Assembly: GCA_020720625.1 (NCBI GenBank)
Contig: DYOH01000029.1
Location: forward strand, 1 to 39,014
DNA: 39,014 nucleotides
Origin: Acetofilamentum sp.
GTDB lineage: Bacteria > Bacteroidota > Bacteroidia > Bacteroidales > DYOH01
Direction: 5' to 3'
Position 1 is the first letter of the stretch, and every line of letters starts with the position of its first letter. A model generated the notes under the pieces. It saw only the letters and a list, made by a program, of their open reading frames with translations. It did no database searches and had not been told where the DNA came from. Of the stretch, positions 1 to 39,014 are shown piece by piece. The position numbers and the translations under genes were made by a program.

Positions 1-84
1 AAATATCGTGTGGATGCCTACATTTATAAGGATAAAAATGCACTAATTCTATTGAGGGAAAAGATTTCTAAACTTGTATTATAA
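1..84 (+). CDS. 3' end of an unidentified protein (truncated by window edge)
   Basis: The frame starting at base 1 is open until a TAA at 82-84 and gives 27 residues ending in LLREKISKLVL. Only the C-terminus is visible, so no family can be assigned. The start of the fragment (YRVDAYIYKDK) loosely resembles the first strand of SPOR-type repeats, but this is too short to use. A CTTAAC/GTTAAG pair begins about 14 bases after the stop (see the repeat entry). The call as coding rests only on an open frame running off the window. Confidence 0.45.
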   Translation, partial: KYRVDAYIYKDKNALILLREKISKLVL

Positions 85-571
85 TAATATTTCTGTACCT
101 TAACTTAAGGCACTTGAAATATTCGCTCCATTCTCCGTATATTATGTTAAGCAGATTGCCAGCCATTGAATTTATTGGACAATGAAAGAGTAGTTATTCT
201 ATTTTGTAAAAAAGCGCAATTTTTTGTTTACATTTATATCAGATAAATATTTCCCAAACATTATGTTAAGTGCTTATGACTTTTTTTTATTTTTATCCGG
301 TAAATATAGAAATACATTATTTCGCATATCGGTTTGCATTTATCTACTGTTCTACATCTATTTTGTATTTCAATGGTCTATTTTCCAATTTTTTCATTAT
401 TTATTCTATTATGGATTTGTTACATAATTTGTACTCTTCAATTGCTACATGCGCCATTTTGGAACTTTGGCCATTTGCATTTTTTTGTCCGATAATTAAT
501 ATTATGTTAAGTAGGAGATATGAAATCTCATCACTCAACTATCATAAATACAGGACTTTAGCTTACAAAAT
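85..571. other. Gene-free AT-rich interval with 11-mer repeats
   Basis: This stretch of about 490 bases lies between the truncated gene and the tpx terminator. Short open frames (for example 224-427) are Phe/Tyr/Ile-rich products of a T-rich sequence, start without a recognisable promoter, and one runs through the tpx terminator, so none is called. The only structure seen is three copies of ATTATGTTAAG, listed separately. Confidence 0.6.
141..511 (+). repeat. Three direct copies of ATTATGTTAAG
   Basis: Identical 11-mers lie at 141-151, 260-270 and 501-511, spaced 119 and 241 bases apart. I did not see another exact copy in the rest of the window. Each ends in GTTAAG followed by C or T, which fits the GTTRRRY core of integron attC sites. 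The first copy is preceded by CTTAAC at 99-104, its inverted partner, but the other two lack a clear partner. They could be recombination-site cores, remnants of a small mobile repeat, or regulatory boxes. Confidence 0.6.
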
Positions 572-600
572 AAAAAAACCGACCCCACCGGGCCGGTTTC
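572..600 (-). terminator. Intrinsic terminator of clpC-tpx
   Basis: Read on the minus strand, AAACCG...CGGTTT forms a stem (576-581 with 594-599). It is extended inward by GCCC/GGGT pairing and followed by a run of seven T. It lies just downstream of the tpx stop codon, which fits the end of the clpC-tpx transcript. Confidence 0.85.
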
Positions 601-620
601 AAGATTAAACATAATATGTT

Positions 621-1139
621 CTATACCAATGTCTTTGCAATATTTAGTGCGGCTTCGTAATCGGGTTCTTGAGCTATTTCGGGAACATACTCCACATGGC
701 GAATAATTCCTTCTTTGTCAATTACCACTGTTCCACGGGCAAGTAAACGCAACCCTCCTATTAAAAATCCGTATTTTGTACCAAAATCTACCTGTTGATA
801 ATCGGAAAGCATCACCACTTTGTCTATTCCTTCTGCTCCGCAAAAACGCTTTTGCGCAAAAGGCAGGTCATTTGAAATACTCAGTATTACTATGTCTTCT
901 CCCAATTCTACGGCTCTTTTGTTAAATACCCGATTCTGTGTGGCACATACCCCGGTATCTACAGATGGAAAAATACTCAATATTCTTACCTTGCCATCGT
1001 ATTTACTCAATGATTCTTCTTCAAGGGCTCCATTTACTACTTTAAAATCGGGCGCTTTTGTTCCAACTTTGGCTTCGTCTCCTAAAAGTACCACCGGTTT
1101 ACCTACAAAGGTAACTTTTCCTTCTGTTTTCGTTAGCAT
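621..1139 (-). CDS. tpx: Thiol peroxidase (atypical 2-Cys peroxiredoxin)
   Basis: Tpx reduces hydrogen peroxide and organic hydroperoxides in the cytoplasm, using thioredoxin as electron donor. The 172-residue product has the usual length and motifs. The peroxidatic cysteine is Cys65 in PSVDTGVCATQ, and the resolving cysteine is Cys100 in KRFCGAEG, matching the Cys61/Cys95 pair of E. coli Tpx. The N-terminal KPVVLLGDEAKVG and the APDF motif are also typical. The ATG lies three bases after the clpC stop, so the two genes are almost certainly co-transcribed. This links peroxide defence to ClpC protein quality control. A strong terminator follows. Confidence 0.96.
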   Translation of the reverse strand: MLTKTEGKVTFVGKPVVLLGDEAKVGTKAPDFKVVNGALEEESLSKYDGKVRILSIFPSVDTGVCATQNRVFNKRAVELGEDIVILSISNDLPFAQKRFCGAEGIDKVVMLSDYQQVDFGTKYGFLIGGLRLLARGTVVIDKEGIIRHVEYVPEIAQEPDYEAALNIAKTLV

Positions 1140-1142
1140 AAT

Positions 1143-3716
1143 TTATTCATTTTTAGGGTTTATATTCAAATTTTTAGGAGCATCTAATTGGTGGTTTCCT
1201 GGCGATTGAAGTGCCTTTGGTTTTACCTTTACAACTATTTTGTTTTCTGCGCTGTCTAAATCAACCAATAATACGTCGCCGTTTACAACTGAGGCCTCTA
1301 TGATGGCTTCTGCCATTTCGTCTTCAAGATATTTTTGTATAGCTCTTTTCAACGGACGGGCACCAAATTTAATATCGAAACCTTTTTCAGCAACAAAATC
1401 TACTGCCGCCGGCGTTAACTCAAGTGTATAGCCCATCTCTTCCACACGTTTGTATAATCCGGTTAATTCTACGTGAATAATCTTATGTATATCTTCCTTT
1501 GTAAGATTATTAAACATTACTACGTCGTCTATACGGTTCAGAAATTCCGGTGCAAATGCTTTTTTAAGAGCTTTCTCAATTACCCGCTTGTTGTTTTCCT
1601 TATCGGTTTCTGCTCCTGCAAAGCCAACTCCTTTACCAAAGTCTTCAATTTGACGGCTTCCGATATTGGATGTCATAATTACAATGGTGTTTTTAAAATC
1701 AACCCGGCGACCTAAACTGTCGGTTAATTGCCCATCGTCGAGCAATTGCAATAATATATTGAAAACATCAGGGTGCGCTTTTTCTATTTCATCCAAGAGT
1801 ACCACTGAATATGGCTTACGTCTTACTTTCTCTGTTAGTTGCCCGCCTTCTTCGTATCCTACATAACCGGGAGGTGCTCCAACGAGTCGCGATACGGAAA
1901 ATTTCTCCATGTACTCGCTCATATCAATTCGTACCAGTGCATCTTTCGAGTCGAACAAATACTCTGCGAGCACTTTGGCCAATTCGGTTTTTCCAACGCC
2001 CGTAGGACCCAAAAATATAAACGAACCAATGGGTTTGCTTGGGTCTTTCATTCCTGCACGGTTCCTTTTTATGGCTTTTACTATTTTGTTGATGGCCTCT
2101 GACTGACCAATTACCCGTTTTTTTAGTTGGTCGGCCATTAAAAGCAGGCGTTTGCCCTCTTCCTGTGCAATTCTGGTTACCGGAATACCTGTCATCATTG
2201 CAATTACTTCTTCAACGCTTTTGTCGGTTACTAATTGCCGGTTTTGCGACATTTCACGCATCCATTTGCGCTTCTCGTTTTCGAGTTCGCGCATATAATC
2301 TTGCTCTTTGTCGCGGAATGAGGCTGCCAATTCAAAATTTTGACTTGATACGGCGCTTACTTTGTTTTGCTTGGTCTCTTCGAGCAGTTTTTCTATCTCT
2401 TCTATCCGCTTTGGTACTTGAATATTTGAAATATGTACGCGAGAGCCTGCTTCGTCCAATGCATCTATGGCTTTATCGGGTAAATGCCTGTCGCTGATGT
2501 ATCGTTCGCTTAGCCTTACACATTGTTCTAAGGCTTCGTTGGTATAAGTTACGTTGTGATGGTTTTCGTAGCGCTCTTTAATGTTGTGCAGAATTTCGAG
2601 TGTTTCCCCTGCACTTGTCGGGTCTACCATTATTTTCTGAAATCGTCTTTCAAGTGCACCATCTTTCTCTATGTGCATGCGATATTCGTCTAAAGTAGTT
2701 GCACCAATACATTGTATTTCGCCTCTTGCAAGTGCGGGTTTTAGCATATTGGCAGCATCTAGCGAACCACTTGCACCGCCTGCTCCTACAATGGTATGTA
2801 TCTCGTCTATAAATAGTATCACATTATTGGTATTGGCCAGCTCATTTAAAATGGACTTCATGCGTTCTTCAAACTGACCACGGTATTTGGTACCTGCAAC
2901 GATAGAGGCCAAATCAAGGGTTACAATTCTTTTATCGAAGAGCACTCTTGATACCTTTTTTTGAATGATGCGCAATGCTAAACCTTCTACAATAGCAGAT
3001 TTACCAACGCCTGGCTCGCCAATTAGTACCGGATTATTTTTCTTGCGACGGGATAGTATTTGTACTACCCTTTCAATCTCTACATCGCGGCCAACTATTG
3101 GATCCAATCTGCCTTCCTCGGCAGCAACCGTTAAATCTATACCGAAATTATCCAAAACCGGAGTTTCTGAACTGGCCTGTACTTTGCCAGTTGACTGCGG
3201 TGCACGGGATTTCTGTGGTCCATCCTCTTCGTCATCGTCATCGTCATCATCATCCGGATTTTCCGACGAGCCCATGGTTTTTTCTAAATCAACTTCGGTC
3301 TTAAATACATGGTAGTCAATATTATACTTCGAATCCAATACTTTCGAAACCGTATTATTGTTCTCTTTTAACAAAGCCAACATTAAATGCTCGGTGTCAG
3401 CAAAATCGTCGTTAAATGCATTTACTTCTAAAAGCAAAAGTTTCATAATCTTATCGGTGCTTTGGAGCATCGGCAATGAATTGATATCATCCAATTTCGA
3501 AGATTTATCCGTATGAAGTTTGCTTTCAATTTCTGCTTTTATGTTTTCAAAATCTACGCCCATGTTGTGAAGTATATCTATGGTAAGTCCATCGCCTTCG
3601 CGCAGAATACCTAAAAAAAGGTGTTCGGGTGCTAAAAACGGATTACCTAGTCGTATAGCTTCTTCCCTACTGTAGGCTAAAATGTCGTTTACTCGTTGGG
3701 AGAATTTTGCGTCCAT
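1143..3716 (-). CDS. clpC: ATP-dependent Clp protease ATP-binding subunit ClpC
   Basis: This is an AAA+ unfoldase that feeds proteins to ClpP, or acts as a disaggregase with adaptors. The 857 residues show two Clp N-repeats (about 1-145), an acidic linker, a first AAA+ module (Walker A GEPGVGKS 233-240, Walker B LFIDE about 301-305), a UVR-type coiled insert (about 437-475) and a second AAA+ module (Walker A GPTGVGKT 570-577, then the GAPPGYVGY pore loop). The UVR region separates ClpC from ClpA/ClpB. An unusual feature is the linker at 155-165, with eight aspartates then EED, encoded by near-perfect GAT/GAC repeats. It is the first gene of a clpC-tpx operon and divergent from gyrA. Confidence 0.96.
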
Positions 3717-4041
3717 ATTTTTTATTTTCTAATTTCCAAAAATACTACTTTTTTCTTTTCAAATGAAGTTTTGTTGGTAACTTCCTTCATTTTTTATTAT
3801 TTATTAAACTTTTTTTTCTCGCAATTTATAGTCCAATGCTGCGCTACTGCCATTTTGTCGCTATTCTTAAATAGGTTCTGACTTATATTCCTTGCCTTTC
3901 GATTTTGTGGATAAGTTTATACGCTTTTTTTTCGCTCAATCCAATTATTATTTGTAGTTTAGAGCTCATTTTTAAAAAGCGCCTGATTTATACAAATGAT
4001 TTATTATTAGGCGCTTATTCTAAGTATAGTAAATAATCAAT
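3717..4041. promoter_or_regulatory. clpC/gyrA divergent intergenic region with leader dyad
   Basis: This 325-base gap carries regulatory sequence for both divergent genes. An 8-bp inverted repeat, AAGCGCCT (3977-3984) with AGGCGCTT (4009-4016), separated by 24 bases, ends 25 bases before the gyrA ATG. It is followed by no T-run, so it is not a terminator. A perfect DnaA-box sequence (TTATCCACA on the minus strand) lies at 3906-3914. A TTTG at 3951-3954 preceded by TATTA is an imperfect -7 match for gyrA. No gene is seen. Confidence 0.55.
3737..3763 (-). promoter_or_regulatory. Candidate clpC promoter
   Basis: On the minus strand TATTTTTG (plus-strand CAAAAATA, 3737-3744) matches the Bacteroidota -7 element TAnnTTTG and lies 20 bases upstream of the clpC ATG. 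A TTTG (plus CAAA, 3760-3763) lies 15 bases further upstream, shorter than the usual spacing of about 19-21, so the -33 call is weak. Confidence 0.5.
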
Positions 4042-6558
4042 ATGAGTTCAAACGAAAGAATTTTGAAGATTGACATCGAGCAGGAAATGAAAGCGGCCTA
4101 CATAGATTATTCTATGTCGGTGATAGTTTCCAGAGCCCTTCCGGATGTGCGCGATGGTTTTAAACCTGTTCACCGACGTGTGCTTTTCGGTATGCAGGAC
4201 TTAGGCTTAGCTGCCAATAGACCTTATAAAAAATCTGCCAGAATCGTTGGTGAAGTTTTAGGTAAATATCATCCTCATGGTGATAGTTCTGTCTATTATA
4301 CAATGGTGAGAATGGCCCAAAACTGGTCGCTCAGATATCCTTTGGTCGATGGCCAGGGTAACTTTGGCTCAGTTGACGGTGATAGCCCTGCGGCTATGCG
4401 TTATACGGAAGCTCGTTTAAGTAAAATTGCCGAACAGATGCTCCGCGATATTAACAAGGAAACTGTTGATTTTCAGCTAAATTTTGATGATTCTTTACAT
4501 GAGCCTAAAGTTTTGCCTACAGTATTACCTAATTTGCTGGTGAACGGTTCGTCGGGAATTGCCGTGGGAATGGCTACCAATATGCCTCCACATAATCTCA
4601 CCGAAGTAGTTGATGGTATTGTGGCTTATATCGAAGATCCAGAAATTAGCATCGAAGGCTTGATGAAGTACGTTAAAGCTCCTGATTTTCCTACCGGTGG
4701 CTCTATTTATGGCTATCAGGGTGTAAAAGAAGCTTTCGAAACCGGCAGAGGCCGAATCATTATTCGTGGTAAGCATCACGTGGAAACAAATCCTAGCGGA
4801 CGCGAAAAAATTATCGTTTCTGAGATTCCATATCTGGTAAATAAAGCTGAGTTTATTCAAAAAGTAGCCGATTTGGTGAACGAGAAAAAAATTGAAGGTA
4901 TCGTTTATGCAAACGACGAATCCGACAAAAACGGAATGCGCATTATCTTTGTTTTGAAAAAGGATGCCATTGCTAATGTGGTACTTAACAAATTGTATAA
5001 ATATACAGCCCTTCAATCTTCATTTAGTGTAAATAATATTGCCCTGGTGAATGGAAGACCAATGACTTTAAACCTGAAAGATTTAATACATTATTTTGTT
5101 GAGCATAGGCACGACGTGGTTATTCGCAGAACACGATTCGAACTTAAAGAAGCCGAAAACAGAGCCCATATTCTCGAAGGATATATTATTGCGCTAGACC
5201 ATATCGACGAAGTAATTGCCCTTATTAAGGCCAGCAGAACTCCTGATATCGCCAGAACTGGTTTAATGGAAAACTTTGGTTTATCAGAAGAGCAAGCAAA
5301 AGCTATTCTCGAAATGCGTTTGCAAAGATTAACCGGTCTCGAAATTGATAAAATAAGACAAGAATACGACGAATTACTCAAACTTATTAACTATTTAAAG
5401 GAAGTTCTCGAAAAAGTAGAACTCCGCATGAAAATTATTAAAGATGAGTTGCTCGAATTGAAAGAAAAATTTGGGGATGAGCGCAGAACTGACATTATTT
5501 ATACAAGCGAAGAATTTAATCCGGAAGACTTTTATGCCGATGAACCTGTTGTTATTACAATTTCGCATTTGGGTTACATCAAAAGAACTCCCCTAAACGA
5601 TTTTAAAACCCAAAACCGTGGTGGAAGGGGGCTTAAAGGTAGTTCTACAAGAAACGAAGATTTTATTCAGCATATCTATGTGGCCACTGTGCACAATACC
5701 CTTTTGTTGTTTACCGAAAAAGGTCGTTGTTTTTGGCTCAAAGTTTACGATATCCCTGAAGGTGCGCGCACTACACAAGGTAGAGCCATTCAGAACCTCA
5801 TTAATATTGAACAAGACGATAAGGTTAAGGCCTATATCAACTTGAGTGGTAAACTCTCTGATCAACAATACATTCAAAATCATTACATTATACTGGCTAC
5901 CAAAGGCGGTATTATCAAAAAAACAACGCTTGAGGAGTATAGCAGACCTCGACAATCGGGCATTAATGCTATTACCGTGCGCGAAGCTGACCATTTGCTC
6001 GAAGCTCGTTTGACTGATGGAACCCACGAAATTTTTATGGCTGCACGCTCCGGAAAAGCAATCAGATTTAACGAAAGTGCCGTTAGACCAATGGGACGCA
6101 CAGCAAGTGGCGTTAGAGGTATTAAACTCGAAGAAAAAGATGAGCTTATTGGACTTATTACCATTGCTCCCAACGACGATGCAACTGTGCTGGTAGTTTC
6201 CGAAAACGGATACGGTAAACGTACGGGTATTGATGCCTACAGAGTTACTAATCGTGGTGGTAAAGGTGTTAAAACCATGAATATTACTGAAAAAACCGGT
6301 GATTTAATTGCCGTGAAAAGTGTAAACGATAACGACGACTTAATGATTATTAATCGTTCCGGTATTACAATCAGGATGCTTGTTGCTACTTTGCGAGAAC
6401 TCGGAAGGGCTACGCAAGGGGTTAAACTCATTAATATTGGTAAAAACGACGCCATTGCAAGTGTAGCTAAAGTCGACAAAGAATACGTTGATAGTGCAGA
6501 CGAAATGGGCGAAAGTGAAAAAGAAGGCGATGAATTTGAATCTGATATTACTGAATAA
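4042..6558 (+). CDS. gyrA: DNA gyrase subunit A
   Basis: GyrA is the DNA breakage-reunion subunit that introduces negative supercoils together with GyrB. The 838 residues contain the topoisomerase IV/gyrase A core, with catalytic Tyr121 in AAMRYTEAR and the quinolone-resistance region [17 protein letters not shown]. They also contain the C-terminal beta-pinwheel with a GyrA-box-like QNRGGRG near residue 535, which argues for gyrase rather than ParC, and a highly acidic tail. Ser82 corresponds to E. coli Ser83, and the residue equivalent to Asp87 is Tyr86. It is monocistronic: a hairpin terminator follows directly and the leader carries a dyad. Confidence 0.97.
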
Positions 6559-6579
6559 CGATTACTTTCTTTTTAGTAA

Positions 6580-6614
6580 AAAAAAAGGAGCCAGATGTTG
6601 GGCTCCTTTTTTTT
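6580..6614 (+). terminator. Intrinsic terminator of gyrA
   Basis: GGAGCC (6587-6592) pairs with GGCTCC (6601-6606) across an 8-base loop. The stem is flanked by an A-run on the left and eight T on the right, 28 bases after the gyrA stop. Confidence 0.92.
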
Positions 6615-6789
6615 GCATTTTTTTTAAAATTTATGTTTCTGACCCGGACGGCATTCATATAAATAAAATTTATCGCATTCAATTTATATTATCTAAAATC
6701 AGGTGTAATTGCAATATTATTTAAATCATTATTTTACAATTACATATAGCAATATTTTAAAATTACTTCTAAATAATTTATTACAACAT

Positions 6790-6815
6790 AATTTAAGAGT
6801 TAAAAGTCTTAAATT
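6790..6815. promoter_or_regulatory. 9-bp dyad upstream of the YqaE-like gene
   Basis: AATTTAAGA and TCTTAAATT form a perfect inverted repeat around an 8-base spacer, 32 bases before the next ATG. The position suits an operator, but the sequence is very AT-rich and no regulator can be named. The rest of 6615-6847 is AT-rich and holds nothing else recognisable. Confidence 0.35.
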
Positions 6816-6847
6816 AGCACTTAGTATTAATCCTAAATTAATGTAAC

Positions 6848-7261
6848 ATGAAAAATTTCAAAATTTTAGCATCTTTTTTGCTTATCTTTTTCTTTGCATC
6901 GAATGTATCTTTTGCCGCTGAAAATCTGAATCCGGCACACAATGCCGCAAAATCTGCTGTTGATGTACAACAAATGGCACCGCAAAGTGCGAAACAGATA
7001 ACGCAATCGGAAATAGTTTTAAATCAAAATGTTAAATCCGAAATTCTAAAATCAAATAAAAAAGCAAACAAAAAAATGGCAGATCCTACAAAAACAAATG
7101 TAGAAAAAACCATCCTCTTTATTCTAGCCATTTTTATTCCATTTTTAGCTGTTGGATTACACACAAATTGGGGAATGCCAACTGTTTGGAGTTTACTTTG
7201 GACTTTCCTTGGATTTTGGTTATTGGGAGTAATTCACGCTTTTATTGTTTTGATGAGATAA
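6848..7261 (+). CDS. Secreted-type YqaE/Pmp3-like small membrane protein
   Basis: The 137-residue product starts with a signal peptide (cleavage likely after FAAE-type residues near 24). It continues with a polar, Lys/Gln-rich stretch (about 25-90) and ends in two hydrophobic segments (about 92-110 and 115-135). The C-terminal part, ILAIFIPFLAVGL...GVIHAFIVL, resembles the Pmp3/YqaE (UPF0057) proteolipid family, which consists of two-helix membrane proteins linked to stress and membrane potential. Standard Pmp3 proteins are about 50 residues, so this is an extended form of the kind seen in Bacteroidota. Its role here is unknown. It is a single-gene unit between the gyrA terminator and its own terminator. 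Confidence 0.75.
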   Translation: MKNFKILASFLLIFFFASNVSFAAENLNPAHNAAKSAVDVQQMAPQSAKQITQSEIVLNQNVKSEILKSNKKANKKMADPTKTNVEKTILFILAIFIPFLAVGLHTNWGMPTVWSLLWTFLGFWLLGVIHAFIVLMR

Positions 7262-7282
7262 GATTTTTATGATATCTTTTAG

Positions 7283-7314
7283 GGGCTGATCTTTCAAAGA
7301 CAGCCCTTTTTTTT
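7283..7314 (+). terminator. Intrinsic terminator of the YqaE-like gene
   Basis: GGGCTG (7283-7288) pairs with CAGCCC (7301-7306). The interior TCTTT/AAAGA also pairs, giving a long hairpin followed by eight T, 22 bases after the stop. Confidence 0.92.
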
Positions 7315-7399
7315 GCTATTTTCAGTGCTTTTTATGCCTAATAACCCGAAAATATTTTTGAAACATGAGCAATAATTTTTTAGGCTTAACTAATTTCAT

Positions 7400-7407
7400 T
7401 AATTTTG
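7400..7407 (+). promoter_or_regulatory. Candidate -7 element of the TPR gene
   Basis: TAATTTTG matches TAnnTTTG and lies 25 bases before the ATG at 7433. Upstream there is only a TTTA-type match to the -33 TTTG. Confidence 0.5.
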
Positions 7408-7432
7408 TGCGGTAATAATAAAATGTCTTAAA

Positions 7433-8983
7433 ATGAGAAACTTAGTCTATTTATTTGTAATTATGTTTTTTGCTCAGGTTACAATGGCGCAAGCTCCAAG
7501 CCCAATGAAACCTTATGCAACACTTAAATCAGCAGTCGAAAAACTAGAGTCTGAGCTTAAAGAACCTCAGCAGGCTGATTTTCCTGATGAAAAAAAATAC
7601 CTGAAGGCTAAAGCCAAATACGATAAAAAAGTGGCTAATCCTTCTACCTGGTTTACATTAGGAGAAACTTACAAAGAAATTTATATGTATGCCGGTGCCA
7701 ATATTGGCTATGGTGCTCCCGCGCAAACAACCATTTTCTTAAAAGGTACGCCAAAAGAAAAAGCAACTTTAGAAAATAAAGAAACATGGATTTATGACGA
7801 TTTCAAGGTTCATTTTGAAAATGGCGTTGTAAAAAAATGGGAAATGAACGAAGAATTTCCCGAAGCAATGAAAAAAGCTGTGGCTGCCTATAAAAAAGTA
7901 TTTGAAACAGATGTAAAAAGCGCTTTCCAAAAGAAAGTTATTGCTTCTTTGGTCGAATTACGTAATTACACTCGTGGCGAAGGTATTATGTATTATTTCG
8001 ACAAACAACTCGATAGAGCGGTAAAAGCCTACACTTGCTCTTCTAATCTTTATTCCATGGAAGAAATGAAAGCTTCGGATACCGTAAATTATAATATCTC
8101 TGAGATTTATTATTATGGTGCCGCTTTTGCCGATGCCAACAACGATTACGAAAATGCCGTGGCCTTTTATGCAAAAAATATTGAATACTGCAAAGCTGCA
8201 CCCGAAAAATGTACCGAATTTGTTAAATCTTATCGCTACTTAGCCAACGATTACAAACAAATGGAAAACGCCGAAATGCAGGAAAAAGCCATGATGGAAG
8301 CTTACGCTAATTTTCCCGAAGATAAAGACATTTTGGTAGATCTTACCCAGTTTTATCTCGATGGTGGAAATAGCCAGAAAGCGCTCGAATTTTTGGATAA
8401 AGCCCTCGAAAAAGACCCCACTAATCATCTTTATGTATTTGTAAAAGGTACTCTTTACGATGGTTTTAAAACCAAAGTGTACGAACAGATGGATTTGTTG
8501 CGTAAAGAAGTTTATATTGCCGATACCGCAAGACAAGAAGGCAAAATGGCTAAAAAAGATTTCACAAGCTTTAAAGAAACTAAAATGGCCGAAATTGAAG
8601 CCCTTTGGCCAAATGCCGACCTCGAAATGTCTAAAGCTAAAGACATGTACAACAAAGCATTATCTATTGATCCGGCATATTTTAATGCTAAATTTAACTT
8701 GGGTGCTATTTTGTACAATAAAGGTGCTCAGATTATTAAAATGGCCGATTTAATTCCAACCTCGGATATGAAATCTTACGACAGGGAAATGGAAGAGGCC
8801 AAAGTTATTTTCGAAGAAGCTCTTCCATTCCTTGAAGAAGCGGTATTTATTGAACCCGAAAATCTTGCTGTACTGCAAACCTTAAGCACTGTTTATGCAA
8901 AATTGGGAAAATACGATAAAGTAAAAGAGCTAAAAACAAAAGTGGAAGAAATTGAAGCCAAAGAGGCTACTAAAATTAAGTAA
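7433..8983 (+). CDS. Periplasmic tetratricopeptide-repeat protein
   Basis: The 516-residue product has a signal peptide (residues 1-19, ending ...TMAQA), so it is exported. TPR-like helical pairs are visible at about 185-245, 300-335 (SQKALEFLDKALEKDPTNHLYVFVKG) and 400-430 and 465-505, with the family pattern of A/G and P spacing. The N-terminal third (20-150), with SAVEKLESEL and WFTLGETYKEIY, also reads as helical repeats. Such proteins act as assembly scaffolds in the envelope; no partner is evident. It has its own promoter and a shared downstream terminator. Lysine- and glutamate-rich composition fits a soluble periplasmic protein. No catalytic motif is seen. Confidence 0.8.
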   Translation: MRNLVYLFVIMFFAQVTMAQAPSPMKPYATLKSAVEKLESELKEPQQADFPDEKKYLKAKAKYDKKVANPSTWFTLGETYKEIYMYAGANIGYGAPAQTTIFLKGTPKEKATLENKETWIYDDFKVHFENGVVKKWEMNEEFPEAMKKAVAAYKKVFETDVKSAFQKKVIASLVELRNYTRGEGIMYYFDKQLDRAVKAYTCSSNLYSMEEMKASDTVNYNISEIYYYGAAFADANNDYENAVAFYAKNIEYCKAAPEKCTEFVKSYRYLANDYKQMENAEMQEKAMMEAYANFPEDKDILVDLTQFYLDGGNSQKALEFLDKALEKDPTNHLYVFVKGTLYDGFKTKVYEQMDLLRKEVYIADTARQEGKMAKKDFTSFKETKMAEIEALWPNADLEMSKAKDMYNKALSIDPAYFNAKFNLGAILYNKGAQIIKMADLIPTSDMKSYDREMEEAKVIFEEALPFLEEAVFIEPENLAVLQTLSTVYAKLGKYDKVKELKTKVEEIEAKEATKIK

Positions 8984-9000
8984 ATTAACTCATGCTATGC

Positions 9001-9036
9001 AAAAAAGCCTGAAGGGAATACTTCAGGCTTTTTTTT
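9001..9036. terminator. Bidirectional terminator between the TPR gene and rimO
   Basis: AGCCTGAAG (9006-9014) pairs perfectly with CTTCAGGCT (9021-9029). The stem is flanked by six A on the left and about eight T on the right, so it can stop transcripts from both convergent genes. Confidence 0.93.
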
Positions 9037-9074
9037 CCCTGTTATTTTAGAATTTTTTATCCATTAGTGCGCAA

Positions 9075-10379
9075 TTATTCAGCTATTTCGGCAAAAAGTT
9101 CGAAAGAATCTGCACCAATAATTCGTGCTTGATAAAACTCACCAGGTTTTAAATTTCTTGCATTTAATATTACTTCATTGTCTACATCGGGCGAGTCGAA
9201 TTGGGTTCTCCCAATATAATGATTTTTTTCTTTACGGTCAATAATTACCCGGTGGGTCTCCCCTACCCTTTTCTGATTGATATTGAATGATATACCTTGC
9301 TGCAAATCCATTAATTTATCGGCCCTGGATTGCTTTATTTCTTGTGTAATGGTATCGGCAAATCGCGAATACCCATAAGTACCTTCTTCGGTTGAGTATG
9401 TAAATACGCCAAGCCTGTCGAACTTACTTTCTTCCGTAAAACGAAGCAGTTCTTCGAAATCCCGCTCCTCTTCGCCCGGATGCCCTACAAGCATTGTGGT
9501 TCTTATAGCCATTTCGGGTACTTTTTCTCTTATGGTTTGTATTAGTTTTCTTGTTGCACTGGCGGTATGTGCTCTGCGCATATTTCGCAGTACATTATCG
9601 CTGATATGCTGTATTGGTATATCAATATATTTACATATATTACTTCGCTCCTTTATGGCATCCAGTATTTCAAACGGAAAATTTCCCGGATAGGCATAAT
9701 GGAGCCTTATCCATTCTAATCCATTAATATCTGATAATTCCATAAGTAAATCGTACAAGGCATTCTTTTTATATATATCAATGCCATAATAGGTTAAGTC
9801 TTGAGCAATGAGCATTAGTTCCTTTACTCCGCCCTTTACTAATTGCGTGGCATTTTTTATCAAAATTTCCTTTTCTACAGATTTATGTTTGCCCTTAAAT
9901 AAGGGAATTGCACAAAATGAGCAGGTTCGGTCGCAGCCTTCTGATATTTTTAAATAGGCGTAATGTTTTGGTGTGGTTAATAACTGCTCGCCTATCAGAT
10001 TTTTTTTATAATCTAATTGAAGGCTTTCAATTATTTGTTTTTGGTCATAAACACCAAAATAGGCATCAACTTCGGGCATTTCGGCTTCAAGCTCTTCCTT
10101 ATAGCGCTCAGATAAACATCCCATTACATATACGCTATCTATTATACCTTCTTCTTTGGCTCTGATATGCGACAAAATGGTGTTTACCGATTCTTCTTTG
10201 GCATCGGCAATAAATCCACAGGTATTAATAATTACAGTGCGGGCGTCGCTGTTATCTTCGTTGTGTACAATTTTTATCTTGTTGGCCGCAATTTGTTTCA
10301 TCAAAGTTTCCGTATCCACAAGATTTTTCGAACAGCCTAGCGTAATTATATTTATTTTTTCTTGTTTAATGGGTTTCAT
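9075..10379 (-). CDS. rimO: Ribosomal protein uS12 methylthiotransferase RimO
   Basis: RimO is a radical-SAM enzyme that methylthiolates the conserved aspartate of ribosomal protein S12. The 434 residues have the UPF0004 N-terminal domain with cluster cysteines Cys16, Cys54 and Cys88. The radical-SAM motif Cys149-x3-Cys153-x2-Cys156 lies in SEGCDRTCSFCAIP, and a C-terminal TRAM domain follows (about 370-434). The LGCSKNLVDTE opening fits RimO rather than MiaB. It starts 14 bases after the ftsY stop and is the second gene of an ftsY-rimO operon, as is common in the phylum. Confidence 0.95.
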   Translation of the reverse strand: MKPIKQEKINIITLGCSKNLVDTETLMKQIAANKIKIVHNEDNSDARTVIINTCGFIADAKEESVNTILSHIRAKEEGIIDSVYVMGCLSERYKEELEAEMPEVDAYFGVYDQKQIIESLQLDYKKNLIGEQLLTTPKHYAYLKISEGCDRTCSFCAIPLFKGKHKSVEKEILIKNATQLVKGGVKELMLIAQDLTYYGIDIYKKNALYDLLMELSDINGLEWIRLHYAYPGNFPFEILDAIKERSNICKYIDIPIQHISDNVLRNMRRAHTASATRKLIQTIREKVPEMAIRTTMLVGHPGEEERDFEELLRFTEESKFDRLGVFTYSTEEGTYGYSRFADTITQEIKQSRADKLMDLQQGISFNINQKRVGETHRVIIDRKEKNHYIGRTQFDSPDVDNEVILNARNLKPGEFYQARIIGADSFELFAEIAE

Positions 10380-10393
10380 TCGCCTGAAATTGA

Positions 10394-11356
10394 TTATTTA
10401 GTTTCAAATAAAGATTTTACAAATTTGCTTTTATCAAATATTTGTAGATCTTCTAATTTTTCACCAATACCAATGTATTTTACTGGTATTTTAAATTGGT
10501 CGGATATTCCAATTACTACACCACCTTTGGCGGTGCCGTCGAGTTTAGTAATGGCCAAGGCATTTACCTCGGTAGCAAGGGTAAATTGCTTGGCTTGCTC
10601 AAAGGCATTCTGCCCCGTGGAACCATCTAATACCAATAATATTTCGTGCGGAGCTTCCGGTATCACTTTTTGCATCACTTTTTTTATCTTACTAAGCTCA
10701 TTCATAAGATTTATTTTATTGTGCAATCGTCCCGCTGTATCTATTATTACAATATCAGCTTGCTGGGTTACTGCCGATTTTAAGGTGTCAAAAGCTACCG
10801 AAGCCGGATCGGCTCCCATGCCTTGTTTTACAATGGGAACCCCTACCCTTTCCGACCAGATCGTTAGTTGGTCTACAGCAGCAGCCCGAAAGGTGTCGGC
10901 TGCGCCTAAAACAACTTTTTTACCTGCATTTTTAAATTTATAGGCTAATTTTCCAATGGTGGTGGTTTTGCCAACTCCATTCACTCCAACTACCATTATT
11001 ACATAAGGCATACCATTATTCGTTTCGAAACTAAAGTCTCCGTTGGTCTCATTTTCGGCCAGCAATCCCGATATTTCGTCTCTTAAGATATTGTTTAGCT
11101 CTTCTACGCCAAAGTATTTGTCTTTCGATACCCTGTTTTCTATACGTTCTATTACTTTAAGTGTGGTGCTTACTCCTACATCGGAGCTAATGAGTATTTC
11201 TTCCAGATTATCAAGTACTTCGTCGTCTACTTTTGATTTGCCGGCTACTGCGCGACTGATTTTTTTAAATACACTTTCTTTGGTTTTTTCTAAACCTTTT
11301 TCTAAATTTTCGTTTTTCTCTTTGTCTTTTGAGAAAAGATTGCTGAATAATGCCAT
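10394..11356 (-). CDS. ftsY: Signal recognition particle receptor FtsY
   Basis: FtsY is the membrane-associated SRP-family GTPase that docks ribosome-nascent-chain complexes to SecYEG. The 320 residues show a short charged N-terminal stretch, an N domain of four helices (about 25-105) and the G domain with G1 GVNGVGKTT (124-132), DTFRAAA (154-160), DTAGR (206-210) and TKLDG (270-274). It lacks the long acidic A domain of the E. coli protein, as is usual outside enterobacteria. A terminator and a promoter element separate it from the ribosomal genes upstream. Confidence 0.96.
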   Translation of the reverse strand: MALFSNLFSKDKEKNENLEKGLEKTKESVFKKISRAVAGKSKVDDEVLDNLEEILISSDVGVSTTLKVIERIENRVSKDKYFGVEELNNILRDEISGLLAENETNGDFSFETNNGMPYVIMVVGVNGVGKTTTIGKLAYKFKNAGKKVVLGAADTFRAAAVDQLTIWSERVGVPIVKQGMGADPASVAFDTLKSAVTQQADIVIIDTAGRLHNKINLMNELSKIKKVMQKVIPEAPHEILLVLDGSTGQNAFEQAKQFTLATEVNALAITKLDGTAKGGVVIGISDQFKIPVKYIGIGEKLEDLQIFDKSKFVKSLFETK

Positions 11357-11380
11357 TATTTATTTTTTGGTCGAAATATA

Positions 11381-11388
11381 CAAAAATA
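11381..11388 (-). promoter_or_regulatory. Candidate ftsY-rimO -7 element
   Basis: On the minus strand TATTTTTG (plus CAAAAATA) lies 24 bases before the ftsY ATG and just downstream of the DUF4295 terminator. This supports an independent ftsY transcript. No clear TTTG -33 box is visible. Confidence 0.5.
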
Positions 11389-11429
11389 TTCTATATCAAT
11401 TGCCTATAACTTGCTTTTGCTATAAATAC

Positions 11430-11459
11430 AAAAAAAGCTTTCTTTTGTATGGAAAGCTT
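11430..11459 (-). terminator. Terminator of the rpmB-rpmG-DUF4295 unit
   Basis: On the minus strand AAGCTTTC pairs with GAAAGCTT (plus 11435-11442 with 11452-11459) around a 9-base loop and is followed by about seven T. It lies about 28 bases after the DUF4295 stop. Confidence 0.8.
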
Positions 11460-11487
11460 CTTTTGTAAAATTTTATGTCGATTTAAT

Positions 11488-11646
11488 TTAGTCTTTTTTT
11501 GTAAAAAAATCCTTTATCTTATCGTTCGTAACAATCTCTTCTTTGAAAACGTAAGCACCACTTTTTGGGCTACGGACCATCTTAACTACTTTAGCATAGT
11601 TTTTGGCCTCTTTTTTCTGCATACTTGCAACTACTTTCTTTGCCAT
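11488..11646 (-). CDS. DUF4295 small protein
   Basis: This 52-residue basic protein begins MAKKVVASMQKKE and contains VVKMVRSPKSGAYVFKEE. That is the pattern of the DUF4295 family encoded next to rpmG in Bacteroidota. Its position directly behind two ribosomal protein genes (11 bases after the rpmG stop) and its high lysine content suggest a ribosome-associated role; the molecular function is not known to me. It was found by direct reading of the minus strand. A terminator follows. Confidence 0.85.
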   Translation of the reverse strand: MAKKVVASMQKKEAKNYAKVVKMVRSPKSGAYVFKEEIVTNDKIKDFFTKKD

Positions 11647-11657
11647 AACTGCTTATT

Positions 11658-11846
11658 TTATTTAATTTCTCTATGTAAAGTTACTTTTTTCAAAATGGGA
11701 TTAAATTTCTTCATCTCCATTCTGCTTGGGGTATTTTTCTTGTTTTTTGTGGTAATGTATCTTGATGTTCCCGGCATTCCCGATTCTTTGTGCTCTGTAC
11801 ACTCCAATATCACCTGAACTCTATTACCTTTTCCTTTTTTTGCCAT
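11658..11846 (-). CDS. rpmG: 50S ribosomal protein bL33
   Basis: The 62-residue product [19 protein letters not shown]... is bL33, including the [13 protein letters not shown] and [13 protein letters not shown] blocks. It has a single cysteine and lacks the paired CxxC zinc ribbons, so it is the zinc-independent type. It sits 13 bases after the rpmB stop in the rpmB-rpmG-DUF4295 unit. Confidence 0.97.
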
Positions 11847-11859
11847 TTTTTAAGTTCTT

Positions 11860-12102
11860 TTAAAATTTATCGATATGTCCTTCCAATTTAGCATCTTTTA
11901 ATGCTATGGCTAAGCCCTTTTTGTTTATTGTGCGCAATCCGGCGGCCGATACTTTTAAGGTAATCCATCTATCTTCATCTACTAAGAAGAATCTTTTTAC
12001 GAACAAGTTGGGATAAAATCGTCTTTTTGTTCTTCTCTTGGAGTGAGAAACATTGTTCCCAACCATTGCTTTTTTTCCGGTTATTTGACAAACTCTTGAC
12101 AT
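11860..12102 (-). CDS. rpmB: 50S ribosomal protein bL28
   Basis: The 80-residue product begins [21 protein letters not shown] and has the KRRFYPNLF and [14 protein letters not shown] blocks of bL28. It has only Cys5, so it is the zinc-free type, like its bL33 neighbour. It is the first gene of the unit. No clear TAnnTTTG promoter was seen upstream. Confidence 0.97.
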
Positions 12103-12502
12103 CGTTCTATAATTTTATGTTCAATTACGCTACTGTACTTTTTTCTTATCTGAAACGGTGGGCAAAATTGGTGTTTTTTATTTAATTATACAAATTTTCT
12201 TTGGCTTTTGTGCTATTTTTTTACTCTTTTTTTTTACTCTTGTATCCATTACTTTACTTGACAAATTTTAATTCATTACTAATAAATTATTTACATAGTT
12301 GCTTTTTTATTTCCAAAACAATTCTTTATTCCAGTAAAATGTTTTTATTTAAAAATTTGATTTATTACCCTTTTTTTCCGAATTTTATACATAGCTTTAA
12401 TTAGTTTTTTTTTTGAAAAAATACGAAAACTTGCTTTTCTATTTTTTTTGTTAGTTTGATATTTTACTATTAATATTATGTTTCATCTAAATTTTTAAAA
12501 TT
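12103..12502. other. T-rich intergenic region between rpmB and sodB
   Basis: This 400-base divergent region must hold promoters for both genes. It is strongly T-rich on the plus strand, with two copies of TTTTTTACTCT near 12220-12240. TTAGTTTG (12451-12458) with CTTG about 18 bases upstream is the nearest thing to a sodB promoter, but it is an imperfect match. The open frame at 12201-12404 is a low-complexity by-product and is not called. No RNA gene or repeat family was recognised. Confidence 0.5.
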
Positions 12503-13093
12503 ATGTCATTTGTATTACCCGAATTACCGTTTGAAAAGAAGGACTTTAAAGGTTTTATCTCAGTAGAAGGTTTTGATTATCACCATGGAAAACATCATGC
12601 CGCTTATGTAAATAACCTGAATGCTTTGATTAAAGATACCGATTTTGAAGGCCTATCGCTCGAAGATGTAGTAAAAAAGGCCGACAATGAAAAAAATATG
12701 GGCGTTTTTAATAATGCTTCGCAACATTATAACCATACTTTTTTCTGGAATTGCATGAAACCTGACGGTGGCGGCGTTCCTACCGGAGAAGTGGCCAAAC
12801 TAATTGAGAGAGATTTTGGCTCTTTCCAAAATTTCAGAACTGAATTTTCGGCTGCTGCAACTAAAGTTTTTGGCTCTGGTTGGGCTTATCTTGCATTAAA
12901 TAAGGAAAATAAGCTGGAAATTATGCAGTTTAGCAATGCCGGAAGCCCCTTTCTACAAAACAAATTGGCTCTTTTGACTATTGATGTTTGGGAACATGCA
13001 TATTACATTGACCATAGAAATGCAAGACCTAATTTTATCAATCTTTTCTGGGAGTTTGTTAATTGGGAGTTTGTAAACAATCAACTTTTATAA
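12503..13093 (+). CDS. sodB: Superoxide dismutase, Fe (possibly cambialistic Fe/Mn)
   Basis: SodB dismutates superoxide in the cytoplasm. The 196 residues align well with the Fe/Mn-SOD family. Metal ligands are His27 (DYHHGKHH), His78 (YNHTFFW), and Asp161 and His165 (DVWEHAYYID). Gln74 in NNASQHYNH and SNAGSP near 144-149 favour the iron type over manganese; related Bacteroides enzymes can use either metal. The C-terminal VNWEFV is typical. It is a single-gene unit ended by a hairpin three bases after the stop. Metal choice is inferred. Confidence 0.95.
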   Translation: MSFVLPELPFEKKDFKGFISVEGFDYHHGKHHAAYVNNLNALIKDTDFEGLSLEDVVKKADNEKNMGVFNNASQHYNHTFFWNCMKPDGGGVPTGEVAKLIERDFGSFQNFRTEFSAAATKVFGSGWAYLALNKENKLEIMQFSNAGSPFLQNKLALLTIDVWEHAYYIDHRNARPNFINLFWEFVNWEFVNNQLL

Positions 13094-13096
13094 TTT

Positions 13097-13121
13097 AACC
13101 GGCTACGCCGGTTTTTTTTTT
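13097..13121 (+). terminator. Intrinsic terminator of sodB
   Basis: AACCGGC (13097-13103) pairs with GCCGGTT (13107-13113) around a 3-base loop and is followed by a run of about ten T. Confidence 0.93.
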
Positions 13122-13133
13122 CGTGCATTTTCG

Positions 13134-13141
13134 TATATTTG
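13134..13141 (+). promoter_or_regulatory. Candidate -7 element of the AAA ATPase gene
   Basis: TATATTTG is an exact TAnnTTTG match 18 bases before the ATG at 13160. It overlaps a possible TTG start at 13139, which argues for the ATG. The T-run of the sodB terminator occupies the place of a -33 box. Confidence 0.5.
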
Positions 13142-13159
13142 TATAAACATTATCGCATT

Positions 13160-14530
13160 ATGAAACGTTTTCCGGCTAAGTTTGTTGCTCAACGCATTGA
13201 TTTCGAAAATATTTGGTGGAACTCCGGGCTGGTCGGCAATTTATATACCGACAAACCTAAAAGAAGTTTTTTTCCTCTCTTCTTCAAAAAATTGTCTTTT
13301 CAACAGGGTAAATCGGTTGTTTTATTTGGCGCTAAAAGGGTTGGAAAAACTACTTTCATCTTTCAGGCTATACAAGAGCTTTTAAATACAGGGTTTCGTA
13401 AACGTAATATTGTTTATATCTCGCTCGAAAATCCTTTGTATTACAAGTATACTTTAAACGAGATTATCGAAATACTTTTTTATCAACGTCATAACACAAA
13501 AAAAGAACCATATATTTTTTTCTTCGACCAGATTCAATATTACGCTGCTTCTGCAAGCGAATTGGTGAAACTTGTGAATGATTATCCAAACATCAAATTT
13601 GTTTTTTCGGGTTCGATGGGAAATTCTTCTATAAACACTTTAAAGGATGCCGAAGAGCTTTTCGAGTTTTTCAGACTACCTACACTTACTTTTTTTGAGT
13701 ATGTAAATTTTATCCACAAAGAATCGTTTATCGAGTGCGACGAAGGCGTAGACAATTGTAATCTTCATCTTCTGAATAATTATTTTCTCGAATACCTTCA
13801 GTTTGGCGGGCATCCTGAATTGTTATTTGAGAATAAACTTCAAACCGAAAAGGTTAAACTTTTAATTAACAGAATATTAAATAAATTTACGCTAAAAGCT
13901 TTTCCTGGTTTGGCCGGAATTAACGAACTCGACGAAATAAATGCTTTTGTTGCTTACCTAATTCTAAATACCGGTAAAATTACAAATTCAAAAATTATCT
14001 CATCAGAAACCGAACTTTCCGTTAAAACCGTTTCTGAATTTATCGATTTTCTTAAGAATATATTCTTTATAAAAGTTCTTAAACCTTTTAGAATGCCAAA
14101 CAGCGACGACTTTAAAATTTACATTGCCAATCCTTCCTTTATTACTGCTGTTTTTGATTTCGAAAATGTTATTAAATATCTGGATTTTAACCTATTGGTT
14201 GAAACTGCCATTCTTGCTCAATGGGAGAATACTTTAAAGGACTTTTGGTACTATCATTCCCCTGATTTTAGTATCTCATTTATTTCTTCTGATAATACCG
14301 AAATGGCTGAATGGTGCTCTGTTGTAAATTATTCAGGAAACAACATTAAAAACTATGACAAATTTACCGCTTTTTGTGAACAGGAATGTATTTATTTTCC
14401 AATTATTACCTCTAAAAATTTACTCGGACATCAGGAATTAAACGGTCTTATTTTAAGTAACCAGCCTTCTTGCCTTTATTGTTATCAAGTGGGCAGGCAT
14501 ATTATCGAATCACAACTTATCGACGATTAA
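13160..14530 (+). CDS. AAA_14/DUF4143-type ATPase with altered Walker B
   Basis: The 456-residue product has the layout of the AAA ATPases that carry a C-terminal DUF4143 domain. Walker A is GAKRVGKT (57-64), sensor-like FVFSGSMG is at 148-155, GGHPELLF follows near 220, and a winged-helix-like C-terminal half runs from about 250 to 440 (TGKITNSKIISSETELSVKTVSEFIDFL). The Walker B strand reads FFFDQIQY (120-127), with Gln124 where the family normally has the catalytic Glu of DEIQ, so ATP hydrolysis may be slow or lost. The family's function is not established. The ATG is chosen over TTG 13139 from promoter position. DUF4301 starts 11 bases after the stop, so the two are probably co-transcribed. 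Confidence 0.75.
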   Translation: MKRFPAKFVAQRIDFENIWWNSGLVGNLYTDKPKRSFFPLFFKKLSFQQGKSVVLFGAKRVGKTTFIFQAIQELLNTGFRKRNIVYISLENPLYYKYTLNEIIEILFYQRHNTKKEPYIFFFDQIQYYAASASELVKLVNDYPNIKFVFSGSMGNSSINTLKDAEELFEFFRLPTLTFFEYVNFIHKESFIECDEGVDNCNLHLLNNYFLEYLQFGGHPELLFENKLQTEKVKLLINRILNKFTLKAFPGLAGINELDEINAFVAYLILNTGKITNSKIISSETELSVKTVSEFIDFLKNIFFIKVLKPFRMPNSDDFKIYIANPSFITAVFDFENVIKYLDFNLLVETAILAQWENTLKDFWYYHSPDFSISFISSDNTEMAEWCSVVNYSGNNIKNYDKFTAFCEQECIYFPIITSKNLLGHQELNGLILSNQPSCLYCYQVGRHIIESQLIDD

Positions 14531-14541
14531 TACATTATATT

Positions 14542-16089
14542 ATGATTAGAGAAAGAGATTATATTGTACTTCAAAAACTCGGAATCTCCGAAAATAAATT
14601 ATACATGCAACTCGAGAACTTCCGAAAAGGTTTTGATGCCGCCAAGATTGTCAAACCTGCATTGGTTGATGATGGTATTATTCTGTTATCAGATTCTAAA
14701 CTAAAAGATTATGTTGAGTTATGGAACCTGAATAAAGAAAAATATGTTATTGTAAAATTTGTTCCGGCATCGGGGGCTGCTTCTAGAATGTTTAAAGAGC
14801 TTTTCGAATTTCGCGAGGCTTATTCCCCAGATAAATATGCCGATTTAATGCTCAGGAAAGATTTTGGCTCTATTCACTATTTTTTTAAGCATCTTGATGA
14901 ATTTCCCTTTTGGAACGAGTTACGCGACAAATATGCCGAAACAAATGGCGTTGCTATTGAAGAAGATTTGTTAAGAAAAAATTTTGTTCAAATTTTAAAC
15001 TTTATTCTCGACGAAAAAGGTTTAAATTTCGGTTTCCTACCAAAAGGTCTCATTCATTTTCATCGTTATGCTTCTGAGGTGCGGAAAGCATTCGACGAGC
15101 ATTTTGTAGAAGCCGCTCAATATGCTGATAGCGGAAACAAAGCTTTCTTGCATTTTACAGTATCGCCGGAGCACCAAAACTTGTTCGAGCAAAGGGTTAA
15201 TCTGGTGAAAGAGCATTTTCAACAAACTTTTGGACTTCACTATATGGTCGGTTTTAGTAATCAGGAACATAGTACCGATACGGTGGCAGCAACTCCCGAC
15301 AACCAAATTTTCCGCGACGAGAAAGGTGATATGCTTTTCCGCCCCGGTGGTCATGGGGCTTTAATTCAGAACCTAAACAATATTGATGCCGACATCATTT
15401 TTATAAAAAATATCGATAATGTGGCTCCAGACCATTTAAAGGCAAAGACTATTGATTACAAAAAGGCTTTGGCTGGTTTACTCATTTACTTCAAAGAGAA
15501 AATTCATTATTACATTGCGCAGCTCGAAGAAGTGGAAACGCTCGAAGACGAGATGATGGAAGAAATTGGCTTATTCCTTGTTCAAAATCTCTGTATTTTA
15601 CCTAGTATGCAGTTTAAACCACAAAATAGGTTAGAACGTATTCGCTATCTTTACAACAAGTTAAACAGACCCATAAGGGTTTGCGGAATGGTGAAAAATG
15701 AAGGTGAACCAGGCGGTGGACCATTTTGGACAGAAAATGCTGATGGTTCTGTTTCGCTCCAAATTGTGGAATCGGCTCAAATTGATTTAAAAAATCAAGA
15801 AGTTAAGGAGATTTTTGCTGCTTCTACTCACTTTAATCCAGTGGATATTGTTTGTTATGTAAAAGATTTTGAAGGAATTAAGTTTGATTTAACTCAGTAC
15901 GTTGATCCTGCTACAGGATTTATTGCAGAAAAAAGTTACGCAGGCAGAAAGCTTAAAGCGATGGAATTGCCTGGACTTTGGAATGGAGCTATGGCCGATT
16001 GGATTACCATTTTTATGGAAGTGCCCATTGATAGCTTTACCCCTGTAAAAACAGTGCAGGATTTATTAAGACCCCAACATAAAGCATAA
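14542..16089 (+). CDS. DUF4301 protein, probable nucleotidyltransferase-like fold
   Basis: The 515-residue product matches my recollection of the DUF4301 family, which is found in Bacteroidota. Several motifs resemble UDP-sugar pyrophosphorylases: VPASGAASRMF (74-84) like a nucleotide-binding GxGTRM loop, LPKGLIHFHRY (166-176), STDTVA (244-249), RPGGHGALIQNL (267-278) like PPGHGD, and IIFIKNIDNV (285-294) like the VSNxDN metal-binding strand. A GT-A sugar nucleotidyltransferase fold is therefore inferred; the substrate is unknown. The C-terminal part (380-515) contains GGGPFW and NPVDIVCYVKDFEG and is not recognised. The ATG at 14542 is preferred over in-frame upstream starts that would overlap the ATPase gene. 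Confidence 0.75.
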   Translation: MIRERDYIVLQKLGISENKLYMQLENFRKGFDAAKIVKPALVDDGIILLSDSKLKDYVELWNLNKEKYVIVKFVPASGAASRMFKELFEFREAYSPDKYADLMLRKDFGSIHYFFKHLDEFPFWNELRDKYAETNGVAIEEDLLRKNFVQILNFILDEKGLNFGFLPKGLIHFHRYASEVRKAFDEHFVEAAQYADSGNKAFLHFTVSPEHQNLFEQRVNLVKEHFQQTFGLHYMVGFSNQEHSTDTVAATPDNQIFRDEKGDMLFRPGGHGALIQNLNNIDADIIFIKNIDNVAPDHLKAKTIDYKKALAGLLIYFKEKIHYYIAQLEEVETLEDEMMEEIGLFLVQNLCILPSMQFKPQNRLERIRYLYNKLNRPIRVCGMVKNEGEPGGGPFWTENADGSVSLQIVESAQIDLKNQEVKEIFAASTHFNPVDIVCYVKDFEGIKFDLTQYVDPATGFIAEKSYAGRKLKAMELPGLWNGAMADWITIFMEVPIDSFTPVKTVQDLLRPQHKA

Positions 16090-16090
16090 A

Positions 16091-16136
16091 AATTATAATA
16101 GCCATGCAACTATTTTGTTTGCATGGCTATTTTTCT
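16091..16136. terminator. Bidirectional terminator between DUF4301 and the M15 peptidase
   Basis: AATAGCCATGCAA (16097-16109) pairs perfectly over 13 bp with TTGCATGGCTATT (16119-16131), followed by TTTTCT on the plus strand. On the minus strand the following T-run is weaker. It sits between two convergent genes. Confidence 0.88.
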
Positions 16137-16943
16137 CTATAGCAGTTTAGCTAGCTCAAAATGCATACCATCTTTCCTGTTTCGGTAATGTCCGCCCCAG
16201 AAAAATCCAAATTTGTTTGCCAATGGCACCAATAATCTTACGCTGCCTTTTTCTCCAACTATTGGCGGCATTTTGCCTAACGCATTGGTTCTTATATTAA
16301 TATCAAATGCTGTTCCATAAGCATGATTACTCAGCCTAACGGAGCTACCCCTTATAAATCGAGGGCCATAGCTACAGCACCAGTCGGTTACATAGCCCAA
16401 AAGACCTTCTTTTTCCCAAGCATCCCAAAGGGCTTTCATTTGCCTGGCTCCTTTTTCATGAAACAAAATATTGCCTTTATCGTGGCCCCAAGCTTGGTTA
16501 ATTTTGTTTAATTGACTTATATATATGCTTTTGATGTGTTTTTTATCCCAGCCGTTGGTAATTTGTATGCTTCCATTTCCCAGCGGGGTATATTCAATTT
16601 TCCCAAAATATTCCTCTGTTTTTTCGGCCGAAAGGGTCCGAAAATCGGGCACAGGTGGCCAATCGTAACTATTCATATCATCAGATACAGATTCCCTGAT
16701 AGGCTCTGTACTATTTTGCACTTCTTCGGGGGTATAGCCATATTCTTTGGCTTTGGCAAGGGTGCCAGGACCTACTACTCCATCGGCCTTTAATCCACTC
16801 ATGGTCTGAAACTGTCGCGTGGCTAACTCCGTTTTTTCATCAAAATTACCATGAGCATCTACCAGATAAAATTCTTCTCCAATCAGAAAATACTGCCATT
16901 GCTCCACCAATTCACCTTTTGAGCCAAGTTTTATATATTCCAT
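16137..16943 (-). CDS. Peptidoglycan-binding M15-family peptidase
   Basis: The 268-residue product has an N-terminal peptidoglycan-binding domain (about 5-68, ATRQFQTMSGLKADGVVGPGT) and a C-terminal VanY/endolysin-type M15 carboxypeptidase domain. Likely zinc ligands are His207 and Asp214 in SNHAYGTAFDIN, and His261 in MHFELA. It should cut peptide stems of peptidoglycan (LD/DD-carboxypeptidase or endopeptidase). There is no signal peptide or membrane segment, which is like phage endolysins and effectors and unlike exported housekeeping enzymes. No other phage gene is nearby, so it is probably domesticated. The catalytic specificity cannot be read from the sequence. Confidence 0.82.
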   Translation of the reverse strand: MEYIKLGSKGELVEQWQYFLIGEEFYLVDAHGNFDEKTELATRQFQTMSGLKADGVVGPGTLAKAKEYGYTPEEVQNSTEPIRESVSDDMNSYDWPPVPDFRTLSAEKTEEYFGKIEYTPLGNGSIQITNGWDKKHIKSIYISQLNKINQAWGHDKGNILFHEKGARQMKALWDAWEKEGLLGYVTDWCCSYGPRFIRGSSVRLSNHAYGTAFDINIRTNALGKMPPIVGEKGSVRLLVPLANKFGFFWGGHYRNRKDGMHFELAKLL

Positions 16944-17079
16944 AGTGTTTGAGTTAATTTTTATACTAATTTAAACCTGAAGTTTTATTTACTCGATTTA
17001 TGTTTTTTTCTTACTTTTGATTGGACGCTAAGTTAAGGAATATAAATTTTTACGCAAATTATAAAAGCTTTTTTTTAGA

Positions 17080-17113
17080 TTTGTCAAAAATTTTGTTGCT
17101 TAATTTAATTTTG
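17080..17113 (+). promoter_or_regulatory. Promoter of the OmpA-family gene
   Basis: TTTG (17080-17083) and TAATTTTG (17106-17113) match the Bacteroidota -33/-7 pair, with 22 bases between them. The ATG follows 24 bases later. Confidence 0.72.
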
Positions 17114-17136
17114 TAGAAATCTTTTTATTTATAAGC

Positions 17137-17970
17137 ATGAAAAAAAATATCTGGCTTGTTCTTTTGATTTCGGTATACGCCCATAATGCATTTAATCAAA
17201 CTACCAGAGTTAGCCGCAACAGATACGTTCCTGTGGTAGAAAATTATCTGCCGGCTTTTGATGATAAATCCGAATACGACGAATTTTTGTACTGGGACGG
17301 TGAAAAGTACCGCACGGTAGGTGGTAATTTTCTTATTGTGCATTATAATGCTCTTACCGGTAAAGATATTAGCGCTTCCAGAATTCATAAGTTCTACGAA
17401 AAGGAAATTCTTAAAAAACTTAATCCGGTTATTCTGTATGCCGGTAAGTTAAACCCTAACGACCCAGATGATAATATGTATCAAAGTGTGTATCGATTCG
17501 ACATTGGAACCCGACAGGTTTGGGTACAAATTCTAAGCCTTAACAATGGTAAGGAATACGAAATTGTGGAAATTGAAGGAAGAGAGCGCGAAACAAACCT
17601 TACGGTTACTGATATGAAAACCAGGCTTGATAGTTTAGGTGCGGTGGATGTTTACATTAATTTTGATATAAACCGTTATAATATTCGTCCTGAATCTGAA
17701 GCCGTTATTATGGAAGTGGCTAAACTTATGATTGAATTTCCTGATTTAAACCTTATCATCGAAGGGCATACCGATAATACCGGCTTGCGGGAGAGAAATA
17801 TTCAGCTTTCAAAATCGCGCGCCGAAGCAGTTAAAAAGGCTATCACTAATTTTAATATCGATGAAAGCAGATTAACCGCTATGGGTTTTGGACCAGATAA
17901 GCCTATTGCTGACAATAGCACCGAAGCGGGCAGGTCGAAAAACAGGCGCGTGGTTTTGGTTAGGCAATAG
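17137..17970 (+). CDS. OmpA-family outer-membrane/peptidoglycan-binding protein
   Basis: The 277-residue product has a signal peptide (1-20, ...NAFNQ), an N-terminal region of about 150 residues that I do not recognise (DEFLYWDGEKYRTVGG), and a C-terminal OmpA domain (about 170-277). That domain contains VYINFDINRYNI, EGHTDNTG (209-216), LSKSRAEAVKK and SKNRRVVL. Asp212 in GHTD and Arg229 in SRAEAV occupy the positions that bind diaminopimelate in peptidoglycan. The N-terminal part has no beta-barrel pattern; mixed alpha/beta with charged residues suggests a soluble periplasmic domain. It probably anchors an envelope function to the cell wall. It is divergent from the M15 peptidase gene. Confidence 0.85.
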   Translation: MKKNIWLVLLISVYAHNAFNQTTRVSRNRYVPVVENYLPAFDDKSEYDEFLYWDGEKYRTVGGNFLIVHYNALTGKDISASRIHKFYEKEILKKLNPVILYAGKLNPNDPDDNMYQSVYRFDIGTRQVWVQILSLNNGKEYEIVEIEGRERETNLTVTDMKTRLDSLGAVDVYINFDINRYNIRPESEAVIMEVAKLMIEFPDLNLIIEGHTDNTGLRERNIQLSKSRAEAVKKAITNFNIDESRLTAMGFGPDKPIADNSTEAGRSKNRRVVLVRQ

Positions 17971-18006
17971 CTTTTAATTGTATTTTTTAGCTATTTCTCT
18001 TTGCAT

Positions 18007-18040
18007 TTTGTATGCTTTTTAAAACAATATATTATTTTTG
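18007..18040 (+). promoter_or_regulatory. Promoter of pheT
   Basis: TTTG (18007-18010) and TATTTTTG (18033-18040), 22 bases apart, match the Bacteroidota consensus. They lie upstream of the ATG at 18088, so the in-frame TTG at 18001 cannot be the start. Confidence 0.72.
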
Positions 18041-18087
18041 CCACCTTATGGCATTTTTTGCCTTTTTTAATTTTAAATAACGATATA

Positions 18088-20556
18088 ATGAAAATTTCTT
18101 ACAATTGGTTAAAGCAATATTTAGATATAGATTTTTCGGTAAATGAACTTTCCGAAATGCTAACATCTCTTGGCCTGGAAGTGGAAGGTATTGAAAAATT
18201 TGAATCGCTGCCCGGTGGATTAAAAAACTTTGTGGTGGCTAAAGTTCTCACCTGCGAACCACATCCTGATGCCGATAAACTGAGCATTACAACGGTTGAT
18301 GCCGGAGATGGAAATATATATCCAATTGTTTGTGGAGCACCAAATGTTGCAGCCGGACAAACGGTTATTGTGGCTAAAGTTGGCGCTGTGGTTACTAAAG
18401 GAAATGAATCGTTCGAAATTAAAAAAGCCAAAATCAGAGGCCGGATTTCGGAAGGTATGATTTGCGCCGAAGACGAAATTGGCATTGGAACGGACCACGA
18501 TGGTATTCTTGTTTTACATAATGAGGTGCAAGCAGGGATGCCTGCTGCCGATTATTTTAAAGTGGAAAACGATTCCATTTTCGAAATCGGACTTACCCCA
18601 AATCGGGCCGATGCCGCTTCTCATATAGGTGTTGCACGCGATTTAGCTGCATATCTTAAAGTTAACCTTAATCCGGTGCAATTAAATTGGCCATCGGTTG
18701 ATAATTTTGTTGTTGACAATGAATCGAATACTATTCTGGTGGATATTCAAAATACCGAGGCTTGCAAACGCTATTCTGGTATTACTATAAGCAATATCAC
18801 TGTAAAAGAATCTCCAGATTGGCTCAAAAACCGCTTAAAATCAGTTGGTCTTAAGCCTATAAATAATATTGTAGATATTACAAATTATATATTACACGAA
18901 CTCGGACAGCCATTGCACGCTTTTGACGCTGATAAAATTATCGGTAAAAAGGTAATAGTTAAAACATTGCCTTCAGAAACTGAATTCATTACTTTAGACG
19001 ATCAGGTGCGCAAGTTGAATCAACAAGATTTGATGATTTGTAATCAGGATGAGGGAATGTGTATTGCCGGGGTTTTTGGTGGAAAATCGTCGGGGGTTTC
19101 CTTGCAAACCCGCAATATTTTTATCGAAAGTGCCTACTTTAACCCAATTTTTGTGCGCAAAACTAGTAAAAGACATGCACTACAAACAGATGCATCTTTT
19201 AGATTCGAACGCGGCACCGACCCAAACATTACTGTTTATGCGCTTAAAAGAGCTGCTTTGTTGATTAAAGAAATTGCTGGTGGCTACATCTCTTCTCAAG
19301 TGATTGATGTTTACCCTTATGTGATTAAAAACGCCATAGTTCCACTAAATTTGTCTAAAACAAATAATTTTTTAGGCATAGATTTATCTGAAATGCAATT
19401 TGAAAAAATTGCAAAAGCATTGGATATGAGTATTGTAGAACACGAAGACGATGATTACGTGCTCGCTGTTCCGCCTTACAGGGTAGATGTTACAAGAGAT
19501 GTAGATGTGGCTGAAGAAGTTTTACGCGTGTTTGGATACAATAATGTGCAATTTGGTGATGTGGTAAAATCAGCTCTCGCCTATGTTGATAAACCCGATA
19601 AGGAAAAAATGAAACAAATGGTTTCTGATTTTCTTGCCGCTCGTGGATTTAACGAAATGATGAATATTTCGCTCTCTAAAGCTGATTTTTATAAAAATTT
19701 GAATCATTATAAACACGAAAACCTAATTGTGCTCGAAAATCCTTTGAGCAACGATTTGGGCGTTTTTCGTCAGTCGCTTTTATTTGGTGCTTTGCAATCG
19801 GTAGAACATAACATAAAACGCAAAAAAGATAATTTGCTTTTATTCGAATTTGGCTCAGTGGCTTCAAAAGAACGACTGGATGGATTTACCAAAGACCTGG
19901 TTAAAACTTTTTTTGAATCTGTGCAATTGGCTTTATGCGTTACAGGCAATATTTACGACGAAAGTTGGAAAAATAAACCTGCAAAGGCCGATTTTTACTT
20001 TTTAAAAGCACAGGTGGAAAATATACTGGAGCGTTTGGGTTTGTTTAACACAAATATCATTGTGGAAGAAACACAAAACGATATTTTCGACTTCGGACTT
20101 GCGTATCAATGGCAAAATGCCAAAGATAATTTTTCACCTTTGGCAAATTTCGGAAAAGTAAAAGATTCTATTCTTAAAACTTTCGAAATTGATCAGGATG
20201 TATATTATGCCGAATTCTTTTGGTCTACAATGGAAAATAAGGCCAAATCGAATGCAAAATATATTGAAGCTTCTAAATTTCCATTGGTAAGAAGAGATTT
20301 GGCATTGTTACTCGATAAAAAAATTAGCTACCAACAATTGCGCGACTTAGCTTTGCAAACCGAACGCAAATTACTTACTGGTATTAATTTATTCGATGTT
20401 TTTGAAGATAAGAAACTTGGAGAAGATAAAAAATCTTATGCTTTAAGCTTTTTCTTACAAGATAAAACCAAGACTTTGCAAGACAAAGATATTGACAAGG
20501 TTATGAATAAATTAATTGATGCTTACAAACGCGAATTTAATGCCCAATTGAGATAG
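18088..20556 (+). CDS. pheT: Phenylalanyl-tRNA synthetase beta subunit
   Basis: PheT forms the alpha2-beta2 enzyme that charges tRNA-Phe. The 822 residues show the expected order: N-terminal segment (MKISYNWLKQYLDI), a tRNA-binding OB domain (about 40-155, with PHPDADKL), the B3/B4 editing domain (about 210-390), B5 (about 400-475), the catalytic-like core (480-690, ENPLSNDLGVFRQSLL), and the C-terminal ferredoxin-like anticodon-binding domain (about 725-822, KFPLVRRDLALL). The ATG follows a promoter and gives a start matching other PheT proteins. pheS is not adjacent, a split arrangement common in this phylum. A small lipoprotein gene follows six bases after the stop. Confidence 0.97.
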   Translation: MKISYNWLKQYLDIDFSVNELSEMLTSLGLEVEGIEKFESLPGGLKNFVVAKVLTCEPHPDADKLSITTVDAGDGNIYPIVCGAPNVAAGQTVIVAKVGAVVTKGNESFEIKKAKIRGRISEGMICAEDEIGIGTDHDGILVLHNEVQAGMPAADYFKVENDSIFEIGLTPNRADAASHIGVARDLAAYLKVNLNPVQLNWPSVDNFVVDNESNTILVDIQNTEACKRYSGITISNITVKESPDWLKNRLKSVGLKPINNIVDITNYILHELGQPLHAFDADKIIGKKVIVKTLPSETEFITLDDQVRKLNQQDLMICNQDEGMCIAGVFGGKSSGVSLQTRNIFIESAYFNPIFVRKTSKRHALQTDASFRFERGTDPNITVYALKRAALLIKEIAGGYISSQVIDVYPYVIKNAIVPLNLSKTNNFLGIDLSEMQFEKIAKALDMSIVEHEDDDYVLAVPPYRVDVTRDVDVAEEVLRVFGYNNVQFGDVVKSALAYVDKPDKEKMKQMVSDFLAARGFNEMMNISLSKADFYKNLNHYKHENLIVLENPLSNDLGVFRQSLLFGALQSVEHNIKRKKDNLLLFEFGSVASKERLDGFTKDLVKTFFESVQLALCVTGNIYDESWKNKPAKADFYFLKAQVENILERLGLFNTNIIVEETQNDIFDFGLAYQWQNAKDNFSPLANFGKVKDSILKTFEIDQDVYYAEFFWSTMENKAKSNAKYIEASKFPLVRRDLALLLDKKISYQQLRDLALQTERKLLTGINLFDVFEDKKLGEDKKSYALSFFLQDKTKTLQDKDIDKVMNKLIDAYKREFNAQLR

Positions 20557-20562
20557 ATTTAT

Positions 20563-21066
20563 ATGCGGATTTCTTTAATTTCGTTTTTATTAAGTTTGAT
20601 TTTTACGTCGTGCTCGCATAAAGAGCACGACGTAAAAATTACAAATGCACTTGCATTGGATTCTGTTTTCCAAAACTCCTTAGATTCATTGCAACTCATG
20701 GTATCTGAACTTAATAACAAAGATTACAACGAAGCTTATTTCATCATCTTAACAAAATTGCAATACGCTGTATATCAAATAGATAGCTTGGCGGCTGACA
20801 ATTTACACAATCGTGAAGAATTGCTCCAAATAAGGGCTAAGTTGGCAGAATATCGGTTAGTTATTGATCAACAACTGGATGAATGGCGTAATAATACCGA
20901 AATCCCTGATTCTGTATATTCTCCGGATTTAGATAGCAATTATCAGTTTTTCAGCTACTTGGTGTACAAAAAATTTCCGAAGAAATTCGATTCTCTGATA
21001 AATGAAAATAAACATTGGCTCGACTCATTAAAGCAGATGCCAAAAGCAATTAGCGAAAAATTTTAG
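20563..21066 (+). CDS. Small lipoprotein of unknown function
   Basis: The 167-residue product has a lipoprotein signal (MRISLISFLLSLIFTSC, lipid-modified Cys17) followed by a helical, charged region. I recognise no domain; heptad-like runs such as DSLQLMVSELNNKDYNEA and REELLQIRAKLAEYRLVIDQQL suggest coiled coils. It starts six bases after pheT and probably shares its transcript. A perfect 17-bp hairpin covers the lipobox codons and those after it (separate entry). The 3' end overlaps the convergent mtnP by four bases. The envelope location is inferred from the lipobox. Confidence 0.7.
   Translation: MRISLISFLLSLIFTSCSHKEHDVKITNALALDSVFQNSLDSLQLMVSELNNKDYNEAYFIILTKLQYAVYQIDSLAADNLHNREELLQIRAKLAEYRLVIDQQLDEWRNNTEIPDSVYSPDLDSNYQFFSYLVYKKFPKKFDSLINENKHWLDSLKQMPKAISEKF
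20599..20639. repeat. Perfect 17-bp inverted repeat within the lipoprotein gene
   Basis: Bases 20599-20615 are the exact reverse complement of 20623-20639, with a 7-base loop (GCATAAA). The core is ACGTCGTGCTC/GAGCACGACGT. It covers the codons around Cys17 and the following EHDVK. The T-runs are on the 5' side of the stem on both strands, so it is not a classical terminator. Confidence 0.95.
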
Positions 21067-21812
21067 TCTATCTCCTTGATTGTATTAATTAGCAATTGTG
21101 TAACTTTTTGTACGTTCTCATTAAAAACCTTTAATACTTCTTCCCAACTTACTGGCGTTTCGTTTTCTTTCCACGAATCGTAATCTGTGCTCATGGCAAC
21201 TGCTGCATATGGTATTTGGGCTTCGTTGGCCAAAATGCACTCAGGCGCAACAGACATGTTGATGATATCTGCTCCCCAGTTTCTAAACATGTGCGATTCT
21301 GCTTTGGTAGAAAATCGCGGACCTTCTATGGTTATAACTGTTCCGAGTTTGTGAAACCGAATGCCCGCTATGTTACATTGCTTAATTAGCTTCTCTCTAA
21401 GAAAAGCATTAAATGGCTCCGACATTGGGGTATGTTTCATCTCGCCATCTTCAAAAGAATCAAAAAAACTGATGGCTCTATGTCGTGTGAAGTCGATAAA
21501 CTGGTCAATAATTACCAAATCTCCCCTTTGAATTTCTTCTTTTAGCGAACCCACCGCCGTAGTGGCAATAATGTAATCAATACCTAAATCTTTAAACGCC
21601 TGAATATTGGCTCTGTTGTTTACTTGTGTTGGAGGTATTTGGTGTGCTTGTCCGTGGCGGGCAATGATATAAACTTCATGTTTTCCCATCTTGCCTTTTT
21701 TTATTGGGCTGCTGGGTGCGCCGTAGGCTGTTTGTATGTTTAAATGCGCTGTATTCGTTAGAATATCGGGGTTGTTGAGACCGCTACCTCCTATAATCCC
21801 AATTTTTTTCAT
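21063..21812 (-). CDS. mtnP: S-methyl-5'-thioadenosine phosphorylase (PNP/MTAP family)
   Basis: This enzyme splits methylthioadenosine, a by-product of polyamine and autoinducer synthesis, into adenine and methylthioribose-1-phosphate for salvage. The 249 residues show phosphate-binding GGSG (8-11) and ARHGQAHQIPP (51-61), EGPRFSTKAES, the substrate-binding NMSVAPE region and STDYDSWKE, typical of MTAP rather than purine nucleoside phosphorylase. The start is placed at ATG 21812 (MKKIGIIGGSG); an in-frame upstream ATG at 21869 would overlap the neighbouring pseudogene and adds residues not found in the family. It could accept inosine or guanosine as well. Confidence 0.9.
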   Translation of the reverse strand: MKKIGIIGGSGLNNPDILTNTAHLNIQTAYGAPSSPIKKGKMGKHEVYIIARHGQAHQIPPTQVNNRANIQAFKDLGIDYIIATTAVGSLKEEIQRGDLVIIDQFIDFTRHRAISFFDSFEDGEMKHTPMSEPFNAFLREKLIKQCNIAGIRFHKLGTVITIEGPRFSTKAESHMFRNWGADIINMSVAPECILANEAQIPYAAVAMSTDYDSWKENETPVSWEEVLKVFNENVQKVTQLLINTIKEID

Positions 21813-21861
21813 CTTTTTTTCAATTTTTTCTGTAATAGCTAAATTAGATAAAATATTGCAT

Positions 21862-23223
21862 CTAGGCAAAATTAACTTTGGTTGTTAGTTTCTTGAGCTG
21901 CTCTGCCTCTGCAAATAAATCATTGGCCGATGCAGCCATTTTCTCCGATTCTTCGGCGTTTTTTAACGTTACCATGCTCAATTCTTGTACCGACAAATTA
22001 ATTGCCTGTACACCAATTTGTTGCTCTTGACTCATAAGTTTTATATTGCTGATTAATTCGGCGCTTTTTTGAATTTCTGGAATTAGCTTCGAAATTCTTT
22101 CTCCGGCGTTTTTCGATATTTCAACTCCTTCTTTCGATAGCTTATCTATAATTTCTGAGGCTGTTTTCGTTTTATCGGCAAGTTTTCTTATTTCTTGCGC
22201 CACCACAGCAAAACCTTGTCCGTGTTCGGCACTCCTTGCTGCTTCAATGGCTGCATTTATCGATAGAATGTCTGTTTTACCTGATATTTCGTTTATGATG
22301 CTCACTTTTTGGGTAATTTCGCTGATGGTAACAATCGTTTTGTCGAAAATTTCACGATTTTGCAAGGTTTCAAAGGCGGTTTGGGTCGAAATTTTTTCGG
22401 TATAGCTGGCGTTTTCGGCTGTTGCTACAATCGAATTGAATATTTCTTCCATTGCTGCTGCAATTTGCTCGGTTGTGGCTGATTGCTCTGTGCTATTTTG
22501 CGAAATAATATTCGATATCCTTGCCAATTTATTGCTGTTTTCGAATAAACGACCCGAACTTTTCTTTATTTGTTCTAATAGTTCACTAAGCAACTTATTT
22601 TGCTGCATTTTTGCTTCTATTTCCTTCTCTATCAAATTCGACGACCGGGCACTAATCAACTTTGAGTACCATACCGTTAAACTCAATATTATCAGCGTTA
22701 TGGTATAATCTATTTGCGAAAGTATAAGATATTTCTGAATACTGGCATCATTACTTAATTTATTTGTACTTACGATAAAAAGGGTGGTAATTAAAACAAG
22801 TACAAAATTGATGATTAAATTTAATCGGGTAGAAAAAAGGAGACCTAAAACTATGATTAACAGCAAAAATTAATATGTTCCGCCTATAAAATTCATATAT
22901 ACCGGAGCACTATAAAGTCGCTGAAGAAGCGATAATATCTGTAGCACCAGCACACCTGTTACCAAAATGTTTCCAGCTAAACTTAATTTTCCGGAGCGAA
23001 GGAGTGCCAAAACACCAAGAACTAAAGCAATCATTATAAATGGAACCAAAGCATGTTCAAAAAAACCTTTTTTTTCTGTATGATTTATATACGAAATAAT
23101 TGTTACAAAAAAAATTAGAATGGCTGAAATTGAGCCTATATAAAATAATGCTTTAGCCCGCTGCTGGGCAATAAATTAGCTTTGCTCATATTTAGAAAAA
23201 TACGCTTGTAAAAATGTTTTCAT
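21862..23223 (-). pseudogene. Methyl-accepting chemotaxis-like protein with two in-frame stops
   Basis: From ATG 23223 one frame runs 453 codons to TAG 21862, broken only by TAA at codon 16 (23176-23178) and codon 118 (22870-22872). The frame is otherwise intact. The N-terminal part encodes several membrane segments (for example ALFYIGSISAILIFFVTII and IMIALVLGVLALL) and continues through [11 protein letters not shown]. The C-terminal part is an MCP signalling domain with the hairpin tip [29 protein letters not shown]. There is no periplasmic sensor domain or HAMP. The part after the second stop could be translated from TTG 22866 as 334 residues, but this would lack the first membrane segments. 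A -7-like element remains upstream. A recent pseudogene is the simplest reading; sequencing error or stop readthrough cannot be excluded. Confidence 0.8.
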
Positions 23224-23298
23224 GTCTATTTTAAATATAATAAATTAATACTACCCTTGGTTGGCTTAAGTGTTTTTTATCATTTGCTTTGGTGCGCC

Positions 23299-23306
23299 CA
23301 AATATA
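23299..23306 (-). promoter_or_regulatory. Candidate -7 element of the chemoreceptor pseudogene
   Basis: On the minus strand TATATTTG (plus CAAATATA) is an exact TAnnTTTG match about 75 bases before the pseudogene ATG. No -33 TTTG at proper spacing was seen. Confidence 0.4.
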
Positions 23307-23396
23307 TAATTAAAATTGTATTATCAGCTTATATTATTGTCAACTCATGAATCAAAATATATTTTTCTTTAGAACACATTTTTTGGCTAAAAATAC

Positions 23397-23404
23397 TATT
23401 TTTG
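23397..23404 (+). promoter_or_regulatory. Candidate -7 element of the DUF368-aroE-nth run
   Basis: TATTTTTG matches TAnnTTTG, 18 bases before ATG 23423. It overlaps an upstream in-frame TTG at 23402, which argues against that start. Confidence 0.5.
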
Positions 23405-23422
23405 CTGCAAAATAATGCTTTT

Positions 23423-24346
23423 ATGAGATATTTGATGTTGTTTTTAAAAGGGCTTGCAATGGGGGCAGCAAATGTTATTCCTGGTGTAAGTGGTGGTACA
23501 ATTGCGCTAATTACAGGAATTTTTCACGAACTGATAGATTCAATTAAATCGTTTAACGGGGTAGCTTTAAAATTATTACTTAGTGCTAAGTTTAAGGAAT
23601 TAATTGTTCATATAAATTTATGGTTTTTGATTTCTGTTTTCGGTGGAATTGGGGTTAGTATAATCAGTTTTGCCCGTATTTTTGGGTATCTTTTCGAGTA
23701 CTATCCTGTTTATCTTTGGGCATTTTTCTTTGGCCTTATTCTTATATCTGTTTTTTACGTAGCTAAAACTGTTACGAGCTTTTCAATTACTACTGTTTTG
23801 TTTTTTGTCTTAGGCACTTCTTTTGCTGTGGGAATTACTTTTTTTAATCCGGCTACAGAGAACGATGCGTTTTGGTATCTTATCGTTTGCGGGATTGTGG
23901 CCATGATTAGTATGATACTTCCAGGTCTTTCGGGTTCTTTTGTTCTTATTTTACTCGGAAATTATCAGTTGGTAATGATTGATGCCGTTAATAATTTGTC
24001 GTTAAAAATTCTTATACCGGTGGCTTTGGGTGCCGCAGGGGGTATACTTGCCTTTTCGCATATTCTGTCTTGGATATTAAAGAAATATTATAACCAAACC
24101 ATTGCATTGCTAGCTGGTTTTATTTTAGGCTCCCTTAGTACTATCTGGCCATGGAAAAATGCCATATATATGACTAATGCAGATGGTTCTCAACTCTTAA
24201 AAAGAGGCGAACCGGTAATTCTGACTTATGAAAAGTTTATTCCGGATGCTTTTTCCGGCGAAGTAGTTTTGGCTCTCTTATTTATGGTTTTAGGTGCCGC
24301 AAGCATCATTCTGATTGAATATTTGGCTGAAAAATCAAAAAAATAA
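23423..24346 (+). CDS. DUF368 integral membrane protein
   Basis: The 307-residue product has about eight hydrophobic segments and the signature of the DUF368 family near the N-terminus, GAANVIPGVSGGTIALITG, repeated in diverged form around residue 160-175 (MISMILPGLSGSFVLILLG). This internal duplication of a PGxSGG loop suggests a two-repeat transporter. Related DUF368 proteins have been linked to transport of undecaprenyl phosphate across the membrane; that function here is an inference from family knowledge. Its TAA overlaps the aroE ATG (TAATG), so the two are translationally coupled. Confidence 0.85.
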   Translation: MRYLMLFLKGLAMGAANVIPGVSGGTIALITGIFHELIDSIKSFNGVALKLLLSAKFKELIVHINLWFLISVFGGIGVSIISFARIFGYLFEYYPVYLWAFFFGLILISVFYVAKTVTSFSITTVLFFVLGTSFAVGITFFNPATENDAFWYLIVCGIVAMISMILPGLSGSFVLILLGNYQLVMIDAVNNLSLKILIPVALGAAGGILAFSHILSWILKKYYNQTIALLAGFILGSLSTIWPWKNAIYMTNADGSQLLKRGEPVILTYEKFIPDAFSGEVVLALLFMVLGAASIILIEYLAEKSKK

Positions 24347-25098
24347 TGGCTACATTTGGATTGGTGGGAAAAAGCTTAAAACACTCTTTTTCTTCGGGTT
24401 ATTTCACGAAAAAATTTGCTGATGCCCAACTTTCTCATCAATATCTCAATTTTGAGATGGATTCGGTGAATCATATTCATGATATCTGCAATAGATATAC
24501 TGATTTATTGGGTTTTAATGTAACTATTCCATTCAAACAGGACATTATTCCATATTTAAACGAAACGGATGAAACTGCGGCAAAAGTTGGCGCTGTAAAT
24601 GCCGTTAAGATTACTCGTTTAGCTAATAAAAAACTGCATTTAAAAGGTTATAACACCGACGTTTGGGGGTTTAAAGAATCTTTTCTCGAAAATTTGCAAC
24701 ATCACCATAAGCGTGCGTTAATACTAGGAACTGGAGGGGCATCTAAAGCTGTGGCTTATGTGCTTAACCAACTTCATATTAATTTCAGCTTTGTAAGCCG
24801 AAAACCGGTTTATTCGAATAATCAAATACATTACGACGATTTATCTGCCAACGTTTTCTCTCAATTTCAGATAGTTATAAATTCATCCCCACAAGGTCAG
24901 TTTCCCAATACTTTAAATTTTCCTGATATCCCCTATCATTTAATTAATGAAAAATTTTATCTTTATGATTTAATTTATAATCCGGCGGAAACCGTTTTTC
25001 TAAGGCTTGGAGCAAAGCGCAGCGCTACATGCATGAATGGCTATAAAATGCTGATTTTACAGGCCGAAAAGTCTTTTGAAATCTTTTCTGCTGAATAA
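24346..25098 (+). CDS. aroE: Shikimate dehydrogenase
   Basis: AroE reduces 3-dehydroshikimate to shikimate with NADPH in aromatic amino acid synthesis. The 250 residues contain the shikimate-binding GKSLKHSFSS (8-17), FNVTIPFKQ with catalytic Lys64, GAVNAVK, NTD with catalytic Asp105, the nucleotide-binding GTGGASKA (128-135) and the C-terminal NGYKMLILQAEKSFEIF. The length is slightly short for the family but complete. The start codon overlaps the DUF368 stop by one base. Confidence 0.95.
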   Translation: MATFGLVGKSLKHSFSSGYFTKKFADAQLSHQYLNFEMDSVNHIHDICNRYTDLLGFNVTIPFKQDIIPYLNETDETAAKVGAVNAVKITRLANKKLHLKGYNTDVWGFKESFLENLQHHHKRALILGTGGASKAVAYVLNQLHINFSFVSRKPVYSNNQIHYDDLSANVFSQFQIVINSSPQGQFPNTLNFPDIPYHLINEKFYLYDLIYNPAETVFLRLGAKRSATCMNGYKMLILQAEKSFEIFSAE

Positions 25099-25110
25099 AT
25101 TTTATCCCTT

Positions 25111-25749
25111 ATGACAAAAAAAGAGCGTTTTGATAAAGTAATTGCTTATTTCCTTGAATTTAGACCGGTGGCAGAAACAGAACTCGATTATTCCAATCCT
25201 TTTGAGCTATTGGTGGCAGTTATTCTATCGGCGCAATGCACCGATAAAAGGATTAACATGCTTACTCCAGATCTGTTTAGACGATTTCCTTCGGCACTCG
25301 AATTGGCTGAGGCTCCACCCGAAGAAGTATTTGAATACATTCGTTCTTGCAGCTATCCAAATAATAAGGCCAAAAATCTTGTGGGCATGGCCAAAATGTT
25401 GCTACACGATTTTAACGGAATTATTCCTGAGGATATTGACCAAATGTTAAAACTTCCGGGTGTTGGACGAAAAACGGCCAATGTAATTGCATCTGTTGTT
25501 TATAATAAACCTGCTATGGCAGTTGATACGCATGTTTTTAGAGTCGCTGCCCGTATTGGCCTTTCTACCGATGCAAAAACACCTTTTGAAACTGAAAAGC
25601 AATTGGTAAAATATTTTCCTTCTGAATTAATTCCATTGGCTCACCATTGGCTAATCCTTCATGGACGCTATGTTTGTTTGGCTCGTAAGCCTAAATGCGA
25701 AGAATGTGGTCTAAAAGAACTCTGTAAATTTTATTCCAAAGAAGAATAA
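25111..25749 (+). CDS. nth: Endonuclease III (DNA glycosylase/AP lyase)
   Basis: Nth removes oxidised pyrimidines and cuts at abasic sites in base excision repair. The 212 residues show the helix-hairpin-helix LPGVGRKTANV with catalytic Lys121, Asp139 in VDTHVFRVA, and the [4Fe-4S] cluster ligands Cys189-x6-Cys196-x2-Cys199-x5-Cys205. The length matches E. coli Nth (211). It lies 12 bases after aroE, in the DUF368-aroE-nth run. Confidence 0.97.
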   Translation: MTKKERFDKVIAYFLEFRPVAETELDYSNPFELLVAVILSAQCTDKRINMLTPDLFRRFPSALELAEAPPEEVFEYIRSCSYPNNKAKNLVGMAKMLLHDFNGIIPEDIDQMLKLPGVGRKTANVIASVVYNKPAMAVDTHVFRVAARIGLSTDAKTPFETEKQLVKYFPSELIPLAHHWLILHGRYVCLARKPKCEECGLKELCKFYSKEE

Positions 25750-25756
25750 ATTCATA

Positions 25757-25764
25757 TATATTTG
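25757..25764 (+). promoter_or_regulatory. Candidate -7 element of the MATE gene
   Basis: TATATTTG matches TAnnTTTG and lies 27 bases before ATG 25792. It overlaps a possible TTG start at 25762, which is therefore disfavoured. No clear -33 box is seen. Confidence 0.45.
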
Positions 25765-25791
25765 CCGATTCGTTTTGTTCCAATACTATTT

Positions 25792-27156
25792 ATGAAAAAA
25801 AGCAACGACCCTTTAATGCTCGCAAATGAGCCTGTTGGAAAATTATTGACTAAATTATCTGTTCCGGCAATTATGGGAATGATTTCTATGGCTCTATACA
25901 ACGTGGTTGATACTATTTTTATTGGACAGGGTGCGGGTGCTTTGGCTATCGGTGGTTTAGCTATCGTATTTCCAATTCAGATGATTATTAATAGTGTAGC
26001 GCAAGCGGTTGGTTTGGGGGGGGCGAGTATAGTTTCGCGCAGTTTGGGTGCCAACGATATGGCAAAGGCAAATCTTACTTTCGGAAATATTATGACGCTC
26101 ATTATCTTGCTTAGCATATTCATTCTTCCATTCGCATATTATTATCAACGCGAAATTCTTATCATTTTTGGCGCAGAAGGCCAGATTCTTGTTTATGCTC
26201 AAGAGTATTATAGTATTGTGATTTGGTCGGGGCCGTTTCTAAGTTTTGCAATGACAACCAACAGCATTATTCGTGCCGAAGGAAATGCACGGGTGGCTAT
26301 GGTTACTATGCTTATATCAAGCGTGCTCAATTTAATTCTTGATCCAATTTTTATTTTCGCTCTCGATATGGGCATAAAAGGTGCTGCTTATGCAACCCTT
26401 ATTTCTATCGTGCTTACTAATTTTTATTTATGGTTGTATTTTAAAAGCGGTAAAAGTGCTTTAAATCTAAAGTTGCAAAATCTAAAACCAGATGCAAAAA
26501 TTATTTGGGAAACTATTTCTATAGGTGCATCTTCATTTACCCGCCAAGCGGCAGGAAGCTTTGTGGCTATTGTAATGAACCATAGTTTGATGCACTATGG
26601 AAGTGAAATGGCTGTTGCTGCTTATGGTGTGATTAACAGGGTTTTAATGTTTATTTTTATGCCTTTGTTTGGAGTTGTGCAAGGATTTATGCCAATTGTG
26701 GGATACAATTTCGGCGCAAAAAATTTTGGCAGAGTCCGTTCTGCCATTAAAGTTAGTTTTATGGCTACTACTATTATGGCCATGGCTGGTATGTTGCTGG
26801 TTTTACTCTTCCCTGCTCCTATTGTCCGTATTTTTAGTAACGACACAGAATTACTTGCCATTTCTAAAAATGCTTTGCAAATTATTGTTCTTGCTTTTCC
26901 GCTTATTGGTATTCAGGTAATTGGGGCTGGTTTGTTTCAGGCCCTTGGTAAGGCTCTGCCATCGCTGTTTTTATCACTCTCCAGGCAAGTATTGTTTTTG
27001 TTGCCCTTAATTGCATTTTTACCAACATTATTGGGTATTAACGGTATTTGGTACTCTTTTCCCTTGGCCGATGTTTTGGCCTTTAGCATAACTGCTTTTA
27101 TGGTATATCGTTTAATTAAAACCATTCCGACGGAAAATGCCGAAAAAACTGCCTAA
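25792..27156 (+). CDS. MATE-family efflux transporter
   Basis: The 454-residue product has the 12 hydrophobic segments and two-fold pseudo-symmetry of the multidrug and toxin extrusion family. The opening PVGKLLTKLSVPAIMGMISMALYNVVDTIFIGQG resembles the MepA-like branch in shortened form (PAIMGM...YNVVDTIFIG), and GVVQGFMPIVGYNFGA starts the equivalent part of the second half. It should export cationic drugs or metabolites using Na+ or H+; the substrate cannot be told. A run of eight G (26016-26023) encodes part of LGGAS. The stop lies two bases from that of the convergent TPR gene. Confidence 0.92.
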   Translation: MKKSNDPLMLANEPVGKLLTKLSVPAIMGMISMALYNVVDTIFIGQGAGALAIGGLAIVFPIQMIINSVAQAVGLGGASIVSRSLGANDMAKANLTFGNIMTLIILLSIFILPFAYYYQREILIIFGAEGQILVYAQEYYSIVIWSGPFLSFAMTTNSIIRAEGNARVAMVTMLISSVLNLILDPIFIFALDMGIKGAAYATLISIVLTNFYLWLYFKSGKSALNLKLQNLKPDAKIIWETISIGASSFTRQAAGSFVAIVMNHSLMHYGSEMAVAAYGVINRVLMFIFMPLFGVVQGFMPIVGYNFGAKNFGRVRSAIKVSFMATTIMAMAGMLLVLLFPAPIVRIFSNDTELLAISKNALQIIVLAFPLIGIQVIGAGLFQALGKALPSLFLSLSRQVLFLLPLIAFLPTLLGINGIWYSFPLADVLAFSITAFMVYRLIKTIPTENAEKTA

Positions 27157-27158
27157 TA

Positions 27159-30095
27159 TTATTTTCTCAGTGCGATTGAATCTCTTAGGTCTCTGATGAA
27201 ATAGCTTAGCTCTGCAAACAAATCGTTGTATAAATTCACATCCATCATATTTTTTATCGTTTTTTCGGAAAGCTGGAGCGCTTTGTAAAGTTCTTTTTTA
27301 CCAGCCAGATGGCGTGCCAGCTTAAAGTCGCTAATCCATTGTATATATGAATTTTGTGGAATTTTTAGTGAGCTTATTATTCCTCTGGCTTTCACTAAAT
27401 ATTCATTAGCCTTTTCTCTATCGCCAAAATCATTGTAGAAGCCAGATAGCATATTGTACAGATTTATTAAGCCAAATTTGTTTTTCGTTTTATGTATTAA
27501 TATATCCTCGGCCTTATGACCGGTTTCTATTGCTTTCGAAATATTTCCTGCTAAAAAATAGCCCGATGCCAATTGAATTATTATACTGGCTTCTATCTGA
27601 ATATTTTTATTGGTCGACTGAAAATACGTATGCAGCGCCCTTAGAGTATAATCGTTAGATTTAATAAACATTCCGGAGCCTGCATAGGCAGAGGCAATTT
27701 CTAAATACAAATTATATATCTTTTCATTATTTTCGGAGTTATTCAAGACGCTTAATGCTATTGAGTAATAATTTACCGCTTTGTCAAATTTTTTTAGATA
27801 TTGATAAATTCCGGCAAGCGCACGATAATAATTGATGATAATATCCTGATTGGCTTCTTCGTATTTGTTTTTCTCAAACTCTATGAGTTTTTTTATATAG
27901 GGAATGGCCATTTCGCGATGATGTGCTGAGGCTGTCAACAAGTCGACCAATCTGGCAAAATATCCGGATAAATAGTTATCGCTTATATTACTGATTCTTT
28001 GTAATATATGAACGGCACGAAACATGGCATTTATTGCAAAACTAAGCTCTCTGTCGGCAGCGGCTGTCATTGCAATAGAGTTATACAAAGCAGCAATTAC
28101 CTTGGGGTCTATTTCTATCGAAAGCTCTCTGCTTATCGAAACAGATTGCTCAAGCATATCGGAAAGTATCCGCGCTTCGTCAAGTTTATTATCGTACAAC
28201 AAATTATCGCAGGTAGTGTAGGCTATTGTCAGCATTTCTTCGTCAAAAAGCAATTCGTTCCAGATTTCTCTTAACTTTTGAAATGCTATAATCGAATGAA
28301 CTTCTTTCTCCTTCACTTTTTCAAGCTTTCGGGTTAGCGCCGAAAGCATATTTAAAAGCCTAATTTCCATAAAACTAGCCTGATTTGAGAAAAATGCCTG
28401 AAATAGTTCGTATGCCTTTAGGATATACTCATAGGCCTTTTCTGTTTGATTCATGCTATCGTAGCTTACCGACATTTTTGTGTAAATAGCTACCAGTCCT
28501 GGATGCTCTTTGGTATAATATTCTATAATTCCGCTCGATTTTTGAAGATAAGTAATGGCTTTTGGATAATCTTCTTTGCTCATATATACCTGGGCAAATA
28601 ACTGATAAAGTTTTGCATTGTCCGGATGATTTTTGCCCAAATTTGATACAAGAATTTTTTCGGCTCTACCTAATAAACTCAGGGCCTCTTCTATTTGCTC
28701 AAGTGCTTCGTAGTTTAAGGCCATATTCGACAGAAGCATGGCCTGGTTTATGGTATCCTTTTGATATACATTATAATTTATCTGGTAAGCTGCTAATAAG
28801 TGCGAATTTGATTTTTCGTATTCCTTATTATCGGAATATAGCATAGCCATATTGTTGTGAAAAAATCCAATAATCGGATGATTCTCAGGGAAAAATTTTT
28901 TCACCTTATTAAACTCGCTATTCATTTCCTTAATAGGTTGCTCATACATCCATTTGTTCAACAATATGGCCACTGAGTGGTATATGGAATTGTCCGGATG
29001 ATTGCTGGTATTTATTTCTGTGGATATTTCCATAGCCTTTTCAATCTCCTCGCGTGCTAACCCATAATTTTCGGATGTTAAATAGGCCGAAGCCAGCGTA
29101 AAATGTAAACTTGCTTTTTCGTTGCTTGGTGTATCGTAATTAAAATTGAATATTTCGAGGGCTGTTAATGAATACTGTATGGCCAGTTCGGTATTTCCTG
29201 CATAATGGAATGCAACGCCCAGAAGTGAATAGCTCTCGGCCAAATATAAGTGCAATTTATCCAGATAACTTAATTGATTTTCTATAACTGTTTGAAGTAT
29301 TTCAATGGATTTCTCGGGTTCATTTAAATCTATTAATATATTGGCGTAACCAAAAAGCATGCGGTCAGAATCTATTTGTGCGGCCTCTTTCTCTTTTAAA
29401 AGCTGATTGCCCTCCTGCAAATAATCCATCGACTCCGACTGACGGGCATTTAGACGCAGCAAAATAAAAAAATACTGGTAGAACTGACTTATGATACTTG
29501 TTTTGCTGCATTTTTTTAAATAAGGCATCGTGCTTTTTAATAAGGCCAAAGACTCTGCATATTTTGCTTTATGCTTTAACTGAACAGCTTTTGCCTGATT
29601 TATGATTAATGTAAATGTTTCGCTCTTTTTATCTGAATAATATTTTTTTAATGTTTGGTCCCCTTTTTTGTATTTTCCTGTTCTGTAGAGATATAATATT
29701 GTGTCGTTTAATAGTTCGGTTTCATTTATATTCCATTCCGGATTAAATAATTTAAAATAGTTTAAGGCCATATCGGCAAACATGGCTTTATGTATTATTA
29801 AGTGATTGCTGCTAAAATGTATATGCGATTGCAGAAAACTTAAATATTCCTGAATTTCATTTTGCAAGTTTTGGTTTAAATATTTTATAGCTGACGAATT
29901 GAGCTTTATTGAACTGTACTTCTTGCTTTTTTTTAAAATAAGTTTCTTTTTGGAAAGGCTATGCAAATTTTTATAAAACTCTTTTTCATCTGATATTCGC
30001 AAAATAACAATCAGGTCTTCGGCCAGAAAAAAATTACTTGGCAGAAGCTGAAATTTTGTGAGCAAATACAATTCATTTTGCGATAATTCTTCCAT
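27159..30095 (-). CDS. Winged-helix/TPR protein resembling a STAND protein without its NTPase
   Basis: The 978-residue product starts with a region (about 5-75: LTKFQLLPSNFFLAEDLIVI...NLHSLSKKKLILKK) that resembles the winged helix following NB-ARC in STAND NTPases. The remainder is a long TPR array (about 130-960). The central repeats are of the kinesin-light-chain type with the HP spacing motif (for example NHPDNAKLYQLFAQVY and EHPGLVAIYTKMSVSY). No Walker A or B motif, signal peptide or membrane segment is visible, so it is a cytoplasmic protein with a scaffold or sensor-like architecture. It lies 73 bases downstream of the sensor kinase on the same strand and also has a -7-like element of its own. 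A regulatory partnership is plausible but unproven. Confidence 0.72.
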   Translation of the reverse strand: MEELSQNELYLLTKFQLLPSNFFLAEDLIVILRISDEKEFYKNLHSLSKKKLILKKSKKYSSIKLNSSAIKYLNQNLQNEIQEYLSFLQSHIHFSSNHLIIHKAMFADMALNYFKLFNPEWNINETELLNDTILYLYRTGKYKKGDQTLKKYYSDKKSETFTLIINQAKAVQLKHKAKYAESLALLKSTMPYLKKCSKTSIISQFYQYFFILLRLNARQSESMDYLQEGNQLLKEKEAAQIDSDRMLFGYANILIDLNEPEKSIEILQTVIENQLSYLDKLHLYLAESYSLLGVAFHYAGNTELAIQYSLTALEIFNFNYDTPSNEKASLHFTLASAYLTSENYGLAREEIEKAMEISTEINTSNHPDNSIYHSVAILLNKWMYEQPIKEMNSEFNKVKKFFPENHPIIGFFHNNMAMLYSDNKEYEKSNSHLLAAYQINYNVYQKDTINQAMLLSNMALNYEALEQIEEALSLLGRAEKILVSNLGKNHPDNAKLYQLFAQVYMSKEDYPKAITYLQKSSGIIEYYTKEHPGLVAIYTKMSVSYDSMNQTEKAYEYILKAYELFQAFFSNQASFMEIRLLNMLSALTRKLEKVKEKEVHSIIAFQKLREIWNELLFDEEMLTIAYTTCDNLLYDNKLDEARILSDMLEQSVSISRELSIEIDPKVIAALYNSIAMTAAADRELSFAINAMFRAVHILQRISNISDNYLSGYFARLVDLLTASAHHREMAIPYIKKLIEFEKNKYEEANQDIIINYYRALAGIYQYLKKFDKAVNYYSIALSVLNNSENNEKIYNLYLEIASAYAGSGMFIKSNDYTLRALHTYFQSTNKNIQIEASIIIQLASGYFLAGNISKAIETGHKAEDILIHKTKNKFGLINLYNMLSGFYNDFGDREKANEYLVKARGIISSLKIPQNSYIQWISDFKLARHLAGKKELYKALQLSEKTIKNMMDVNLYNDLFAELSYFIRDLRDSIALRK

Positions 30096-30116
30096 TTACT
30101 AAAAGGTTTGAATCAG

Positions 30117-30124
30117 CAAAAATA
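30117..30124 (-). promoter_or_regulatory. Candidate -7 element of the winged-helix/TPR gene
   Basis: On the minus strand TATTTTTG (plus CAAAAATA) matches TAnnTTTG, 21 bases before the ATG. It lies in the 73-base gap behind the kinase gene. No -33 TTTG is seen. Confidence 0.4.
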
Positions 30125-30168
30125 AAAAAAAAGCTGGTTTTTTTGGTCTGATTTGCTTTTTTATAACG

Positions 30169-33100
30169 CTAATGTGAGAAATTTTCAACAAGCTCGAATT
30201 CTATTATAAAGTTGGCTCCTTTGCCGGCTTCACTTTCACACCAGATTTTTCCATCCATATCGTCGATATATTTTTTTACAATCGACAAGCCAAGTCCACT
30301 TGATGCTTCGTTTCCGGTGGGTTGAGCGCTAAAAATACGGAAATTTTTAAACAGCTCTTTTAATTCATCTGCTGTAAATCCTTGTCCTTGGTCTTTTATC
30401 GATATTCTTAAACTTTCGTCGATAATTTCTTCGCGAATAGTGATGGTGGTATTGGCTGGTGAGAATTTTAAAGCATTAGAAATCAGGTTATCAAAAACTT
30501 GCGACAAAAATGCGGTATCTGCGTAAATATACTGTTTTTGGCGTAATGGTATAAATTCAAACTCAATTTTTTTACTCTCGGCTCTCTTTTGGTATTGATG
30601 TATAAGATCGATTAGCAGTGGTGTGGCTTGTACCGGTTCTATTGTAATGTTTTGCTTTTTCTCTTCAATGGCTTTTACGTCTAAAATCTTGCCTATCATT
30701 TCATTCATGCGCCATAGTGCACTTTTTAAATAGTCAAACTGCTTTATGCCGTTTTCGCTGATTCCTTTTTCTGTTTTGTTCAGTATCTCTATTGATGTTA
30801 ATCCGGCAGTTAATGGATTTCTTAAGTCGTGCGCTACAATTCGTATTAATTTGTTTTTCTCTTCATTCAAATTTTTAAGCTCTTCGTTTTGCTTTTCTAT
30901 CTGTTTATTTTTTTCTTTGATAAAATTATTGGCCGTTTCCAAATTCTCTGTTTTATCTTGCAATTGCTCGTAGGTTTCTGCATTCACCAGGGCTATTCCT
31001 GTGTATATGGCAATATTTCTAATCAGATTTAAATGATAATCGTCGTAGGCGTATTTTTTATAGCTCTGTACTGTAATTATGCCTATTTTTCTGTCGGCAA
31101 TGGTAAGCGGAACATAAAACAAGGACGATGGAATTTGCTGTGTAACCAATTTTGTTGGCGAATCTCCGTACTTTAGGTAATCGGTTTCAAAATCGTTGAT
31201 AAATATCTCCTCGTTATCAAGCAAGCATTTTACAGCTAACTTTTCTGTTTCTTTTATGGATAATTGTATGGTAGGGAGAACTTTCCCTTTCTCTTTTGCT
31301 GAAATAAACTCTAGCGAGAGGATATCTTTTTTATAAATTCCAATTCCAAAGATACTTGCATCTAATAAAGTATTGATGTTTTCATATACTTTATCAATAA
31401 TGGTTTGTATAGAGAGGCTATAGCTTATGTCTTTTCCTATTTCGTTCAGCAGCGCCAAATCACTATAAGATTCTTTTAATCTTTCTACTGTTTTGCTTAT
31501 TCGTTGCTTCTGCCTTTCTAATATTTTGTTTTGGGTCAGAATTTCGGCATTCTGCTGCATTATTTCTTTCGTCTTTAACCTAATCAATAGTTCCAGGTCT
31601 TCTTTGTTTCTTTTTAATCCTCTTAATCTTAGTACTACAAATATCGTAATTATTAAAATAAGCGAGAAAATAAGGATTAACCTGAATATGGTCGATTTCC
31701 ATAGCGGTTCTACTATTTCAAAGCTATAGCTTATTTCGTCGCTCCAATTATTCTGATTATTGACTGCTTTGGCTTTAAAAGTGTATTTTCCTGGGGCTAA
31801 ACTATTAAATGAAATAATATTTTGTGTAGTTATTGGCGACCACTGTTGTTCGAGACCTTCCAGAAACCAACTAAATTTTAAATCATTAGGATGATTAAAA
31901 TCTGTCGCATTTAGCGTAAAGCTAATATAATTTAAGTTGAATGGCAACTTTGGTGTTTCTGGTAATTGAATCCATGGAATAATATTAGAATAATAATTTT
32001 TGTATGGTTCTGTGTGCCAGTCGATATCCTTTAAAAAAAGCTTCATCTCGCTGATATGCACGGTGGGTTTTGATGTGGTTAAATGCTCTTCAACGCCCGA
32101 TATGGCTACTGCTCCGTAAATTGTTCCAAACCAATGACGGTTCTTACTGTCTATAAAAACGGCATTACCATTACATTCGAGATTGGAGTTATTTCCCATC
32201 CAAACTCTCTCTTGCTTAATTTGTTTTCCGCTAATGCTGTATTTAAAAATGCCTTGCTGCCGGCCAAGCCATAGCTTGTTCTCGTGGTCTATTTTTATAC
32301 TGTAGCTCAAAAACTCATTGGATTGACTTACATTTTCTATTGGAATAATTTTTCCCTTTTCGTTATATTGAAATAAACCTTGCGAAAAACTGGTAATCCA
32401 GATATGATGATTCCGATCTTCGGTAATTTGTATGGCATTTATATCATAGTTTTCGTTTTCGGCAGATACGGAATAAATGCTATCCTTTAAAATATAGTTA
32501 ATTCCATTGGGTGAGCAAATCCATACCCTGCTCTGAGAATCGGCAAAAACACTATTTACCAGATTACTTTTTAATCCATTTTGTTTGGTAAAATGATGTA
32601 GTTTTCCTCCATGATGATAATGTATACCACCCAAATTGGTGATTATCCATAGAGTATCGCCTTGTGCTAAAAGGGATGGAGCTGAAATATTCGCATTTAG
32701 GCCAAATTTCTTATTTACATTCACAAATGTTTCGTTTTGCAGTTCCAGAATTCCACCTCTTGTGCCGGCATAAAGAGAATTCTTGTATTCAATTATGGAA
32801 TGAACCTGATTCTCAGCAGTATTAATATTGTTGAAATGGTTAAGTATTATGTTCTTATCGAAATCAAGTGCACTTATTCCACCTCCTTCGGTTGCTATCC
32901 ATATTTGGTTGTCGAACTCTGCAAAATGTCTGACTATATTGGATTTTAAACCATCGTTCTCGGTGTATCTCACCATTTCATTTCCGCAAAATTTTAATAA
33001 ACCGGCTCCTTGCGTACCTATCCAAATGTTGCCGCTATTGTCCGATTCCAGTGAGAGTATATTGTTAACCGGCAATCCATTTATTTTACTTATATTTTTG

Positions 33101-33951
33101 GTTGTTTCTCCATTGTAATGTGCTAATCCTTCTCTGGTTGCAAACCAATAATTTCCCTGTTTGTCTTTTTTTATTCCGGCAAAAATCAGAGGGTCGGAAA
33201 GTGTGGGTATTTGCTCTATTTTTTCCGAAGTTTTCATCAGTAATACAGCACTTCTGGCATTTTCTGGTAAGAGGGCATATATAATAGTATCGCTAAATCG
33301 AGCCATGGGAAGCGTAAAGCTATAGTTCTCGAAGTTCTTGAATTTGATTCTTAACAATTTGGGTTTATCTGTAAACTGATATAATCCGTTTTGGGTTGTT
33401 AAATACAATACTTTGTCAATGGTATCGGCAAACACATGCAAAATGGTAAGTGCTTTTATTTCAGGAAATTCATTCTCAAGGGGAACTAAGCTGTCGCCCT
33501 TAATTTTGAGCAAATACGATTGGCACTGATCTGTTCTTCCAAAAAGCAGCATATCGCCGTTATAAGGATTTTCAACTATTCCACTGTTTATGCCATTGAT
33601 GTAGCCTTGTTCTTTAATATAATTCTTAATTTTTAGTCCGTCGTAAACGGCAAGTGTATTTTTACCCGCAATATAAACTGTTCCATTTTGCGATTTATAG
33701 ATGCTTAATATTTCCTTATCCACATATCCGGCAGGAAAATTTACATTTTTAAACTTTTTACCATCAAATTCGGCTATTCCGCCACCATTTGTGCCTACCC
33801 ACAAGGTAGATAACTTGGTTTGAATTATTTTTATTACCTCTGATTGGGGCAATCCTTCGTTTAGACTATAAGCCTGAAAACAATGCTGCTGTGCACTTAA
33901 TTTGACAAAAATTAAGGTTATGATTACAAATATGGAGGCAATCTGTTTCAA
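30169..33951 (-). CDS. Orphan sensor histidine kinase with beta-propeller, Y_Y_Y and GAF domains
   Basis: The 1260-residue product has a signal peptide (1-20), about 600 residues of propeller repeats (motifs such as GNIWIGTQGAGL, NQIWIATEGGGIS), a Y_Y_Y domain (about 676-748), one membrane helix (about 755-775), a coiled coil, a GAF domain (about 845-990), HisKA with phospho-accepting His1041 (IVAHDLRNPLT) and a HATPase (N box DNLISNALKFSP at 1154-1165, DQGQGF 1187-1192, SSGLGLSIV 1218-1226). It resembles periplasmic sensors of hybrid two-component systems, but lacks the receiver and AraC-type domains and instead has GAF. The start is TTG: no in-frame ATG occurs before the signal peptide, which begins right at this codon. 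No response regulator is encoded nearby. Confidence 0.9.
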   Translation of the reverse strand: MKQIASIFVIITLIFVKLSAQQHCFQAYSLNEGLPQSEVIKIIQTKLSTLWVGTNGGGIAEFDGKKFKNVNFPAGYVDKEILSIYKSQNGTVYIAGKNTLAVYDGLKIKNYIKEQGYINGINSGIVENPYNGDMLLFGRTDQCQSYLLKIKGDSLVPLENEFPEIKALTILHVFADTIDKVLYLTTQNGLYQFTDKPKLLRIKFKNFENYSFTLPMARFSDTIIYALLPENARSAVLLMKTSEKIEQIPTLSDPLIFAGIKKDKQGNYWFATREGLAHYNGETTKNISKINGLPVNNILSLESDNSGNIWIGTQGAGLLKFCGNEMVRYTENDGLKSNIVRHFAEFDNQIWIATEGGGISALDFDKNIILNHFNNINTAENQVHSIIEYKNSLYAGTRGGILELQNETFVNVNKKFGLNANISAPSLLAQGDTLWIITNLGGIHYHHGGKLHHFTKQNGLKSNLVNSVFADSQSRVWICSPNGINYILKDSIYSVSAENENYDINAIQITEDRNHHIWITSFSQGLFQYNEKGKIIPIENVSQSNEFLSYSIKIDHENKLWLGRQQGIFKYSISGKQIKQERVWMGNNSNLECNGNAVFIDSKNRHWFGTIYGAVAISGVEEHLTTSKPTVHISEMKLFLKDIDWHTEPYKNYYSNIIPWIQLPETPKLPFNLNYISFTLNATDFNHPNDLKFSWFLEGLEQQWSPITTQNIISFNSLAPGKYTFKAKAVNNQNNWSDEISYSFEIVEPLWKSTIFRLILIFSLILIITIFVVLRLRGLKRNKEDLELLIRLKTKEIMQQNAEILTQNKILERQKQRISKTVERLKESYSDLALLNEIGKDISYSLSIQTIIDKVYENINTLLDASIFGIGIYKKDILSLEFISAKEKGKVLPTIQLSIKETEKLAVKCLLDNEEIFINDFETDYLKYGDSPTKLVTQQIPSSLFYVPLTIADRKIGIITVQSYKKYAYDDYHLNLIRNIAIYTGIALVNAETYEQLQDKTENLETANNFIKEKNKQIEKQNEELKNLNEEKNKLIRIVAHDLRNPLTAGLTSIEILNKTEKGISENGIKQFDYLKSALWRMNEMIGKILDVKAIEEKKQNITIEPVQATPLLIDLIHQYQKRAESKKIEFEFIPLRQKQYIYADTAFLSQVFDNLISNALKFSPANTTITIREEIIDESLRISIKDQGQGFTADELKELFKNFRIFSAQPTGNEASSGLGLSIVKKYIDDMDGKIWCESEAGKGANFIIEFELVENFSH

Positions 33952-33973
33952 GTTTAATAGCTTAAATATTTGA

Positions 33974-33981
33974 CAAAATTA
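33974..33981 (-). promoter_or_regulatory. Candidate -7 element of the sensor kinase gene
   Basis: On the minus strand TAATTTTG (plus CAAAATTA) matches TAnnTTTG, 22 bases before the TTG start, which supports that start. The nearest TTTG upstream is 32 bases away, too far for a standard -33 box. Nothing else is seen in 33982-34130 apart from AT-rich sequence. Confidence 0.45.
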
Positions 33982-34130
33982 AGAAAAAATTTAATGTTTT
34001 AGTAAAAATTTAACAAAATATTGGAAATTTAATTTTTCACAAATTTTACTAATCAAATTAAGAACTAAAACTTTAGTACTACGGCCTATTTCCTTAAAAT
34101 GCTATGATTGAATATCTTATCATATTACAT

Positions 34131-34179
34131 TAAATTTAAAAAGGTTATCTGCTTATTGCAGATAACCTTTTTAAATTTA
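34131..34179. terminator. Long perfect-stem terminator of the POT transporter gene
   Basis: A perfect 22-bp inverted repeat (34131-34152 with 34158-34179) has a 5-base loop (TTATT). Its core is GGTTATCTGC/GCAGATAACC, with A- and T-runs on the outer arms, so it can work in both directions. It starts 15 bases after the transporter stop on the minus strand. Confidence 0.9.
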
Positions 34180-34193
34180 TTTGATAAATTATT

Positions 34194-35858
34194 TTAAGAC
34201 TTAATGTGCTCTTCTACTACTCTTCTTAACCAAGGCAACAGAATAAAAATAGCCAATACAGCCAACATAGCCAGTGCCATATTAGTTACAAAGAAATAGG
34301 CTTTCACATCGAAGGTTCCCCACAATCCGGAAAGTACGCCAGATAGTTTATTTCCAATGGCTGTTGATAAAAACCAACCTCCCATCATAAGTGCAACAAT
34401 TCTGGGCGGACTAAGTTTTGACACCAAAGACAATCCCATAGGACTAAGGAATAATTCTCCAACAGTTATTACTGCGTAGGTTCCAAAAAGCCAGCCAGCC
34501 GATGCTTTTATGGCTCCGTTTTCGGAATATATCGCTGCTGCAACCATTACCAAAGCCGATAAGGCGGTAATTAATAAGCCTATTCCTATCTTAACCGGAG
34601 TGGATGGTTCTTTCTTTCGTCTTCTTAGGAAGCCAAAAAGCCCAACCACCAAAGGGGTGAATACTATTATAAACCCTGGATTTATCGATTGAAATAATTC
34701 TGTGGAAAATAATTTTACTTCTACATAATCATCAGGCCAGGCTTCTTTGGGCACATTATTGAAATACGCATCTGGCCTCATAGTTATTAACTGTTCTCCT
34801 GTCTCGCTTACCATTGGCACACCATGTGCATCTTTTTCTATAACAGGGCGTAATTCCGTTGTTACAACTTGATTCATTGAAAAGGCATCGGTAACTCTTT
34901 GCATAGCATCAGGTACCTTGCGAGAGGTGTATCTTTCTGCCCATAAGGTAAGTGCCGAGCCATTTTGATGAAAAATTGCCCAGAAAATTACCACAACTCC
35001 AAATACAGCCAGTAAAGCCTTAATCGGTTCTTTTTCATGAGTATCCGCTTGACGTATAAGGTTTATATAAAAGATAATAACGGGTATACTAAAAAATAAA
35101 AATGCATCGGTAGAATCTGCTCCAAAAATATTTCCGGGTATTAACCAGCCTAAACCGGCAGCAACAATAGCGGGAAGAAACAAACTCGTGAAGACTTTCA
35201 TCATGGAAGCATCTTTTTCGCCTGGAGGGGTGGTATAATCAACTTCGCGGATATCTTTCGCATAAGAATTACCCGACCAAAACCATATCAATCCTACAAA
35301 CATACCTATTCCTGCGGCGGCAAAAGCCCAACCCCAACCATAATTGATTCGCAGATAAGCAGCTATAAAGTTACTTACAAAAGCACCTATATTAATACCC
35401 ATGTAAAAAATATTGAAACCACTGTCTTTTTGCGCTCTAAACTGGTCGTTATCATATAAACGGCCTACCAGGGCAGAAATATTGGGTTTAAAAAATCCGT
35501 TTCCGATGATGATTAATAAAAGTGAAAAATAAAATATAAGTTCATTATTAAAGGAAAGTCCAATATATCCCAAACCCATGGATATTCCGCCCATAGTAAT
35601 TGATTTTCTGTATCCTAAGTACCTGTCGGCCAAAAGTCCTCCAAAAAACGGAGTTAGATATACAAGTGCTAAATAGGATCCGTATATGTCGGCGGCTTTT
35701 GCATCATCAAAGCCAAGGCCAAGAAAACCATCGGCCGGATTGCTATCTATCATGTATAAGGTAAAGATACCCAGCATTAGATAAAACCCGAATCTCTCCC
35801 ACATCTCTGTGAAAAAGAGTACCATGAGTCCCTTGGGATGTTTTCGTTGCTTGTCCAT
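34194..35858 (-). CDS. POT/PTR2-family proton-dependent peptide transporter
   Basis: This member of the proton-coupled oligopeptide transporter family takes up di- and tripeptides. The 554 residues begin KHPKGLMVLFFTEMWERFGFY, with the ExxERF proton-coupling motif (TEMWERF, about 17-23). They continue with GGLLADRYLGYRK (about 74-86) and the PTR2 signature FNIFYMGINIGAF (about 149-161). About 12-14 membrane segments are visible, and a longer hydrophilic insert lies near 305-375. It is a single-gene unit with its own promoter and terminator, divergent from nnrDE. Substrate range cannot be read from the sequence. Confidence 0.93.
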   Translation of the reverse strand: MDKQRKHPKGLMVLFFTEMWERFGFYLMLGIFTLYMIDSNPADGFLGLGFDDAKAADIYGSYLALVYLTPFFGGLLADRYLGYRKSITMGGISMGLGYIGLSFNNELIFYFSLLLIIIGNGFFKPNISALVGRLYDNDQFRAQKDSGFNIFYMGINIGAFVSNFIAAYLRINYGWGWAFAAAGIGMFVGLIWFWSGNSYAKDIREVDYTTPPGEKDASMMKVFTSLFLPAIVAAGLGWLIPGNIFGADSTDAFLFFSIPVIIFYINLIRQADTHEKEPIKALLAVFGVVVIFWAIFHQNGSALTLWAERYTSRKVPDAMQRVTDAFSMNQVVTTELRPVIEKDAHGVPMVSETGEQLITMRPDAYFNNVPKEAWPDDYVEVKLFSTELFQSINPGFIIVFTPLVVGLFGFLRRRKKEPSTPVKIGIGLLITALSALVMVAAAIYSENGAIKASAGWLFGTYAVITVGELFLSPMGLSLVSKLSPPRIVALMMGGWFLSTAIGNKLSGVLSGLWGTFDVKAYFFVTNMALAMLAVLAIFILLPWLRRVVEEHIKS

Positions 35859-35894
35859 AAATATGTTTTTTGTAAATCTTTATTTTATAAGACG

Positions 35895-35924
35895 CAAATA
35901 TAGATATTTTTAACAAACTGCAAA
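35895..35924 (-). promoter_or_regulatory. Promoter of the POT transporter gene
   Basis: On the minus strand TTTG (plus CAAA, 35921-35924) and TATATTTG (plus CAAATATA, 35895-35902) are 18 bases apart, close to the Bacteroidota consensus. The ATG is 36 bases downstream. Confidence 0.65.
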
Positions 35925-35949
35925 GTGCTTTTATCCCAAATTTCTTTTT

Positions 35950-35986
35950 TTTGCTTTTTTAACTTAATTTTTTTTCGCTATTTTTG
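35950..35986 (+). promoter_or_regulatory. Promoter of nnrDE
   Basis: TATTTTTG (35979-35986) matches TAnnTTTG 13 bases before the ATG. TTTG at 35950-35953 is a possible -33 box, but the 25-base spacing is long. Confidence 0.5.
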
Positions 35987-35999
35987 AAAAAAACTAATC

Positions 36000-37526
36000 A
36001 TGCTTCCGATAATCTCTGCTCAACAAACCCGCGAATTAGATAAGTATACAATTATTAATGAACCTATTGCCTCTATAGATTTAATGGAGCGTGCGGCATT
36101 GGCTTGTTCTAAATGGTTTATGACTAAATTCGACAGAAGTTTTCCGGTCTATATTTTTGCCGGTACGGGAAATAACGGTGGCGATGCGATTGCCATAGCC
36201 CGGATATTACATAAGCATGGCTATGTGGTGCACTTATATGTAATTTTTGGCAAATTCTCTGCAGATAACGAAATTAATCAACAACGTTTTAAATTGTGCT
36301 GCAATGCTCAACTTGAGTATATATATTCTACCAACGAATTTCCGAATTTCGAACCAAAGGCTATTATTGTAGATGGAATTTTTGGTAGCGGTTTGTCTAA
36401 ACCTATCTCCGGTTTATATTCAGATTTGATTGACCTGCTTAACAAGGCTGATGCAATCAGGGTGGCAATTGATATTCCTTCCGGCTTAATGGATACTGAT
36501 AATCCTTTTCTCCAAAACAGTGATCAAATTCTTAGGAATATGTGCTTTATGGCTCATTTCACATTAGCCATTGAAACTCCTTTCTTATCGATGTTATTGC
36601 CCGAAAATTTTATGTTTACCGGATATTGGACGGCCCTATCAATTCAGCTTGACCAAATTTTCTTGCAGCAACTTGAAACTCCTTATTTCTTACTACAAGA
36701 AACGGATATTGCATCCAAACTAAAAATTAGAAAAAAATTCGACCATAAAGGAACTTTTGGCCACCTATTTCTGGCTGCCGGAAGAAAAGGGTCGTTGGGG
36801 GCGGCATTACTGGCTGCCAAAGCTGCGCTAAAGGCTGGTGCAGGTCTGGTAACTGCCCATGTTCCTTCCGATGCCATGCCTGTTTTTCAGACGGCTCTGC
36901 CCGAAGCCATGATACACCTCGATTTAAACGATGATATAATTACTGATTTTTCTGCAAACATCAATTACACGGCTGTGGCAATTGGCCCTGGTATTGGTTT
37001 ACACATCAAAACTAAAATGGCATTGGTATCTTTCTTACAACAAAATGATAAGCCTTTGGTTATTGATGCTGACGGTTTAAACCTGCTTGCTGAAATTCCT
37101 GAATTCTTTGCTTTACTGTCCGAAAATACCATTTTAACCCCACATCCCAAAGAATTTGATCGTTTGTTTGGACAGCATAGTAATACCATGGGCAGAATTA
37201 AAACCCAACAAGAAATCTCAAAAAAACTCAGCATCATTATTGTGCTCAAAGGTGCCCATACATCAATTAGCGATTCTTTTGGAAATGTATTTTTTAATGT
37301 TACCGGAAACCCATCTATGGCCAAAGGTGGCAGTGGTGATGTGCTTACCGGAATTATCGGTGCATTTTTAGCAAAATCATATACAGCTTTGGATTCTGCC
37401 CGTTTAGCTGTATATTTGCATGGGTTGGCCGGAGATTTTGCGCTAAAGAAGCATTCTTCCGAATCTGTATTAGCATCGGATATTATTCATGGCATTAGTG
37501 CGGCCTTTCGTTATTTTAATTTATAA
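36000..37526 (+). CDS. nnrDE: Bifunctional NAD(P)H-hydrate epimerase / ADP-dependent dehydratase
   Basis: This enzyme repairs NADHX and NADPHX, damaged hydrated cofactors: the epimerase interconverts the R and S forms and the dehydratase restores NAD(P)H at the expense of ADP. The 508 residues comprise a YjeF_N epimerase (about 1-215: GTGNNGGD 55-62, VDGIFGSGL 124-132, AIDIPSGL) and a YjeF_C dehydratase (about 235-505: GAALLAAKAALKAGAGLVT, GPGIG 329-333, VIDADGLN, TPHPKEF, GGSGDVLTGII). The order and length match the usual fused form. A lipoprotein gene follows after 10 bases and is probably co-transcribed. Confidence 0.96.
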   Translation: MLPIISAQQTRELDKYTIINEPIASIDLMERAALACSKWFMTKFDRSFPVYIFAGTGNNGGDAIAIARILHKHGYVVHLYVIFGKFSADNEINQQRFKLCCNAQLEYIYSTNEFPNFEPKAIIVDGIFGSGLSKPISGLYSDLIDLLNKADAIRVAIDIPSGLMDTDNPFLQNSDQILRNMCFMAHFTLAIETPFLSMLLPENFMFTGYWTALSIQLDQIFLQQLETPYFLLQETDIASKLKIRKKFDHKGTFGHLFLAAGRKGSLGAALLAAKAALKAGAGLVTAHVPSDAMPVFQTALPEAMIHLDLNDDIITDFSANINYTAVAIGPGIGLHIKTKMALVSFLQQNDKPLVIDADGLNLLAEIPEFFALLSENTILTPHPKEFDRLFGQHSNTMGRIKTQQEISKKLSIIIVLKGAHTSISDSFGNVFFNVTGNPSMAKGGSGDVLTGIIGAFLAKSYTALDSARLAVYLHGLAGDFALKKHSSESVLASDIIHGISAAFRYFNL

Positions 37527-37536
37527 GTTATTTATT

Positions 37537-38664
37537 ATGAAATATTTATTTCTATTTCTATTTCTATTTCTATCGCTCATTTTGTTTACTTTTTCGTGCA
37601 AAACACCCGATTTTTTGGCTGTTGAAAGAATAAATAAAGACGAAATTAATTCTCCACACAAGCTCTATTATGCCTTGCCCGCCACAATGCTTAAAATTAC
37701 GATTGTTCAAGAAAAACTTTCGCTCAATCCGGGTGAGTATAGTCAATTTGCTATGCAATTTTTTGGTGTTCCTGCTATTAGAACTTCGGCCAAAGTATCT
37801 TATCAAATGAAACAGATTCGTATTGAAGATCAGGCATATTTGGATTCGTCCAGAATTTTTTCCATCAGTTTTGCTCAAAATCCCACCATGGGTATTACGC
37901 TAAACAGCAAAGGCTTTATTGCCGGTATTAATCTTTCGGAAAAAAACCAAATCGAAAATTGTACTGCGCATTTACAATCGTTTTGCTTATATAAAAATAA
38001 GATTGAAAACGCGCCGCTCATTCCCTACTATCCAAAAGAGTTTTTTCAGCTAGGAACAAAACAGACCAAAGCTGAATATATTGCAGATAAAGTTTATAGC
38101 TTGCGCGAAGACAGGCAGTACTTATCAATAGGTGAAGCTACAAACGCTGTATTACCTGATGGTGAAGCTCTTAAGGTGATGATGAATTATTTGCAGCAAT
38201 TGGAAAACAAATACCTGGAGCTTTTTTATGGTTCGGAAAAATCAGAATTAGATACTTTTGTTTTTTGGGCAAGCCCTAAAGACATTGCCTTTCAGCGTGA
38301 ACTATTATTCAGATTTTCTCCGGAAACGGGGATTGCTGATATTACTAACGTTAATGCTTCTCCGGTTTATTTAGATATAGAAACCAAAAACATTGATCAA
38401 ATTGGTCGTTTGGAAGAAAGAACCAAAATTATTCGTTGGAAAGCAGAAATACCTGGCGGTTTGGTTTATGTAATTCCTTCTGAATCAAATATTATTATCA
38501 GAAATGATGTTGAAATCTTAAATAGAAAAACCATACAAATTAGTCAGCTTGGCAAATTGGGCGTTTTACCCGTTTCCTTATTGAATCCCTATAATACAAT
38601 TGAGTTCTATCCCTGTAAAGGTACGCTAAAATATATCAGCCCAAATTTATTGCCTGAAAAATAG
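37537..38664 (+). CDS. DUF4831-like lipoprotein
   Basis: The 375-residue product has a lipoprotein signal (MKYLFLFLFLFLSLILFTFSC, Cys21). Its YYALPATMLKITI...LNPGEYSQFAMQFFGV region is like the opening of DUF4831 proteins, a Bacteroidota family of unknown function; this match is from memory and not certain. Further conserved-looking segments are TKAEYIADKVYSLREDRQYL (about 187-206) and IIRWKAEIPGGLVYVIP. It probably faces the periplasm or cell surface. The signal's LFLFLFLFL is encoded by an exact hexamer repeat. The ATG at 37537 is chosen because it gives the lipoprotein signal; an upstream in-frame start would overlap nnrDE. Confidence 0.7.
   Translation: MKYLFLFLFLFLSLILFTFSCKTPDFLAVERINKDEINSPHKLYYALPATMLKITIVQEKLSLNPGEYSQFAMQFFGVPAIRTSAKVSYQMKQIRIEDQAYLDSSRIFSISFAQNPTMGITLNSKGFIAGINLSEKNQIENCTAHLQSFCLYKNKIENAPLIPYYPKEFFQLGTKQTKAEYIADKVYSLREDRQYLSIGEATNAVLPDGEALKVMMNYLQQLENKYLELFYGSEKSELDTFVFWASPKDIAFQRELLFRFSPETGIADITNVNASPVYLDIETKNIDQIGRLEERTKIIRWKAEIPGGLVYVIPSESNIIIRNDVEILNRKTIQISQLGKLGVLPVSLLNPYNTIEFYPCKGTLKYISPNLLPEK
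37549..37572 (+). repeat. Four tandem TTTCTA hexamers in a signal peptide
   Basis: Four exact TTTCTA units, preceded by a variant TATTTA, encode alternating Phe-Leu in the hydrophobic core of the lipoprotein signal. Unit gain or loss would keep the frame and change the signal length. Confidence 0.9.
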
Positions 38665-38903
38665 TAATACACAACTTTAACCAGAAATTTTCATAAAAAA
38701 TATATTTTCTATATCTAATTAGGGACTGCTGAAAAATACATAATTAAATTTAAATCAATATTATAAATCAAATATTTGATACTTCAATGCATGGTTTTTT
38801 ACGCATATTGCTGTTTTTTATGCATTGATTCTTCATTTAAAGCAATAAGCACTTAGAGTTAATAGTGAGCATGTATTTTTTTAAGAGATATATTTATAAT
38901 TAG

Positions 38904-38923
38904 CCGTAGCATTTATGCTACGG
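38904..38923. repeat. Short hairpin CCGTAGCAT/ATGCTACGG
   Basis: A perfect 9-bp inverted repeat with a 2-base loop. It contains a GTAG tetranucleotide of the kind found beside REP hairpins handled by Y1-type (RAYT) transposases; membership of such a family is inference. Confidence 0.6.
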
Positions 38924-38944
38924 TAAAATTTGACATCAGTAATC

Positions 38945-38986
38945 GGCTTTAGCCTAAAAAATATCAATAAATTTTTGGCTAAAGCC
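38945..38986. repeat. Inverted repeat GGCTTTAGCC/GGCTAAAGCC
   Basis: A 10-bp perfect inverted repeat, extended by A5/T5 with one bulged base, around an AT-rich spacer of about 22 bases. It lies 21 bases after the preceding hairpin. It could be the boundary of an element continuing beyond the window. Confidence 0.6.
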
Positions 38987-39014
38987 CCGTATTATAATAT
39001 ATTCATGCATTCCG

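Follow-up and report, generated by a model that had tools for sequence, protein, structure and literature searches.

Two in-frame TAA codons in a membrane-anchored chemoreceptor gene of Acetofilamentum sp.: a probable young pseudogene in a large receptor set

Introduction

The window analysed here, a stretch of 39,014 nucleotides at positions 1 to 39,014 of contig DYOH01000029.1 of Acetofilamentum sp., contains a chemoreceptor (MCP) gene whose reading frame is interrupted twice by TAA. The locus raises the question of whether a receptor has been lost, whether the two stops are errors or are read through, or whether part of the protein is still made. The features discussed are collected in Table 1.

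Table 1. Positions in the window of the interrupted chemoreceptor gene, its parts and its downstream neighbour
Feature	Position	Strand	Remarks
Interrupted MCP gene	21862..23223	minus	453 codons + TAG, two in-frame TAA; from translation, stop positions and MCPsignal match
In-frame TAA, codon 16	23176..23178	minus	Precedes first hydrophobic segment; position variable in the family
In-frame TAA, codon 118	22870..22872	minus	At or beside a nearly invariant Tyr/Phe, where a hydrophobic segment begins
Membrane region, about six hydrophobic segments	22648..23160	minus	Codons 22 to 192, Kyte-Doolittle windows
MCP signalling domain, PF00015 match	21970..22380	minus	Codons 282-418
Open C-terminal frame, 334 aa	21862..22866	minus	From TTG codon 120; hydrophobic segments still inside
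In-frame ATG, codon 206	22606..22608	minus	Candidate restart for a soluble signalling half
S-methyl-5'-thioadenosine phosphorylase (MTAP), downstream neighbour	21063..21812	minus	Open; NCBIfam TIGR01694, 281.9 bits against a cut-off of 274.85

The interrupted frame and its product

The gene reads from an ATG at 23223 to a TAG at 21864..21862, and translation and the stop positions bear out an earlier description of a frame that TAA interrupts at codons 16 and 118 and nowhere else, so that an open frame for a whole receptor is lacking. The remaining five frames of 21862-23223 contain 12 to 47 stops each (plus-strand frame 1 has 31 in 454 codons), which places a frame with two stops far from chance. 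Nonsense inactivation with no frameshift, as had been proposed, is also supported; that this frame is on the minus strand was missing from the earlier note.

An inserted triplet at the second stop was first suggested by the distance from the conserved Tyr/Phe to a conserved Asn, which is 21 steps in all 16 relatives and 22 in the window gene. The spacing upstream of the Tyr/Phe varies, however, from 32 to 34 across the 15 full-length relatives, and one of these, G249b, has the same total spacing as the window gene, so that the TAA at codon 118 may be an inserted codon or may equally occupy the conserved Tyr position itself.

It had also been claimed that the membrane segments and the signalling domain are retained, and both hydropathy and the Pfam search agree. 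The hydrophobic segments of codons 22 to about 192, which score strongly and whose number of about six is a reading of overlapping windows, align with those of stop-free relatives, and the open C-terminal part matches Pfam MCPsignal with an E value of 3e-24 (86.2 bits against a curated cut-off of 34.6). The hairpin tip is kept, with agreement at all 15 positions in codons 310-348 that are invariant in 12 or 13 of 13 relatives; in MCPs this tip makes the contact with CheA and CheW. A PDB search with the protein returned known MCP signalling domains only. The gene thus resembles PF00015 receptors of the membrane-anchored type that have no recognised sensor domain, sharing their signalling domain and hairpin tip, and stop-free members of that family have the same length and build. 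It differs from them in its two in-frame stops; a Pfam scan found no HAMP or sensor domain in the window protein, and the same absence was found in an intact relative (L064). The ancestral product would have been a membrane receptor with about six hydrophobic segments and a cytoplasmic hairpin pairing with CheA and CheW. Translation would now end after 15 residues, and any restart between the stops would end at codon 118.

Genetic code and readthrough

Reading of TAA as sense at this locus, by a suppressor tRNA or by recoding, has as its only support that the frame stays open beyond each stop. Of the 39 open reading frames of 100 aa or more in the window, 23 were taken as genes, and these end in TAA (17), TAG (6) and never TGA. 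No TTA anticodon, which would read TAA, was present among 37 tRNA matches from the organism's own genome (98.5% complete), obtained from the 150 of 286 first-look candidates that were scored; the anticodons were read by ARAGORN, 34 from the loci with their neighbours and three separately. Inside the genome's other MCP matches there is no stop. Code change or readthrough at TAA was rejected on the TAA ends and on the lack of that anticodon among the tRNA matches, a search of a scope that may have let a tRNA slip through, in accord with the earlier view that reassignment is unlikely, and readthrough confined to this gene is exceedingly improbable.

The absence of TGA from the ends looks like a stop-codon preference and not a code change. 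When table 4 was used for translation 20 of the 23 frames were the same, those at 23402 and 36000 gained an N-terminal extension and that at 6848 fell under the list size. The sole tRNA-Trp seen has the anticodon CCA.

Relatives across the order

Homologues were sought in 393 genomes from the order, and nine of these, including the window's own, matched with an E value of 1e-55 or lower. Outside the own genome the best match, in G085, reaches 41% over codons 7-448; G249, G259 and G018 come next, and the open frames of these relatives are 450 to 464 aa long. Among the matches listed, eight span at least codons 35-446 at 32-41% identity and are stop-free, four of them in G085, two in G249 and one each in G259 and G018. 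None of the 15 aligned full-length homologues has an internal stop, so that by comparison with them the window gene carries a disabling lesion. A scan of genome contigs gave four distant relatives at 33-37% identity, and no close orthologue was found either there or in the 393 genomes.

In a FastTree phylogeny the window gene clusters with the relatives from G085, G249, G259 and G018 and with G249b, apart from six paralogues of its own genome (support 0.968), and its placement inside the cluster has almost no support (0.011). Its terminal branch of 0.87 is long, yet not exceptional beside the others, which run from 0.10 to 1.23. The nearest genomes, G001 (same genus, 78% complete) and G002 (same family), yielded no counterpart that scored comparably; the best match in G001 is a 636-aa frame that matches from residue 130 on at 44%, and G002 has a full-length match at 30%.

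The neighbourhood was also compared by position. MTAP has close homologues in G001 (66%) and G002 (64%). In G002 neither of the two open reading frames upstream of it is an MCP, as read from their translations, and the G001 contig begins within MTAP. On the other side of the broken gene, at 23402-24346, is a VCA0040-like (PF04018) gene with no match in G001, G002 or G018, and the stretch around it may be a lineage-specific arrangement. Further along, on the minus strand, are a 978-aa TPR-like protein (27159-30095) and a 1260-aa sensor histidine kinase (30169-33951), each matched under its NCBIfam cut-off.

State of the gene and age of the loss

The extent of decay was judged from conserved columns and from codon preference. 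The 15 other full-length sequences agree, with one exception at most, at 24 columns, a truncated sequence from G322 being excluded, and the window gene has mismatches at two of these; when those 15 were taken in turn the same test gave 0 to 6 mismatches at 23 to 28 columns. The departing codons are 248 and 253, the latter a change from Glu to Gln in the region of the usual MCP methylation sites, where both residues are normal. Codon preference runs in the MCP frame on either side of codon 118, and the stretch between the stops (codons 17-117) scores 0.167, within the range of genes, 66 of 187 segments scoring lower (segments of 101 codons from the 23 frames taken as genes). With no excess of odd residues and a normal codon preference, there is no sign of decay apart from the two stops. 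This counts against a pseudogene; a receptor that selection still maintains through its C-terminal half would look alike.

The loss had been called very recent. Of the 4059 possible single-base changes in the MCP frame 205 (5.05%) make a stop, and two nonsense changes are therefore compatible with anything from about 10 to 120 neutral substitutions in the gene (~0.7 to 9%; tail probabilities of 0.09 and 0.06). The loss does look young, but a range of that width does not carry the word very.

Receptor set and chemotaxis genes of the genome

The genome has 19 MCPsignal matches, among which the window gene is the only one with internal stops when its whole protein is used as query; judged by frame length, the remaining 18 are open, at 445-686 aa. 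Six paralogues with the same build (open frames of 445-462 aa, 24-28% identity) are more distant from the window gene than are its relatives in the order.

These 18 bear on the possibility that both TAA codons are consensus errors or reflect a mixture of strains, the organism's gene being intact. The assembly is a draft in 143 contigs, probably a metagenome bin, and the frame looks functional apart from the stops, both of which would suit such an error. Against this, two separate errors some 300 bases apart would both have had to give TAA, and the remaining receptors of the same assembly are in long open frames, so an error of assembly is unlikely.

The earlier note had read the stops as pointing to fading chemotaxis or contact signalling and had advised a search for cheA and cheW. 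That search was answered by contig C81, where genes for a response regulator, CheA, CheW, an MCP with HAMP and zinc-binding domains, CheW and CheR are consecutive and all in open frames. CheW-domain matches number seven, three of them in long frames, and the two of these three that were scanned are CheA, with Hpt, dimerisation, ATPase and CheW domains; the second CheA is on contig C10. Decay of chemotaxis across the genome was rejected on these core genes and on the 18 open receptor frames, and the suggestion of fading is not supported.

A GldJ-like match at first looked like another gene interrupted by TAA, but this TAA is its own terminal stop; the lipoprotein is whole at 501 aa and scores 432.8 bits, under the GldJ cut-off of 458.2. 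Together with the genome's relatives, this gene points to a probable member of the Bacteroidota. PilT had no match in the genome.

Possible restarts downstream of the stops

It had been proposed that the C-terminal half persists as a soluble or partly anchored product from the TTG at 22866. By hydropathy such a product would retain the final two or three of the hydrophobic segments, so that it would not be soluble; for a soluble signalling half, translation would have to begin further on, for instance at the ATG of codon 206. In a split or restarted receptor a shortened MCP made from one of these two codons would join the receptor arrays. The C-terminal 335 codons are indeed open with the signalling domain well kept, the ATG at codon 206 has an A-rich leader, and the interrupted tlp7 of Campylobacter jejuni is reported to function in the form of two separate proteins (PMC3461409). 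A young pseudogene would, however, also be expected to look well kept, none of the 15 aligned full-length relatives is split, and with the first stop after 15 residues the sensor half would be made only if translation restarted twice. A restarted receptor is thus quite unlikely, and it is very unlikely that the C-terminal part is still made and modulates the array as an MCP without a sensor. If that were true, the stops would have altered the receptor instead of killing it.

Interrupted chemoreceptors elsewhere

Among the MCP matches listed for the order (of 205) at least three have internal stops, namely the window gene, G018:C548 and G031:C50. The last has a TAG and, by eye, apparent frame changes. 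G018:C548 was tried as a clear pseudogene and set aside; by eye, its five stops precede an open signalling domain, close to where the contig ends. Another case, G071:C237 (L106), is like the window gene in that TAA interrupts an MCP frame that is open elsewhere, and differs from it in being a longer receptor with one stop instead of two and with that stop inside the signalling domain. At least two further genomes of the order therefore contain broken receptors. Downstream of the broken gene in G071:C237 a run of short repeated units was seen by eye in the translations, perhaps an intergenic tandem repeat.

Of the 31 strains that carry tlp7, 23 are reported to have it whole and 8 to have it interrupted (PMC3461409), and it is described as two genes in NCTC11168 (Cj0951c/Cj0952c) and one in 81-176 (PMC4444964). 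The likeness is that in both cases an in-frame stop splits an MCP gene whose remainder is preserved. The difference is that tlp7 yields its periplasmic and cytoplasmic parts as separate proteins, whereas in the window gene the stop after 15 residues also removes the membrane half, which makes a two-protein function of the Tlp7 kind less likely. Were the C-terminal half made and used, the gene would join Tlp7, for which this is reported, among the chemoreceptors that work despite an interrupting stop.

Conclusions

Judged from sequence comparison, the window gene is most probably a young pseudogene that once encoded a membrane-anchored chemoreceptor, one of a large set. We infer loss of function of this receptor, and the loss of one would be tolerable because of redundancy among about 19. 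As a young pseudogene it would represent ordinary gene loss in a large chemoreceptor family, caught early and of little significance alone.
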